A stretch of DNA of 64,000 nucleotides from Candidatus Poseidonia sp. (GTDB lineage Archaea > Thermoplasmatota > Poseidoniia > Poseidoniales > Poseidoniaceae). Below the pieces are notes generated by a model. It was given only the letters and a program-made list of their open reading frames with translations. It was not told the origin of the DNA and made no database searches. The position numbers were made by a program, and so were the translations under genes. The stretch lies in NCBI GenBank assembly GCA_030829545.1, contig JAURAI010000008.1:1-64000 (forward strand), read 5' to 3'. Positions 1-64,000 of this stretch are shown here, piece after piece. Numbering within the stretch: position 1 is the stretch's first letter; every line of letters starts with the position of its first letter.

Positions 1-84
1 CAAGTTTCTCCATTTGTAAGTGAAGAATCCGTGTGGAATGAATAAGCATGCATATGCAAAACTGAATTGATTATGAATTGTCTT

Positions 85-147
85 CATGGGTTTAGGTTGA
101 AACCCATGGAAACACCTCTCTCGTATTCATGGGCTTTGCTTGAGCCC
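85..147. other. Two consecutive inverted repeats/hairpins in the leader upstream of the first gene
   Basis: catgggttt(85-93)-aggttg-aaacccatg(100-108) is a perfect 9-bp stem; gggct(131-135)-ttgcttg-agccc(143-147) is a second, shorter stem. Confidence 0.5.
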
Positions 148-308
148 TATACAACGGTACCGTGTATATCGTCCGTGATACAGAGGGGTACCCTCTCATA
201 CGTTGGGATTGGCGGGTTAACTATGATAAGACACCCTACTCACGGCAGAATATGGGGGGCAGAACGAAACGGATTTGGCAAACCGAAGTCCCAGAAAGAG
301 CGCCCCTG

Positions 309-1184
309 ATGGCTTGGTTCATTTCATGTGCCATCCTTACAGTTTGGAATCTCAGTCGTGGGCTGAATCTCTGGGCTGGATATAATTTTGGAGGAGCGAT
401 GATGGCTCTTTTGGCACTTATGATTTTGTGGAAGGGGCGTGCGCACATCCCAGCCCTCCCGTTGTGGATCGGATATTCAGCAACAATGCTCCATTTCATT
501 GGAGGTTCATTGGGTGCCACAGACGGCGGCCCTGGACCCTTCTGTTTTGATGGAATGCAACGCGGTGAATGGTTGTGTGCAGATGGTGTAAACGGGATGT
601 ACCACGTCCATCCTTGGTGGGATAAGTTGGTCCACAGCATGAACAGCACAGCCATTGCTATTGCATGGTCGCTTGGTTGGAGAAGAATGTCGGAGCACAA
701 CGGCTGGCAACTCTCATCTCGAGTTGTAGCGTTCACCGCCTTTTCTCTTAGCGTAGCCATCGGCGTGGCGTATGAAGTGTACGAGTTCTTTGGTAAGACC
801 TTTTTCCAAACCATCGACCAAGGCGGATACGTCAACACGGCCTCCGACTTGGTAAGCGACATGCTGGGTGCAGGATTGGGTGTGTTGTTCACACACTTCT
901 ACGACCCAATGAACAAAACTTCAGACAGAAGCGGCCAATTAGCGCTTCCAACTCAAGTGACGCTCACGAACAATGGTTCAATTCCTCTTATGGCGATAGG
1001 TGCAATTCTTTCATTGGACTTCCTTTTGCTCAGCGGGGGCCTTGTCAACGCTGATTACGATCTCATTGGACAGTTGATGCTCGGTTCCATCTTTGTTTCG
1101 GGGTTCATGGTTGCCCGTTGCCTCTTCCAACATTCCAAGGCCAAGAAAACCGAGCCTTCAGAACAATTGGGAATGTCTTCCTAG
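309..1184 (+). CDS. Multi-pass membrane protein, YjdF/DUF2238-like
   Basis: ORF 162..1184; probable start at MAWFISC (309) or an upstream Met; several hydrophobic segments and a conserved-looking HPWWDKLVHS...YEVYEFFG core. Confidence 0.6.
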   Translation: MAWFISCAILTVWNLSRGLNLWAGYNFGGAMMALLALMILWKGRAHIPALPLWIGYSATMLHFIGGSLGATDGGPGPFCFDGMQRGEWLCADGVNGMYHVHPWWDKLVHSMNSTAIAIAWSLGWRRMSEHNGWQLSSRVVAFTAFSLSVAIGVAYEVYEFFGKTFFQTIDQGGYVNTASDLVSDMLGAGLGVLFTHFYDPMNKTSDRSGQLALPTQVTLTNNGSIPLMAIGAILSLDFLLLSGGLVNADYDLIGQLMLGSIFVSGFMVARCLFQHSKAKKTEPSEQLGMSS

Positions 1185-1419
1185 GTCCAAACCCTTGATT
1201 TGAGATAGCATCCAAGCAGACGCTACAGTTTGTAAATTCACAATGGCTTTCCAAGGAGAAGGCCTTTTCCAAGAAGAATGCAGTTAATGTTCTTGGCTTT
1301 GCACGACGTGGGTAAAGGAACAGACAAAGCACTGTTTGGCTTTGTCCCTGAACCCGATGCGAAGAAGCAGGGGTCCCGTTGGCAGAGCACCCGATGGACG
1401 GGTGGCTATTGAGGGCGTT

Positions 1420-1611
1420 TCACTCGGTTTTACGAACGCCGACGGCATTGGGTCCTTTTGGACCTTCACCGACTTCGAACTCAACCGTGTCACCTTCGGT
1501 GATTTCACCGGTGACTTCTGACTTGTGAACGAAGAGGTCTTTTCCATCTTCTTGTTCGATAAAGCCGAAGCCCTTGATGCGGTTGAACCATTTTACTGTA
1601 CCTGTTGGCAT
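1420..1611 (-). CDS. Cold-shock domain protein (CspA family)
   Basis: [33 protein letters not shown] carries the RNP1/RNP2 CSD signature; start chosen at the MPTGTVKWF Met inside ORF 1420..1671. Confidence 0.93.
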
Positions 1612-1709
1612 GGGTTGCGGGTCAAGAACTATCCTACTTGAAGTAACCCTATGATTTACCCACAATGTCACCGTTCAAAGACAAAACATAACGCACCAAG
1701 GGCCACTTT

Positions 1710-2315
1710 CTAAGCTGTTGGAAAAAGGGTCACGTCGTCGCCCAACGTCCACTGCTTGTGTTTCTTCATACATCGCTTGAACGCTTCACTGTCCAAATTC
1801 TCTGCCAACCACTCACGTACATTGGCCCATGGCTGAACATCAAACCACTCACGGTCATGATTGGCAAATTGTCGGACAAAAGGGAAGAGGGCATCACTCA
1901 GGGGTTGACTGATTGATGGCTTGTGTGACAATCGCTGGTCTAAGTCCATCAAATAGGCTGAGGCGAGAGTTCGCTGTTCAACTTCATCGACCTGCTCGTA
2001 CCGGTTTGGATACTTGTAGCGGTCGAGGTGGAGTTTGAATTCATCATCGTTGCGTGAAATCCAATGCTGTTCTTCTTTGGTCAGCGTCCAATTCAGGACA
2101 TGCTGCATAATTTCGAGGCTTTCCTCGATGACGGTCCCGTCGTCCAAGAGCAACACCGGAACGGTGCCCTTGGGTGAAATTTCCATCATGTGGTCAGGAC
2201 GGTCCCTCAAAACGACTTCTCGTAATTCAACCTCAAATTGAGTTCGAACGATGGGCATGCGAGCTCGCATGGCGTAGGGGCATCGGCGAAAGGAGTAGAG
2301 AATGGGGCGTGCCAT
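1710..2315 (-). CDS. Glutathione S-transferase-like protein (thioredoxin-fold N-terminal domain)
   Basis: MARPILYSFRRCPYAMRARMP...KGTVPVLLLDDGTVIEESLEIMQHVL is typical of a GST N-domain. Confidence 0.85.
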   Translation of the reverse strand: MARPILYSFRRCPYAMRARMPIVRTQFEVELREVVLRDRPDHMMEISPKGTVPVLLLDDGTVIEESLEIMQHVLNWTLTKEEQHWISRNDDEFKLHLDRYKYPNRYEQVDEVEQRTLASAYLMDLDQRLSHKPSISQPLSDALFPFVRQFANHDREWFDVQPWANVREWLAENLDSEAFKRCMKKHKQWTLGDDVTLFPTA

Positions 2316-2331
2316 CGCGTGGCCTCCATCA

Positions 2332-3396
2332 TCACTCTGGCGGAATGGGTGGAGCGTAGCCACCGTCAACGGCTTCTTGTACGGTTGACATGTCTGAGTC
2401 TACCATCATCTGAACAAGTTCCTCAAACGACGTACCAGGGACCCAACCGAGTTCCTTCTCTGCAAGTGCTGGGTCGCCGATCAGCAAGTCAACTTCTGCT
2501 GGGCGGAAGAATTTGGGATTGGTACGCACACGGACGTTGCCGTCTTGGTCGGTGGCGATGGTGTCAACGCCTTCCCCGGACCATGTTAGGTTCATGCCAA
2601 CATGGCTGAATGCAAGGGTGATCATGTCTCGAACGCTGTGTGTACGTCCAGTGGCGACCACGAAATCTCCGGGCGTATCCTGCTGCAACATGCGCCATTG
2701 CATCTCAACATAGTCTCCTGCAAATCCCCAGTCGCGCTTCGCATCGACGTTGCCAATCCAAAGACATTCATCGAAGCCGTGAGCGATTCGTGCAGCCGTC
2801 ATGGTTACCTTTCGAGTCACAAACTCAAGACCCCGTCGTGGACTCTCGTGATTGAAGAGAATACCAGTGCAGGCATACATGTCGTAGGATTCACGGTAAT
2901 TACGAGTGATTTCGAAAGCAAAGACCTTGGCGCATCCATACGGCGAGCGAGGATGGAAGGGTGTGGCTTCTGTCTGTGGAACATCTCGCACCTTGCCGTA
3001 TTGTTCCGAAGAACCTGCCTGGTAGAAGCGGCACATTGGAGCATGCTTGCGAATGGCTTCTAGGCAGCGAAGTGCCCCAAGGCCGGTGATGTCGGCGGTC
3101 ATCATTGGAGAACGCCATGATTCTGGGACAAAGGACATAGCCCCCAAATTGTAGAATTCATCCGGTTGTGTTTGTGCAACCGCATTGTCAATGGAGTTTT
3201 GATCGGCGAGGTCACCGTTAAGCAAGTGAAAGTTCTCGTTGGTCATCAAGTGGTTGATGAGGCTGCGACCTGATGTTGGTTGGGATACACGGCGAACCAA
3301 ACCGTAAACGGTGTAACCTTTCTCAAGGAGCAATTCAGCAAGATACGAACCATCTTGACCAGTTACGCCAGTAATCATAGCCGTCTTGCCGCTCAT
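2332..3396 (-). CDS. gmd: GDP-mannose 4,6-dehydratase
   Basis: MSGKTAMITGVTGQDGSYLAELLLEKGYTVYGLVRR N-terminus, YGKVRDVPQTEATPFHPRSPYGCAK and NHESPRRGLEFVTRKVT motifs. Confidence 0.93.
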   Translation of the reverse strand: MSGKTAMITGVTGQDGSYLAELLLEKGYTVYGLVRRVSQPTSGRSLINHLMTNENFHLLNGDLADQNSIDNAVAQTQPDEFYNLGAMSFVPESWRSPMMTADITGLGALRCLEAIRKHAPMCRFYQAGSSEQYGKVRDVPQTEATPFHPRSPYGCAKVFAFEITRNYRESYDMYACTGILFNHESPRRGLEFVTRKVTMTAARIAHGFDECLWIGNVDAKRDWGFAGDYVEMQWRMLQQDTPGDFVVATGRTHSVRDMITLAFSHVGMNLTWSGEGVDTIATDQDGNVRVRTNPKFFRPAEVDLLIGDPALAEKELGWVPGTSFEELVQMMVDSDMSTVQEAVDGGYAPPIPPE

Positions 3397-3511
3397 GTAA
3401 CCCTGTAAACGCCTCCCTTTTTCAATCGTCCCGTAGCGAAGGACAAGGAAAAGAGTGAACCATCTTTGATACAGAGGTATATTTGAAAGGGTGTGGAGCA
3501 TACAGAAAGGC

Positions 3512-4801
3512 ATGGCAACGTCGGGGGTTGAGGTTTCAACACCCATCCGACTGCTGATGGTGCGAGCATCGTTTTCCACGTTGGGTGGCGCTGCACGTGA
3601 CCTGCTTCAAGTGATGCGTGGTGCCGCCAATCGATGGTCGCTCGGCTTGGCAACATTGGAGCTCACCGCTGATGCTGAATCGTTGCTTGAAGGAGTTCCA
3701 GTCCAAATTTATCAGCCTTCAAGCCCACATAAATGGTCATCTGGAGTCCTCGCTGAACTTTCTGACCGAACGAGTCGAGAAGCGGAAAAAGCGTGGGGGA
3801 AACTCGACATTCCATGGTCGGAATACGATGCAGTGCATCTTACTGCCTGCAAAGGGACGCTCGAAATCTTGCCCCACATACCCGCACACATTTCGGTTCA
3901 TTACCACTGCCTTGAACCGCCTCGCTGGTTGTACGAAGACATCCTTCATCGACGCCCAAACGGAAAACTCAAGCGTCCATTATGGCTTACAAATCTAATT
4001 TTCACCCGTCAGAGAAGAAGGGACAAATCCTTCGTTCGCAGACTGATCAACCGGCCGAACGCATCGATTTCTGGAAATTCTTTGTGGATTCAAAGAAGAA
4101 TACACGAAGTCTACGGGTTGGCAATGAATGTGAACAAAGCCAACGGAGAACCGCCAAAGAGGGACGCTGCAGGGCGGCCGTTAGAAGCGACGCATGTTCA
4201 CCCCGTCGTTGATTTCAAACATTGGCCAGCGTCGCCCGATTCGAATGAAAAGAAAGAACTGGCGGCAGTCGAAAACCTTCCAGAGCATTACATCGTCACC
4301 GTTGGGTACATCTCACATGGCAAAGGCACATGGGATACACTTCATTCCCTCATTGGAACAGACTTGACCATGGTGCAAATCGGTGGCGGTGACGTGCAGG
4401 ACCGCGCTGAGTTGTTGCAAGAAGGCGAGAGAATCGGCGTTCCTGTCCTTTGCATGCCTCGCCTTTCTCAACCTGCCATGTGCGGTGTGATTCGAGGGGC
4501 TCGGGCCATGGTGAGCCACGCCCGCTACGAGCCGTTTGGCCTCACACCAATCGAAGCAATGGCAATTGGAACGCCAGCGCTGATGGTGAACGAGGGTGGC
4601 TTTGTCAATACCTTGTCCAAAGTTGAATCGGGCCGATTGATTGCCCGTGACGACCTTGCAGCATGGAAAGCCGCCTACAACGAAGCGAACGACCCTGAAG
4701 TGCGGAAGGCATGGGCACAAGCAGGCAGAACCTATGTTGAGGCTTACTTTGATGTCTCTGTTCAAATCGAAGCCCTTGAACAACTTTTGATTGTCAATTG
4801 A
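3512..4801 (+). CDS. Glycosyltransferase, GT4-like
   Basis: GT-B C-terminal signature YEPFGLTPIEAMAIGTPALMVNEGGFVNTL. Confidence 0.85.
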   Translation: MATSGVEVSTPIRLLMVRASFSTLGGAARDLLQVMRGAANRWSLGLATLELTADAESLLEGVPVQIYQPSSPHKWSSGVLAELSDRTSREAEKAWGKLDIPWSEYDAVHLTACKGTLEILPHIPAHISVHYHCLEPPRWLYEDILHRRPNGKLKRPLWLTNLIFTRQRRRDKSFVRRLINRPNASISGNSLWIQRRIHEVYGLAMNVNKANGEPPKRDAAGRPLEATHVHPVVDFKHWPASPDSNEKKELAAVENLPEHYIVTVGYISHGKGTWDTLHSLIGTDLTMVQIGGGDVQDRAELLQEGERIGVPVLCMPRLSQPAMCGVIRGARAMVSHARYEPFGLTPIEAMAIGTPALMVNEGGFVNTLSKVESGRLIARDDLAAWKAAYNEANDPEVRKAWAQAGRTYVEAYFDVSVQIEALEQLLIVN

Positions 4802-4834
4802 ATTCTTTAAGTCACCTTGCAAGATAAGGCTTTC

Positions 4835-5470
4835 ATGACTTTGGATGGACCCAGCAAAAAATTGCTTCTCGTCGGTGCCGGTGGCATCGGTACGAACCTC
4901 GTTGAACTTCTCGTGCCTGCACTCCGTAGGGTGAACCTCAGCGGAAGCATTGCGCTCATGGATGCAGATACTGTTGAAGCCGGAAATCTTGGACATCAAC
5001 GCTACACTCAAGAAGACATAGGACAGGCCAAAGTTACATGCTTAGTAAAGCGACTGGATGATGAAAACAGCTCGCTACGCGTTTATGGTGAGGCTGTAAA
5101 CATGCGCACCGCTGAGCAACTCCAAGGCTACGACATGGTCGTTGTTTGCGTTGACCGTCCTGAACCACGCAGGTTGGTTCACGCACTCGACCAGCCATGG
5201 CTTGATTTGAGGTGCAGTGGCGACGGCTGGGTGGTTCTTTCTTCTCATTCGTCTTCAGAACTCCTTGAACGCATGACCCCCGACCATGAGCCGAAAAGTT
5301 GCCAGGTCGACGGAGCTCTTGATTCAGGGAACCTGGAATTCGGGTTTGCTGTCGCAGCAGCTTACGGAGCGCAGTGGGTACTTCAACAGTGGAGGGGCCA
5401 TACCGCGCCAACTCAGTCCATGGGCAGTTTGACCTATGGTGCACTTCGTTTCCCGGAGGTGAATGCATGA
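4835..5470 (+). CDS. ThiF/MoeB/E1-like adenylyltransferase
   Basis: KKLLLVGAGGIGTNLVELL (GxGGxG) and MDADTVEAGNLGHQRYTQEDIGQAKV, the E1/ThiF Rossmann signature. Confidence 0.88.
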   Translation: MTLDGPSKKLLLVGAGGIGTNLVELLVPALRRVNLSGSIALMDADTVEAGNLGHQRYTQEDIGQAKVTCLVKRLDDENSSLRVYGEAVNMRTAEQLQGYDMVVVCVDRPEPRRLVHALDQPWLDLRCSGDGWVVLSSHSSSELLERMTPDHEPKSCQVDGALDSGNLEFGFAVAAAYGAQWVLQQWRGHTAPTQSMGSLTYGALRFPEVNA

Positions 5471-6015
5471 TTGGACTTCCCGACGCATCAAACCTCAACG
5501 TCACCGATGAAGAATGGGAGGTGGCATGCAGCGCTGCAACCGAACGCGTGGTTGATGACCCCGTTCTGCTCGATGTTCAACGGAAACTTTCGCAGGCAGA
5601 CCGATGGGACGGCGTTTACGTGCTGTCGGTCATGGCTGGTTTGGAAACTTCTGTTCTGATCGACGCTGATGACCGAGTGTACCTCGATTGGGGCACGGCT
5701 GGGCAAGTTCAACTCCAACCCCCCGTTGGCGCTCGTATCCCTTTCAAACTCTGGGTTCACACGCACCCACGCTTTGACGCCTACTGGAGTGGAACCGATA
5801 CGGGTAGCTTGTCCCTTGGTGCAGCCATCTTGGAGAAAGCCATGGTCCTGGGCCAGCCGGGTCCAAAGCACAGTGCTAACCAATCCCTCGTGGACATTCA
5901 GCAAGCTGAATATCTGGCCGATGAAGGCCCACTTTCACAGTGGACCGATGAAGCACCCGTTCCATGGAGTCAATGGTATGTTGACAACAACATCACACTG
6001 GAGGGGGAAGCATGA
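5467..6015 (+). CDS. JAB/MPN+ (JAMM) family metalloprotease-like protein
   Basis: HTHPRFDAYWSGTD matches JAMM H-x-H-x7-S-x2-D exactly; ATGA overlap (5467-5470) with the ThiF gene. Confidence 0.82.
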   Translation: MIGLPDASNLNVTDEEWEVACSAATERVVDDPVLLDVQRKLSQADRWDGVYVLSVMAGLETSVLIDADDRVYLDWGTAGQVQLQPPVGARIPFKLWVHTHPRFDAYWSGTDTGSLSLGAAILEKAMVLGQPGPKHSANQSLVDIQQAEYLADEGPLSQWTDEAPVPWSQWYVDNNITLEGEA

Positions 6016-6248
6016 CCGTTCGACAACCTGCTGATGATGATGAATTTCAAAAGGCGATGATCGCCATCGTAACCGGCCTTGGCAAATCCATTGGTGAAGT
6101 GATTGAACAGATTACTGGAGAAGCCCCCACTGATGAGCAAGTGGAAGCGGTGCGCAACCGACTTCACATGGCCAAAGAAGACGGTGTTCAGTTGGACATT
6201 GCTGAAATCATGGCGTCCCTTAACACCATGGCTGATGAGTGGGCCTGA
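6012..6248 (+). CDS. Small (78 aa) predicted helical protein of unknown function
   Basis: Start overlaps the JAMM gene stop (ATGA at 6012); no recognisable domain and no C-terminal GG. Confidence 0.75.
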   Translation: MTVRQPADDDEFQKAMIAIVTGLGKSIGEVIEQITGEAPTDEQVEAVRNRLHMAKEDGVQLDIAEIMASLNTMADEWA

Positions 6249-8321
6249 TCACTCGTTGGTGTAGGTTGGACGACGGTTTTCTATCAAAGCAGAGAGCCCT
6301 TCAAGCGCGTCTTTGGTTGAGAAAATCGCATTCAAGCCGTCCAGTTCCAATTGCAGACCAACCGAGAGTGATGTGGATGCAGTTGCGTCAATGAGGTCAC
6401 TGGCCATCTTCAGTCCAATCGGGGCAGTGAACGAGAGGCTCTTGATTTGGCGAGCGACCATTTTCTCTTCGACGTCAAAGCCTTCTGGACAATTGCCTTG
6501 CATCAGCGAGACCATGTTGGCGTCGCTGAAAAAGGAGGTTGCGAATTTGGCAACGGATGATTCCGAGTTCGCCGGATGGCCCGGATATTTGTTTGCGGGT
6601 TTGCCCTGATGAGCCAATTCTTGGATACAAGTTCCAACACCTGCAACATCGACGAGGTGGGTGATAAAACCAAGGTCATGAGCAGTTGATGCGTTCATAA
6701 AATTCCCTGCGAGTACCGCCCATCGTGCTGCTGGAATACCGCAGATGCGAGCAGGTCGCTGGGAGCCACCCAATCCAGGATAGATGCCGATGGATGTTTC
6801 TGGGAAGCGGAATTGGGTCCTGCGCGTACCGATTCGATAATCACATGAAAGGGCCAATTCAAGTCCGCCACCGAGAGCGAGGCCGGTCGTCAGAGCAACG
6901 GTCGTTTTTGATGAGGTTTCCAACATGTTGAGCAACTCGTGGCCCTCAGCTGTAAAGTCGTAGATATCTGGGATTGCATCGGCTCGGATTTTATCGACAA
7001 AGAACTTCACGTCTGCCCCGGCCACAAATGCCTTGCCTGCACCGTCGAGGACAATCGTATGGACGTCGGGGTTTGCATTGGCTGCTGCGACTGCCTTTGT
7101 GAGTTGTTGAACCACCGTGACATTGAGCGCATTCATGGCCTCTGGTCGGTTGATCGTAAGGGTTGCAACGCCCTTTGAAACATCGCTGTCTACGTAGGAG
7201 AAGTCCCATGGTTGATCACCTTGGGCAGTGAAGAGCGTTGGAACTACCCAACCCTCCCCTGCTGTTTCGCTGTAGGCTTGAGCCATGGCGCATGAACGTG
7301 CAACGCCCATCCGATTCATCAACTCAAACGGACCACGAGCCCAACGCAAACCAACCTTAGCGCCTCGGTCAACATCTTCCATGCTGCAAATGCCTTCGTC
7401 AACAATTTGAGCAGCGACGCCAAAGACAACACCCAGCAAGCGTTCACTGACCGTTGCGTATTGCTCTTCGGTGTATTCCGATTCATCTTCAATGACCCAT
7501 TGCTCGTTCGCCGCAACCATCTCGCGCAAATTTTGTGCGCCAACATAGCGTGGTGTCTTCAATTGTTCAGCGAGGTAATCCGTCGAATGCAAGGCAATAG
7601 GAGGTCCTGTGAGATTCATCAAACCGAAGGGGCCCAAACCAATTCGGAAGGCTTTGCAGGCAATCGCGTCAATCTGTGCGGCGTTGGCAACACCTTCTTC
7701 GAGTAGGAGGCAGGCTTCATTCAACCACGGAACGAAAAAGCGGTTCACGACAAAGCCAGGTCGGTCAGCACAAACGATGACCACTTTTCCAAGCATTTTG
7801 CAGTATTGTACGACTTTGTCAACGGTTTCTTGACTCGATGAAACGGCAGGTATCACTTCGACAAGGCGGTTCTTGGCTGGGTGGTAAAAGAAATGCAAAC
7901 CGACAAAGCGGTCCGGACGGCCAGTTGCTTCAGCGAGTGCGTTAACCGAAAGCGAGGAGGTATTGGATGCGAGAATCGTATCCGGCCCACATACGTCGTC
8001 GAGGGTCGTAAAGACGGCCGTTTTGACATCGAAGTCTTCGAACACCGCTTCGATCACCAAGTCCGTATCAACTGCCGTGGATTCAACACCAACAACGCCC
8101 TTGATTCGCCCTTGAATATCATCGACTTGCGCAGGAGAAAAGATGCGACGCTCGACTGCCTCTTTCAAGAAATTGGAAATGATGGATTGGCCACGTTCAA
8201 CCCATTGCGATTCACGGTCGACCATTTGGACATCGAATTCTTCTTGCGCACTTTTCTGAGCTATTCCTGAACCCATGTTCCCCGCACCGACGACGGCTAC
8301 GCGCTGAATTGGTTGTGACAT
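6249..8321 (-). CDS. Fused 3-hydroxyacyl-CoA dehydrogenase / enoyl-CoA hydratase
   Basis: N-terminal VAVVGAGNMGSGIAQ and FFYHPAKNRLVEVIP HADH motifs; C-terminal crotonase motifs (NALNVTVVQQL, GAGKAFVAGADVKFF, LALGGGLELALSCDYRI). Confidence 0.95.
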   Translation of the reverse strand: MSQPIQRVAVVGAGNMGSGIAQKSAQEEFDVQMVDRESQWVERGQSIISNFLKEAVERRIFSPAQVDDIQGRIKGVVGVESTAVDTDLVIEAVFEDFDVKTAVFTTLDDVCGPDTILASNTSSLSVNALAEATGRPDRFVGLHFFYHPAKNRLVEVIPAVSSSQETVDKVVQYCKMLGKVVIVCADRPGFVVNRFFVPWLNEACLLLEEGVANAAQIDAIACKAFRIGLGPFGLMNLTGPPIALHSTDYLAEQLKTPRYVGAQNLREMVAANEQWVIEDESEYTEEQYATVSERLLGVVFGVAAQIVDEGICSMEDVDRGAKVGLRWARGPFELMNRMGVARSCAMAQAYSETAGEGWVVPTLFTAQGDQPWDFSYVDSDVSKGVATLTINRPEAMNALNVTVVQQLTKAVAAANANPDVHTIVLDGAGKAFVAGADVKFFVDKIRADAIPDIYDFTAEGHELLNMLETSSKTTVALTTGLALGGGLELALSCDYRIGTRRTQFRFPETSIGIYPGLGGSQRPARICGIPAARWAVLAGNFMNASTAHDLGFITHLVDVAGVGTCIQELAHQGKPANKYPGHPANSESSVAKFATSFFSDANMVSLMQGNCPEGFDVEEKMVARQIKSLSFTAPIGLKMASDLIDATASTSLSVGLQLELDGLNAIFSTKDALEGLSALIENRRPTYTNE

Positions 8322-8363
8322 GAACCGTGCGAGATAAAACACGCTCATGAAGCATACGGATGG

Positions 8364-9548
8364 TCAGGATGAGCAAAACGTGGTCCACGCTTCATCCATA
8401 TCTTTGTGAAAACGAGCAGGTGATAGGAATTCTACATGAGCCATCAACGCTGGGTCTGCGCTACGAGGACTGCGTTGACGTTGCGTCCATGTGGTATGCA
8501 CTGCTTCAATCGCCGCCATCCAAGCCTGTTCGTCTTCCGCAGGCAAGCCTTGGCCTTCGATGAGCAACTCTTCGTGAGCGGGTCGTAATGATGCCAGCAC
8601 AGGCTGACCTGCCGCCATTGATTCTACGGGAGGGTATCCAAAACCTTCCGCTGCAGAAGGGAACAGCAATGCTTCGGTGTGCCACCGATAGAGATTGAGG
8701 GTCTGGTCATCGATTCCACTGCCAACATGGGTCCACTGGACATTGTTCTGCTCGGCGTAGGCAGCGGCTGACTGACCCGAATACGGGCATGTGTCTCCAC
8801 CAATGTGGTGGATGTGAACGGAGGATTTGAGGGCGTCGTCAAGGCGTGATAGAACATCGATGAGGTAGGCCAAACGCTTGCGAGGGTCGTGGCTGCCTAC
8901 CACCAGAAAGTGGCACTGTTCGGTTGTGAGAGCTGCGGGTTTTGCAGGGAGCTTCTCGGGAGGAGTGTACTTGCTTGCATCCAAGCCGTAGGGAATGCGG
9001 AACAATGGTTTTGAGGGAAAATGCTCACGGCAAAGCGCTTCGGTTGCCTTGGTATTGCAAATGATTCCATCAGCTCGGTGCAATCCTTTCATGAGGCGCT
9101 TCAAATCACTCTTTCTGATAGGCGATGGTCGCTGCTCTCCGACTTCAATCGTCTGACCGGAGAGTTCGAGTTGTTGCGGAAGGAGATGGAAAAAATCGTG
9201 CACGTATATCACGACAGGTACTGGACACCGGCGAGGTATCAGATGAGCCTGTTCTTGGTCGCTGACTTGGACGAGATGAAGCCGCCCCTCAGCATGGAGG
9301 GATTTGATCCGTTGCTTGACGGTTCGGGGATGAATGAACCAGCGTTTCAACAACCGTTTGAAAGCAGATGGCTTCGTTCCTAAATCGTATTCTGCTACCT
9401 CAGCGAGCGACCATGACGGCATGGAGCCCGATTCAAGAGAAGTCCGGAGGTCGTGAAAGGCTCCTCCCAAACCCGAATAAGGTGAGAGCACGCCGCCCCG
9501 TACCAGCAACAATTGCTGTCGCTTTGTTGCAGGCTCATCCCGACCCAT
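8364..9548 (-). CDS. Glycosyltransferase, GT4-like
   Basis: LVVGSHDPRKRLAYLIDVL and LLFPSAAEGFGYPPVESMAAGQPVLAS. Confidence 0.85.
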   Translation of the reverse strand: MGRDEPATKRQQLLLVRGGVLSPYSGLGGAFHDLRTSLESGSMPSWSLAEVAEYDLGTKPSAFKRLLKRWFIHPRTVKQRIKSLHAEGRLHLVQVSDQEQAHLIPRRCPVPVVIYVHDFFHLLPQQLELSGQTIEVGEQRPSPIRKSDLKRLMKGLHRADGIICNTKATEALCREHFPSKPLFRIPYGLDASKYTPPEKLPAKPAALTTEQCHFLVVGSHDPRKRLAYLIDVLSRLDDALKSSVHIHHIGGDTCPYSGQSAAAYAEQNNVQWTHVGSGIDDQTLNLYRWHTEALLFPSAAEGFGYPPVESMAAGQPVLASLRPAHEELLIEGQGLPAEDEQAWMAAIEAVHTTWTQRQRSPRSADPALMAHVEFLSPARFHKDMDEAWTTFCSS

Positions 9549-9683
9549 GGTGAATGGAGAGGGCTCGCCCTCTTGAATCATCCAGTCATTTGAATGAATC
9601 ATCAAGCATTGACAGGACAGGAATGCTTGGAGGTGTAGAAAAGAAATCAAGTAGGGTGGCCATCACCCACCCTTTGAGCGTCC

Positions 9684-10139
9684 ATGCCACAACCACCAAT
9701 GACCATACCAGCCGATGATTATCAGTCGCTTCAGGAAGGCATTGGAGAAACGCTCAACCACGGTAAAGCAATTCGTACCGCTCTCGCCAAGCACTCTGGC
9801 AAAGGGCCTTACACGGCAGAATGGGAAGTTGAAGCCGCTGTCGAAGCACTCCATGTCTTCGCATCGCGGTGGACCATCGAGATTCTTGCTACCTTGTACA
9901 TCACAGGCCCGCGACGATTCAATGAGATTAAGAACATGCTCTCGGGTATTTCAAGCCGCACGCTCTCCGACAAGTTACGCTTCCTTGCAGAGGAAGGGCT
10001 GGTTCGTCGAGTCGTCACCGACGGCCCGCCCGTCAAGGTAAGTTACGAACTCAATCAACACGGAATGACCTGCGGGCGTCTGCTTTCACCGTTGGTGGCC
10101 CATCTCAAAATGGAACACGGGTCAGTGACCTCTGCTTGA
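9684..10139 (+). CDS. HxlR-type winged-helix transcriptional regulator
   Basis: SRWTIEILATLYITGPRRFNEIKNMLSGISSRTLSDKLRFLAEEGLVRR is typical of HxlR. Confidence 0.9.
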   Translation: MPQPPMTIPADDYQSLQEGIGETLNHGKAIRTALAKHSGKGPYTAEWEVEAAVEALHVFASRWTIEILATLYITGPRRFNEIKNMLSGISSRTLSDKLRFLAEEGLVRRVVTDGPPVKVSYELNQHGMTCGRLLSPLVAHLKMEHGSVTSA

Positions 10140-10235
10140 TTCACGACTTGCCCTTCGTTTCGCATTGCATCGTGGTGCCCTTCGCCCACGCAACAAGCCG
10201 ATGGTTTAAGGGAGGAGAAGAAGAACCCACGAGGT

Positions 10236-10916
10236 ATGCCTCTTCTTGCCCAGTGGACCCGTCAACGGCCTTGGCTGACAGCAGGTATGGCCAGTGCAGC
10301 AACCGGCGTGGTTGGGCTCGCTGGAGGATTTGTTGCTGCTGCAGGCGCCGTTGGAGCCATGGCTTTTGGCGGCATATCGACACGCGCAACTCACCATGAA
10401 CATCCGCTTCGGCGTCGCATCCTCTCAACTCTCGATGCTCACCCTGGTCTTTGCTACAGAGAATTGCAAACGATCATGAATGCGGCCAACGGTACCTTGC
10501 GCCATCACCTCGACGTTCTGCAATCAAGAAAGGCCGTCACGATGATGCCCGTCAACGGACGAACCTGCTATTTTGCTGGTGGCCCGAGTCAGGTCGAAGT
10601 CTTGCGAAGCACCATCGTCGGTGAACAACGCATGGCTCAACAATTGCCCATTGGACTCTCCCTGGTTCAGCGGCTCATCCTCGAAAACATAGAGCGGGAT
10701 GGTGTGCCGAGGTCACAGGCTGAACTTGCACGCCGATTGGGTCGGACGAGGGCGACCGTTCACAGCGCTGTGAAGGTACTGCTACGCCGCGGTATCCTGC
10801 GTGATGACCGCATCGAACTCATGCCCCATATCGACATGAACATGTGCCGGAGTGTATCCCCTATCGTCAATTATGACTATGTGGATGACCGGCAAAGAAT
10901 TGACGCCACAGAATAA
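10236..10916 (+). CDS. Winged-helix regulator with N-terminal hydrophobic segment
   Basis: GVVGLAGGFVAAAGAVGAMAFGG hydrophobic segment followed by two HTH-like units (LCYRELQTIMNAANGTLRHHLDVLQSRKAV; RSQAELARRLGRTRATVHSAVKVLLRRGIL). Confidence 0.72.
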   Translation: MPLLAQWTRQRPWLTAGMASAATGVVGLAGGFVAAAGAVGAMAFGGISTRATHHEHPLRRRILSTLDAHPGLCYRELQTIMNAANGTLRHHLDVLQSRKAVTMMPVNGRTCYFAGGPSQVEVLRSTIVGEQRMAQQLPIGLSLVQRLILENIERDGVPRSQAELARRLGRTRATVHSAVKVLLRRGILRDDRIELMPHIDMNMCRSVSPIVNYDYVDDRQRIDATE

Positions 10917-10990
10917 ACGATTGTGAAATCTATCGCTTGAACGGCAAATATTGCATAGACTTCAAAGGCTCTCGCCACCGCCTTGCGTCC

Positions 10991-12118
10991 ATGTTCTCCG
11001 TACGTTTGGTGGAACAACCACTGCCTTCTGTTGACCGTGACATAGATTCTCTGGTTGAATGGATGACGGAGACCTTGTGCCTCGTGCGTAAGCGAGGCGA
11101 TACGATGGCCGACGGTGGGCGAGCGGGCCCCGTGCACCGATTGCTTCGTGATCATCTCTTTGGTCAACCGGAGCGCGCCTGGGACGCCCAAATGTTGGCC
11201 GATGAATTGGCCCTCATGCCCGCATCGCTCAATCACCACTTAACGCGCCTGGTCGAAGCGGGCCTGATCGGCTATACCAACGAAGGTAAAGGATGGAGGA
11301 GATACTACCTTCGTGGAGGCTCTGTACCGAATGCAGTTGCTTTTTTCCAACAGCACTGCTTGATGGTCCTCCAGCAACGTATGAAGCACCTCGAAAGTGA
11401 TTGGTCGCGCCAAGGTCTTCCTTTACCCGTAGAATTGCCCCAAGACGATTCTGCCCCGTTCATGCTTGGCCTGGTAGATCACCGCCCTGTTCCGAGTGAA
11501 TCTACGGGCAACGCTCGTTCCCACTGGATGAATGATTTCGGACTCCTTGGTGAACGTCCGGGTCAGGAGATCGCATCCGACTCGATTTCAGTTCAACTGT
11601 TCAATACCTTGCTTGAACGAGATGCTCCTCTTTCACTGGATGAGGCTGTTGAGATTCACGGTGGACAAAAAGCCCGAATTGGGCGGATATTGGAACGCTT
11701 TAGGGTATCGGGAATGGTTGAGCGGGTTGCACGAACCGACCGCTTGCAAAGCGCCCTATGGACGGCCATGACAACACAACACCAGCGGCGTGGTGAAGAT
11801 TGGATGTTGAAGAAAGGAGGCTTTCAACGACTGCTCAATGAAGAGCAGCAAAGGATGTTGCTCAAAGCGCTCGCCAAAGGAACGTTGACCATCGAAGATG
11901 TCGGGCAGCAGCTCGAGGCAACCGATGCGCGCGAACAAATGCTCCTGCTCAATCTCCTCGGAGGGCGCTTGCCAATGGGGTACCGTATGTCGGGTCAAAC
12001 ACTTGCTTCTGTCCAACGATCGGTACAAGATCGTCTTGAACGTGTTCTTCGTAGAATGGTCCGCGTCGCTGACCTGCTCGCAGCGGCAACCAATGACGAT
12101 GCTGTTGACGAAGCATAA
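10991..12118 (+). CDS. Multi-HTH winged-helix regulator
   Basis: RAWDAQMLADELALMPASLNHHLTRLVEAGLIGYTNEGKGWRRYYLRG and later HTH-like segments; start at MFSVRLVEQ is a guess within ORF 10937..12118. Confidence 0.68.
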   Translation: MFSVRLVEQPLPSVDRDIDSLVEWMTETLCLVRKRGDTMADGGRAGPVHRLLRDHLFGQPERAWDAQMLADELALMPASLNHHLTRLVEAGLIGYTNEGKGWRRYYLRGGSVPNAVAFFQQHCLMVLQQRMKHLESDWSRQGLPLPVELPQDDSAPFMLGLVDHRPVPSESTGNARSHWMNDFGLLGERPGQEIASDSISVQLFNTLLERDAPLSLDEAVEIHGGQKARIGRILERFRVSGMVERVARTDRLQSALWTAMTTQHQRRGEDWMLKKGGFQRLLNEEQQRMLLKALAKGTLTIEDVGQQLEATDAREQMLLLNLLGGRLPMGYRMSGQTLASVQRSVQDRLERVLRRMVRVADLLAAATNDDAVDEA

Positions 12119-12133
12119 CGCAGAGGCATCGCC

Positions 12134-13159
12134 ATGAGTCAGTTCATCGCTCCAAAAATGGGTCCTTGGGAAGGCGAGGCCAGACCCCTTTTTCTCGCTC
12201 CGATGTCAGGAGTATCTGACCTTCCTTTTCGTCTTCTCTCAAAGGAATGTGGAGCAGATGTTACCATCACTGAATTCACCAATTCGACCGCATTGACTCG
12301 GGAAGCTGCCACCTCTTGGCGGCGCATGGAAACCCATGCGAGTGAAGTCCCCTTCATTCCACAAATCTTTGGAGGCGACCCAGGAGACATGGCTACTGCA
12401 GCAGAAATGCTCGCTCCGACTGCGGATATCATCGACCTTAATTTTGGATGTCCTGCGCCCAAAGTCACCAACATCTGTGCTGGGGCAGCGTTGATGGGTG
12501 AGCCCGAACGCCTTGTTTCCATGGTTGAAGGCATCGTTGAACGAGTTGATGTCCCCGTAACGGCAAAAATGAGATTGGGTACGGGTTCGGGTACGAACAA
12601 TGCAACAGACATTTGTCAGCGCCTCGAAAAAGTTGGAGCGCAGCGTCTGTGCATCCACGGACGAACTCTGCGCCAACGATATTCAGGAATTGCCGACTGG
12701 AGCAGCATCAAGGAGGCCGTTGAAGCGGTCAACGTCCCAGTCATTGCCAATGGAGATGTTGTCGACGCATCTTCAGCGGCAGCTTGCCTCGAGCATACCA
12801 ATGCATCGGGATTGATGATCGGACGTGGAGCCATCGGGCGACCGTCGGTATTTGCCGAAATCAAATTGGGCCTCGGGTGGATGAAGGAAGAGGATGTGCC
12901 TTGGATTCATGCCCACGAGGATTGGTCAGCGCTGTCTGAAGTCGGTCAGGCCTTTGCCTCCCGTAAATGGTGTTGGGACCGTTATATCGAATTGTCAGAA
13001 TCCACGATTGGGATTCAACCTCGGTGGATGCAACGACATGCCATTGCCTTCACCAAGGGCTTGCCAAATGCAAAGAAAGTACGCAGCCTCATGCATGATG
13101 AAGATACGGTCAAAGGCATGGCTGATGCTATCAGCCATTTTCTAGCAAGCAAGGCTTGA
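12134..13159 (+). CDS. tRNA-dihydrouridine synthase (Dus family)
   Basis: LAPMSGVSDLPFRLL, IDLNFGCPAPKVT, VTAKMRLG, IHGRTLRQRYSGIADW, VIANGDV, MIGRGAIGRP. Confidence 0.95.
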   Translation: MSQFIAPKMGPWEGEARPLFLAPMSGVSDLPFRLLSKECGADVTITEFTNSTALTREAATSWRRMETHASEVPFIPQIFGGDPGDMATAAEMLAPTADIIDLNFGCPAPKVTNICAGAALMGEPERLVSMVEGIVERVDVPVTAKMRLGTGSGTNNATDICQRLEKVGAQRLCIHGRTLRQRYSGIADWSSIKEAVEAVNVPVIANGDVVDASSAAACLEHTNASGLMIGRGAIGRPSVFAEIKLGLGWMKEEDVPWIHAHEDWSALSEVGQAFASRKWCWDRYIELSESTIGIQPRWMQRHAIAFTKGLPNAKKVRSLMHDEDTVKGMADAISHFLASKA

Positions 13160-13161
13160 CT

Positions 13162-13770
13162 TCAGAAAGTGGATTCCCACTCAGCAAGGTCATTTGCTTC
13201 GGCCCATGCTTCATCGGTTGTTTCTCCACGAACCTTGAGCACTTCACGAGCGAGAAGCCAGTAAATGAGAGCAAGTGAGCGTCGTCCCTTGTTGTTGGCA
13301 GGAAGAGCGACATCGACGTTGCGCAGGTGGTTGTTAGCGTCGACAATACCGACGATGGGAAGACCCGTAGCAACTGCTTCACGGAGTGCTTGTTGGTCGT
13401 TGGCAGGGTCGGTCACGAACAAGACATCAGGTTCGATGTAGGAACGAAGAGCGGGGTTGGTCAGCGAACCAGGAATAAAACGGCCGACTGCGGAGTGAGC
13501 ACCAACGGCCTCAGCAAAGAGACGGGCGGGGCGTTGTCCGTATTGTCGGGCGCTTACCACCATAATGGAAGGTGCGTCAAAGGTGTTGAGAAGAGCAGCA
13601 ATGGAGCGGATACGCGCATCTGTGGTAGGAATATCCAGCAAGTAGAGACCATCTTCTCGGACACGTTCAATGAAGCGACCCATATCGGCACTCTTCTGTT
13701 GAGTACCGATGTTCACGGCGTTCTCCTCATATGTTTCAGCGGAAACGAGTAAACTGGTTTCTTCGGACAT
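13162..13770 (-). CDS. rps2: Small ribosomal subunit protein uS2
   Basis: TTDARIRSIAALLNTF, YGQRPARLFAEAVGAHSAVGRFIPGSLTNP, EPDVLFVTDPANDQQALREAVATGLPIVGIVDAN. Confidence 0.95.
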   Translation of the reverse strand: MSEETSLLVSAETYEENAVNIGTQQKSADMGRFIERVREDGLYLLDIPTTDARIRSIAALLNTFDAPSIMVVSARQYGQRPARLFAEAVGAHSAVGRFIPGSLTNPALRSYIEPDVLFVTDPANDQQALREAVATGLPIVGIVDANNHLRNVDVALPANNKGRRSLALIYWLLAREVLKVRGETTDEAWAEANDLAEWESTF

Positions 13771-13903
13771 TGTTAACCACAGCAAGCCGCCCACAGACCC
13801 CCTGTATTAAACCGCTTCGTCCTTCCAAGCCCTATGAACTTGGTGAGATTTCAAAAAATCATGGAGGGAAAAGGTATCAAAAAGAGAGGGCTGTGCCATA
13901 CAT

Positions 13904-15097
13904 GTGTCGGAGCAGAACGCCATCAGCACATCGGGCTCTGAACCGACCCATCCTGAAGCCGTCGCCCGCGACAATGGTTTTTGGGTCGACAAAAACGACG
14001 ATTGTTTGCCCGTGAGTGCCAGTGACCTTGAGCGTTTTACGTACTGCCCGATGTCTTGGTACCTCTCTGCGACGGGCCATTCAGGCCAAAGTGAAAGCAT
14101 CAAGGCTGGCATCCAACGTCACAAGGCCATCCACGAAGGCATAAGCAATTTTGAGAAGTCTCGGCTGCTTACCATGAGAAACCTGACCATTTGGAAATGG
14201 TGGTTTGCTGTCGTGGTTGTTTTGTTGGTGGACACCTTGGCATTCATGAACATCAACGATGCTAATTTTGACACGCAAGAGTTCTCCAAATTATTGGCCC
14301 TGTGGGCCATTTCGTGCCTGTTGATTGCCATTGCTGCAATTTTGTTACCTTGGCGGAAATTCCTGAAGATCTCCAATCCGATGAAGGAACGCCATTTTGA
14401 ACAAGAAAGCGGTGCAGTCCAACCTTTTTTTGAGCCAAAGGGATTCAAAGGCGGCTGGTTTCTCGGAGGGCGCTTGGAAGTAGCCTTCCTCATTGCGGCC
14501 ATCGCCATCGCCTTGCATGCCATTGCCTTGCAATTTGCCAGCAACCGTGAGCAAGCAGCCTACGTATTTGCCGTCACCACCATCGGATGGACCCTGTTGA
14601 CTTCCTTCCGATTGCAGCGAGCGTTGGTCAGCAACAATAAAGCCCAATTATTGGCCATTGAAAACGATATCAAATCGGGAACTTCGGTCGCTTATTCCGA
14701 CGACGATAGCACCACTGGTTTGTTGAAGAACAAACTCAACGGTCTTCGGGGGCGACCTGACCAAATCGTGATCATCGATGGAGAATTCATTCCGGTAGAA
14801 CAGAAGACCGGAAAGGTCCCTCACAAGCCGCATGAGTCGCACGTTCTGCAAATTCTCGCCTATGCATCCTTGGTTGAAGCAACGACCGGAGCCTCGCCTC
14901 CATATGCTCTTCTTCGTTACGGTCCTGAGCAATTGCATTCCATTTCTTGGGACGATGAAGCGAAATTGAAATTAGACCAAGCCATCAAAACCGTTCAGAA
15001 AACCATGGCCGAAGGCGGTGCTGCTCGCAACCATAGCAGAGAAGGAAAGTGCAGAAGTTGTTCCCGCCGCTATGCTTGCCCTGACTCGCTGGTTTGA
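13904..15097 (+). CDS. Cas4/RecB-like PD-(D/E)XK nuclease with predicted Fe-S cysteines and an internal block of TM helices
   Basis: VSASDLERFTYCPMSWYLS; GRPDQIVIIDGEFIPVEQKTGKVPHKPHESHVLQILAYASLVEA; C-terminal CRSCSRRYACP; about four hydrophobic helices between ~14195 and ~14615. Confidence 0.82.
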   Translation: MSEQNAISTSGSEPTHPEAVARDNGFWVDKNDDCLPVSASDLERFTYCPMSWYLSATGHSGQSESIKAGIQRHKAIHEGISNFEKSRLLTMRNLTIWKWWFAVVVVLLVDTLAFMNINDANFDTQEFSKLLALWAISCLLIAIAAILLPWRKFLKISNPMKERHFEQESGAVQPFFEPKGFKGGWFLGGRLEVAFLIAAIAIALHAIALQFASNREQAAYVFAVTTIGWTLLTSFRLQRALVSNNKAQLLAIENDIKSGTSVAYSDDDSTTGLLKNKLNGLRGRPDQIVIIDGEFIPVEQKTGKVPHKPHESHVLQILAYASLVEATTGASPPYALLRYGPEQLHSISWDDEAKLKLDQAIKTVQKTMAEGGAARNHSREGKCRSCSRRYACPDSLV

Positions 15098-15099
15098 AA

Positions 15100-15645
15100 T
15101 CAGAAACAATCGTCCACCAGTGGATATTGAATGCAGGTATTTGTCACGGTCACAATGATGTCAAAATCATCACTGATGAAGCCAACCGTCGTCTCTCCAA
15201 TACCCCGTGCCTTGACGTTCAAATCCCATTCTCCGAGTACGAATTCCGGGGTGGGCAAGAGTTGTTGTTCCAATGGAGTGGCCGTTTCACTGACATCCTG
15301 CTCCCATTGAACATTGCCTGCGCTGTCCGTCAATACCGCTCGAACATACCGAGTGGTGTTATCGGATGGAATGGTATCTGAAAAAGAGATACGTGCGCGG
15401 AAGTAAATCCGAATTTCAGCGGTCTGGTCATCAACAACGAAGGTTGAAATGTTCGTGAACTCGTTCAGCGGAAGAAGTTGTACAAATTCATGCGATACTT
15501 CGATCTTTTGATTTTTCAAACTTTCAAAGGGTTCCTCGCGGAGGGACTCAACCGATTCCCTCGCCGCAATGAGGCCCATGCAACCTGATGTGGAGGCCAT
15601 GAGGGCAACCAATACCAGCGCCGTTGCAAGACCCTTGAGGCGCAT
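15100..15645 (-). CDS. Predicted lipoprotein of unknown function
   Basis: Signal peptide with lipobox-like end MRLKGLATALVLVALMASTSGC. Confidence 0.65.
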   Translation of the reverse strand: MRLKGLATALVLVALMASTSGCMGLIAARESVESLREEPFESLKNQKIEVSHEFVQLLPLNEFTNISTFVVDDQTAEIRIYFRARISFSDTIPSDNTTRYVRAVLTDSAGNVQWEQDVSETATPLEQQLLPTPEFVLGEWDLNVKARGIGETTVGFISDDFDIIVTVTNTCIQYPLVDDCF

Positions 15646-15798
15646 TGAAGCAACCCACAGGGTGAATCCCTAAGAAAGCCTCGCTTTTGTGAAGGGCCGT
15701 TCAATTCAAGTTACGAGACCGGCTGCGATGGCTGTCTGAATGAAGCAAACCATGGCCGAGCCTTGGCGATGACGAGCCCTATGAACGCCGACAGACAC

Positions 15799-18633
15799 TC
15801 AACCAAAGCGTGCGCCACAGGTCTTACATTCAACGGCATCAGGCGCTAACTCCGCACCACATGCACCGCATTCATCAGAAGCATTGGCAGCCTCGGCAGC
15901 CTCAGCCTCATCCTTGGCTTTCTGCCGAGCACTTCGACGGCGGGTTGGCTTCTTTGCCTTCGCAGCCGCTCTTTGCTCATCGTCTGACTTGACCGATGCG
16001 GAGAGCGGCATGTCGTCGTCATCGTCAAAGCTGAAGTTCGCCGTTGTTTCAGCCACTTCATTGCCCGCAAGGGCTGAATCGGTGAGACTCATGCCAACAT
16101 TGACCTTTTCACCGGGAAGAACGCCTTCCTCACCCGTAATCTCGAACAGACGCTCACGGATGCCAGCATCAGATGCACTGAGTTCGCCCGTGTCTTCGCC
16201 CAGAGAGCGCAATTCTCCCTTGGAGGCTAAGATAGCGTCAATGTCGTGGTCGGGGTCGGTGCCCTTGGTCGATTTGAGCGTCGTTGTCACCTTGTCTTTG
16301 TAGGCTTCAACTTCTTCCTCGGTCATCTCACTCATGGCGATTTCGTCTGCATAGCGACGGTCATAGGCGGCTTCAACCTCAGCCTCTGCGGCGACGATGT
16401 TGGTATCCCACTCGTCCTCGAGGTGTTCTTCATCAAATCCGAAATCCTTGACGGCTTCAGCATAATTCTCAGTTCCCGTGACGATTTGGTCGTCATCATC
16501 TTCGGGAAGAGCAACTACTTCCTTGACAATTTGGCGACGTTCGCGTCGCTCGCGCTTCTCAAAGTAGGATGACACGTCTTGGAATGCCCCACAATAGGCA
16601 CAATTTTCCAAGAGATCAGGAATCGATTCGCCGCATTCTCCGCAGTCGTGGAATTGACTTCGTGCTTTCTTCAAATTGAACATGCAGTGTGGACAACGGT
16701 CTTCGGTACCTTCCAATTCCCCGTCACAAGATGGGCAGTATTCGTAAATGTCTCGTTCGAGTTCTTCTTCTCGTTCCCGTGTGAGAATCACCGCAACAAC
16801 GAGGGCACCAATCAAGACGAGAGCCCCCAGGCCAAACAGTGTCAACGTCCCCATTTGCGAGGCGGTGGCTGCGTCATCATCTGCTGAACCGGAAGCCAAT
16901 GTTGCGAAGGAACGTGTGAAGGTTGGGCTGATGGATGAATCCTCTGGGACCAAACGAATGGTGGTCATTGAGGCTTTGGCCTCAAAGGTACAGGAAAGGG
17001 AAACGCGTTCACCGCGCTGGTCTACATTCACTGAGAGGGATGAAAGAACTGTGTTATCTCCGTCCTGACAGGTGTAATTGGCCTGTCCTGTTTCAGTACT
17101 GGTCATGTTGACACTGAGCGTGTACACCGCAGCATCAGCGAGTGGCATGGTCGGAACGTTGTTTTGAGCGTCAAAGAGTTGTAGGGAGGAATACTCCCAG
17201 TCCAATTTGAGCTTTGATTCGACGAGTACGGTTCCACTGGCGTAGGAATTCTGCTTGTTGGCATCCCAACTGCCTTGACTGGCAACCCATTGTGCTTGGA
17301 AATCTGCTGTGTGAGCACCGAGGGCAGTCGGTAGAGAGACGTTCCAAGTGAAAGGCTCACCTGCATCCAGCAAAATGGGTGGAGACTGTCCTTCGACGCC
17401 CTCAAAGGTGTATTGTATCATACCTGAAACGCCGATATCGCCTGTATTTTCCATGGTGATGCGCCATTCAACATCCTCACCCGAAGCGACTGAAGGGGTG
17501 GTGGGAAGTGCATTCGCATCCACATAGACGTCAGGGATTGGAGAGATGGTGAGAAGCCCTGATGCAAGGTCATTGGCCGTTGACTCCTGCTCAATGCCAG
17601 CTTGGTTGAAGGGATTGATACGAGCGGTCACGACGTGACTGCCATCGGGAAGAGATGAGAGCGTTGAAGCGTTCAGTTGGGTCGTGAAACTCATTTCACT
17701 GTAGCCTGAACCTAAGAGACTGACCGTGAAGGGCTGAGCTGCAATCATGCCGCCAGAAGGCGTTTGAAGTTCCAAATGAATGGGGATGTCTGCGGGACCT
17801 GTGCCGTTGGTTCGAACAAGTGTCCCAGTGATTGTCCAGGGGCCTTCGAGAGCGCCTGTGGCAATGGTCACGACCAAATCATCTTTGAAACTAAGATCCA
17901 TCCTTGTGGAGACGATGACATCGACTTCGCTGACTTTGTTGGATTCCGAGGCTTCAACAATCACGTTGTAAATATCTGGCGTCACCGTCACAGTATGCGT
18001 GCCGCTGCTTGGAGCGACAATGGTCGTATTGACCCAATGGGTCGAGCCTGCGGTGAGGGCAGGTACTGCCAATTCAACATCCGGAGACCCGGGCACTTCG
18101 AGCAACAACGTGCTGCTGTCTGCATCAACCGAACCGGAATTGAGAATCGATGCTGAAAGGTTGAGAAGGTCACCGGCGTAGACGGGTTGCGGTTGTTCTA
18201 CCTCAAGGCTGTCCACACGCAAATTTGGCAAGCCAGCAACGGAAAAAGACTTGAAGAAATTCACAGGGAGGTCGCCACCAGCGCTGAATTCAAACCATAC
18301 TTTGTGTTCACCTTCGGTAAGTCCCGACCATGTGGTGGACACGGTCACAAAGTCTTCTCCAGGCACTGTAATAACATCGAGGAATAAGCGATTGTTAGGA
18401 GTTACCGATTCTTTGTAAAAGGCGACATCTACGTTGAAGGCATCGCTTTGTTGACTGTTGTAAAGCGTCACTTCAACATCGACTGAACCACCCATCAGCG
18501 GGTTGTCTGGGGTCAATGAAAGTTGAACTGCCGATGCTTGCACACCTCCACTATCGCCCGCTTGCGCAGGAAAGGGAAGAAGACTCATGACGAGCAGACT
18601 GACGATGATGCCGACCTTCGTGATGCGTTCCAT
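15799..18633 (-). CDS. Secreted/membrane CARDB-like repeat protein with C-terminal TM and zinc ribbons
   Basis: Signal peptide; CARDB-like repeats (PNLRVDSLEVEQPQPVYAGDLLNLSASILNSG); TM LTLFGLGALVLIGALVVAVILT; CPSC..CPHC, CGEC..CAYC and CGAC..CKTC pairs. Confidence 0.8.
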   Translation of the reverse strand: MERITKVGIIVSLLVMSLLPFPAQAGDSGGVQASAVQLSLTPDNPLMGGSVDVEVTLYNSQQSDAFNVDVAFYKESVTPNNRLFLDVITVPGEDFVTVSTTWSGLTEGEHKVWFEFSAGGDLPVNFFKSFSVAGLPNLRVDSLEVEQPQPVYAGDLLNLSASILNSGSVDADSSTLLLEVPGSPDVELAVPALTAGSTHWVNTTIVAPSSGTHTVTVTPDIYNVIVEASESNKVSEVDVIVSTRMDLSFKDDLVVTIATGALEGPWTITGTLVRTNGTGPADIPIHLELQTPSGGMIAAQPFTVSLLGSGYSEMSFTTQLNASTLSSLPDGSHVVTARINPFNQAGIEQESTANDLASGLLTISPIPDVYVDANALPTTPSVASGEDVEWRITMENTGDIGVSGMIQYTFEGVEGQSPPILLDAGEPFTWNVSLPTALGAHTADFQAQWVASQGSWDANKQNSYASGTVLVESKLKLDWEYSSLQLFDAQNNVPTMPLADAAVYTLSVNMTSTETGQANYTCQDGDNTVLSSLSVNVDQRGERVSLSCTFEAKASMTTIRLVPEDSSISPTFTRSFATLASGSADDDAATASQMGTLTLFGLGALVLIGALVVAVILTREREEELERDIYEYCPSCDGELEGTEDRCPHCMFNLKKARSQFHDCGECGESIPDLLENCAYCGAFQDVSSYFEKRERRERRQIVKEVVALPEDDDDQIVTGTENYAEAVKDFGFDEEHLEDEWDTNIVAAEAEVEAAYDRRYADEIAMSEMTEEEVEAYKDKVTTTLKSTKGTDPDHDIDAILASKGELRSLGEDTGELSASDAGIRERLFEITGEEGVLPGEKVNVGMSLTDSALAGNEVAETTANFSFDDDDDMPLSASVKSDDEQRAAAKAKKPTRRRSARQKAKDEAEAAEAANASDECGACGAELAPDAVECKTCGARFG

Positions 18634-18804
18634 GCACCCCTTAGAGCATGCAAAGCACTTGAACCCATCTCTTCAAATCGCCCTTGAAGAACGGCTCACA
18701 GAGGCTTGACGCCCCGCCACGGTTGTCGTCAACTTTGAATGCCCGTGCTAAGCCCGAGTTGAAGGGGAGCATTGAAGGACAACCGCAGGTGTGGAAATCC
18801 CATG

Positions 18805-20622
18805 GGCAGAGGTACTACGAGCGTTTGGCTTGTCCTTTTGCTTCTGTGTTCACTCGGCCCAATGCCTTCCTCTCCAAATCAAACAACCACCTACCTCGAG
18901 CAAACCACCACCGTTTCATCGGCGTCAAGTTTGACTGTGACCTTCTCCAACGGCCCTTCTCAAGACGATGATGTCAAGGGAACCTTTGCGCTGACATTCA
19001 GCATCGGTGGCACGGGCACACTGGATTCTCTTTTGGTTGAAATCTCAAACGATGACACGACATGGACAACGGTGATCAACCTCACGGAAACACCGTGGAT
19101 GTATCCTTTTGATACGACCGATTATGACAACGATTCCTACGTCCTGAAAGCAACGGGTTGGGACAGCGATGCCGAAGACCATGTCATTGCTACCAGTGGG
19201 TCGTTCAATATCACCAATCAAGTGCCCGTCATCACCACCTTCACCGTACTGAACCCTGACGCCGGAACGGGCGCTTCACTCAACGAGCGTGCCTGGTTTA
19301 ACATCGGAACCCAGGAAGCCATCTCCTTCCGATGGGGTGCGAGCGACGACGACCTCAAGGAAGCAAGCCTCACCAATGTCCCCGGCCCCGGGACACCGAG
19401 CAGTGATTCAAGTTCACCACTCGCTTACGGTTGGGACTGGAACAGTGGCAACATGGGCGAAGGCATCTGGTCTCCTCGGTTGACGGTCCTCGACGATTCT
19501 GGACTCTCCGATACGGCGACGATTTTCATTGGTATTGACAGAACAGGACCCACCATTGGCAGCCTTACGGTCGGTGATGGTTCTCTTTGGCAACAATCAG
19601 GCCTCGTGGATATCACTGGACTCATGAGCAATTCAGACGACGGTCAGGGCTCAGGTGTAGCCAGGGTGGAATACACCACCAACGACGGTGCAACTTGGAC
19701 ATCAACCACGGACGAAACCATCTCGTTGAATTTTGCAGAAGGCGTCCATGCATTGACCCTTCGAGCCATCGATCAAGTCGGCAACACCGGAGCGAACCAG
19801 AGCCTCACCGTCCGAATTGACGAAACGGCACCCATCCCCCTTTCATGGTCCGTGGATGAATTGACCACCAGTAGAATTGGAGCGGCCAATGTCTCCTTCA
19901 TTGCAGAAGACGCTCAATCTGGAATTGACAACCTCTCTTCTTCCATACAGTATGGATTTGATTCCAATGGCGTGGGTGAAACTCCCGACCTGTCAGGTCG
20001 TTGGCTCAACATGGGTGTTAACGGACTGAGTGGACAAATCGGTCTGTCGAGTTGGGCAACAAAATCGCGTCAACATTTGATGCTGCGGGCGATTCTGGTT
20101 GACGAAGCAGGAAATTCCTACACCACCTCTTCAAGTTCCTTCCAAATCCTACCCGGTTTAGACCTCTACTGGAACACAAGTGAAACCAACCTCAACAAGT
20201 TGGTTGTACGGCCGGGCGAAACCAACGGAAACGTCACCATCACCAGCGTTCTTGAATCAAATCAAGACTACGGAGGCAGCGTCATCGTACGTTTGGAATC
20301 TGCGCCTGCCGACCGTTCATCAAACGTTGATTGGACCATCATGGAAACCAGAAACCTACCGAGTGGAACCCTCTCAGACAGCAACGAAACCATCGTTTGG
20401 GACTACACCGTACCTCGGTCGGGTCAATTCGACCTCCGCCTTGTAATCGACTTTGCCAACGTCATCGATGAGTACGATGAAGGAAATAACGACAACTACC
20501 TCGTCATTACGGGAGCATCGCTTGACAACCCCGGTTTGGTGCCTTCTTTTGCCCCATCAATTCTCCTCATTGTCCTGGTTGGCTTTGCCCTCTCCCTCCT
20601 CCAGCGAAAGACAAGGGATTGA
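18805..20622 (+). CDS. Secreted CARDB/Ig-like protein with C-terminal TM anchor
   Basis: Signal-like N-terminus MGRGTTSVWLVLLLLCSLG; beta-rich repeats; final CARDB-like unit; C-terminal APSILLIVLVGFALSLLQRKTRD. Confidence 0.7.
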   Translation, partial: GRGTTSVWLVLLLLCSLGPMPSSPNQTTTYLEQTTTVSSASSLTVTFSNGPSQDDDVKGTFALTFSIGGTGTLDSLLVEISNDDTTWTTVINLTETPWMYPFDTTDYDNDSYVLKATGWDSDAEDHVIATSGSFNITNQVPVITTFTVLNPDAGTGASLNERAWFNIGTQEAISFRWGASDDDLKEASLTNVPGPGTPSSDSSSPLAYGWDWNSGNMGEGIWSPRLTVLDDSGLSDTATIFIGIDRTGPTIGSLTVGDGSLWQQSGLVDITGLMSNSDDGQGSGVARVEYTTNDGATWTSTTDETISLNFAEGVHALTLRAIDQVGNTGANQSLTVRIDETAPIPLSWSVDELTTSRIGAANVSFIAEDAQSGIDNLSSSIQYGFDSNGVGETPDLSGRWLNMGVNGLSGQIGLSSWATKSRQHLMLRAILVDEAGNSYTTSSSSFQILPGLDLYWNTSETNLNKLVVRPGETNGNVTITSVLESNQDYGGSVIVRLESAPADRSSNVDWTIMETRNLPSGTLSDSNETIVWDYTVPRSGQFDLRLVIDFANVIDEYDEGNNDNYLVITGASLDNPGLVPSFAPSILLIVLVGFALSLLQRKTRD

Positions 20623-20647
20623 AAAGAGGTGGGCCGCACCCCCACCC

Positions 20648-21394
20648 ATGCGCCAGCAACTTCCTCGCGTACCAAAGGACCGCATCGGGGTCATTATTGG
20701 AGCGAAAGGGGAAACCAGTAGAGCGATTCACAAAGCCGCTGGATGCAAGGAATTCATCATTGATTCAGAAACCGGCGATGTCGACGTGGTTTGGGGAGAT
20801 GCAGGAAGCTATGATCCCGTCAAAGCAATGAAACTCCCCGATGTCGTGAAGGCCATCGGTCGTGGCATGGCCCCAAAGGCAGCCATCAGTCTGCTTGATG
20901 ACGACCACTTCTTCGAACTGGTGGACCTTCGTGATTATGTCGGGAAGCGTTCCAACCAACAACGCCGTATTCGGGCACGAATCATCGGGCGTCAAGGGAA
21001 AATCCGCAAATTGATTGAGCAACTCACGCAAACTCAAATCAGTATTTACAATTCAACCGTCGTCCTTGTTGGCGAAGAAAGCGGCCTATTTGCTGCTCGT
21101 CAAGCGATTGAAATGCTTGCAGGTGGCTCGGAACACGGAACTGTTCTCGGCTATTTGGAACGTGATCGAAAGCGTGCGCGTCTGGATTCAAAATCACTCG
21201 ATGCCCATCAAGAACGGGCAACAGAAGCTAAGCCTTCAGCAGCCTTTGATGCCTTGGTGCCCGGACTTGCCGAAATTTCCCAACGCCGCAACCGCAGAAT
21301 GAAAGCCTCCCAAGTTGACCCTGAAGACGAGGAAGCCGTTTCAGAGATGATGGTATTGTCTGACGATGAACAAATTCATTGGGAAGAGGAATGA
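20648..21394 (+). CDS. KH-domain RNA-binding protein (archaeal Dim2/Krr1-like)
   Basis: PKDRIGVIIGAKGETSRAIHKAAGCKEFIIDSETGDVDV and RARIIGRQGKIRKLIEQLTQTQISIYNSTVVLVG; start at MRQQLPRVPKDR. Confidence 0.93.
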   Translation: MRQQLPRVPKDRIGVIIGAKGETSRAIHKAAGCKEFIIDSETGDVDVVWGDAGSYDPVKAMKLPDVVKAIGRGMAPKAAISLLDDDHFFELVDLRDYVGKRSNQQRRIRARIIGRQGKIRKLIEQLTQTQISIYNSTVVLVGEESGLFAARQAIEMLAGGSEHGTVLGYLERDRKRARLDSKSLDAHQERATEAKPSAAFDALVPGLAEISQRRNRRMKASQVDPEDEEAVSEMMVLSDDEQIHWEEE

Positions 21395-21395
21395 A

Positions 21396-22385
21396 TCATT
21401 CGATTTCCCATTCGACCTGCTCAACATCCGAGAGGTCCATGTTCAATACATCGTAAAGGGCTTCTTCCAACGTGACTTCAAGTCCGTTTTTTTGACCCCA
21501 TTCTACCAAACGAGTAACGTCGCGAACAAGGAATTCCTGAGCCTTCGGGTGACTGTCCACCACCGCTTGACCTACATCGATGACCAAGGCCCTACCGTCG
21601 TGCCAGAGAATGTTGTAAGGTGAAAAATCACCGTGAACCAGATTGGCTTTTTGCCATGCTATGGCGAGGAATTCCAGCAGGTCGTCATAAACGATTTGCG
21701 GGGCGTCAATTTGAACATCACGCAATTTGGGTGATGGCGAGGTTGCTGTACCGACATAATCCATGATGAGGACATTTTTGTGGACACCTCGCGGCATTGG
21801 AACGTTCAATCCCCAACGCGCCAAACGGTTGAGGTTGCGGTATTCTTTGCGGACCCAAACCTCTACCAAGTCACGATGTTTTCTACGCAGGCCGGTGAAT
21901 CTCGGATCCCCCTCAATGTATTGAATCAAATTTTTGAACACCGCATTCGATGTGTGAAAAATTTTCACGGCGACTGCTTCACCCGAGAGGCTGGTTCCAT
22001 GGAAAACGTGTGCTTCTTTCCCTCGTGCAACGGGGAAATCAAGCGTGTCAATGACCCCTGTTTTCATCAATTTATACAAAGCCATCAGGGTGAGACGGTC
22101 AAAGACTTGGTCGAAGACCCGACGGTCAACCCAGTCATATGTTCCCGTGCCCATGGCCCCTTGAATCTTGGATTCAATATTGCGAAACATGGTATTGTAT
22201 CGCTTTTCACGCATCCATTCGTACTTACCACCCTGGTGAGCAAGACCGTCGAGAAATTTCGTCTGCTCGTCATGAGCGAAATCAGAGTCCAATTGTTCCT
22301 CTGCTGAGCGTTTCTTGTTGCCTTTTGAGGGATGACGCTTGTGTGGGCGACCCTGGAGTTCATCCCAGTCTTCGTCCCTAGCCAT
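21396..22385 (-). CDS. rio1: RIO1-type serine protein kinase
   Basis: GKEAHVFHGTSLSGEAVAVKIFHTSNAVFKNLIQYIEGDPRF, LVHGDFSPYNILWHDGRALVIDVGQAV. Confidence 0.95.
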   Translation of the reverse strand: MARDEDWDELQGRPHKRHPSKGNKKRSAEEQLDSDFAHDEQTKFLDGLAHQGGKYEWMREKRYNTMFRNIESKIQGAMGTGTYDWVDRRVFDQVFDRLTLMALYKLMKTGVIDTLDFPVARGKEAHVFHGTSLSGEAVAVKIFHTSNAVFKNLIQYIEGDPRFTGLRRKHRDLVEVWVRKEYRNLNRLARWGLNVPMPRGVHKNVLIMDYVGTATSPSPKLRDVQIDAPQIVYDDLLEFLAIAWQKANLVHGDFSPYNILWHDGRALVIDVGQAVVDSHPKAQEFLVRDVTRLVEWGQKNGLEVTLEEALYDVLNMDLSDVEQVEWEIE

Positions 22386-22394
22386 GCTGGAACC

Positions 22395-23036
22395 TCATGC
22401 AAACAAAGCGTCAACGTCGTCGTCATCGTCGTCATCGTCGTCAAGGTCTTCTTCAACGACGGGGTCGACGGCTGCAGGTTCTTGTTCAACCTCGGCGACT
22501 TCTTCATCAGCATCGTCTGCAAAAAGGTCGTCACTGTCATCATCAGCATCGTCTGCAAAGAGGTCTTCTTCTTCTGCTGGTTCGTCAACCTCGGGTGCTT
22601 CTTGAGACACATCGCCTGAACTGAACAAGTCATCATGCTCTCCGTCATCGTCAAAGGAGACGCCCATACCAAACATATCGACATCATCGGGTAGAACGCC
22701 TTTACGTGAGAGGTACATGGCTTGGGTCTTGGTGTAGCGGTGCTTCACATCAGCCTTTGAATCTTGGAAATCCCAAGGCCAAACGATGATCAAATCACCT
22801 TCACGAACCCATTGCCGACGGCGCATTTTTCCTGGAATACGAGCCATTCGGGTTTCGCCATCAGCGCACAGAACAGTAACACGACGACCGCCCAAAATTT
22901 GCTGGGCCAAAGCGAACATTTCGTTGACTTTTTTGTTGGGCATTTTGACACGGATTTTTCCGTCGCTGACACCTTCGGGATTCTCAAGACGAGCGAGTTC
23001 CTCGACGTCTACTTTCTCCTCATGTCTGCGACCCAA
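22395..23036 (-). CDS. Translation initiation factor aIF1A with long acidic C-terminal extension
   Basis: IRVKMPNKKVNEMFALAQQILGGRRVTVLCADGETRMARIPGKMRRRQWVREGDLIIVWPWDFQDSKADVKHRYTKTQ, followed by ~100 residues rich in D/E. Confidence 0.95.
   Translation of the reverse strand: MGRRHEEKVDVEELARLENPEGVSDGKIRVKMPNKKVNEMFALAQQILGGRRVTVLCADGETRMARIPGKMRRRQWVREGDLIIVWPWDFQDSKADVKHRYTKTQAMYLSRKGVLPDDVDMFGMGVSFDDDGEHDDLFSSGDVSQEAPEVDEPAEEEDLFADDADDDSDDLFADDADEEVAEVEQEPAAVDPVVEEDLDDDDDDDDDVDALFA
22397..22570. repeat. Low-complexity Asp/Glu-coding repeats, including a duplicated DDLFADDAD module
   Basis: gtcgtcatcgtcgtcatcgtcgtc tract, and atcagcatcgtctgcaaa(a/g)aggtc present twice (~22506 and ~22542). 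Confidence 0.8.
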
Positions 23037-23118
23037 TCAGTCTCACCTGTTCTTCCTAACGGACAACCCTTCTTGAAGGCATCACATCAACAGGCATCGA
23101 ATCAAGCCGCTATCGGCT

Positions 23119-24828
23119 TCACCAAGCACCAACCAAGGCATTGGCTGCTACTTCACAGAGGCTGATCAATTGACCCGCTCCAACACCGAAGTACAGGGTG
23201 GTCAGCAAACACGCAACGATGGCCATGCGAACAGACCTTCCCGCTGGCAGGGGTCCTTCTCGACCTTCCTCCGGCTCATGGAAGAACATCACCAAACCAA
23301 CACGCAGGTAGTAGAATACTGAGATGGCGGAGTTGATGACCATGAGGAGTGCGAGGTACCAAACCCAGTGTATATCGCTGAAGGTCAGATCGCCATTCAC
23401 GGTTACATCGACCAAAGCGACCTTGACGATACCCATAATCACGAGGAGTTTGGAAACAAAGCCAGACAGCGGTGGCACACCTGCGAGGGACATCATGAAG
23501 ATGAACATGGTCGCAGCAAGGAAAGGTTCTCGCTTGGCGAGGCCATCCAAGGAAGCAAGGGTGTGTCCGCCTTTTTCACTTTCCAAGATGGACAGAACAA
23601 GGAAGGCTCCGAGTTTGAAACAAACGAGAACCACCAGATGGAAGATAAGGGCCGTTACGACCGCTAGGGCAGCATCGTTGCTTGCGTTGAGGTGTTCAGG
23701 TTCCCAGTTAAGGGCTCCAATGGCCGTGATTGCTGCCAGCATGTAACCGGCATGCGCCACCGATGAGTAAGCGAGCATGCGCTTGGGGTTGGTTGAACCC
23801 AATGCTGCGAGGTTACCCCACGTCATGGTCACCGCAGACAGAACTGCGAGTGCAATCAGCCAAACAGCTGCACCGTCAGTGGCTTCAGGAGATGCTACAA
23901 CGAGGAGGATTCGAAGCAAACCAATGATACCCATGGCCTTGCTTGCTGTCGCTAGGACACCTGCCACGGGGCTGGTCGCACCTGCGTAGGCATCGGGAGC
24001 AGCAAAGTGGAAGGGTGCAGCACTGACTTTGAAACCAAAGCCGACAAGAAGCATTCCAAGAGCGATCAGTGGAAGGGGTTCCATGCCGTTTTCGGCAAAG
24101 GCCAGTGTCAATTCGGTGAACTGCAATGAGCCCGACCAAAGATAGAGCAAAGAGAGCCCGTAGAGTCCGACACCTGATGCGACTGAACCGACAATGAAGT
24201 ACTTCATACCCGCCTCAGTTCCTTCCTTTGTTTCCTTCATGAAGGAGACGAGAACGTAGGTCGAGAAGGATGCTAACTCCAAACCGATGAAGAGCAAGAA
24301 CAAGTCTTGAGCGAGGGCGACGATGGACATTCCAAGTCCCGTGGTCATGAGAAGGATGTAGAAATCCACTTGACGACGGTTGTTGTACAGGCCAAGTGCA
24401 CTCCTGTCCTTGCGGCTTGTTGCGGGAATACGGTTGATGGAAGCAATGCTCGCTAGAGCAAGGGCTCCGTAGAAAATCAACTCAAAGATGCGACTGAATT
24501 CGTTCACCAAAAGCAGGTCATAGCCGCTTTCAGTTTCGATCATGGTCACGTTCATGCCGTTCATGTAGGAAAGCGCAGCAAGCAAGAAAGCGATTACAAA
24601 GAACATGGATGCAAAGATACCGGGCAAACGGGGGTCGCTGTCCAATGTACCACGCTTTCCACCGAAGAACCAGGGGATGCGGATTTGTGTCAGTGGGATT
24701 CGGAACTTAGCGTCACCGAGGTTGGGCACGATCATCAAGGTAAACATACCAATGACCAAAACGAGCTCGGGGGCGAGCGCTGTCACAAAGCCATCGCCAA
24801 AGGGTTGCATCGTTTCCATATCAGGCAC
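23119..24828 (-). CDS. nuoN: Complex I-like subunit NuoN (proton-translocating antiporter-like)
   Basis: SSVAHAGYMLAAI, GVPPLSGFVSKLLVIMGIV and many TM helices; last gene of the nuo operon. Confidence 0.93.
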   Translation of the reverse strand: MPDMETMQPFGDGFVTALAPELVLVIGMFTLMIVPNLGDAKFRIPLTQIRIPWFFGGKRGTLDSDPRLPGIFASMFFVIAFLLAALSYMNGMNVTMIETESGYDLLLVNEFSRIFELIFYGALALASIASINRIPATSRKDRSALGLYNNRRQVDFYILLMTTGLGMSIVALAQDLFLLFIGLELASFSTYVLVSFMKETKEGTEAGMKYFIVGSVASGVGLYGLSLLYLWSGSLQFTELTLAFAENGMEPLPLIALGMLLVGFGFKVSAAPFHFAAPDAYAGATSPVAGVLATASKAMGIIGLLRILLVVASPEATDGAAVWLIALAVLSAVTMTWGNLAALGSTNPKRMLAYSSVAHAGYMLAAITAIGALNWEPEHLNASNDAALAVVTALIFHLVVLVCFKLGAFLVLSILESEKGGHTLASLDGLAKREPFLAATMFIFMMSLAGVPPLSGFVSKLLVIMGIVKVALVDVTVNGDLTFSDIHWVWYLALLMVINSAISVFYYLRVGLVMFFHEPEEGREGPLPAGRSVRMAIVACLLTTLYFGVGAGQLISLCEVAANALVGAW

Positions 24829-26475
24829 CTCCCAAAATTGGAATCAAGAGCGTTTCAAAGAACGCCACTGTCCATCCGTTCATCATGTCGAGGGCAATCC
24901 AGGGCATGACACCAAACAAGATGGTGAACACAGCCAGGATGATCATTGCAAACTTCTCGGAATCAGCAATGTCTGGAACTGGCTCACCGTTCAAACTTGC
25001 AGGAGGTTGCGTTTCCTCTCCACCCTCAAAGATGGTGCGCTGCATCGACCAGAGGTAGTAGGCAGCAGTGAGGGCGAGAACAAGGGCGGGTCCAACCATC
25101 CACAAGACGCTCAAATCATTCGCAGCAAGGAAGTGCCACAATGCAAGGAACATCATCAATTCAGCAACGAAGCCAGCCAGCAATGGAAGGCCAAGCGAGG
25201 CCATCCATGCAAACATCATCGAGGTGGCGAGCCAAGGTGAATGCTTGGCCATACCCCGCATGGCGCCAATTTCCATGCTGTGGTAGTGATGCTTGAATGC
25301 ACCACATACTGCGAAGAGCATGGGGCTGATAATACCGTGAGCGAACATCATGAAGAGCGCCGCTGCCCACCCCAATGGTTGCATGGTGGCGATACCGATG
25401 AGAATCACGCCCATGTGCGATACGGAGGAGTAAGCGACCATTTTCTTGAGGTTGGTTTGACCAAGACAGACGATGGCGCCCCACACCAGTGAGATCATTC
25501 CCAAAGCGAGCAACCAGAACTGGAAGTGCTCAGCCGCATGAGGGAAGAATGCCAACGGGAGACGGAACATACCGTAAGCACCCATCTTCAACATCACACC
25601 CGCCAAGAGCATCGAACCGCCTGTGGGCGCCTGTACGTGCGCATCGGGCAGCCACGTGTGGAAGGGGACTGAAGGCAACTTCACGAGGAAGCCGAGCATG
25701 AGCATCACGAAGAGAATCTTCTGCATGCTTTCACCGAGGAACCAAGCTCCGTCTGCGTTGCCTTGCTGGGCGTGCGCAGTCAGGGTCGGGATGTCAAAGG
25801 TACGACCGGTCCATGAACCGGAGTAGGACAAGGCCTGGTCAGGTTGAAGGAAGTACAAGGTCACCAATCCAAGGAGCATCACGACCGAAGCGGTAAAGGT
25901 GTAGATGAAGAACTTCTGAGAAGCATACTTTCGGTCCTTACCGCCCCACTTGAGAATCAAGAAGAACATTGGAATCAGGGTTAACTCCCAGAAGACGTAG
26001 AACATGAAGAGGTCAAGGGCCACGAAGACGCCAATAAGCGCACCTCCCATCATCAAAATGAGCGGAAAGTAGGTCGAAGCGTGCTTTTCATTCCATGTCG
26101 CAATGATGGTCACGGGAAGAAGGAAAGTCGTCAACCAGACCATGGGGAAGGACAAGGCATCAACACCCACGCTCCAATGAATGCCCAATGCTTCAATCCA
26201 AACATAGCGGAATTCAAAGTTGAATGAACCAAAGCCAAGTCCGGTCCAATCGAGTGCTTTGTCAAATCCGAGCGCCTCGTACAGGGTCGAATGACTCTGA
26301 GCAAAGAACATCATGGTAGCGAGAGTGAGCATGGCCAGTGAAATGACCAAGGAGACCATCCGAATGGATGAGCCCAAGCGTTCTCGTGTGGCTCCGTCAG
26401 CGTTTGCAACAAAGGCGAGAAGAACAAGACTGCTGAGAAGTGGCAGACCAACAAGCGGTATGGAAATCCAATCGA

Positions 26476-26479
<4 letters not shown>
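24821..26479 (-). CDS. nuoM: Complex I-like subunit NuoM
   Basis: FWELTLIPMFFLILKWGG, PFHTWLPDAHVQAPTGGSMLLAGVMLKMGAYGMFR, YSSVSHMGVI. Confidence 0.95.
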
Positions 26480-29043
<2,564 letters not shown>

Positions 29044-29052
29044 AACTTCACC

Positions 29053-29355
29053 TCAGTTCCTCAGGACGTTAACGTCGTCCAGTGTAATCGATTCGTGTTG
29101 GCCGTACATGGCCAAGAAGATAGCGAGGCCAATTGCCACTTCGCTTGCAGCGATGGCAATGGCGAAGATGGTGTAGACCCATCCCGTCGTGTCGCCATGG
29201 TAAACGGCTGCTGCTGCGAATTGCATGTTTGCAGCATTGAGCATCAATTCAATGCACATCAAGACGATAATAGCGTTCTTTCGAGTGAAGGCACCGGCCA
29301 AACCGATCACGAACAAGAGTGCTGAGAGCCCAGAAACCCATGCTGGATCAATCAT
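29053..29355 (-). CDS. nuoK: Complex I-like subunit NuoK
   Basis: NAIIVLMCIELMLNAANMQFAAAAVY and ~100 aa size. Confidence 0.93.
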   Translation of the reverse strand: MIDPAWVSGLSALLFVIGLAGAFTRKNAIIVLMCIELMLNAANMQFAAAAVYHGDTTGWVYTIFAIAIAASEVAIGLAIFLAMYGQHESITLDDVNVLRN

Positions 29356-29621
29356 TCTTCTTCACCTCCGAACTCCCACAAGAGATTTTCCATTCTCTCA
29401 TCACGAACAAGGTAAGCGGCACCCATCATGGCCATGGCCATCAAGACCCCGAGAACGAGGAGGGCGAAGCCCCAATCGTGCAGCAAAGAGTCAGCAAGAC
29501 CAGAGGTCGTAGGAGTTGTTGAACTTGGTTCGCTCCAAACACTTTCATCGTTGAGCACGGCGACCAAGATGAAGCCGAGGGCGATGAGCCCCATGCGAGT
29601 GAAGAGGGAAATGAACTTCAT
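29352..29621 (-). CDS. Probable C-terminal half of a split NuoJ
   Basis: 89-aa, two-TM protein located between nuoJ and nuoK, overlapping both neighbours by 4 nt. Confidence 0.6.
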   Translation of the reverse strand: MKFISLFTRMGLIALGFILVAVLNDESVWSEPSSTTPTTSGLADSLLHDWGFALLVLGVLMAMAMMGAAYLVRDERMENLLWEFGGEEE

Positions 29622-29902
29622 TCAAAATCCTCCTCCAAAATTTGTCGGCGGGTCAACATGATACCGAACAGGACAACTAAACCGACGCTGGCAAGATAAA
29701 CGAGAATCTGAATGGCTGCGAGAAATTCAGCACCCAGCAGGATGAAAATGCCAGAGACCGCCATGAAACAGAAGATCAGCGAGAGCATCGAGTGCGCCAC
29801 TCGCTGGGCAAAGATGAGGCCAAGGGCTCCACCGAGCGTGATGGCTGCAAACAGAAAGAACACACCGGTTTCTGCAGCGCTGGCCACGTCCATCTCAAGC
29901 AT
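29618..29902 (-). CDS. nuoJ: Complex I-like subunit NuoJ (N-terminal half)
   Basis: FFLFAAITLGGALGLIFAQRVAHSMLSLIFCFMAVSGIFILLGAEFLAAIQILVYLASVGLVVLFGIML. Confidence 0.9.
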   Translation of the reverse strand: MLEMDVASAAETGVFFLFAAITLGGALGLIFAQRVAHSMLSLIFCFMAVSGIFILLGAEFLAAIQILVYLASVGLVVLFGIMLTRRQILEEDFE

Positions 29903-30926
29903 CCCCCTTGACGGCCTGTTCACCGGCCTCGACTGAGTCAACAGGCTTTGTTGCTTCAGCCGCAGCCTTGGCTTCCTTGGCGGCATTCTTGGCTCGCTTG
30001 TCGCGCTCTTTGGAGGCACGCTTGGCCAACTCAGCGTCCACGGCTTCTTGGTGAACACCGGGGAGCACTCGGGTGCGGGAGGCATCGAACCACAGGTCTT
30101 GACGAGTGAAGCCAGACATGCCGTCGTATTCGTTGGTCATGAAGAAGGAGGTAAAGCCACAGGATTCCATGCAGAGGCCGCAGAACATGCAACGGCCGAG
30201 GTCAATGCGTCCGGAGACGATTTGATCGTCAGCAGGGAGCAATTCAGCACGGTCGACCATGGCTTCCTCACCAGAATCGTTCCAGCGTACTGTAGCGGTG
30301 TCACCGGACAAATCCAGAACTTCTGCGAAACGCCATTCTTGAGGGGCGTCGGTGTGCGCTGTTACGTGGTTGAAGCTGTCCAATTCGGCAACGACTTCAG
30401 GCTTCTCGACTGCAGCGTACTTTCCGACTTCAAGGTCAACGCCCATGCCGGCATGTTCGCCATCAGCACCGTCGAGAACATCAACACGCAACTCAGTGGT
30501 CATGTGCAAACAATCGTTAGGGCAGATGTTGACACACATCTTACACGCAGTGCAAGTTTCCCATATCACGCCAATTCGCCCGTTGTAATTACCCGGGACG
30601 AAGAGCCAGGGTTCCATGTCTTCAAGACGTTCATAGGGATACTGGACGGTTTGAGGCTTCCAAAGTGTTGGTTTGAGGTCGGAGGTCACACGATCTGGTG
30701 CGAATTCCTGCCGACTGATGTCGTTCATGTCCGCCGTAGAGGCCGCACGACTGCGACTTCCATCATCGAGGAACTCAGGGTGACTGGTGTTGTGATAGGC
30801 ACCCAGACGCTTCCCGAACCGCTTTCCAATGAAGGGGAAGGTTCGCAGGGCTGTAATCAAGGTAATCTTGAACGGGTACCAAAACAGGTTTCTAAAATTC
30901 GGTTGTGCGTGTGGATGCATTGGCAT
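29895..30926 (-). CDS. nuoI: Complex I-like subunit NuoI, two 4Fe-4S motifs separated by a long insertion
   Basis: CTACKMCVNICPNDC and CMFCGLCMESC. Confidence 0.93.
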   Translation of the reverse strand: MPMHPHAQPNFRNLFWYPFKITLITALRTFPFIGKRFGKRLGAYHNTSHPEFLDDGSRSRAASTADMNDISRQEFAPDRVTSDLKPTLWKPQTVQYPYERLEDMEPWLFVPGNYNGRIGVIWETCTACKMCVNICPNDCLHMTTELRVDVLDGADGEHAGMGVDLEVGKYAAVEKPEVVAELDSFNHVTAHTDAPQEWRFAEVLDLSGDTATVRWNDSGEEAMVDRAELLPADDQIVSGRIDLGRCMFCGLCMESCGFTSFFMTNEYDGMSGFTRQDLWFDASRTRVLPGVHQEAVDAELAKRASKERDKRAKNAAKEAKAAAEATKPVDSVEAGEQAVKGDA

Positions 30927-30935
30927 GGTTTCACC

Positions 30936-32453
30936 TCACTCCTGCCCCGGGACTACAGTTCCCGCAGGCTCAACAGTATGGACGTGGAACATTCGTTCCG
31001 GTGTCGCTGACTTATCTTCGTCGTTGAGATAAATCACGAAGATAGCAACCCAGAACAAGGTCGTGAGAATGGGCACAAGGCTCGGGATGCCAAAGGCGTC
31101 CCATGCATTTCCACCGGCCACGGTATCGGCCATGTTTTCGGGTTTGAACAGGTACAAACGGTACACCAAAGCCAAGACGACTTGCAGAACGGCCAAAGGA
31201 AGGAGCATGCGCCATCCGAATTCGAGGATTTGGTCGGTTCGAATACGAGCCAGTGAGAAACGAGCCCATACGAAGACGATCAAGAAGACAAGCCAGGATT
31301 TTATCAGCGTCATGATGGCCCCGGGAATCAAGAGATAGAGGCCACCGAGACCGAGGAATTCAATCGAGCCAATGGTGCCTTGGAAGGGAAGGTGCCAGCC
31401 GCCAAGGAAGAAGTGGGTGAAGAGGAAACAGGCTGCATAGGTACGAATGTACTCTGCCATGAACAGCATACCGAACCGCATGCCCCCGTATTCAGTCCAC
31501 CAGCCTTCAACCAGTTCGGCTTCTGCTTCTGGCATGTCGAAAGGAACACGCTCAACTTCTGCAATCATGGTAATGAGGAACAGAGCAGCAGCAAGTGGCA
31601 TCAAGAAGATGTTCCATGCACCTGCAGAGTGTTGGAAATGGATGCTTTCAATGATGTTGAAGGTTCCTGAGAGGATGGCAACCGAGAGAAGGGTCAGCAA
31701 AAGTGGGATTTCGTATGCGGTAAGTTGGGCTGCTGAACGAATGCCACCGATGAGCGTGTACTTGTTGTTGGATGACCATCCGGCAAAGAATACACCGATG
31801 GGCGCAATTCCGAAGATAGCGATGGCGTAGAGGATGGACAAATCTGGGTTGGTGGCATAAATTCCGCTCGAGAGTGGGATCATACCGAGAATGAGGAGGG
31901 TTGATGAAACGATGAGGAAGGGCGATACCTCGAAGATGAGGCGGTCCGCACGTTGAGGGACCATGTGTTCCTTGACCAAGAATTTCATACCGTCTGCGAC
32001 GTTTTGGAAGAAACCCGGTAGGATGGTTTTACCCATCCACGAACGGTTGTTGACACGGTCAACGGTTGGGAAGTTTTCGTCTCTATTTCCGAAATTTTTG
32101 TTCAGCCATTTATTGACGGCACCGATCGGTTTTCCGAGACCAAATGGAAGCATGTTCCACCATTCTCCAGCGGTTACACCGTTTTCACCGACCCAAAGCG
32201 AGCGGAGGGCAGTGGTTGCACCGTAGCGGTCTTGCATACGAGCTACTGCCTTTCGTTCAATCCAAAGGATGGCGAATTGCGAGAAGAAGAGCATCAAAAA
32301 GACGACGTTCACCAAGGCAAAGGTGGCCACGGCAAAGGAAATTGACGAGGCGCTGTCCTCAAGGGGCGTTCCCGAGAGAAGGTCAATGAGGCTCGAGCGA
32401 AGAACACCGTCCCTGCTCATCATGAAGCCAACCAAATCGTACTTGTCATCCAT
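30936..32453 (-). CDS. nuoH: Complex I-like subunit NuoH
   Basis: WIERKAVARMQDRYGA, ADGMKFLVKEHMVP, AEVERVPFDMPEAEAELVEGWWTEYGGMRFGMLFMAEY. Confidence 0.95.
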   Translation of the reverse strand: MDDKYDLVGFMMSRDGVLRSSLIDLLSGTPLEDSASSISFAVATFALVNVVFLMLFFSQFAILWIERKAVARMQDRYGATTALRSLWVGENGVTAGEWWNMLPFGLGKPIGAVNKWLNKNFGNRDENFPTVDRVNNRSWMGKTILPGFFQNVADGMKFLVKEHMVPQRADRLIFEVSPFLIVSSTLLILGMIPLSSGIYATNPDLSILYAIAIFGIAPIGVFFAGWSSNNKYTLIGGIRSAAQLTAYEIPLLLTLLSVAILSGTFNIIESIHFQHSAGAWNIFLMPLAAALFLITMIAEVERVPFDMPEAEAELVEGWWTEYGGMRFGMLFMAEYIRTYAACFLFTHFFLGGWHLPFQGTIGSIEFLGLGGLYLLIPGAIMTLIKSWLVFLIVFVWARFSLARIRTDQILEFGWRMLLPLAVLQVVLALVYRLYLFKPENMADTVAGGNAWDAFGIPSLVPILTTLFWVAIFVIYLNDEDKSATPERMFHVHTVEPAGTVVPGQE

Positions 32454-32462
32454 GATATCACC

Positions 32463-33602
32463 TCAACGATCGGTCTCCCCAATGCACGGATCAAAACTGC
32501 CCATGATGGCAGGGATGTCGGCTACCTTGTAGCCGATCATGGTCTTTGCAACGTAAGGAATCGTGATGAACATCGGTGAGCGGATTGACAATCTGTAAGG
32601 ATTCTTTCCTCGGCCATCGCCACCGCCCTTGATGTAGAATTGAGAAGCGCCACGGGTACACTCGTAATGGGAGAAACCTGTTGCTCCTTCAGGGGCACGT
32701 GTGGGTGCTTTCGCGAGGATCATCGCATCCCCACTGGCGTAATTGGTGTTCTTTCCACCTGGAATCTTTTCGATAGCATCGAGAATCATGCGACAGGACT
32801 GACGCATTTCTTCCATTCGAACTCGGTAGCGGTCGTAGCAATCAGCGCCCTTGACCGAAGTTGGCTTCTCAACAGCGGGCTCCCAGTCCACTTGGTCGTA
32901 GACGGAATAAGGGTGAGCCCAGCGAACGTCGTAATTGACACCAGCAGCACGAATGTTTGGCCCAGAGACGCCAGCGTTGACCATGTCCTCGGCCTTGGCA
33001 TATCCGACACCTTGCAGGCGAACGAGCCAAATCGTGGATTCGTCGAGCATCATCTCATATTCTTCAATGCGCTTTTCGAACAACTTGACCTTGGCGATGA
33101 GTCGGTCGGCAAATCCTACTGGAATATCTCGCTTGACACCACCGACACGTGGGTAATTGTAATGCATTCGAGAACCGCCAAGTTCTTGCAATAAATCAAG
33201 GAACATTTCACGGTCACGCATGCACCAGGTCATGAGCGTCAGGCTGCCAATATCAGGCCCGTATGCGCCAAGCCACATCAGGTGAGAGGCGAGTCGCTGG
33301 CATTCTGCAGAAATCAACCGAATGTATTCAGCACGCTCTGGCACATCAACTTCGAGGAGGTCTTCTGCTGCATAGATGTAGGAATTGGCCCATGTCATAG
33401 CGCTGACATAGCAAAGGCGGTCGCAGTAAGGAGTGATTTGAGTGAAGTCGCGTGCTTCGGCGATTTTCTCTACACCTCGATGGATGTAGCCTAATTCAGC
33501 ATCGGTATCAACGACCGTTTCACCATCGACCTTGACACGAAGCGTCCAAAGTCCGTGCGTCATTGGGTGTTGAGGACCCATTGTAATCCACATTTGTGCC
33601 AT
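32463..33602 (-). CDS. nuoD: Complex I-like subunit NuoD (49 kDa)
   Basis: MGPQHPMTHGLWTLRVKVDGE, GYIHRGVEKIAE, CRLCYVS-like DRLCYVSAM, final FDPCIGETDR. Confidence 0.95.
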   Translation of the reverse strand: MAQMWITMGPQHPMTHGLWTLRVKVDGETVVDTDAELGYIHRGVEKIAEARDFTQITPYCDRLCYVSAMTWANSYIYAAEDLLEVDVPERAEYIRLISAECQRLASHLMWLGAYGPDIGSLTLMTWCMRDREMFLDLLQELGGSRMHYNYPRVGGVKRDIPVGFADRLIAKVKLFEKRIEEYEMMLDESTIWLVRLQGVGYAKAEDMVNAGVSGPNIRAAGVNYDVRWAHPYSVYDQVDWEPAVEKPTSVKGADCYDRYRVRMEEMRQSCRMILDAIEKIPGGKNTNYASGDAMILAKAPTRAPEGATGFSHYECTRGASQFYIKGGGDGRGKNPYRLSIRSPMFITIPYVAKTMIGYKVADIPAIMGSFDPCIGETDR

Positions 33603-33611
33603 GATACCGCC

Positions 33612-34265
33612 TCACTTCACACGACCCTCGTCGGTTGGTTTTCGACCGAAGCCTTGGGCGTCGTCGTACATTTCGTTGAAATCATGATAGCGGATTTTGT
33701 GCTGCTTTTGCAAGGGATGGAAACCTTCTGGGCTGTCGTGAGGGTTGAGGACACGGTGCATGTTTTCATGTCCTTCGAATTTGATACCAACCAAATCCCA
33801 GGTTTCTTTTTCATTCCAGTCAGCGCCAACCCAAATGCTCTGGACACTGGGCACTGATGGAACATCGGTTTGAGGCAAGGTAATGATCACTTCAAATTCA
33901 AGTGGAATGTCATTACCGGTCAACTTTTCAGCCACGTGGACTGTATTGGTGTGAGGTTTTTGATTGGTCACCGGTTGACGCATCAGGTGGTAGACAACGT
34001 CCCATCCACGATCTTCGCCGCCATCTGGGAAATGCGTTCCCGTAACCATGGAGCAGTAATTTGCACCAAGGTCAAACCGAAGCGTCTTGGCAAGCGCAAC
34101 CCAGTGCTGTGGGGGCGCATGAATTCGGACAAAGGGCATCTTGAAATCGTTGGAATGATGTTCAACGGTCGCTACGACATCTGCACCGCCGTAACGGTCC
34201 ATGACCGATGCTACGCAAGCGGCTGCTGCCGTTTCAGCTTGCTCGTTGGTGACACGCATTCCCAC
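33612..34265 (-). CDS. nuoC: Complex I-like subunit NuoC (30 kDa)
   Basis: SVQSIWVGADWNEKETWDLVGIKFEGHENMHRVL. Confidence 0.93.
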   Translation of the reverse strand: MGMRVTNEQAETAAAACVASVMDRYGGADVVATVEHHSNDFKMPFVRIHAPPQHWVALAKTLRFDLGANYCSMVTGTHFPDGGEDRGWDVVYHLMRQPVTNQKPHTNTVHVAEKLTGNDIPLEFEVIITLPQTDVPSVPSVQSIWVGADWNEKETWDLVGIKFEGHENMHRVLNPHDSPEGFHPLQKQHKIRYHDFNEMYDDAQGFGRKPTDEGRVK

Positions 34266-34267
34266 GT

Positions 34268-34867
34268 TCAGTCCTCCCCGACGATAACGGGCTTGTCGCC
34301 CTTGCGGCCACTGCTTGGAGCAGCACCGATGCGGATGATTTTCTCACGGAGCAATCCGAATCCATCGATGAGGGCTTCGGGACGTGGCGGGCATCCAGGA
34401 ATGTAAACGTCAACGGGAATGACGGTGTCAACACCCTCGAGGATGTTGTAGGATTGGAAGTAGGGGCCACCTGAAATAGCGCATTCACCCATGGCGATGC
34501 AGTACTTTGGTTCCGGCATTTGTTCCCAAAGACGGACGACCTTATCGGCGAACTTCTTGGTGATGGGGCCGTTGACGAGGAGAACATCGGATTGGCGGGG
34601 GGATGAGCGGAAAAGAACTCCGAAACGGTCACCGTCAAATCGCGGAGTAGCAGCAGCAGCCATTTCAATCGCACAGCACTTGATACCCAAGTGCAAGGTG
34701 AAGAGTGACTTGCGGCCAGCCCAGTTGAAGTAACGGCCTGCGAGGACGCTGAGGAATTGCTTGATTTTGGTGGCCTTGAGTGCTTCGTCGGTGACGTCAC
34801 CGACCATTTCTACCAAAGCACGGCTGTTGAAGGCTGCGTAGTTTTCGTCTTGACCTGCCATGTTCAA
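34268..34867 (-). CDS. nuoB: Complex I-like subunit NuoB
   Basis: HLGIKCCAIEMAAAATPRFDGDRFG, MGECAISGGPYF, VDVYIPGCPPRPEALIDG. Confidence 0.97.
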   Translation of the reverse strand: MNMAGQDENYAAFNSRALVEMVGDVTDEALKATKIKQFLSVLAGRYFNWAGRKSLFTLHLGIKCCAIEMAAAATPRFDGDRFGVLFRSSPRQSDVLLVNGPITKKFADKVVRLWEQMPEPKYCIAMGECAISGGPYFQSYNILEGVDTVIPVDVYIPGCPPRPEALIDGFGLLREKIIRIGAAPSSGRKGDKPVIVGED

Positions 34868-34873
34868 TCCACC

Positions 34874-35359
34874 TCAAATGTAAATGCGACCTCGCTTGCG
34901 GAAGACATACCATACGCCCAGCGACATGGTAGCAAAGAAGGCTCCCAACGTGAGCAGAGCACTGGTTGCACGCTCGACTGCTGCGGTTCGGTCGCCGGCG
35001 TCAATGCCCGGGGCGGTAGCATCGGATGCAACCATGCCGCCCAGAACAAGGAACATGAAAGCCACGTCAAAGACGAGGAAGATAATGGCATACCAGTAGT
35101 ATTGGAAGTGGAATTGGATCATGGCCTCCCCCACAGGTTCACTACCGCATTCAAAGGTCGTGAGACGACGAGGGTAGAGGCTGTGATCACGCTCGTACCC
35201 TTCAAGTAGATAGGAGCGTGTGATGTGCGGACGAGCAGGGTCAACCTTGGGGCGAACCACCCACGTGATGAGGAAATTTGTGAGTGGCATGATGATTCCG
35301 ACAATCGTCAAAAATCCAATGGAAAGATAGGCACTTGGTACTGATTCAAGTCCCGACAT
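34874..35359 (-). CDS. nuoA: Complex I-like subunit NuoA
   Basis: ECGSEPVGEAMIQFHFQYYWYAIIFLVFDVAFMFL. Confidence 0.95.
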   Translation of the reverse strand: MSGLESVPSAYLSIGFLTIVGIIMPLTNFLITWVVRPKVDPARPHITRSYLLEGYERDHSLYPRRLTTFECGSEPVGEAMIQFHFQYYWYAIIFLVFDVAFMFLVLGGMVASDATAPGIDAGDRTAAVERATSALLTLGAFFATMSLGVWYVFRKRGRIYI

Positions 35360-35519
35360 CGTATCACCAACAGAGAACGCCTTCGCTCTCTATTCTTTCC
35401 CAAATGACCCCCCTCAATAAGCGTTGTCAAAGGGCTTGGACACAAAGGGCCTGTCAAGCGCATCTTATTCAAGGCCTCAACGAAGGCACTATCTTGTGAA
35501 GAAAGAGCACACAGGGAGG

Positions 35520-38408
35520 TCATCGCTTGCGCATGAGGGCAAGGAGTGCGAGGAAGAGGAGCATGCCGGCTGCAACGGCTTGAACAGCGGTGTTGTTCGC
35601 CAGTGAGATGACTCCGTCAGGTGCAGAACCTTGAGCAGCAAATTCGATGTTTTGGCGGTCGAGAACACCTGTCTCGGTTGGTTCTGCGGAAAGTGTGAAT
35701 TTATACAAATCATCAATCTCTGCACCGTAAGGTGCACGGATGGTGACGTTGACATAGAGGCGTTCGCCTTCGTCCACAGTGCACAACAACTCACTGCCTT
35801 CATCCTTGCAGTCAAGATTGTCACTGTCAAGAACCACTGACCATCCACGAAGGTTTTCAGACGTGAAGATGCGGATTTCAGTGCGCACGTTCCCCGTGTT
35901 AACAATGGAGATCTCTGTCTCAACTGCAGCCTCGCCGTAGACGATGTCAACTTCCTGACGAGACCCAGCTTCAATGAATTCGATGTCATGGACGATACTG
36001 ACCTCAAGTGAAAGAGTGACCAAGCCGCTGCGATCTGCTGCATTCGAAACGCTGGTAGCTAGAACCTCAAGCAGACCGCTCTGGCCTGTCTCCGCCCCTG
36101 GATTGACGCGTATGGTCATCTCAAGATATAATTCGTAGGCTTTGGCTTGATATCCGTCGATGAGGCCGTTGTCAATCCTTTTTTGGTCGGCTGCATTGAC
36201 ATCAGCACCCAGATAAGGCGTATTGGTCGCAGGGTCAAGAACAAATGTCTCATTGGCAATATCCCAAATACCGTAGCCTTTCGGAACGGTCAAATCGCCG
36301 GTGACCGGCAAGCCATAAGCGGTAATGGACCGTGTAGCAATTCCTTCAAGCCCTCCGATGGTGAAGACGGCTTCGTCCTCTCCATCACCTGTGTTGCGAA
36401 TCCACATTCCAAGCGTTCGCTCACCGCTGGGTGGCAAAATGATCGAGGCAGTTGTTGCTGTATCGGTCGCTTCAAAGCGAAGGTCCATCGAGAAATTCCG
36501 GTCGGAGAGAACGGCAAGGAAGACGGCTTCTCGTTGGTTGTCTGGGATGCCGTCACCGTCCTTATCCTGCCCATTCGGGTCGTCTTTGTTTCGGATGCGA
36601 ACCGTGACTTGAGAGTTCTCAAGTTCTTCTTCCCCGTCAACACTGACCACAAGATACACGGTCGTGGTTCCCTGAGGCTCGACCTCGATTTCGCTGAATG
36701 GCATACCGTCCTCGTTCTCAAAGGAAGTTCCCCACGATGGGTTGGCGGTTTGGGAAACGACGGAGAGGCTGATGGTGTCCCTCACGTTCCCGTCATTGAT
36801 GATGTCGATTGGGAAACGGACTTCTTTACCCGAACGCCCGGTTTGATCCGTAGCAGGAACGTTGACGTCCATGGCGTGAATAGCTGCCACGCTGACGGTG
36901 AGCGTGACCGAATCATAGGCGGTGCCACCGCTGGAGGGCAGGACACTGAAGGTCAGTTCGATTTGTTCGGTTGCCAGGGCGTTTTCTGGGACACGGACGG
37001 TGACATCAATGCTGGTTGTTTTGTCGTTACCGTGACGTGAACCAACTGAAACCGTTGATTGTTCAAGTTGAACAGCCCACCCAGTCGGAGCCGTGGAAGA
37101 GGCGATTCGTAGGTTATCGGGGCCGTTGCCCTGATTGGTCACGGTGATTGAAGTGGATTTATTACTGCCAGGTTCAATGTTCGAGAGCAATGAAGTTGCC
37201 ACAGAGATACTAGCGCCGTAGGATTGACCAACGATGATACGAAGGTCTTCTTGGCATTTGATGGCACCGTTAGCACCGTCTTTTCCTACAATGCTCACCA
37301 GCGTTTCAGACCCTGCGGTGACCGAATCATCGGGAGATATCACAAAGTCAAAGGAACGCTCACCGTTCCCGTTATCGTAGGGCAGCAAGCCAGAGGATGG
37401 CCCGTCTACACTCACCCAACTTCCTGCTTTGGAACCGACTGCCGAGGCAAACACGTTCCAATCAGCGTTCCCGTCGTTGACATAGGTCGCCTCCACGGTG
37501 ACTTCTGCGTCGGGGTTGACGTTGACGCTCGTCTTACTCAAGGAAAGACTGCATTCCTTGAGTTCAGGCACGGTCAAGTCAAAACTCTCGGTGTCCTTTG
37601 CTTCCTGAGTTGGGTCGTTGGTAACGGTTCCCGTTACATCCCAGCAGTATTTGTCAGCCGATTGACCCTCGGGAACTTCAACTGTGGCAGTGACCGTTTC
37701 CGTCTCATCTTGGTCGATGTTCACCGAAGTCTCACTCAGCGTAACGGTGAAAGCCGAGGCGGAGGAACAGCCCGGGCCAGAATTTTCATCGACCACAAGG
37801 CTGACGGTTTGATTGGTCTGTCCGGTATTTTCAATTTCCACAAGATAGTCGACTTCTTCTTCACCACCCCAATTCTTCTGGTTGTTGTTGATGGTGAGAT
37901 CAACGCCGAACACCGCACTTCCAGAACCATCTGATGCTGTTGTGGTTACGACGTCCGTTTCAGGTTCGGGGATTTCTGCAGTGGGTGCGCCAATGACCGC
38001 AGTGATGGTGGCGGTAATGGTGGTATCACACGCGGTATCGGCCTCCACCGTTTGAGCAACGCTGACGTTCATGCCCGCTTCCTCATAAGAGCCGGCATCA
38101 ATTTGACCGGGTATTTGCGTGATGGAAGAGGAGAAGCCATTGCAATCTCCGGTAGCTTCCTGAGAAGTTGACAGTTGAACCGTTACAGGATCGGAACCCG
38201 TATTGCGAACCCGCACGGTGTATTCACCCGACTCGCCAGGATTGACATCAAGGCTACCGGGAATGCCCGTCACTGAAATGGATGCAGCCCGACCACCCTC
38301 TGCGGTAGCAACAGGAGCCATCAACGGAAGAAGCGCGGAGCAAATCAAGACGACGAGGAACAGCGCCTTCCGGCGAGCAGCGTCGTTCGCAGCAGCACGG
38401 GGCACCAT
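35520..38408 (-). CDS. Large secreted protein with NEW3/CARDB-like repeats and C-terminal TM anchor
   Basis: Signal-like ALFLVVLICSALLPLMAPVATAEG; repeats such as NIEPGSNKSTSITVTNQGNGPDNL; C-terminal TM and MRKR. Start placed at MVPRAAAND within ORF ..38684. Confidence 0.75.
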   Translation of the reverse strand: MVPRAAANDAARRKALFLVVLICSALLPLMAPVATAEGGRAASISVTGIPGSLDVNPGESGEYTVRVRNTGSDPVTVQLSTSQEATGDCNGFSSSITQIPGQIDAGSYEEAGMNVSVAQTVEADTACDTTITATITAVIGAPTAEIPEPETDVVTTTASDGSGSAVFGVDLTINNNQKNWGGEEEVDYLVEIENTGQTNQTVSLVVDENSGPGCSSASAFTVTLSETSVNIDQDETETVTATVEVPEGQSADKYCWDVTGTVTNDPTQEAKDTESFDLTVPELKECSLSLSKTSVNVNPDAEVTVEATYVNDGNADWNVFASAVGSKAGSWVSVDGPSSGLLPYDNGNGERSFDFVISPDDSVTAGSETLVSIVGKDGANGAIKCQEDLRIIVGQSYGASISVATSLLSNIEPGSNKSTSITVTNQGNGPDNLRIASSTAPTGWAVQLEQSTVSVGSRHGNDKTTSIDVTVRVPENALATEQIELTFSVLPSSGGTAYDSVTLTVSVAAIHAMDVNVPATDQTGRSGKEVRFPIDIINDGNVRDTISLSVVSQTANPSWGTSFENEDGMPFSEIEVEPQGTTTVYLVVSVDGEEELENSQVTVRIRNKDDPNGQDKDGDGIPDNQREAVFLAVLSDRNFSMDLRFEATDTATTASIILPPSGERTLGMWIRNTGDGEDEAVFTIGGLEGIATRSITAYGLPVTGDLTVPKGYGIWDIANETFVLDPATNTPYLGADVNAADQKRIDNGLIDGYQAKAYELYLEMTIRVNPGAETGQSGLLEVLATSVSNAADRSGLVTLSLEVSIVHDIEFIEAGSRQEVDIVYGEAAVETEISIVNTGNVRTEIRIFTSENLRGWSVVLDSDNLDCKDEGSELLCTVDEGERLYVNVTIRAPYGAEIDDLYKFTLSAEPTETGVLDRQNIEFAAQGSAPDGVISLANNTAVQAVAAGMLLFLALLALMRKR

Positions 38409-38472
38409 GTCTTCGCCTCGGGGTTCTCCTATCAAAACCCTATGCTTCTGTTGCATCAGCAGCGGCGAATGC

Positions 38473-41400
38473 TCAGGCATCGACGAAGGTTGAAGAGGAC
38501 GCTTGGCAATTGACACAGGTTGTGACGGTGTTTGCATTGCACCCGTCTGTTCCATCGGCATGGTAGCGGGCGCCACAACTTGGACACCCTCGGGCTTTTC
38601 CAGCGACGGGTTTCCGACATGACCAACAAATTGGAGCCTGTTCCACAGCGGGTGTTGCAAGCGTTGGCGCGGGCATGTGGGCAATGGCTTTGGGGATCAT
38701 TGGAGCGTGAGCGTTCTCACGATTGCGACGCGTCTGCAAACCTAAGATCAGAAAGGCCACAACAAGAACAACGCCCACGAGAGATACCGCCGCGGTCGTG
38801 GTAAGGCCGGATGTGCCTGATGTTCCAGTCGGCTCTCCAGTTGAGGCGACATCGAAGGAAAAGGCGGCTTGGGATGACGGGCTGTCAACAAGTTCCAACG
38901 AAATACGAGCATCTCCCGGAGAATCAGCGCGTATGTTGAGGCGCACCAAGGTTGACTGGCCAACTTCTAAATCGAGCAGGTCATTTCCGTCCACAGAAAC
39001 GCTCCAATCTTCTGTGTTGAGGATTCGGAGTTGCCGCTGAAGCGGTGTATTTCCACTGTTGGTAATTTCAACCGTTACTTGGCGCTGCTCACCTGTGTTG
39101 AAGGCAGGAACTGCCCCTACATCCCAAGTGACTTGTTCGTTGACCGATACCAGCAAGCCGATTGTCGTGCTCAATTCAACACCGTTATCCGCAAGCGTGA
39201 GAGTGAATGAAGGCTCACTGAGAGGCGGGGTTGAAGCGGCGATCAATACGTTGCAGACCACGGGCACAACCTGACCAATACTTACTGATTCAACGGGTGT
39301 ACAATCACCGAACATGGCGGGAGACAATTGCAGGCTGGCACTTGGGGACCATGCGGTTTCTGCATCATTGCTCAAGAGCCATGTGAACTTCATCGATTCG
39401 CCTGATGGATGAGACCCCGGGCCCTGCGCAGTACCATAGGTCGTCCCGTCGCTGAATTCCAAACCAACAAAGGCAAGGTCAGGATTGGGAAGAACTTCGA
39501 CCTCCATCGATTGCTGCCATGTAAAGCGGGATGAACCGTTGTCAAGATTGAGTTTCACGGTACCTGAACGTGCATTGCCGTTGCCTTCAAGAGAAAACAG
39601 CAGATTCTTTGTTGATGCCCATGGCAAGTCGAAAGGTTCGGTATTGCTGGTGATGGACCAACCACTTGGCAACTCAAAGGAAGGGAAAAGACGCATGTCG
39701 GTGTTTCCTTTGTGTTCAACTGAAAACATCAGACTGATGCTTGAATCAGGGCGCAAGGTGCCGATTGTAGATTCCAAATTAATCGCTACTTCACGGATGG
39801 TCAGCACCTTAATTGGGATTTCAAACTCGGTCAACTCTTGTCCTTCAGTTTGGCTCACTGCAGTGAGTTTCACCATCCGTTCAGCACCAGCAGCCGTCAT
39901 GACTTGTGGAGGGATGAAGGTCAACCCGACCGCCCTGTATGCTTCGCTGTTGATGAGGCCAGTCGATCCAGATGTTGCCCCTGCCTCCGTACCAAGATTG
40001 GTGAAGCCTGCCCCCCAACCAGTCGGAGGTTCAAGGAAGAGGTCGTAACCAATGGGGGCATTTCCGTTATTGTAGAAACGTACGGTGATGTTGGTCGGGT
40101 CAGATGGATGTACGGGGACGACTTCGTAATCGAATTCAAGAGCTGCTTCAGGTAGGTCTGGCACCACCAATTCAATGGTAAGAGGGTAGTCGACACTGTT
40201 GTCAACATCCAGTCCCAGAAGAGGAATTTGGTAGGTCCCTGGAGCGGGAGGGGCGGGATGAACAAGCGTGACCGTGATGTATTCTGTGGCTTGCCCCTCC
40301 ATTGAGAAATTAGAATTGGTGCTTCCAACATACCAAGGCATGACCTCGCCAGTTTCGAATTTCAAGACCTCCCCCGTATCCATGGAGGCATTGGTACCGA
40401 TAAGTGCCGTATTTGTGAGCGTGATATTCCATGAAGTGGTGGCCTCAGTGCTTGATTCCAACACGATGGAAGGTTGAGGCGTTTCCAACTTTACGCCAGG
40501 AGCGGTTACGTTGGTTTGAATGTCAAGAATGTTGTTATTTTCTCGAATCTCCTCAAGGTCATCGTCGGGGTCAATGATGAACGAGAGGGTGGTAGGGCCT
40601 GCGGTTTGAGGCGTCCACAGCCATACGAGGTTTTTGGTTGCCCCAGCCCCCAATTCGATGGTTTTGCGGTCCAGCTCAACCCCATCCACTTCAAAGGCGA
40701 TGGGGAAGGCATCGGCTTTGATATTACCAAAATTGAAGAAACTGGTCGTAAGTTGTACCTCATCACCAACTTGGGGAATGCCGACATTCATTGTAAATTC
40801 GTCGGGCTCAACCATCGGGTCGGGGCGCAGATCATTCACGCCATGGCCAAGAATAGCGATCGAGTAGGGTTGGGTTTTCGAACCACTGTGTTGAGCGTCT
40901 TTCACCTTGACCGTCCATGTCCCTTGAGCGGCAGAATCAATCAGGACAACCTCGAGATTGTTGACTGAATCACGGGTCCCTCCGGTTGTTGAGCGCCCAT
41001 TAGCAAAATCATTACCGAGATATACCGTGCCGTCAGGAGCGGTTATTTCAAGGTCCAAATCGTTGACGAGTTGGGCATTGGAGAATCGTGAACCTCGTTC
41101 GTCCGACCAGGTCAAAACGGCTTTGAACAAGCCTGAATTTTGAGTGAGGTTGAATGCATATGATTTGCTGTTGCCCGTCCCGGACACGACAGAGCGATCG
41201 TCCACCCAAATTCCTTGACCCGACGAAGGGGCGAGGGTGTTTCGAAGATTGATACGCCCCCAGCCTTCGTTGTCATTGGGGATGTCACGCGTTCCCATGT
41301 CTTGGGCGCCGAGGACAAGGAGGGCTTTTATCAAAGCACCTTGAGGCGACGGCCGTTGAGCAATTTCCTGAAGGTATTCACGCACGAGGGTTGCTGCGCC

Positions 41401-42996
41401 CGCTGCATTGGGAGTCGCCATGGAGGTTCCCGTGTATTCAAGATAGTACGAATTGCTCCACGTAGCACCGCCTGTGTCCGCTGCTTCCTGTGCTCGACAC
41501 GAGCGAACATAGCCACCCGGTGCAACGAGGTCGGGCTTGATACGGCCGTCATCGGTTGGCCCTCTTGATGAACCGCTCATCATTGAATCAGGTGCGCCGT
41601 TGTATCGATTTTGGTGGTTGCCTACTGAAATGATGTTTTTGGAGGTGGCCGGCGGGGAGACCGTACCTGAATCGGGACCGTCGTTGCCAGCAGCGAAGAG
41701 GATGGTGAGTCCCTCGCGACCGTTGTAATAGCGATCGTAGTAATTCGCTCGGTCGTCCACATCTTCAGTCTCAGAATTGTATTTTCCCTGTTCGCTGGCT
41801 GCTGATGAACCCCAAGAATTGGTGTGCGTTCGGGCGTTGGCATTGTAGGCCGTATTGAGTAAATTGTTCAGGGAAGGTGATTGGAAATTCCCGGTATTGT
41901 CGTTTTCCATGGCTTGGAAATACAAGTCTGCTTCCTGAGCAATGCCGCCGTAACCGCCTCGGAAACCGTCGCCCAAAACAGTACAGGATACGTGGGTTCC
42001 ATGGCCAGAGTGTTTGTCGGCGGTTGAACCGTCACCGATGACATCGTAACTGCCAACCACACGTGTTCCGAAGTCACCGTGGTCCTCGTCGAGGCCCGCA
42101 TCGGCCACTGCCACAAGTTGTCCAGAGCCGTCCAGGTCCGTTGTGAAGTAGGTGCGCATGGTATTGATTTGCATGTGGCTGCGTGACTGGTCATTGAAGG
42201 CTGCGAAGGAAGGGTCCGGTCGAAGGTACATCACCGAAGGTTGTTGCATGAGTTGGTTGAGTTGACCGTCCAGAACGTAGCCTTCGTAGCGCCCTTCGTC
42301 CCATGCTCGTGAATCGCGCAAGCCCTGTTCAACCACATCAGCGAGGTCTTGGTTCAACGCCCCGCCGTCTGCATCGGTCAGAGCAACCACGTCTTGTGGA
42401 CCTGCATCATCTCTCCAGCCTTCCAAACGCACCAGCGTTGATTCCAAAGCGAGTTCTCCTTCGTTGAGAAGAAGGACATCAAGAAGGTCGTCATGGATCA
42501 GCATTCCAAGAGGCACTGCGTGACTCACAAGGACGCCGGGATGGTCTTCTGCTTGTTGCAGAGCATTCGGGGTGCCTTGAAGCATCAAGCCAGAGGGAGC
42601 AATGTATTCTCGGACTTCGAGTCCCGGAATCAAAGAAAGGGCTTCTCGGGCCTCCGTCATTCGTACATCGTTGGAAAGAATGAGCAGCAGCAAATCAAAA
42701 CGCGGCTCCATGAGTTCTGCTGGAATGGGCCGGTTTAATTCAAGCCCCTGTTCGTCAAATTGACCGATGGAACTGATGGCAACGGGAGCGCGCACTTCGT
42801 CGGTCAGCGTGGTGTCCATCGTCCCCACTGCCTCGTGGTACACTTCGTCTTTGATGTCAAAGCGAACCCAATTGGGCGGGTAATCGGATTGAACCTCCTC
42901 ATTCTGGGCTTTTGGCATCAGAACTGAGCCGGAGGTTGAAACCAGCAAGAGCAGGACAAAGACGCCTGCGCAGATGCGGCTGGAATACCCTGCCAT
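38473..42996 (-). CDS. Subtilisin-like serine protease (S8) with CARDB-like domains, TM and C-terminal zinc ribbon
   Basis: Asp VAVADAGLDEDHGDFG, His HSGHGTHVSCTVLG, Ser GTSMATPNAAGAATLV; TM near VSLVGVVLVVAFLILGLQ; CWSCRKPVAGKARGCPSCG. Confidence 0.93.
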   Translation of the reverse strand: MAGYSSRICAGVFVLLLLVSTSGSVLMPKAQNEEVQSDYPPNWVRFDIKDEVYHEAVGTMDTTLTDEVRAPVAISSIGQFDEQGLELNRPIPAELMEPRFDLLLLILSNDVRMTEAREALSLIPGLEVREYIAPSGLMLQGTPNALQQAEDHPGVLVSHAVPLGMLIHDDLLDVLLLNEGELALESTLVRLEGWRDDAGPQDVVALTDADGGALNQDLADVVEQGLRDSRAWDEGRYEGYVLDGQLNQLMQQPSVMYLRPDPSFAAFNDQSRSHMQINTMRTYFTTDLDGSGQLVAVADAGLDEDHGDFGTRVVGSYDVIGDGSTADKHSGHGTHVSCTVLGDGFRGGYGGIAQEADLYFQAMENDNTGNFQSPSLNNLLNTAYNANARTHTNSWGSSAASEQGKYNSETEDVDDRANYYDRYYNGREGLTILFAAGNDGPDSGTVSPPATSKNIISVGNHQNRYNGAPDSMMSGSSRGPTDDGRIKPDLVAPGGYVRSCRAQEAADTGGATWSNSYYLEYTGTSMATPNAAGAATLVREYLQEIAQRPSPQGALIKALLVLGAQDMGTRDIPNDNEGWGRINLRNTLAPSSGQGIWVDDRSVVSGTGNSKSYAFNLTQNSGLFKAVLTWSDERGSRFSNAQLVNDLDLEITAPDGTVYLGNDFANGRSTTGGTRDSVNNLEVVLIDSAAQGTWTVKVKDAQHSGSKTQPYSIAILGHGVNDLRPDPMVEPDEFTMNVGIPQVGDEVQLTTSFFNFGNIKADAFPIAFEVDGVELDRKTIELGAGATKNLVWLWTPQTAGPTTLSFIIDPDDDLEEIRENNNILDIQTNVTAPGVKLETPQPSIVLESSTEATTSWNITLTNTALIGTNASMDTGEVLKFETGEVMPWYVGSTNSNFSMEGQATEYITVTLVHPAPPAPGTYQIPLLGLDVDNSVDYPLTIELVVPDLPEAALEFDYEVVPVHPSDPTNITVRFYNNGNAPIGYDLFLEPPTGWGAGFTNLGTEAGATSGSTGLINSEAYRAVGLTFIPPQVMTAAGAERMVKLTAVSQTEGQELTEFEIPIKVLTIREVAINLESTIGTLRPDSSISLMFSVEHKGNTDMRLFPSFELPSGWSITSNTEPFDLPWASTKNLLFSLEGNGNARSGTVKLNLDNGSSRFTWQQSMEVEVLPNPDLAFVGLEFSDGTTYGTAQGPGSHPSGESMKFTWLLSNDAETAWSPSASLQLSPAMFGDCTPVESVSIGQVVPVVCNVLIAASTPPLSEPSFTLTLADNGVELSTTIGLLVSVNEQVTWDVGAVPAFNTGEQRQVTVEITNSGNTPLQRQLRILNTEDWSVSVDGNDLLDLEVGQSTLVRLNIRADSPGDARISLELVDSPSSQAAFSFDVASTGEPTGTSGTSGLTTTAAVSLVGVVLVVAFLILGLQTRRNRENAHAPMIPKAIAHMPAPTLATPAVEQAPICWSCRKPVAGKARGCPSCGARYHADGTDGCNANTVTTCVNCQASSSTFVDA

Positions 42997-43053
42997 GAAG
43001 ATGGCTTTCGCTCATGTCCTTTATCGGTTCGGTCTGCTTGAACAAACAGCCCT

Positions 43054-43632
43054 TCAATCCAAAGGCCAGAAATGGCGGTCGGCTTTGTCAAAGAAAATTT
43101 CTTGCGACCAATAACCGACGGTGTGAGGCCATGATTCCTGACGCAATTCGCCTGAATAATCGGTATAGGTCAGATCGATGACGATGATGTAGTCGTCCCA
43201 AATCGTGTAGCCGATGACCATCATCTCCAGTTCGTCACCTGAAATCGAGGTATGCCGCTCAACGCGAGCGAGCTCAAGGGACATTGTTTCGATGACTTCT
43301 CCGTCAATTGTTTGGAATTCAATTTCAATACTCACGTCAGTGATTGCCCGACTTCCATCGTTGTGAATCTCTGTCATCATCAAATGACCACCGCGCTGCA
43401 TGTAGTGGGTTTCGAGGGTCACTGAATCTCTGGGCAGAACCCAATACCAACCGCTCACGGCGAGTACAAAGAACAGCAGGACGACGGCCCCTGCCATGGC
43501 CACACGAGTGGGAGTGACCTCACTGCGCAAGGTATCGAGGAGTTTCGCCGCTTCCTGAGCAGCCTCCCATGCTTCATCGTCCTCTGCGCCGTCATCACGT
43601 CGCAATTCTTCGGCTGAGGGATTTGTTGACAT
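43054..43632 (-). CDS. Single-TM membrane protein of unknown function
   Basis: TM VAMAGAVVLLFFVLAVSGWYWVL; coupled to the upstream 1556-aa gene. Confidence 0.6.
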   Translation of the reverse strand: MSTNPSAEELRRDDGAEDDEAWEAAQEAAKLLDTLRSEVTPTRVAMAGAVVLLFFVLAVSGWYWVLPRDSVTLETHYMQRGGHLMMTEIHNDGSRAITDVSIEIEFQTIDGEVIETMSLELARVERHTSISGDELEMMVIGYTIWDDYIIVIDLTYTDYSGELRQESWPHTVGYWSQEIFFDKADRHFWPLD

Positions 43633-43636
43633 TGTA

Positions 43637-46600
43637 TCACCCGAAAATCAAGGCGAGGCCGCTCGCTACTGCAGAACTAATTGGATCAACGACCATGATG
43701 TGTCGCGTTTCGACCAAACCGCCGGTCAAACTTCCAACCAAGGAAAGGTCCGTCACGATGCCGTTGACGCCGATGGAGGAGGCGGTCGGTATGATGCCGG
43801 TAAATTGTGCGTCGAGGAGGACTGCACGCCCTTCAAATTCAAAATCACCGAACAACGGAACGTAATACCCCGGCTGAAGGTAGGCTTCTGCACTCGCAAC
43901 CAAACGCCCGTCGGTGATGTCATCGATAACGATCAGCGGATATTCACCAGGTCCTGAGTAGATGTGAATGGTCGCTCCTTTGAGGTTTTGACCCACCACT
44001 TCAATCCGTTCAATGGTGACGCCGGGTGCTGCTGGCATGTCGGTTTGGCGGATGTAGACCTGCTTGACTCCAACCCCTGATGATTCAAAACGCATCCCGA
44101 AGTCATCGGTCAATTCGAGGACAAAGCGAGTTGGTAAATCTTCAGCGAGCATCAAGACATCACCCTTGGCATCAATGGCTCGACCGCTCGCTTCCAGGTA
44201 GAGGTCCATGTCGTCAGTGTTGGAGGAATAATCGAGCGTTCTCATGCCTTGGAAAGCCGTTTGCTTTCGGATGTCAAAGCGAGTATCTGGTTCGGTTGCG
44301 AGGTGCATTTCGCCCGGTAAATCACGCATGAATGCCGTTGATGGCCACCAAAAGCCGTCAACGTAACGGAGTTGTTGAAGCATCAGTGAATCAGCCGAAT
44401 GTTCGTTAATTCTGTATTCTTCAGGCACCACGAGGTCAAGAATGAGAATGTCACCAATAACGGCAGACACGTCGGTTGATTGGGGGATACCCATCACCAG
44501 CGTTTCCACACGCGTGAGGGCCTGATGGTCAATGAGAATTGCATGTGCTGATTTGAGACGAACCCCTGCATCATAATGCATGTCAATGGATACACGAGGA
44601 ACGGTGAGGTTTTCTTGAGTTGAGAAGAGTGCGTTGATCTCGACATTGCGCGGCTGTGTGGTGTCAAAACCATCCACAAATAATTGTATATCTTGACCTT
44701 CCAATCCATTGGCTACAATCGTGAATTGCTCTCGCTCTGGTTGCCATTGTGACATTTTGAGGTCCACCTCATAGGTGGGAATGCCATCGAGCATTCGGAA
44801 ATCGTAGACCAATTCAATGGTGCCTGCCGGCAAGGAAGGCAACCACGACCGGATGTGCCATGAACGACGGTCCTCGAGAGTGATGCCTTGTTCGTTGAGA
44901 ACTGTCAGGTTGACATCACGCATTTCATCAGCAAAAATTCTGCCGTCTTCCAAGGCGTCAACCAGTGGCTCAGCCCCTGTGACGTTTGTTGATCGGATGA
45001 TTGAGAGGGCCTGAGGTCGTTCGTTTTCATCCACTTTACCGTCTGCCAAAATTTCTGAAATGACCTCACGGCTCGAGAGCGTGTAGGTAGGCATTCGGGA
45101 GAGATTGAACTCCAAGCGCGTCTGTTCAAGCGATTCCAAACCAATACCATGCATCCAATCAGGTTCTGCCTCAAGGTTGGACCCTTTCTTGAGGTCAACG
45201 GTCATGTCAAAGGACTCACCCGTGAACAAGTCAAGACCCAAACTCATGTTTTCATTCTCGCCGATGTCTCCTCCCACGTTCACTGATAATGCGTGAACAA
45301 AATCATTGACAACTTTACCAAAATCAACGAGGTCTCCGAGGAAGAAAGAAACGGCCTCGATACCTTCTTCTTCTCCAAAGGTAGGCAGGGCTAATCCTTC
45401 AGAGTCAACATCGGACGGCAAGGTGAGCGAAATATTGGCAGGCAGCGGTTCAAAGTAAACTCGGCCGTTCAAACCGAGGAATGGGTCATCGTAGGTGGAT
45501 TCATCCTCGAAGGAGACGGCAAAAGGGGAAGATGTTGCTCGAATGAGTTGAATTTGAGAATTGCCCTCAGGTCCTGTTGAACCGGGTACCAGTGGGCTCA
45601 AGCGTTGAATGGATGTGATGTCGGAGAGTTGCATGCTTAAACTGGCCTCAGCCGTGTCCTCGTTCACCCAAAATCGCATGTGGTCGCCGTCCATGGTCAG
45701 CGGGGTTGAAGCATTGGTCATCTGAAGCTGAATACGCTGCATTGGTTGGTCGGCCACGTAGCCTACCGTATCCCCCAATACCAAGGAAAACTCTGCCGGG
45801 AGGCCGTCCATGCGAATGGCGTTGCGTTGGTCTCCTGATTGCCCTCCGTAGGTGATGGTCCCAATGGGTTCACTGGCTTGGTATTGCAATGAATCCGCTT
45901 GTTGAGCGATGTTGAAACCACCCGGGCGGTTTGATACCGTCGCAGATTGTTTCACCGCTGAAGCTAAATCACCGTCATCGTGCTTGATGTGGCCTATGAG
46001 AAGCGAGCCACTGGGAGAGCCTTGCAACTGCATGTCTCGTACTTCGTTGATCGGATCGAAGGCATGCCGAACTTGAGAGATGCCGCCAATTCGCATGCTC
46101 ATGGCTACGGGAACCAGCGGGTCAACCGGCCCAGTTCGACCGTCCACTACGGCAATATTGGTGTCTTCAGAGAGGAGGATGTGATCCATTTCAGGCAGCC
46201 ATGGCTGAGGACTGCTGGCTAAAGCAAAGGTAAGGGTATCGATTTCCATTGGTTCTCGTTGGGAGTCTGGAAGGCTCTTTTTGACCTGATTGAAACAACT
46301 GATCTGGATCTCTCCTCCCGTAGAACCAGCCGTTCCCACCACTGCATTCGGCAGTCCGTTGAGAATGGTGCCGATGTCAAGCACCACTTCGATGATGGTG
46401 AGCAATGCATTGTCGAAGAGTTGTGCGATGGTATTCAGGTTTGGATTATCATAATTCATCCGATTAACGCCGGTTGATGACAATAAGAAACTCCCCTGAA
46501 TGACAATCACGCGAGGGAGGTTTTCCATGCTTACCAGCATCGAGGATGTATCGCCACTGTAACCGCCTCGCTTGAAGGTGGAGTCGTAATTGAAGGAAAC

Positions 46601-48307
46601 AATCGATGAGGTGCCTGCGATCAAGAAGAGCGTGTTGGGCGGAGATGCAGGGTTGATTGGGAGGGTCGGGTCGTTGACGTTGCCGTTGGAATCTCCGCTG
46701 AAATTTTTGATGGCGATGATAAGCGAAAGACGATCGGGAATCTCACCGGGGAAATTCACCGAACCGGGAGCCTCCCCAATCGTGGTGAAGATGGCAGCGA
46801 TTTCGTCAGAATGCATGGTCCCTGAAGGCATCCCGCGTATCCACAAGCGAGAATCTGTGATGTTGCCGAAGGGGTCGTCACCTTCGGGAACGTTGGAACG
46901 ATCTTCGAAGTAATGGATGTAGACGTCGGTACCTACATCGGAAAAGATTTCAACGGTATCAAAGGTATTTTGGCCGAAATTATCGTTGCGAAGCGTGAGG
47001 TCAACTTCGCTGGGAATGAGTGTTTTGCCCTCCTCTGGGTGAAATCCAACATCGATGTAAGCGTACTCAAGAATCGGAATGGATTCATCCGGCTGAACCT
47101 CTCCAAAGTGAACATAACCAACCCCGATGCCAATGCCACATTTGTGCTCGCGGCTCGGGGCGTCATGATCCGTGGCAGGGTCATAATTGAGAGTCTCGCT
47201 GCAGTCTGTCTGTTTGTTGCTGCCCGATTGATTGGGGTTTGTCAAGCGTACAGCATAGGGTGCAGTGATACCGGTGAGGGCTAATTCACTGGAATTGACT
47301 TGTCCAGTCAACAATGCCAGCGTCAACTCCGCAACTGACGTGAAAGCAGCATTGAGGTCAAAGGTGACTCGCTGAATGCCGACGCTCAAATCTACGTCTA
47401 CGGGTGGCTGAGTGAAGCGCGTATCAATCACCACGGCATAGGATTCAGAATTTGAGAGGGTCACGTCAAAAGAAAGACCCTTCATGAGCGTCACCTCAAG
47501 GTATTCCAGCTCGTTCCACAACGGGTCGTTCACGTTGAGTGATTTCACCGACCATTCAAGAGTCGGACGCAACCAAATCTCGTTGATGATTGGAATGATA
47601 CCGCCACCAAATTCAACGCCCCAACCATCACCAAAGGTGGTCAGGCCTTCAATGGTCAAGGCAACGGAGAGATCGTCAGTTCCGTCGCCGTCGATGTCGA
47701 TGTAATTCTCAAAGAGAACGAAATCGGTGCCAACGAATAATTCACCAGTGAACGTGCCTGAATCCCATGCTTCGTAGGAAGGACCGTTGTTTCGTGATGA
47801 GAAATTAACGTAGACTGCATAGGTATTGATGCCGAAACCAAGCAAGTTGTCAAGGCCCAAGGCGTCAACTGAAAAGAGGGTCTCCCAAAGATTGTAGGGC
47901 CAAGCATCCGGATGGGTTGTGACATCGGTCAAGAAGTTATAGGGGCGTGGGTGGTCTTCCTCCATGGGTGAAGTATCACGCAATTCGACCTGGTCAAGAT
48001 AATTCTCGGCGTCGGCCAATGCGTCACCGCTCTGAATCGGGCGCTTGGATGCGTCAAGGAGAGCAAACGAACTCTGTGAACCCTGTATGGCCACGACTTC
48101 TTCTCCAGTATTGGATCGGTCTGCTAAGGTCTCTGCCAGCGCATCGAGAACGCCGAAGTCATCCCTGGCCACTGAAATGTCAGCCGAAACGGGCTGCACC
48201 AAGGAGAAAAGCATCACACTGACGAGAAGAAATGCAAGGCCCTTACCGTTGTTTGATTGCGGCAAGCCTGCTCGCACAACGCGTAATGCAGGCTCATCCA
48301 TGACCAC
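43637..48307 (-). CDS. Giant (1556 aa) predicted secreted protein of unknown function
   Basis: Signal-like GLAFLLVSVMLFSLVQPVSA; long uninterrupted ORF; no recognised catalytic motif. Confidence 0.75.
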   Translation of the reverse strand: MVMDEPALRVVRAGLPQSNNGKGLAFLLVSVMLFSLVQPVSADISVARDDFGVLDALAETLADRSNTGEEVVAIQGSQSSFALLDASKRPIQSGDALADAENYLDQVELRDTSPMEEDHPRPYNFLTDVTTHPDAWPYNLWETLFSVDALGLDNLLGFGINTYAVYVNFSSRNNGPSYEAWDSGTFTGELFVGTDFVLFENYIDIDGDGTDDLSVALTIEGLTTFGDGWGVEFGGGIIPIINEIWLRPTLEWSVKSLNVNDPLWNELEYLEVTLMKGLSFDVTLSNSESYAVVIDTRFTQPPVDVDLSVGIQRVTFDLNAAFTSVAELTLALLTGQVNSSELALTGITAPYAVRLTNPNQSGSNKQTDCSETLNYDPATDHDAPSREHKCGIGIGVGYVHFGEVQPDESIPILEYAYIDVGFHPEEGKTLIPSEVDLTLRNDNFGQNTFDTVEIFSDVGTDVYIHYFEDRSNVPEGDDPFGNITDSRLWIRGMPSGTMHSDEIAAIFTTIGEAPGSVNFPGEIPDRLSLIIAIKNFSGDSNGNVNDPTLPINPASPPNTLFLIAGTSSIVSFNYDSTFKRGGYSGDTSSMLVSMENLPRVIVIQGSFLLSSTGVNRMNYDNPNLNTIAQLFDNALLTIIEVVLDIGTILNGLPNAVVGTAGSTGGEIQISCFNQVKKSLPDSQREPMEIDTLTFALASSPQPWLPEMDHILLSEDTNIAVVDGRTGPVDPLVPVAMSMRIGGISQVRHAFDPINEVRDMQLQGSPSGSLLIGHIKHDDGDLASAVKQSATVSNRPGGFNIAQQADSLQYQASEPIGTITYGGQSGDQRNAIRMDGLPAEFSLVLGDTVGYVADQPMQRIQLQMTNASTPLTMDGDHMRFWVNEDTAEASLSMQLSDITSIQRLSPLVPGSTGPEGNSQIQLIRATSSPFAVSFEDESTYDDPFLGLNGRVYFEPLPANISLTLPSDVDSEGLALPTFGEEEGIEAVSFFLGDLVDFGKVVNDFVHALSVNVGGDIGENENMSLGLDLFTGESFDMTVDLKKGSNLEAEPDWMHGIGLESLEQTRLEFNLSRMPTYTLSSREVISEILADGKVDENERPQALSIIRSTNVTGAEPLVDALEDGRIFADEMRDVNLTVLNEQGITLEDRRSWHIRSWLPSLPAGTIELVYDFRMLDGIPTYEVDLKMSQWQPEREQFTIVANGLEGQDIQLFVDGFDTTQPRNVEINALFSTQENLTVPRVSIDMHYDAGVRLKSAHAILIDHQALTRVETLVMGIPQSTDVSAVIGDILILDLVVPEEYRINEHSADSLMLQQLRYVDGFWWPSTAFMRDLPGEMHLATEPDTRFDIRKQTAFQGMRTLDYSSNTDDMDLYLEASGRAIDAKGDVLMLAEDLPTRFVLELTDDFGMRFESSGVGVKQVYIRQTDMPAAPGVTIERIEVVGQNLKGATIHIYSGPGEYPLIVIDDITDGRLVASAEAYLQPGYYVPLFGDFEFEGRAVLLDAQFTGIIPTASSIGVNGIVTDLSLVGSLTGGLVETRHIMVVDPISSAVASGLALIFG

Positions 48308-48385
48308 GGGTCATCCCTCCTCCTTTGAGAAGCATTCGCCGCCATGACTCATCGGACGCTTCTTTTTTGACCGAAAAAGAAGGAT

Positions 48386-50962
48386 TCATTCCTTCTTGAT
48401 AAGTTGGTCTTCTCCGCAGGACGGGCAGGCTGTAATGGCTTCAGCCAAACCAGCCGGAAGGTCGATTTCGAACAAGGCCTCACACGCGCTGCAGGTGTGA
48501 CGTACAAGCGTGGGGGCGGGTGCTGGCGGTGGCGTGGATTGCGGGGCTTGTGGAGGTTCAGCCGCAACTGGTAAGGCCACGGTTGGCGCAACCGGAGCCG
48601 GTTCAGTTGAGAGAGGCAATGCCACGCTGCTCGATGCGAGCGATGGTGTCGTCTGCGAGGCTTGTGGAGGAAGAGCAACTTCACTTGTTTCGAGTTGGTC
48701 CTCGACAGGTGGTGGCGAAACGGGCTCATCATCTTCAAACTCGGTCATCAACGATGCGAGGGGGTCATCAGCAGGTGAAGCCGGTGAACCCAGATCAAAT
48801 CCAGATTCATTGAGCAAAGCAGCCGCTTCTGCAGCAGCTTGGCTGCTGCCTTGGGAAAGCGTTGCAGATGCAACGGTACGAGGTGCAAAGGCCGAATCGT
48901 CTTGAGGGGCATCAGAAGTCCCGTAGATGGCTTCCATTTCGGCTTTCTTCGCCGCTGCTTCCTGATCTTCCTTCGGGCTGACTTCACCCATGTCCAATCC
49001 AGCATAGACCTCGGCTTTGGCGAGCAGCGAGATATTACGGCGTTGTGCGATCATCATCATATGTCCTCGGGCCTCTTCTTCCGAGAGACCTCGGTTGGTG
49101 AGAAGGTCAAGGGCAAGACGACGCTGCCAGAATCGATAGCCAAGCAGACCCACGCCGGCCAAAGAAAGGATGAGCAGAACCATGCCAATCATGGGCCCGT
49201 ACGACATTGAATTTTCCTGAGTAGCCGCTACGTCGACCGAAAAGGCGTAGGTTGCGGAGTTGTTGGAAGCATCAAAAACCGTCACGACGATGTCCTTCTT
49301 TCCAGCACGATCAAAGGTGATGCTTGGATTCAACCCCACTCGGTCTGGGTCGTCCCTTGTGTCCCCGTTTCCATCGGTATCTTCCGTTGGTTCAAGGTCC
49401 CAATGGACGCGCAAGTCAATCGCTGAATCGTAATCGTCTTCCACCTCGACGATGAAACTCGCAGCATCACCGGTGGCTAAATTGCTCGGGAAATCCGCCA
49501 AAAGAGAGGTATTGAACCGAGGCAGCGTGGCATCCACAAACCGTACACTTGAGGTGGTATTGGCCTCATTGCCGCTGGGATCGGTGACGATGAGCGTGAT
49601 TTCGCGAGTTGATACCGTGGCGCTGGTCAGTGTGAGGGTGGTGTTTTGATTTGACGTGACACCGTCGACCAACCACTCGCATGAATCGACTTGGTCGTCG
49701 TCGGTACTGGATGCACAGGTGAGAACCATCGTTTGACCAACATCGGCTCTCCACCCGTCTGACACGGGCGTTGCTCCACTGGATGCCTGCATTCTTGCTG
49801 TTGGGGCAACGGTGTCTTCGACCGTGACCGTATGACTCGAACTGACCACTTCCCCTGATGCAGCAGTCATGGTCACTGTCACCGTTTTTTGCCCGGGACT
49901 GTCCCAAGATGTTGTGACTTCAAGACCCTGTCCGTCAGCGTCATTGGAACCATTACCGTCCAGATTTACATCCTTTTCAGCATCAAAATCCCATGAGAAG
50001 GAGCCACGTTGGCCCAAGCGATTGGGGGATGAAGCAGCATCGAGTGTGATACTCTCGCCGATGGAGACCATGCTTCCGCTATCGTCACTGATGACGGGGG
50101 TGAGTGGGGGTGAGAGTTCAAGGCGGACGGTCATCCGCAGGTCTTCTGTTCCATTGCCACCACCCAATGGTACGTCTGTGTTGTCGACCACGAGAAGCAA
50201 TTCTTCTCCTTCAAGCGAACTTGGAACCTGCCAGGTCAGCGATTTGGGAGTATCCACCGTTTGCAATCCACCCCCGTCAATGTACTGGATGCCAACGGCA
50301 CCCGAGGTGTAGCGGTCGTGCATGGCACGCGTTTGGAGGTATACATCTCCAACGAACTCAAGGTCCCAGGCTGAAAGAACCAAGGTCGTTCCACCGTCCA
50401 ATCGGAGGTCGTCACCGTCGAAAAGGATGGAATATGTCCCAGCATCCACGCCTACGAGGTCGTTGAACGGCGTCCAGAAACTCTCTTGCAGCGGAGAAAC
50501 GGAAGCGGAAACTGTGCTGCGGATGCCACCTTGATCACCCTGTCCTGCGTCGCCATCATGAGCGGTGTTGTCGAGCACCATGTACCAGTTCTTAGCTTGA
50601 ATAGAGGGCGGAACACTCCAGTGGAATTCATAGCCCCCGAGAGCAAATTCAGAGCTGGCTGGCTGAGCCATTGAAGCGCGATACGATTGTCCTAATTCGT
50701 AGGGCTGTATTCCGTTTTCATCAAAGAAAAGGAGGTCGATGGCATCGTTGACAATAACGACATTCATCGCATAAACATCACCAGGAGAGAGGACACCCAA
50801 GTCCACGATAATACAAACATCAGGGTCGATGTCAATGGTTGGCGGAAGGGTTGTTGCTGATTGAGTCAGGCAGCCGGGAGCATCACGGCCTTGCGCTGCC
50901 AATGCTGTTGAAGGGACACAAGCCACCAAGAGCAACATCAGGACGACGGTCGCACAGCGCAT
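48386..50962 (-). CDS. Secreted/membrane PKD-like protein with C-terminal TM and zinc ribbon
   Basis: Signal MRCATVVLMLLLVACVPSTALA; SFSWDFDAEKDVNLDGNGSND and GQKTVTVTMTAASGEVVSSSHTVTVED PKD-like segments; TM MIGMVLLILSLAGVGLLGY; CSACEALFEI...CPSCG. Confidence 0.8.
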   Translation of the reverse strand: MRCATVVLMLLLVACVPSTALAAQGRDAPGCLTQSATTLPPTIDIDPDVCIIVDLGVLSPGDVYAMNVVIVNDAIDLLFFDENGIQPYELGQSYRASMAQPASSEFALGGYEFHWSVPPSIQAKNWYMVLDNTAHDGDAGQGDQGGIRSTVSASVSPLQESFWTPFNDLVGVDAGTYSILFDGDDLRLDGGTTLVLSAWDLEFVGDVYLQTRAMHDRYTSGAVGIQYIDGGGLQTVDTPKSLTWQVPSSLEGEELLLVVDNTDVPLGGGNGTEDLRMTVRLELSPPLTPVISDDSGSMVSIGESITLDAASSPNRLGQRGSFSWDFDAEKDVNLDGNGSNDADGQGLEVTTSWDSPGQKTVTVTMTAASGEVVSSSHTVTVEDTVAPTARMQASSGATPVSDGWRADVGQTMVLTCASSTDDDQVDSCEWLVDGVTSNQNTTLTLTSATVSTREITLIVTDPSGNEANTTSSVRFVDATLPRFNTSLLADFPSNLATGDAASFIVEVEDDYDSAIDLRVHWDLEPTEDTDGNGDTRDDPDRVGLNPSITFDRAGKKDIVVTVFDASNNSATYAFSVDVAATQENSMSYGPMIGMVLLILSLAGVGLLGYRFWQRRLALDLLTNRGLSEEEARGHMMMIAQRRNISLLAKAEVYAGLDMGEVSPKEDQEAAAKKAEMEAIYGTSDAPQDDSAFAPRTVASATLSQGSSQAAAEAAALLNESGFDLGSPASPADDPLASLMTEFEDDEPVSPPPVEDQLETSEVALPPQASQTTPSLASSSVALPLSTEPAPVAPTVALPVAAEPPQAPQSTPPPAPAPTLVRHTCSACEALFEIDLPAGLAEAITACPSCGEDQLIKKE

Positions 50963-50987
50963 GAAGCATGGATAGCAATCCGCCCTT

Positions 50988-52130
50988 TCAACGATTGGGT
51001 GCAATGCTCGCCTGCTGCCAACCGTCTTCATTTCGTATCAGGTGGGTGACCTTTCCGTCATCTTCAACCACCATTCGGTCGCCATCTTCAAGAGCTACGA
51101 CGGGTAAGTCATCGGCATCCTGCAGGGCTTCGTCAAGAGCGCTGCGAGATGATTTGATACGACTGCTGTAGTGCGTCAGGGCGAGAACACCAGCGTTCAA
51201 ATGATGGGCTGAGCGAACAGCCCCTTTGGCCGTCGAATGGAGGTGTTCCTCTGCTTTCTCCTGTTGCTCTTCAAGGAAGGTGGCTTCATGCACCAAGAGG
51301 GTCGGTGCCAGTTCAGGCGTGAACCCTTGAGCCATTGATGCTGTATCGCCCGAAATCATCACGCTGGTTGGTGCGTGGTCGGACAACCTGAACGAACTGG
51401 CTGTCAATGCCGTCCCGTCCTTCATTTCAACATCCTGACCCTTTGCAAGTTGTGTGCGCTCATCGGTAGAAAGGTTGAGTGCCTTCGCTCGTTCACGGTC
51501 AAAGGCACCTTTGGTTGGACCTTGGCCAATCATCCAAGCGCATGAGGGGACCGAATGGGTGGTCGGCACAGCACGCAAGGAACATTTCTTCCAACCCTGT
51601 GGCTGAGGCATCTCGTCGAGAAGAAGGCCGGTGAACGTGGATGGATTCATCTCAATCCATCGGTCATTAACAGGGTCTCCCAGCACCCAACGCACGGGAA
51701 AGGCAAGGTATTGGGCACCAAGTTCGAGCCAAGCTCGCCATTGACGAGCCAATTCCGCTGGTGGGGCATCCTTCGGCAAGGGTGTGCCCTCGAGCAGGGC
51801 ATCAATCACATCCGAAGAGGTAGGCCCGAGGATGAGGAGGGGTTGTTGGCGATGCTCTAAGTCCATCGATTGCAACCAAGGAAGCGCTCCCCATGTATGG
51901 TCGAGATGACCGTGAGTGAAAGCGAGGACGGCAATGTCGCTGGGCTTCAAGGTCACGCCTTTTGCCTTGGTTTTGAGATGCTTACGTTGCGCACCGTAGC
52001 GTTCCTGAAAGCCTTCACCTGCATCGACAACAACGGTTCCGTCGGCACATTTGATGATGCTTCCGCTCACCGAGCGCGTCCCAGTTGGTCGCGCTGATGC
52101 CGTACCGAGAACATGAACGTCAAAGGGCAT
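50988..52130 (-). CDS. Ribonuclease Z-like metallo-beta-lactamase-fold protein
   Basis: VHVLGTASARPTGTRSVSGS, FTHGHLDHTWGALPWL, HEATFLEEQQEKAEEHLHSTAKGAVRSAHHLNAGVLALTHYSSR. Confidence 0.85.
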   Translation of the reverse strand: MPFDVHVLGTASARPTGTRSVSGSIIKCADGTVVVDAGEGFQERYGAQRKHLKTKAKGVTLKPSDIAVLAFTHGHLDHTWGALPWLQSMDLEHRQQPLLILGPTSSDVIDALLEGTPLPKDAPPAELARQWRAWLELGAQYLAFPVRWVLGDPVNDRWIEMNPSTFTGLLLDEMPQPQGWKKCSLRAVPTTHSVPSCAWMIGQGPTKGAFDRERAKALNLSTDERTQLAKGQDVEMKDGTALTASSFRLSDHAPTSVMISGDTASMAQGFTPELAPTLLVHEATFLEEQQEKAEEHLHSTAKGAVRSAHHLNAGVLALTHYSSRIKSSRSALDEALQDADDLPVVALEDGDRMVVEDDGKVTHLIRNEDGWQQASIAPNR

Positions 52131-52139
52131 GAAATCACC

Positions 52140-52400
52140 TCAGGAATTCATCGGAATGGGTGTCGCTGGAAACCATCGAAGGAGGACGATCTCGTCAATA
52201 GCACGAATCCAGCGCCAAGGAACGGCGAGAGGGATGCTCCCCTCAACCAAGTCTTCGGGCGTATCGCGTACGAAAAGGTGCGTGCAGTGCATGCTTTCTG
52301 CGTCAATAACGGCATCGTGAACGGTACCTAATTTCCGACCGTTGGGCAAATAGACTTCAAGACCCGTCCATCTGGACATGACCTCTTCACCTTGCACCAT
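52140..52400 (-). CDS. PRC-barrel domain protein
   Basis: SRWTGLEVYLPNGRKLGTVHDAVIDAES...GSIPLAVPWRWIRAIDEIVLL. Confidence 0.78.
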   Translation of the reverse strand: MVQGEEVMSRWTGLEVYLPNGRKLGTVHDAVIDAESMHCTHLFVRDTPEDLVEGSIPLAVPWRWIRAIDEIVLLRWFPATPIPMNS

Positions 52401-52483
52401 GATGTGGCCTGTGGGTTGACCCTCAATAAAACAACGGCCTGAGTTGAAGCCATTTGACCCAAACTTGGGTCGTCAATTCAGCG

Positions 52484-53095
52484 TCACTTACCACGGTTGA
52501 GGTTTGCACGCAGCGAGGGTCGCAACTTTTCTGCGCCCTTACCCTTCTTGTGCAGACCACGACCACGCTTTCCAGCAGAGGTCTTGCCACGGTAGGCTCG
52601 TCCACGGTGGGCGGTGTTGCCGTTAGCCCGTGAGAATACACCGAGTTGCTTGTCGTTGATGATAGCGGGGTGGTGTGTGTCAAGCATAATGACTTCGAAG
52701 AACTTGTGCTTTCCGTCTTGTCCAACCCAGTAGGAGTTGAGCACTTCGAGGTTGGGGAAGTGACGAGCCACACGCTCTTCGGCGATGCGTTGCGTGTTCT
52801 TGGCCATGGTGATCTTGGAGATACCAGCCTTGGATGGCTTGCGCTTCATGTGGATTTTACCCTTACGAAGTCCACCACGTCGAACACGGGTGCGAATCAG
52901 GATAACGCCTTGCTTGGATTTGTAACCAAGACGGCGAGCGGCATCGAGGCGAGTGGGTCGCTCAATGCGGCAGTTGACGGGTTCACGGCGCCATTGTGCC
53001 ATGCGAGCCTGCCGGTACATGTGGGGCAGTGCATCGTTTGGGCGCTTCCATGTTTGTCGTACGTGTTGATACAATCCTTGAGCCATGGATGTCAC
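52484..53095 (-). CDS. rpl15e: Large ribosomal subunit protein eL15 (L15e)
   Basis: RIERPTRLDAARRLGYKSKQGVILIRTRVRRGG...VLNSYWVGQDGKHKFFEVIMLDTHHPAI. Confidence 0.97.
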   Translation of the reverse strand: MTSMAQGLYQHVRQTWKRPNDALPHMYRQARMAQWRREPVNCRIERPTRLDAARRLGYKSKQGVILIRTRVRRGGLRKGKIHMKRKPSKAGISKITMAKNTQRIAEERVARHFPNLEVLNSYWVGQDGKHKFFEVIMLDTHHPAIINDKQLGVFSRANGNTAHRGRAYRGKTSAGKRGRGLHKKGKGAEKLRPSLRANLNRGK

Positions 53096-53161
53096 CTCTG
53101 CTTCTCAGCATCACGGCGACAAATCTCCCCTTTATGAGTCTGCCCACGCGTTCTTTGCCGC

Positions 53162-53539
53162 TCAGGGTTGCCAAAGCGGAAGTCCTTCAGCTTGGATTCC
53201 ACGCCATCCGCCCCACAAAGAGAGGACGTTGGCCCACCCCATCTCCTGAACGGATTTGGCTGCAAGTGCGCTGCGAAATCCACCTCCACAGTAGAGAACA
53301 ATACGGGCGTCATCATCCCACTCCTGCTTCTCAATGTCCCGCTCAAGAACTCCTTTGCCGATGTGTACCGCGCCCTCAAGGTGACCTGCTGCATATTCGT
53401 GAGCCTCACGCACGTCGACGACGATGAGTTGGTCTCCATCGTCCATCATGGCCCGCAGTTGTGCTGAATCGCATTCCTCAATGAGGGCACGAGCAGCATC
53501 AACGCTGGCGAGGAATCGGGGGCTGTGGGTTTTGCCCAT
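53162..53539 (-). CDS. Rhodanese-domain protein
   Basis: LIVVDVREAHEYAAGHLEGAVHI and IVLYCGGGFRSALAAKSVQEMGW (active-site Cys). Confidence 0.92.
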   Translation of the reverse strand: MGKTHSPRFLASVDAARALIEECDSAQLRAMMDDGDQLIVVDVREAHEYAAGHLEGAVHIGKGVLERDIEKQEWDDDARIVLYCGGGFRSALAAKSVQEMGWANVLSLWGGWRGIQAEGLPLWQP

Positions 53540-53589
53540 GACCGGTCCAGAGGGGTTAGCCTCTTGAGGAAATCGCTCCAGCCCAATTC

Positions 53590-54300
53590 ATGGCTGAGCA
53601 GATTACCGGTCTCAAAGCGGTCACGGAGGCCTTGCAGTCAGGCCTCGCCCTCGACCGCGTTCTCGTCGACCGGGACCACGATACTTCAGCCCTCCGCGCC
53701 CTGTGCGAAGAGCGGGGAATCCCGTTGGAAGAAGGCTCAACCAACGACCTGTGGCGCATGTCGGCCGACGGCGCACAAGTCGCGCTTGCTTTGACCGGCA
53801 GAACCCAGCATACCACACTCGACGAGGTGATGCAAGGAGGAGGATGTGTGTGGCTTTTTGACGGCGTTGAATATTCAACAAACCTCGGCTTTGCGATCCG
53901 TACCGCCGAGGTTTCGGGAGCCGATGCAGTGGTCCTCAATGTCTCCAAAACACATGAAGAACGACGAACGATACGACGTGCAAGCATGCGTGCAGACCGC
54001 TTCATTCCCGTTATTTACGAGGCGACGACATCCATTCTTTCAGCCGCAAAAGAGCACGGGTTCAGAATCGTTGCTGCGGAAGATGTAGGAACGCACGGTC
54101 CTTGGGACGAGGACTTGACTGGCAATGTTCTTCTCGTGGTAGGGGCAGAACGTCACGGCGTCAGTGACGAGGTGCTGGCAGCCACCGATGCGATTGTTCG
54201 TTTGCCAATGCATGGTTTCGTCCCATCCTATAATTTGCAAGTAGCAGTCAGCGTTCTCGCTGTTGAAGCGCTTCGTCAGCGGCAAATGTTGCAAAACTGA
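53590..54300 (+). CDS. SpoU/TrmH-family RNA methyltransferase
   Basis: LFDGVEYSTNLGFAIRTAEVSGAD, LLVVGAERHGVSDEVL, RLPMHGFVPSYNLQVAVSVLAVEA. Confidence 0.93.
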   Translation: MAEQITGLKAVTEALQSGLALDRVLVDRDHDTSALRALCEERGIPLEEGSTNDLWRMSADGAQVALALTGRTQHTTLDEVMQGGGCVWLFDGVEYSTNLGFAIRTAEVSGADAVVLNVSKTHEERRTIRRASMRADRFIPVIYEATTSILSAAKEHGFRIVAAEDVGTHGPWDEDLTGNVLLVVGAERHGVSDEVLAATDAIVRLPMHGFVPSYNLQVAVSVLAVEALRQRQMLQN

Positions 54301-54327
54301 CTTAAAGAACTCCTTTGAGGGTCATGC

Positions 54328-55188
54328 ATGGGATTCTTCGCAACCATTGGACGCGGCTGGCAAATGAGCAAACTGAGTATGAGTGTAATTCGCAAGGACC
54401 CAGAACTGCTCGTCTACATGATGATTTCAGCCGTCTTCAGCCTTGCCTGTATGATCGGAATCGGCTTGCCTCAATACATGGAGATGTCATGGGCCATTGA
54501 TGCAGATGGTGTTGCCACAGGTGCCTATCTTGGCTACGCATTTGCGGGTTACATGACCATGACCATCATTGTGACCTTCTGGAATTGTGCGATTGTCGCC
54601 AATGCCAACATCCGTTTGACCGGTGGCAACCCCACCTTTGGAGACGGGATTCGTGAAGCCTCAAAGCACCTGCCTGCAATCATTGCATGGGGCATTATCG
54701 CCGGTACGGTTGGATTGCTTCTAAAATTCCTCGAGGGCGCTGCACGAAGCAGTGACAACGATGCCATGCGGACGGTTGCTGTCTTCATACACATGATTGG
54801 AGGATTCATTTGGTGGGCCATGACCTTCTTCATGCTCCCCTTCTTGGTCATTGAAGGTCAATCGCTTGGAAACTCCCTCAAATCAAGCAAGGATACCTTC
54901 TTTGCAACCTGGGGCGAGAACATTACCTCAGGACTCGGAATCGGTCTTGTGGCCTTCTTGGTAGCGATTCCACTGATTGTCATTACCATTGCTCTCTTGA
55001 CGGTCATGCCGCTGCTCGGACTTGTCTTTGGCGCCCTTGCATTCGGCCTTCTTATTGCGGGAACTACCACTGCAGAACAAGTCGCGGTTGTCGCTCTTTA
55101 CCGCTTTGCGAAGGACGGATATATGCCACAGATCTACCAGAGTGCTGGCGTATTGACTTACAACTTTGGTAACGCACAAACCGTTTGA
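54328..55188 (+). CDS. Multi-pass membrane protein, DUF6159-like
   Basis: FFATIGRGWQMSKLSMSVIRKDPELLVYMMIS followed by six hydrophobic segments. Confidence 0.7.
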   Translation: MGFFATIGRGWQMSKLSMSVIRKDPELLVYMMISAVFSLACMIGIGLPQYMEMSWAIDADGVATGAYLGYAFAGYMTMTIIVTFWNCAIVANANIRLTGGNPTFGDGIREASKHLPAIIAWGIIAGTVGLLLKFLEGAARSSDNDAMRTVAVFIHMIGGFIWWAMTFFMLPFLVIEGQSLGNSLKSSKDTFFATWGENITSGLGIGLVAFLVAIPLIVITIALLTVMPLLGLVFGALAFGLLIAGTTTAEQVAVVALYRFAKDGYMPQIYQSAGVLTYNFGNAQTV

Positions 55189-55200
55189 GAACGAACGGGC

Positions 55201-56685
55201 TCAGTCCTCTGGGCTTTTCCTTTCGTTCATGCTCTCGAGGCGCTTTTGAGCGTCTTTTCGGATACGTTCATGTGGTGAATTTAGACCGGCTTCAAACATT
55301 TCACGCATCCTCGGGTAATGGGGGAAGTTATGAGGTACGAGCATGTAGGCCCACCGCAAGACAAAGCGCCAAGGAGAATGCCAAATTTCGTCAACCAGCA
55401 GATAAGCATCCTCGTCGTTGATGTCCCTCATGCCAGACAAGATGACTCTTTGTACTTCTCCAGAACCGTTTTTCATCAGTGGAAGCCAAAGTTTCCCGTG
55501 ATTTACCGCCATGTTGCGTTTTGAGGCTTCAACAATGCCAATCTGAACCCCCTCCAATGGACATGAAAGGCGCTCGCTTGCCCATCGTTCGAACCACGAA
55601 CCGTATGTGCGTACATGCTGAAGAAAACGGCCCAATTCGTGTTGAGGTAACTCTTCAATGATGCGTCGTATCCAAACATCCATGTTTTGACGGTGCGATA
55701 ACCACGTGACGAGGTTTCGTTCCAACCAAGCACTCGGCTCTTCCTCGAGCAAGATATCGCTCTGCTCAATCAAAGCTTCCTCCAGTTCCGCAAAACGATT
55801 CAAGCGTTCGTGGACCGACCAGCCCAATGTCTCAATGGGATGGTTCAGTAAGCCATGGAGATCCTTCCATGCAGTTTCGGCATCGGTAGAGGGATAATGG
55901 TTTAATGCACTTCGAACCACAACGGGGTTGCGTGAAGTCGCAACTAAGTTGCGAATCATTTGAAGGACATTCTCCTCATTTTCTCCCCCCGTCTGCGCGA
56001 TGGCCCAAAGGACGTCGTACTCCTCTCGGTCAGTATGCTCCCTGAGAATTCGTTGAGCGATGGCGCTGGCTGCCTCGGGATAAAATGGCCATCGGAAGGA
56101 GTCTCGCAGAAGTGCCCAGTCATCACCCTCAAGGGTGGTTAATGCGTGCTCTACAGCGTCCTCTGGAACGCGCACGCAATTCAAAAAGGCTGTTTGGAGG
56201 TCACGGCGACGGCGGTCGAGAACGGGATTGTACCTTGCATGACTTTGCCCCAAATGTTTTTCGGGATAGAGACTGTTCAAAAGAGTTCGTGGAAGGTGTT
56301 GAATCGGTATCTCATCACTTCCACAAAGCAACAGAAAACAGGCCACGAAATCGGTATGGAGTAGGCTCTGTGCTCCTGGTTCTGGTACGACGCATACTCG
56401 AATACCGTTCACTTCCACGGGCAAATGCCGAGCCTGAAATCGGGATCCCACCGAACAACCTGCGTCGAGGCTTGCGGCCGCCATGGGAAAGACAGCGAGT
56501 TCATGGCCGTTCACAATCCGAACCAATCGCTCTCCATGGGTGGATTGCTGCACATCCCACATTCCTGACTCTTTTGCAAGTTCCTCGCACCAAGCAAGGG
56601 CTCGGAGAATTGCGGCCCGCCGCTTGTTACTGAGTTTTCCGGGAAATGCAATTGTGCCAAATGGCGTGGCTTGGACGGACATCAC
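55201..56685 (-). CDS. Large soluble protein, possibly helical-repeat (HEAT-like), function unknown
   Basis: Long ORF with alternating helical segments; no catalytic motif recognised. Confidence 0.55.
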   Translation of the reverse strand: MMSVQATPFGTIAFPGKLSNKRRAAILRALAWCEELAKESGMWDVQQSTHGERLVRIVNGHELAVFPMAAASLDAGCSVGSRFQARHLPVEVNGIRVCVVPEPGAQSLLHTDFVACFLLLCGSDEIPIQHLPRTLLNSLYPEKHLGQSHARYNPVLDRRRRDLQTAFLNCVRVPEDAVEHALTTLEGDDWALLRDSFRWPFYPEAASAIAQRILREHTDREEYDVLWAIAQTGGENEENVLQMIRNLVATSRNPVVVRSALNHYPSTDAETAWKDLHGLLNHPIETLGWSVHERLNRFAELEEALIEQSDILLEEEPSAWLERNLVTWLSHRQNMDVWIRRIIEELPQHELGRFLQHVRTYGSWFERWASERLSCPLEGVQIGIVEASKRNMAVNHGKLWLPLMKNGSGEVQRVILSGMRDINDEDAYLLVDEIWHSPWRFVLRWAYMLVPHNFPHYPRMREMFEAGLNSPHERIRKDAQKRLESMNERKSPED

Positions 56686-56811
56686 TACTCAAAGGTCATG
56701 ACATTAGATAAGTAAAGGATGAAGACCAATGATGCTCCATCAACTGACAGCGAATGTTAGTGAATGACCAAGGAGAACGAACGATGGATTACAGGCCACT
56801 ACATGCAAGTT

Positions 56812-57237
56812 TCATTGGACGATCAAACTTGAAGCATTGGAGTCAACGTCACTGCTTACCTTTGATGAAGGCCAGCGCCATATCGCATAGGAGAGAGCCA
56901 TCATGCCGAGTTGAGCCAGTAAGCGAAGCATGTGCCAGTGATGGGCATAGGTCTTCCCGTCAAGGGGGATGTTGTTCACCCACATGTTGAAGTTCGCCCA
57001 ATAGATTCCAACGAGAAACACCAGGCTGGCCAGTCCTGCATGGGGACGAGTCCAAGGCAGAATGAGGCCGACGCCAATCGCAATTTCGATGACGCCTGTG
57101 ATGAGAACCCAGATGGTTTGGTCACCCAAAACGGTGGGCACTATGGGTTCGAACCACGCGGTATTGGTGAAGTGCTGAACGCCGACATTGACGTACATAC
57201 CGCCAAAGATTACGCCCAGTACTGCGCCTATTTTCAT
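56812..57237 (-). CDS. DoxX-like small membrane protein
   Basis: MKIGAVLGVIFGGMYVNVGVQHF... with four hydrophobic segments; true start uncertain (ORF to 57363). Confidence 0.55.
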   Translation of the reverse strand: MKIGAVLGVIFGGMYVNVGVQHFTNTAWFEPIVPTVLGDQTIWVLITGVIEIAIGVGLILPWTRPHAGLASLVFLVGIYWANFNMWVNNIPLDGKTYAHHWHMLRLLAQLGMMALSYAIWRWPSSKVSSDVDSNASSLIVQ

Positions 57238-57347
57238 GGGTAAGGCAATGTATGAACAGTCTTGAAGGTTCGTGTACAGAAATACGTTTTGAACACTCGG
57301 ATGCATCATGGCAACCTTGTGCCCGTTTAAAAATTGTAAAATCCCAA

Positions 57348-57356
57348 TTTTAAATA
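57348..57356 (+). promoter_or_regulatory. Possible archaeal TATA box (ttttaaata) in the divergent promoter region of the giant SF1 gene
   Basis: AT-rich box ~82 nt upstream of the 57439 start; a further TTTAAA lies on the other side of the same gap. Confidence 0.35.
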
Positions 57357-57438
57357 GGTTCATCCACTGGTATCATCTAACCCTGACGGCTTAGGGTGAC
57401 TTTTTCCCTTGTTACTGAATCATTTGGAGGTGTGCGGG

Positions 57439-60400
57439 ATGGCAAAAAAGAAACCACCGACCTTCCACACCATCCATCATATTTGGAAGTACAGATTTCA
57501 TAGGAAACCAGAAACAAGAGATTGGATTTTCTATCTAAGCCGACCCGGTCTTGAATTTCTCCGTAAACCTGATGAAGATAGCAAAGCCGGGTACGAATTC
57601 TTGAAAGAGGAAATTAAGGAATTTCTCAACGGATCGGAAAAGAAAACGGGAAACATCATTTTCAAAACAATCACCGGTCCGGATTCGATCTATGCCACCT
57701 TCATGTACCCCTTCAATATTCAAGAAGAGGCGAGTGGACGTACGGGGTGTATCATTCATGTCGGGAAGACGGAATCCGAATTGGCCACATCTAAAATCGA
57801 CGACTCTCCTGTTGCTTCATCTTCAATGTTCAGCTCAGAAATAACTGAATGGGTCAAGGAGTCTCTAACGACTCCTCCCGGAATAGATGATGTAGACCCA
57901 ATGTGGAATGAGTTCTCAGGTGCGAAATTCCTCCCAACTGATGAACTTCTCAAGCCCGAAGGAAAATGGAGAGATTTCCGACATCTTCTCTGTCATCAAT
58001 TTATTGAAATCCGACTTACGAGGCATACATTGGATGGAAAGGCATCGAGCGGAGAACAGATTGACGCTCTGAACCAATTTCAATCAACAAGTTCGGGTTT
58101 TGCTCATTTTGGTGGAGCCCCGGGAACTGGGAAATCAACGCTCCTACACATGGTCTGCGCCCATCGTTTAGCACTCAACAAAGGACTGGATCGAGGCCTC
58201 AAGAAGGATATTTTTTACTACACGCCCTCGTTTTTGCTCAAAGAGGAAGGGCAACGTGAAATTAAAACAATCCTAGAATACATCTATCTTGCGACACAGC
58301 AAGATTTAGTTGAATTAATGCACAACATCAAGTTCGTTTCACAAGAAGAGTTGTACCTCGCTGATGAACCTGGGAGGGAATGGAATCTACTGGGGGATAC
58401 CGGTAGCCAAAACAAATTGATGAAGCTTTTTGGAAAGAAGAAGGGGGATGTAAGCGGAATTGTAAAAGAAGTTAACCTGTTCAAGCAACAAGTACGCCAA
58501 CTCGTCATTGGGGTGTTTGAAAGCAAGAACAATTTCTTGCATTTCGCAAAAAAACAATCCAAACAGAATTGGGATGAACAAGAATTAAATCTCTTTAATC
58601 CGAATCAACCATCGCCTCAAGGGATCCGCCTTAAAACCTTCATGGAAGGAGATGACCTTGAGAAATTTAAGCGTAAATTACGCCAAATCGACCTCTTTGA
58701 AGGGACTCACCCTGGCGCTTATTGGGATCCAACCTTAATGATCCTCAATGCGAAAAATCAACGTCATCCAGACGGGAACATTTGGAACGAACTTAAAGGA
58801 AAGATGAATTACATCGTGATGGATGAAGCACAAGACATCAATATCAGCGAGATCCGTACCATTTTAACTCACTTTTCAAGTAGACAAGAGGAGAATAATT
58901 TTGATGATTTCCACTTTATCGGTGCGGGAGATGAAAATCAAAACATCAAGCAACTCATGTTTTTCTCTCAAAACCACCACCTCAAACATCTGTTTAGTGA
59001 CTGGACACGCAGTCTCAAGGTCAAGGCTTCAAAAGATCAAATGCTCTTGTCTCACGGGCTTGATGAAATCCAGAATACAATTCTCAAGTCAGCATATCGA
59101 ATTTTTGACGAAATGATTGAGCCAATACAAGAAATACTTAAGCAAATTCATGACATTTCTGAGGATAAAAAAAACCCCTCCGGTTTTCAAAAAACACTTT
59201 TTGGGAGAAAAGGAGTATTTTGTATCAATCCTCCAAATGGTGGAAACCATATTACCGGAAAATGGAACAAAATGATTCTTGAAAAATTGGCACTACAACT
59301 TGAAGATGAAAAAGAAAAACTCTCCAATAACATTGCCCCGTTGGTTGTAGCCCTGTGCTTCGATGAAGACGATCTCAAACCGGATAATTTCAACCTTGGT
59401 TCAAACCCACTTTCTGAGAGATTAACGGGCGTTCCAAATGCTAACGAACTTCATGACAGTGTTAATGAATTACTCACACGATTTACGAACAAATTCATTG
59501 AAAAGAAACAGGGTGATGCTGAACCAACGTACCAAGATTGGCTCAATGAGTTATCCTTTAGGGGGGTGTTGTCGGTCAAAGATATCAAAGGCCTCACCGT
59601 TCCAATTACGATCATCATCCCACCGGTCCTCTTATTGGAGGAGGCAAAAAATCAGCGTATTAATCAAGAAAAGTTTTCTAAATTCCTTGTGCAACTTACT
59701 CGAGCCCAATACTATAACTTGCTACTTGATAACGTTCAAGAATTGGGTATGAGTGAGTATTTGGTCACTGAAATTGAAAAAGAAAATGTCGAGCCGTGGC
59801 TAAGCAGTGTCTTACAGCATTCATTAGGTTTTGATCCATCCTTTGAATTACTCTTCAAGCAAACGCTTCAAAATTACGACTCTGAGATTTACTGGCAAAA
59901 ACTGAAATTAAAGGTAGACGACATGGATGATGACATCAAGCAATATGTGCGCTTCATGGAAGAGTTTTACATTTCTCTTCAAGGTAACAAACTTGCTCCA
60001 AACCTGAACGAATTCTTCACACTCCAACGTGAAAATTCCGCAAATCCTGACATCATTGAGATTTCAAATATCAAACTCCAAGATACATCCAATAATACCA
60101 TGGAAATTGATGCACTCAAGGAAATCGATGAAAAATACCTTCTCGGAACTCGAATGGACAAGAAATATCTCGCTTCTGTAATGCTTTTCGTGGTAATTAA
60201 CCACTACATTCGAAAGAAACTTCATCGCGAAACCAACGATGGCGATGAAAACCTAACCCTTCCGAATGAGTTACTTGGATACATGAAAAATTGGGTCCAG
60301 GAGAACCAAGATTCTACAATTGCTGAAAACAATGAAACAACACAATGGTTCAATCTAATTTCTGGAGAGTACAGTGAAACGAATCCTGTTTTACGATCAC

Positions 60401-63291
60401 TTCGTGAAAGTTTCATACCAAGATTGTCCGAAGAAGGTACTTACAGATGCGGTATGTCAGAAGAATGGAAATGGCCATCCATGAAATCACCTCGCCTCGA
60501 CATGGGGTATTGGAGATTTACTCAGCCATCAGAAAAATCATCAGATAGTGTCACTGCAAATGAATATGACCTTGCAGATGCGTGGATGAGTGAACAGTCA
60601 AATTTCTTCCGAGTCCCGAAACATATTCTTACCGAAGCGGCGATAAAATCTGGACCAAGGCATAATGATACTCATATACCTCACTGGCTCAAAATGCAAC
60701 ATGGAATGGCAACATTCAAACCAAAAATCTTCGTAAGTGGGTTGATAAAATTAATTAATTCACACCAAGGTGACACCTCACACAACTACATACGGAAGAT
60801 TACCAAAGATAGAGACGGCAAGGAAATATTCAAATTTCCGGTGTTAGATTGGTATGTCGATGTCATCCATCACAAAGACAACACTGAACAAATGAATGAA
60901 TTCCACCTGAAGTGCTGCGAAATCCTTCAAGAAGAACTCACAGGTGAAGTCAGAAACATACCTTTGATTGAATTGTTTTCCGACTATCTCGCCTCTGTTG
61001 AAACGATTGCACAATTAAGCAAGATTATTTCTGCATTCAAGTTTAGTAAATGGTCGTTTGCCGGCGAACGATCAATTATGGATGTCTTCGAACGCACACT
61101 CGGTCTTATGGAGAATTATATCTCAGAAGTTGTTGAGATTGATAATGCGGTGAAGGAAATCAACAATCTAAACAATAAGATCCTTGTAGAGCAGGGAGAC
61201 ATTGACCGACTGGAACAGGCTATCGCCCGTGAACATCGCAGATTGCAAGATGACAGTACGAGGAACAAGTCAACGCTCAATGGATTGAAGAGTCAATTAA
61301 ATGGACATCGAGAAAAACATGAAACCTTCGAGAAGCAAAGAAATTCCTTGGAAGCCAATACTAATATCCGAAAACGCCGCCATAACATGCTTTATGATGA
61401 GGCCTTGCAAGAGAGCTTGAAAACGAATCCGTTTGCTCCAAGTCACAACCAATCGCAGACCAACGTGGTTGATGGAGGAAATGAAGAATCCCGTGCGGGA
61501 TTGTATAAGTTCTTCAATAAAGAGTTCAAGAGTGCGATGGAAGAATTGGGTGATCGGGATGCAATGCGGCGTTATCATCGCACATTTGTATCCATGGCAA
61601 ATCTCAATCAAATTCTATTGAGTGATAATATCACTAAGCAATTGATGGAATTTGAGATAGATGTTGCTCCTTTTACACAAGGTAAAAACCAACAACATCT
61701 CAATGAATTTTACAAGCATTATGTCAACATCAATGAGAATACACTTACCCAAATCCGGAATGAATTAACTGACGTACTCGCGCAAAATCATGACGACGAG
61801 GCAAGTGACAAGAAAACCTCACAGGAGGCATGGAGTCGATTCCTCACCTCAATCCACAACCTCGGAGACATCAAAGGCGGACTCAAAGAAAATCTTCTGA
61901 AACCAATCAGGAAAGAAAACAGCAATTTCTTATCCATCTTATTGGAACGAGCGCTCAGTGATGACCCCGAGATCAACAAAATGTCTTGGAATCTTTTGTA
62001 CTATCTCATCAATCCTTCATCGGTCCGACAAATTGCTGACTTCGATTCATTCAAGTCAATCGATTCATTCAAGTCAAGTTGGTTTGAGATTCAGGAATTT
62101 GATGTCATCAGTGATAACATCTATCCTGGTCCTAAAGTAACGGATTTTAACAGGTTGACCTACCTACCCCATACGCTTATCGATTCTAACCTGCCAAAAT
62201 TCGATGAGAGACCTCTGCACAACTTATCTGCTGCACGCGCTTTGTCTTTCCTCAACAGAAACGAGTATCCTCAGGCTATTGATTCATTCAATGCATCTGG
62301 GCATCTAAAATATTCCAGCACCTTACGACTTGCTCGAACATACCTTAAGGAGAATGAGGGCGAAAATTTCCGACGAGAAATACTGATGGAGATTGTTTCC
62401 ATCTTGAGGAACGAAATGGAAATCCTTGAAGAAATCATATACGATATCGGCACGAACAAAGAGAAAATCAAAGAATTAAATCAGACCATGAACTACGGAG
62501 TTGGGGTGGAGAAATTAAAGCTCCCAATGACGACGAAATCCACATCACTCATGAATAAGATGTTCCCTCAATTCACATTTTCAGCATCTGGGAAATCCTT
62601 CGAGGGTGGAAAGCCGATAATTCTCACAGAGGTAAAAGATTTCAAAATTCTGAATTACTTTCAACATTACCAACGGGTCAAAAACCTGACGTTGTACGCC
62701 GATTTCATTGAAGAGGTCATCAATGAGAAATCAGGTAAAGACATGTCAAGATATCTGGGGGAGATTCAAAAATGCGATCTCAGTAAATACAGACTCTTTA
62801 GAGATTCACGACATATAGGTACAAAATACAAATTAAAATGGAATGAAGCAAATGGGGGCCTGACGATTGACGAAGAGAACTATGAAGATGAAGGTATCAA
62901 ACAACTCCATTCATTCGTAATCAAATGCCTTGAACAAGATGGAAACATAGCCCAATCTGAGTTCAAAAATGCTCTTTTGGAACTGACCAACGTTCATGGA
63001 TACCTCAAAGACAAAATTGCAGAAATGCTTGACGATGACGCTGCTACCAAGTCTCCAGTGGATGCCGATTCTGAATACTTTGAGAAATTAAATACAATTT
63101 TCAAACATCAAAAATATATCGACGCTGGAAAACCATATGTCCAACACCTGCTTCCTGTGGTTATTGGTATTGCGAAGGGCGATACCAATGAAAAACAAGC
63201 CATTAGTGATATAATCAAATCAATTGATGACAATGATAAGATTGAGGTTCACAAAATTCTTTCAGAATTGGAGCAAAGAAGAGGGTCGTAG
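57439..63291 (+). CDS. Giant (~1950 aa) SF1/UvrD-like NTPase with C-terminal helical region, function unknown
   Basis: Walker A GAPGTGKST (58114-58140), motif II DEAQD (58822-58836), motif III GAGDENQ (~58921), motif V-like DIKGLTVPITII (~59580), motif VI QLTRAQ (~59695); SD GGAGGTG just before ATG 57439. Confidence 0.85.
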   Translation: MAKKKPPTFHTIHHIWKYRFHRKPETRDWIFYLSRPGLEFLRKPDEDSKAGYEFLKEEIKEFLNGSEKKTGNIIFKTITGPDSIYATFMYPFNIQEEASGRTGCIIHVGKTESELATSKIDDSPVASSSMFSSEITEWVKESLTTPPGIDDVDPMWNEFSGAKFLPTDELLKPEGKWRDFRHLLCHQFIEIRLTRHTLDGKASSGEQIDALNQFQSTSSGFAHFGGAPGTGKSTLLHMVCAHRLALNKGLDRGLKKDIFYYTPSFLLKEEGQREIKTILEYIYLATQQDLVELMHNIKFVSQEELYLADEPGREWNLLGDTGSQNKLMKLFGKKKGDVSGIVKEVNLFKQQVRQLVIGVFESKNNFLHFAKKQSKQNWDEQELNLFNPNQPSPQGIRLKTFMEGDDLEKFKRKLRQIDLFEGTHPGAYWDPTLMILNAKNQRHPDGNIWNELKGKMNYIVMDEAQDINISEIRTILTHFSSRQEENNFDDFHFIGAGDENQNIKQLMFFSQNHHLKHLFSDWTRSLKVKASKDQMLLSHGLDEIQNTILKSAYRIFDEMIEPIQEILKQIHDISEDKKNPSGFQKTLFGRKGVFCINPPNGGNHITGKWNKMILEKLALQLEDEKEKLSNNIAPLVVALCFDEDDLKPDNFNLGSNPLSERLTGVPNANELHDSVNELLTRFTNKFIEKKQGDAEPTYQDWLNELSFRGVLSVKDIKGLTVPITIIIPPVLLLEEAKNQRINQEKFSKFLVQLTRAQYYNLLLDNVQELGMSEYLVTEIEKENVEPWLSSVLQHSLGFDPSFELLFKQTLQNYDSEIYWQKLKLKVDDMDDDIKQYVRFMEEFYISLQGNKLAPNLNEFFTLQRENSANPDIIEISNIKLQDTSNNTMEIDALKEIDEKYLLGTRMDKKYLASVMLFVVINHYIRKKLHRETNDGDENLTLPNELLGYMKNWVQENQDSTIAENNETTQWFNLISGEYSETNPVLRSLRESFIPRLSEEGTYRCGMSEEWKWPSMKSPRLDMGYWRFTQPSEKSSDSVTANEYDLADAWMSEQSNFFRVPKHILTEAAIKSGPRHNDTHIPHWLKMQHGMATFKPKIFVSGLIKLINSHQGDTSHNYIRKITKDRDGKEIFKFPVLDWYVDVIHHKDNTEQMNEFHLKCCEILQEELTGEVRNIPLIELFSDYLASVETIAQLSKIISAFKFSKWSFAGERSIMDVFERTLGLMENYISEVVEIDNAVKEINNLNNKILVEQGDIDRLEQAIAREHRRLQDDSTRNKSTLNGLKSQLNGHREKHETFEKQRNSLEANTNIRKRRHNMLYDEALQESLKTNPFAPSHNQSQTNVVDGGNEESRAGLYKFFNKEFKSAMEELGDRDAMRRYHRTFVSMANLNQILLSDNITKQLMEFEIDVAPFTQGKNQQHLNEFYKHYVNINENTLTQIRNELTDVLAQNHDDEASDKKTSQEAWSRFLTSIHNLGDIKGGLKENLLKPIRKENSNFLSILLERALSDDPEINKMSWNLLYYLINPSSVRQIADFDSFKSIDSFKSSWFEIQEFDVISDNIYPGPKVTDFNRLTYLPHTLIDSNLPKFDERPLHNLSAARALSFLNRNEYPQAIDSFNASGHLKYSSTLRLARTYLKENEGENFRREILMEIVSILRNEMEILEEIIYDIGTNKEKIKELNQTMNYGVGVEKLKLPMTTKSTSLMNKMFPQFTFSASGKSFEGGKPIILTEVKDFKILNYFQHYQRVKNLTLYADFIEEVINEKSGKDMSRYLGEIQKCDLSKYRLFRDSRHIGTKYKLKWNEANGGLTIDEENYEDEGIKQLHSFVIKCLEQDGNIAQSEFKNALLELTNVHGYLKDKIAEMLDDDAATKSPVDADSEYFEKLNTIFKHQKYIDAGKPYVQHLLPVVIGIAKGDTNEKQAISDIIKSIDDNDKIEVHKILSELEQRRGS
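62042..62077 (+). repeat. Perfect 18-bp in-frame tandem duplication inside the giant SF1 gene
   Basis: tcgattcattcaagtcaa repeated twice head-to-tail, encoding FDSFKSIDSFKS. Confidence 0.95.
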
Positions 63292-63319
63292 GAGTCCATT
63301 CCTGCAGGCAGGGAGATTC

Positions 63320-64000
63320 CTAAGAGTACCACTCTGCATTGTACATTCCAGACGACGGCCCTTGGCCGATCGACTTTTCAATTAATTCAAATTTCACCTT
63401 GCGAATGGTGAGGAGGTCTCGTATCTCATCAGGACTTACCCGAGTTTTACGGGATGCATAAGGGAGCTTTCCTCTGAACTTTCTCAAATAAATTGCCGCA
63501 TTCAAAACATCCTCTGGTTGTTCATAAAATAACTTCAAATCTTCTTGTTGAATTGGCACGTATAGCCAATTACCAATTGAAGCATTCAATGCCTGTCTGG
63601 CAAAATAATTCATGGCTATCTTCTTTTTCAACCCCAATATCTCATCCATGTTGGTACTCGGCATGTGTGAGGTCGTTAAATCTGAAAAACGGATTGAAAC
63701 CTCGTCGTGTAGGTCTATGAATTCTTTACTAGAGTTGATCAAAGGCGTATATTGAATGACCTCGTAATTAGGTTTGAGAAACAAAACCAACCAGTGATTG
63801 AAACCTTCGTCTTCAAGGTCAGCCACTCGAGATTCACGAATCTCTCTTGATAGAATTTTGCATAACGAATCTTTTGGCTTCCTCGGTAGAAAAAAACTCA
63901 TTGGCCCGACCGATGAAAACTGAGTTGAATTCAAATGCTCAACCTTTGGGTCAAATCCATCTGTATCCATTGTAATCGTTGTATGATAGCGATTTTCCAT
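63320..64000 (-). CDS. Unknown protein, possibly truncated by the window edge
   Basis: 226-aa ORF reaching the window end, convergent with the SF1 gene; no recognised domain. Confidence 0.55.
   Translation of the reverse strand: MENRYHTTITMDTDGFDPKVEHLNSTQFSSVGPMSFFLPRKPKDSLCKILSREIRESRVADLEDEGFNHWLVLFLKPNYEVIQYTPLINSSKEFIDLHDEVSIRFSDLTTSHMPSTNMDEILGLKKKIAMNYFARQALNASIGNWLYVPIQQEDLKLFYEQPEDVLNAAIYLRKFRGKLPYASRKTRVSPDEIRDLLTIRKVKFELIEKSIGQGPSSGMYNAEWYS

Follow-up and report, generated by a model that had tools for sequence, protein, structure and literature searches.

The giant gene at positions 57439-63291 of the window (the 64,000-nt stretch of a Candidatus Poseidonia sp. contig that was analysed) belongs to a four-gene, AT-rich island, which occupies an insertion of ~11 kb between a doxX-like gene and the tRNA-Tyr gene next to ftsZ. 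Its product of 1950 aa is assigned by its ordered motifs to the SF1A (UvrD/Rep-like) superfamily, and motor activity is predicted for it. We give roughly even chances that the island at this tRNA-Tyr hotspot is a defence (inter-element conflict) system, as yet uncharacterised, that would combine an ABC ATPase with an SF1 motor against viruses or plasmids, and the best reading is a strain-specific conflict system that would be Gabija-like in its logic but is not Gabija. The original prediction had taken the gene for a candidate single- or two-gene defence or conflict system. The setting is consistent with a conflict island, a defence role is suggested by that context, and the single- or two-gene form gave way to an island in which the giant gene is accompanied by a three-gene operon.

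The gene is a single intact open frame on the forward strand, running over 1950 codons from an ATG at 57439 to a stop at 63291, in agreement with the predicted size. A Shine-Dalgarno-like GGAGGTG lies directly 5' of this ATG, and an in-frame TTG at 57409 is a less likely alternative start. Its GC content is ~40%, compared with 49-56% for the backbone. The motor core (58111-59709, forward strand) contains SF1A motifs I to VI in the correct order and with the catalytic residues kept (residues 225-757), as had been predicted for all of them but motif IV. These are motif I GGAPGTGKST with an intact Walker A lysine (residue 225, nt 58111), motif II VMDEAQD (residue 460, nt 58816), motif III GDENQN (residue 497, nt 58927), a motif IV-like KSAYR with YR at the motif IV position (residue 550, nt 59086), motif V DIKGL (residue 715, nt 59581) and motif VI QLTRAQ (residue 752, nt 59692), and a Q-motif-like GEQIDAL stands N-terminal to motif I. 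When the protein was shuffled 20,000 times, the ordered pattern never arose (0 of 20,000), and the giant ORF was its sole match among 445 ORFs from all loci compared; as the pattern was fitted to the giant protein itself, these counts gauge chance and not kinship. When the N-terminal motor segment alone was searched, Pfam AAA_19 was matched at E 4.1e-6 (27.4 bits, passing the cut-off of 25.1) and UvrD-helicase at 2.2e-4, below its cut-off; the full-length protein did not reach the AAA_19 cut-off.

The long flanks of the motor were less informative. The N-terminal region (aa 1-221, 57439-58101, forward strand), which ends just before motif I and had been read as a novel domain, gave no family match, and a single-sequence structure model of aa 1-204 was uninformative at pLDDT 33, homologues being absent. 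By heptad scoring, a coiled coil lies near residues 1210-1320 (61066-61410, forward strand; the top 84-residue windows begin at 1210-1240), which agrees with the earlier placement at ~61150-61390. Outside the motor and the coiled coil, no domain was found in Pfam, NCBIfam, PADLOC, PHROGs or PDB sequences. None of the repeat families in Pfam, TPR and HEAT among them, matched the C-terminus, which had been described before as TPR-like. TRANK1-like helicases are large proteins with an SF1 motor and long helical flanks, features that the giant protein shares; however, it has no TPR or ankyrin family and no PDB match, and these searches gave no sequence tie for the suggested kinship.

The remaining island genes were read from contig C15, which extends to position 70213, 6.2 kb beyond the window, whose edge falls within the island. 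The giant gene converges with a leftward operon of three genes, and only 28 bp separate its stop from the 386-aa gene. All operon genes are on the reverse strand: the first encodes a 394-aa TFIIB-zinc-ribbon protein (C15:66638-67822), the second a 704-aa putative ABC-type (OLD/PtuA-like) ATPase (C15:64527-66641) and the last a 386-aa protein of no family (C15:63320-64480, of which 63320-64000 lies in the window). The 704-aa and 394-aa genes overlap by 4 bp, and a spacer of ~395 bp separates the latter from tRNA-Tyr. The four island genes have 39-44% GC versus about 53% (their third-position GC is 38-43%), while the flanking genes have 49-56%.

In the 704-aa protein, Walker A (with A in place of the first G), an LSxGxR (LSGxR-type) signature, Walker B and an H-loop follow one another in order, an arrangement seen in 0 of 20,000 shuffles. 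By these motifs it qualifies as an ABC-type (OLD/SMC-like) ATPase with predicted activity; Pfam returned no ABC or AAA match for it. Its only PDB matches were the retron Ec78/PtuA defence ATPases, which are weak (E about 0.9-1.1); the PtuA alignment covers the C-terminal ABC-type part and is in register over the signature and Walker B. A structure model of this ATPase was unusable (pLDDT 35; homologues absent). The 394-aa protein carries a TFIIB zinc ribbon above the cut-off (PF08271, E 1.1e-9), in the form of an N-terminal CxxC...CxxC at residues 12-45 as in TFIIB/TFB. Pfam gave no match to the TFIIB cyclin repeat, and the C-terminus aligns only tenuously with TFB paralogues. In none of the four proteins could an effector of the nuclease, TIR, HEPN, protease or membrane-pore type be recognised.

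Comparison with a genome of the same genus (G021) fixes the right end of the insertion exactly and its left end approximately. The left flank is formed by the doxX-like gene (56812-57249, reverse strand, ORF extendable to 57363), which was recognised from a weak Pfam match below the cut-off and from colinear genomes. To the left of the island G021 is colinear, with 85% identity over 11.2 kb (C15:44001-55190); past this match it continues with a 476-aa gene, doxX, tRNA-Tyr and ftsZ. To the right, identity of 90.6% over 1.57 kb starts at C15:68218, so that homology resumes exactly at the terminal base of the tRNA-Tyr 3' end. The intron-containing tRNA-Tyr lies at C15:68218-68319 on the reverse strand and ftsZ on the forward strand from about C15:68417. 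The gap between the doxX match and the tRNA is 254 bp in G021 versus 11.0 kb in C15. G021 is thus an empty-site comparator for a tRNA-targeted insertion. A second att copy or tRNA-derived repeat was sought at the left end of the island and was not found. Further left, the window holds at 55201-56685 (reverse strand) a 494-aa gene without family match, which is replaced in G021 by the 476-aa gene and is absent there in G005.

Units of ~90 bp recur downstream of tRNA-Tyr, each opening with the tRNA 3' end GGGAGCGGGGAC, after which come an imperfect hairpin and then a ...TCGAGAGGTTGAACG...CCTCTC element. They were seen at C15:68083-68230, L049:1595 and 2154, L080:1273-1476 and L081:3699, and further at L050:1592, L051:1603, L052:1182 and L083:722; in L049 the tRNA end is repeated exactly, together with about 50 bp. 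Judged from their sequence, the units look like an attachment-site array.

The same site carries different genes in other genomes. In G005 and G022, doxX, tRNA-Tyr and ftsZ are kept with other genes in between, and in G013 the site is about 1 kb long and contains repeat units, none of its sequence being a convincing cargo gene. On the tRNA side, the cargo comprises a pair of related coiled-coil proteins in L048 / G006, a 418-aa and an HNH-like 295-aa protein in L049, and a PD-(D/E)XK-like protein of 312 aa in L081, the last being a motif reading without Pfam support. On the doxX side, G026, G018 and G010 open into differing, mostly AT-rich cargo, including an NB-ARC/STAND-like protein of 1174 aa in L084 (G026; Pfam E 9.2e-4, below cut-off) and an AAA ATPase with an HNH-like protein in L086; the HNH-like calls at this site are likewise below the Pfam cut-off. 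Given this nuclease- and STAND-like cargo, a defence role is the best guess for the island. In eight same-genus genomes (G001, G004, G006, G007, G008, G011, G014 and G017) the contig ends ~0.1-2.8 kb upstream of ftsZ, as expected at a site where strains differ.

The G026 region deserves a separate remark. Two adjacent AT-rich ORFs of 1174 and 730 aa lie beside doxX at L084:662-6609, the NB-ARC/STAND-like NTPase being in the first, and the 230-bp gap between them may be the sign of a single gene of about 1980 codons that was broken. In L088 (G018), a relative of the second ORF stands beside doxX. By sequence reading, a ubiquitin-like/JAB/E1/Cdc48-type set follows at L084:6653-14395, and because these genes come next, the doxX-side region of G026 may be rearranged.

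Searches of 191 relatives and of 320 genomes from the order and 392 from the phylum, sets that overlap, gave a single occurrence of the giant protein, in line with the predicted accessory setting. Being confined to this genome in those sets, the gene is not a universal single-copy core gene. It gave no match in phages or plasmids by tblastn, nor in genome contigs or viral contigs by a short-pattern scan that detects close relatives only; weak matches at E 0.02-0.07 were taken as chance. The 704-aa ATPase had no relative in the relatives, phylum, genome-contig, viral-contig and plasmid collections, and a match at E 0.004 was at chance level with an internal stop. For the 386-aa protein, two matches (E 0.007-0.009) both had stops inside and viral contigs gave none. 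Matches of the 394-aa protein were limited to the zinc ribbon of ordinary TFBs, with none in viral contigs; its aa 60-393 had no relative in a search of 177 genomes besides one weak match (E 0.0019). Hence, the zinc ribbon apart, the collections searched yielded no credible relative of any of the four proteins. Their PADLOC matches were short ones to P-loops or coils, with E no better than 8e-4, and none of them was convincing. As a second example of the four-gene cassette was not found either, it cannot be demonstrated that the genes are inherited together.

Gabija is an established defence pairing of an ABC ATPase with a UvrD-like partner, in which GajA is an ABC protein with a C-terminal Toprim and the UvrD-like GajB reportedly hydrolyses nucleotides and does not unwind DNA, its motifs notwithstanding (PMC10568477). 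The island likewise combines an ABC-type ATPase and a UvrD-like SF1 protein, again in an accessory context, but its motor is 1950 aa long, two further genes are present and the layout is convergent. The H-loop of the 704-aa ATPase is at residue 672 of 704, so the protein ends ~30 residues past it and there is no room for a C-terminal Toprim. Consistently, Pfam found no Toprim in this ATPase, the 1950-aa protein did not match the GajB profile, and neither is thus of the Gabija type; a GajB match on the 394-aa protein (E 0.0023) was discarded as weak and outside any motor domain. With Septu and retron Ec78 the island shares the weak alignment of its ABC-type part to PtuA, yet the ATPase is 704 aa long against 550 aa for PtuA, and no reverse transcriptase or HNH partner (PtuB) was recognised: none of the four proteins matched HNH, and HNH-like proteins occupy this site in other genomes only.

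Another TFIIB-ribbon protein adjoins an AddAB-like pair at native GC in both G015 (L014:1958-12300) and G021 (L015:9026-19188). According to Pfam and BLAST on the G021 copies, the pair consists of a UvrD-helicase (2e-34) with PD-(D/E)XK and a second PD-(D/E)XK protein. These third TFB-like copies were considered as sister islands and set aside: their neighbour is the AddAB-like pair and no counterpart of the cassette, their likeness to the 394-aa protein is limited to the ribbon, and the proteins there show no other detectable relation to the cassette. One genus thereby offers two cases of a large SF1 motor next to a TFIIB ribbon, too few to establish a functional link.

Drawing on the Gabija pairing, the ABC motifs of the 704-aa protein and its PtuA matches in the PDB, we propose a sensor or clamp ATPase acting together with a motor. 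The OLD/PtuA-like ATPase and its 386-aa partner would form an ATP-gated sensor or clamp on invading DNA or aberrant DNA ends, and the SF1 motor would translocate on or unwind the clamped DNA. The long helical and coiled-coil C-terminus of the giant protein may serve as the scaffold on which the complex assembles, while the TFIIB-zinc-ribbon protein might recruit RNA polymerase, bind DNA for expression control or tether the complex to transcription. A killing or degrading activity would have to reside in an undetected domain of the 386-aa or the giant protein.

The negative PADLOC search, the lack of a recognisable effector and the lack of a second cassette argue against a defence system, and the island genes could serve an integrated element instead of the host. 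The island would then be the remnant of a plasmid or virus, with the SF1, ABC ATPase and TFB-like genes for its replication, partition and transcription, an explanation which we regard as possible though doubtful. It is favoured by the insertion at the 3' end of a tRNA gene, where archaeal integrative elements typically integrate, by the tRNA-derived repeat units and by a TFIIB-ribbon gene that would suit an archaeal element. However, no integrase, replication-initiator, capsid or portal gene was recognised among the four, no relatives came from viral contigs, phages or plasmids where these were searched, and other cargo at the site resembles nucleases and a STAND-like NTPase.

A role of the giant protein as an accessory motor for DNA repair or recombination, working in ordinary genome maintenance with an SMC/Rad50-like ATPase partner, is quite unlikely. 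It is true that repair machines of the RecBCD and Rad50 types are built around SF1A motors and ABC ATPases, the SF1A motif set is intact, and the native AddAB-like pair of G015 and G021 also stands beside a TFIIB-ribbon protein. Nevertheless, the gene occurs in a single genome, in an AT-rich island at a variable site; its giant size and flanks without known domains are unlike repair helicases, and its similarity to the AddA-like protein is not significant (E 0.23). Highly improbable is an assembly or binning artefact that joined foreign DNA into this MAG (28 contigs, 73.7% complete), which the abrupt GC drop and the absence of relatives within the same order would suit, because the island has its expected neighbours on either side, in DNA colinear with G021, and its right junction coincides exactly with the tRNA 3' end.

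An L15e-like ribosomal protein and the TFB genes also point to an archaeal host. Marine Group II (Poseidoniales) archaea, its probable lineage, are abundant in the sea, and a literature search on their antiviral defences found little. The tRNA-Tyr hotspot with its empty-site comparator is therefore a place to look for new systems. If the island is indeed a defence system, it would widen the class of ABC-ATPase plus helicase systems by a giant SF1 motor and a TFIIB-like component, and would tie archaeal transcription factors to genome conflict. Unlikely as it is, the TFIIB-like factor, the OLD/PtuA-like ABC ATPase and the giant SF1 motor might even act jointly as an archaeal antiviral system of a new type, one that couples the recognition of invading DNA with transcription.
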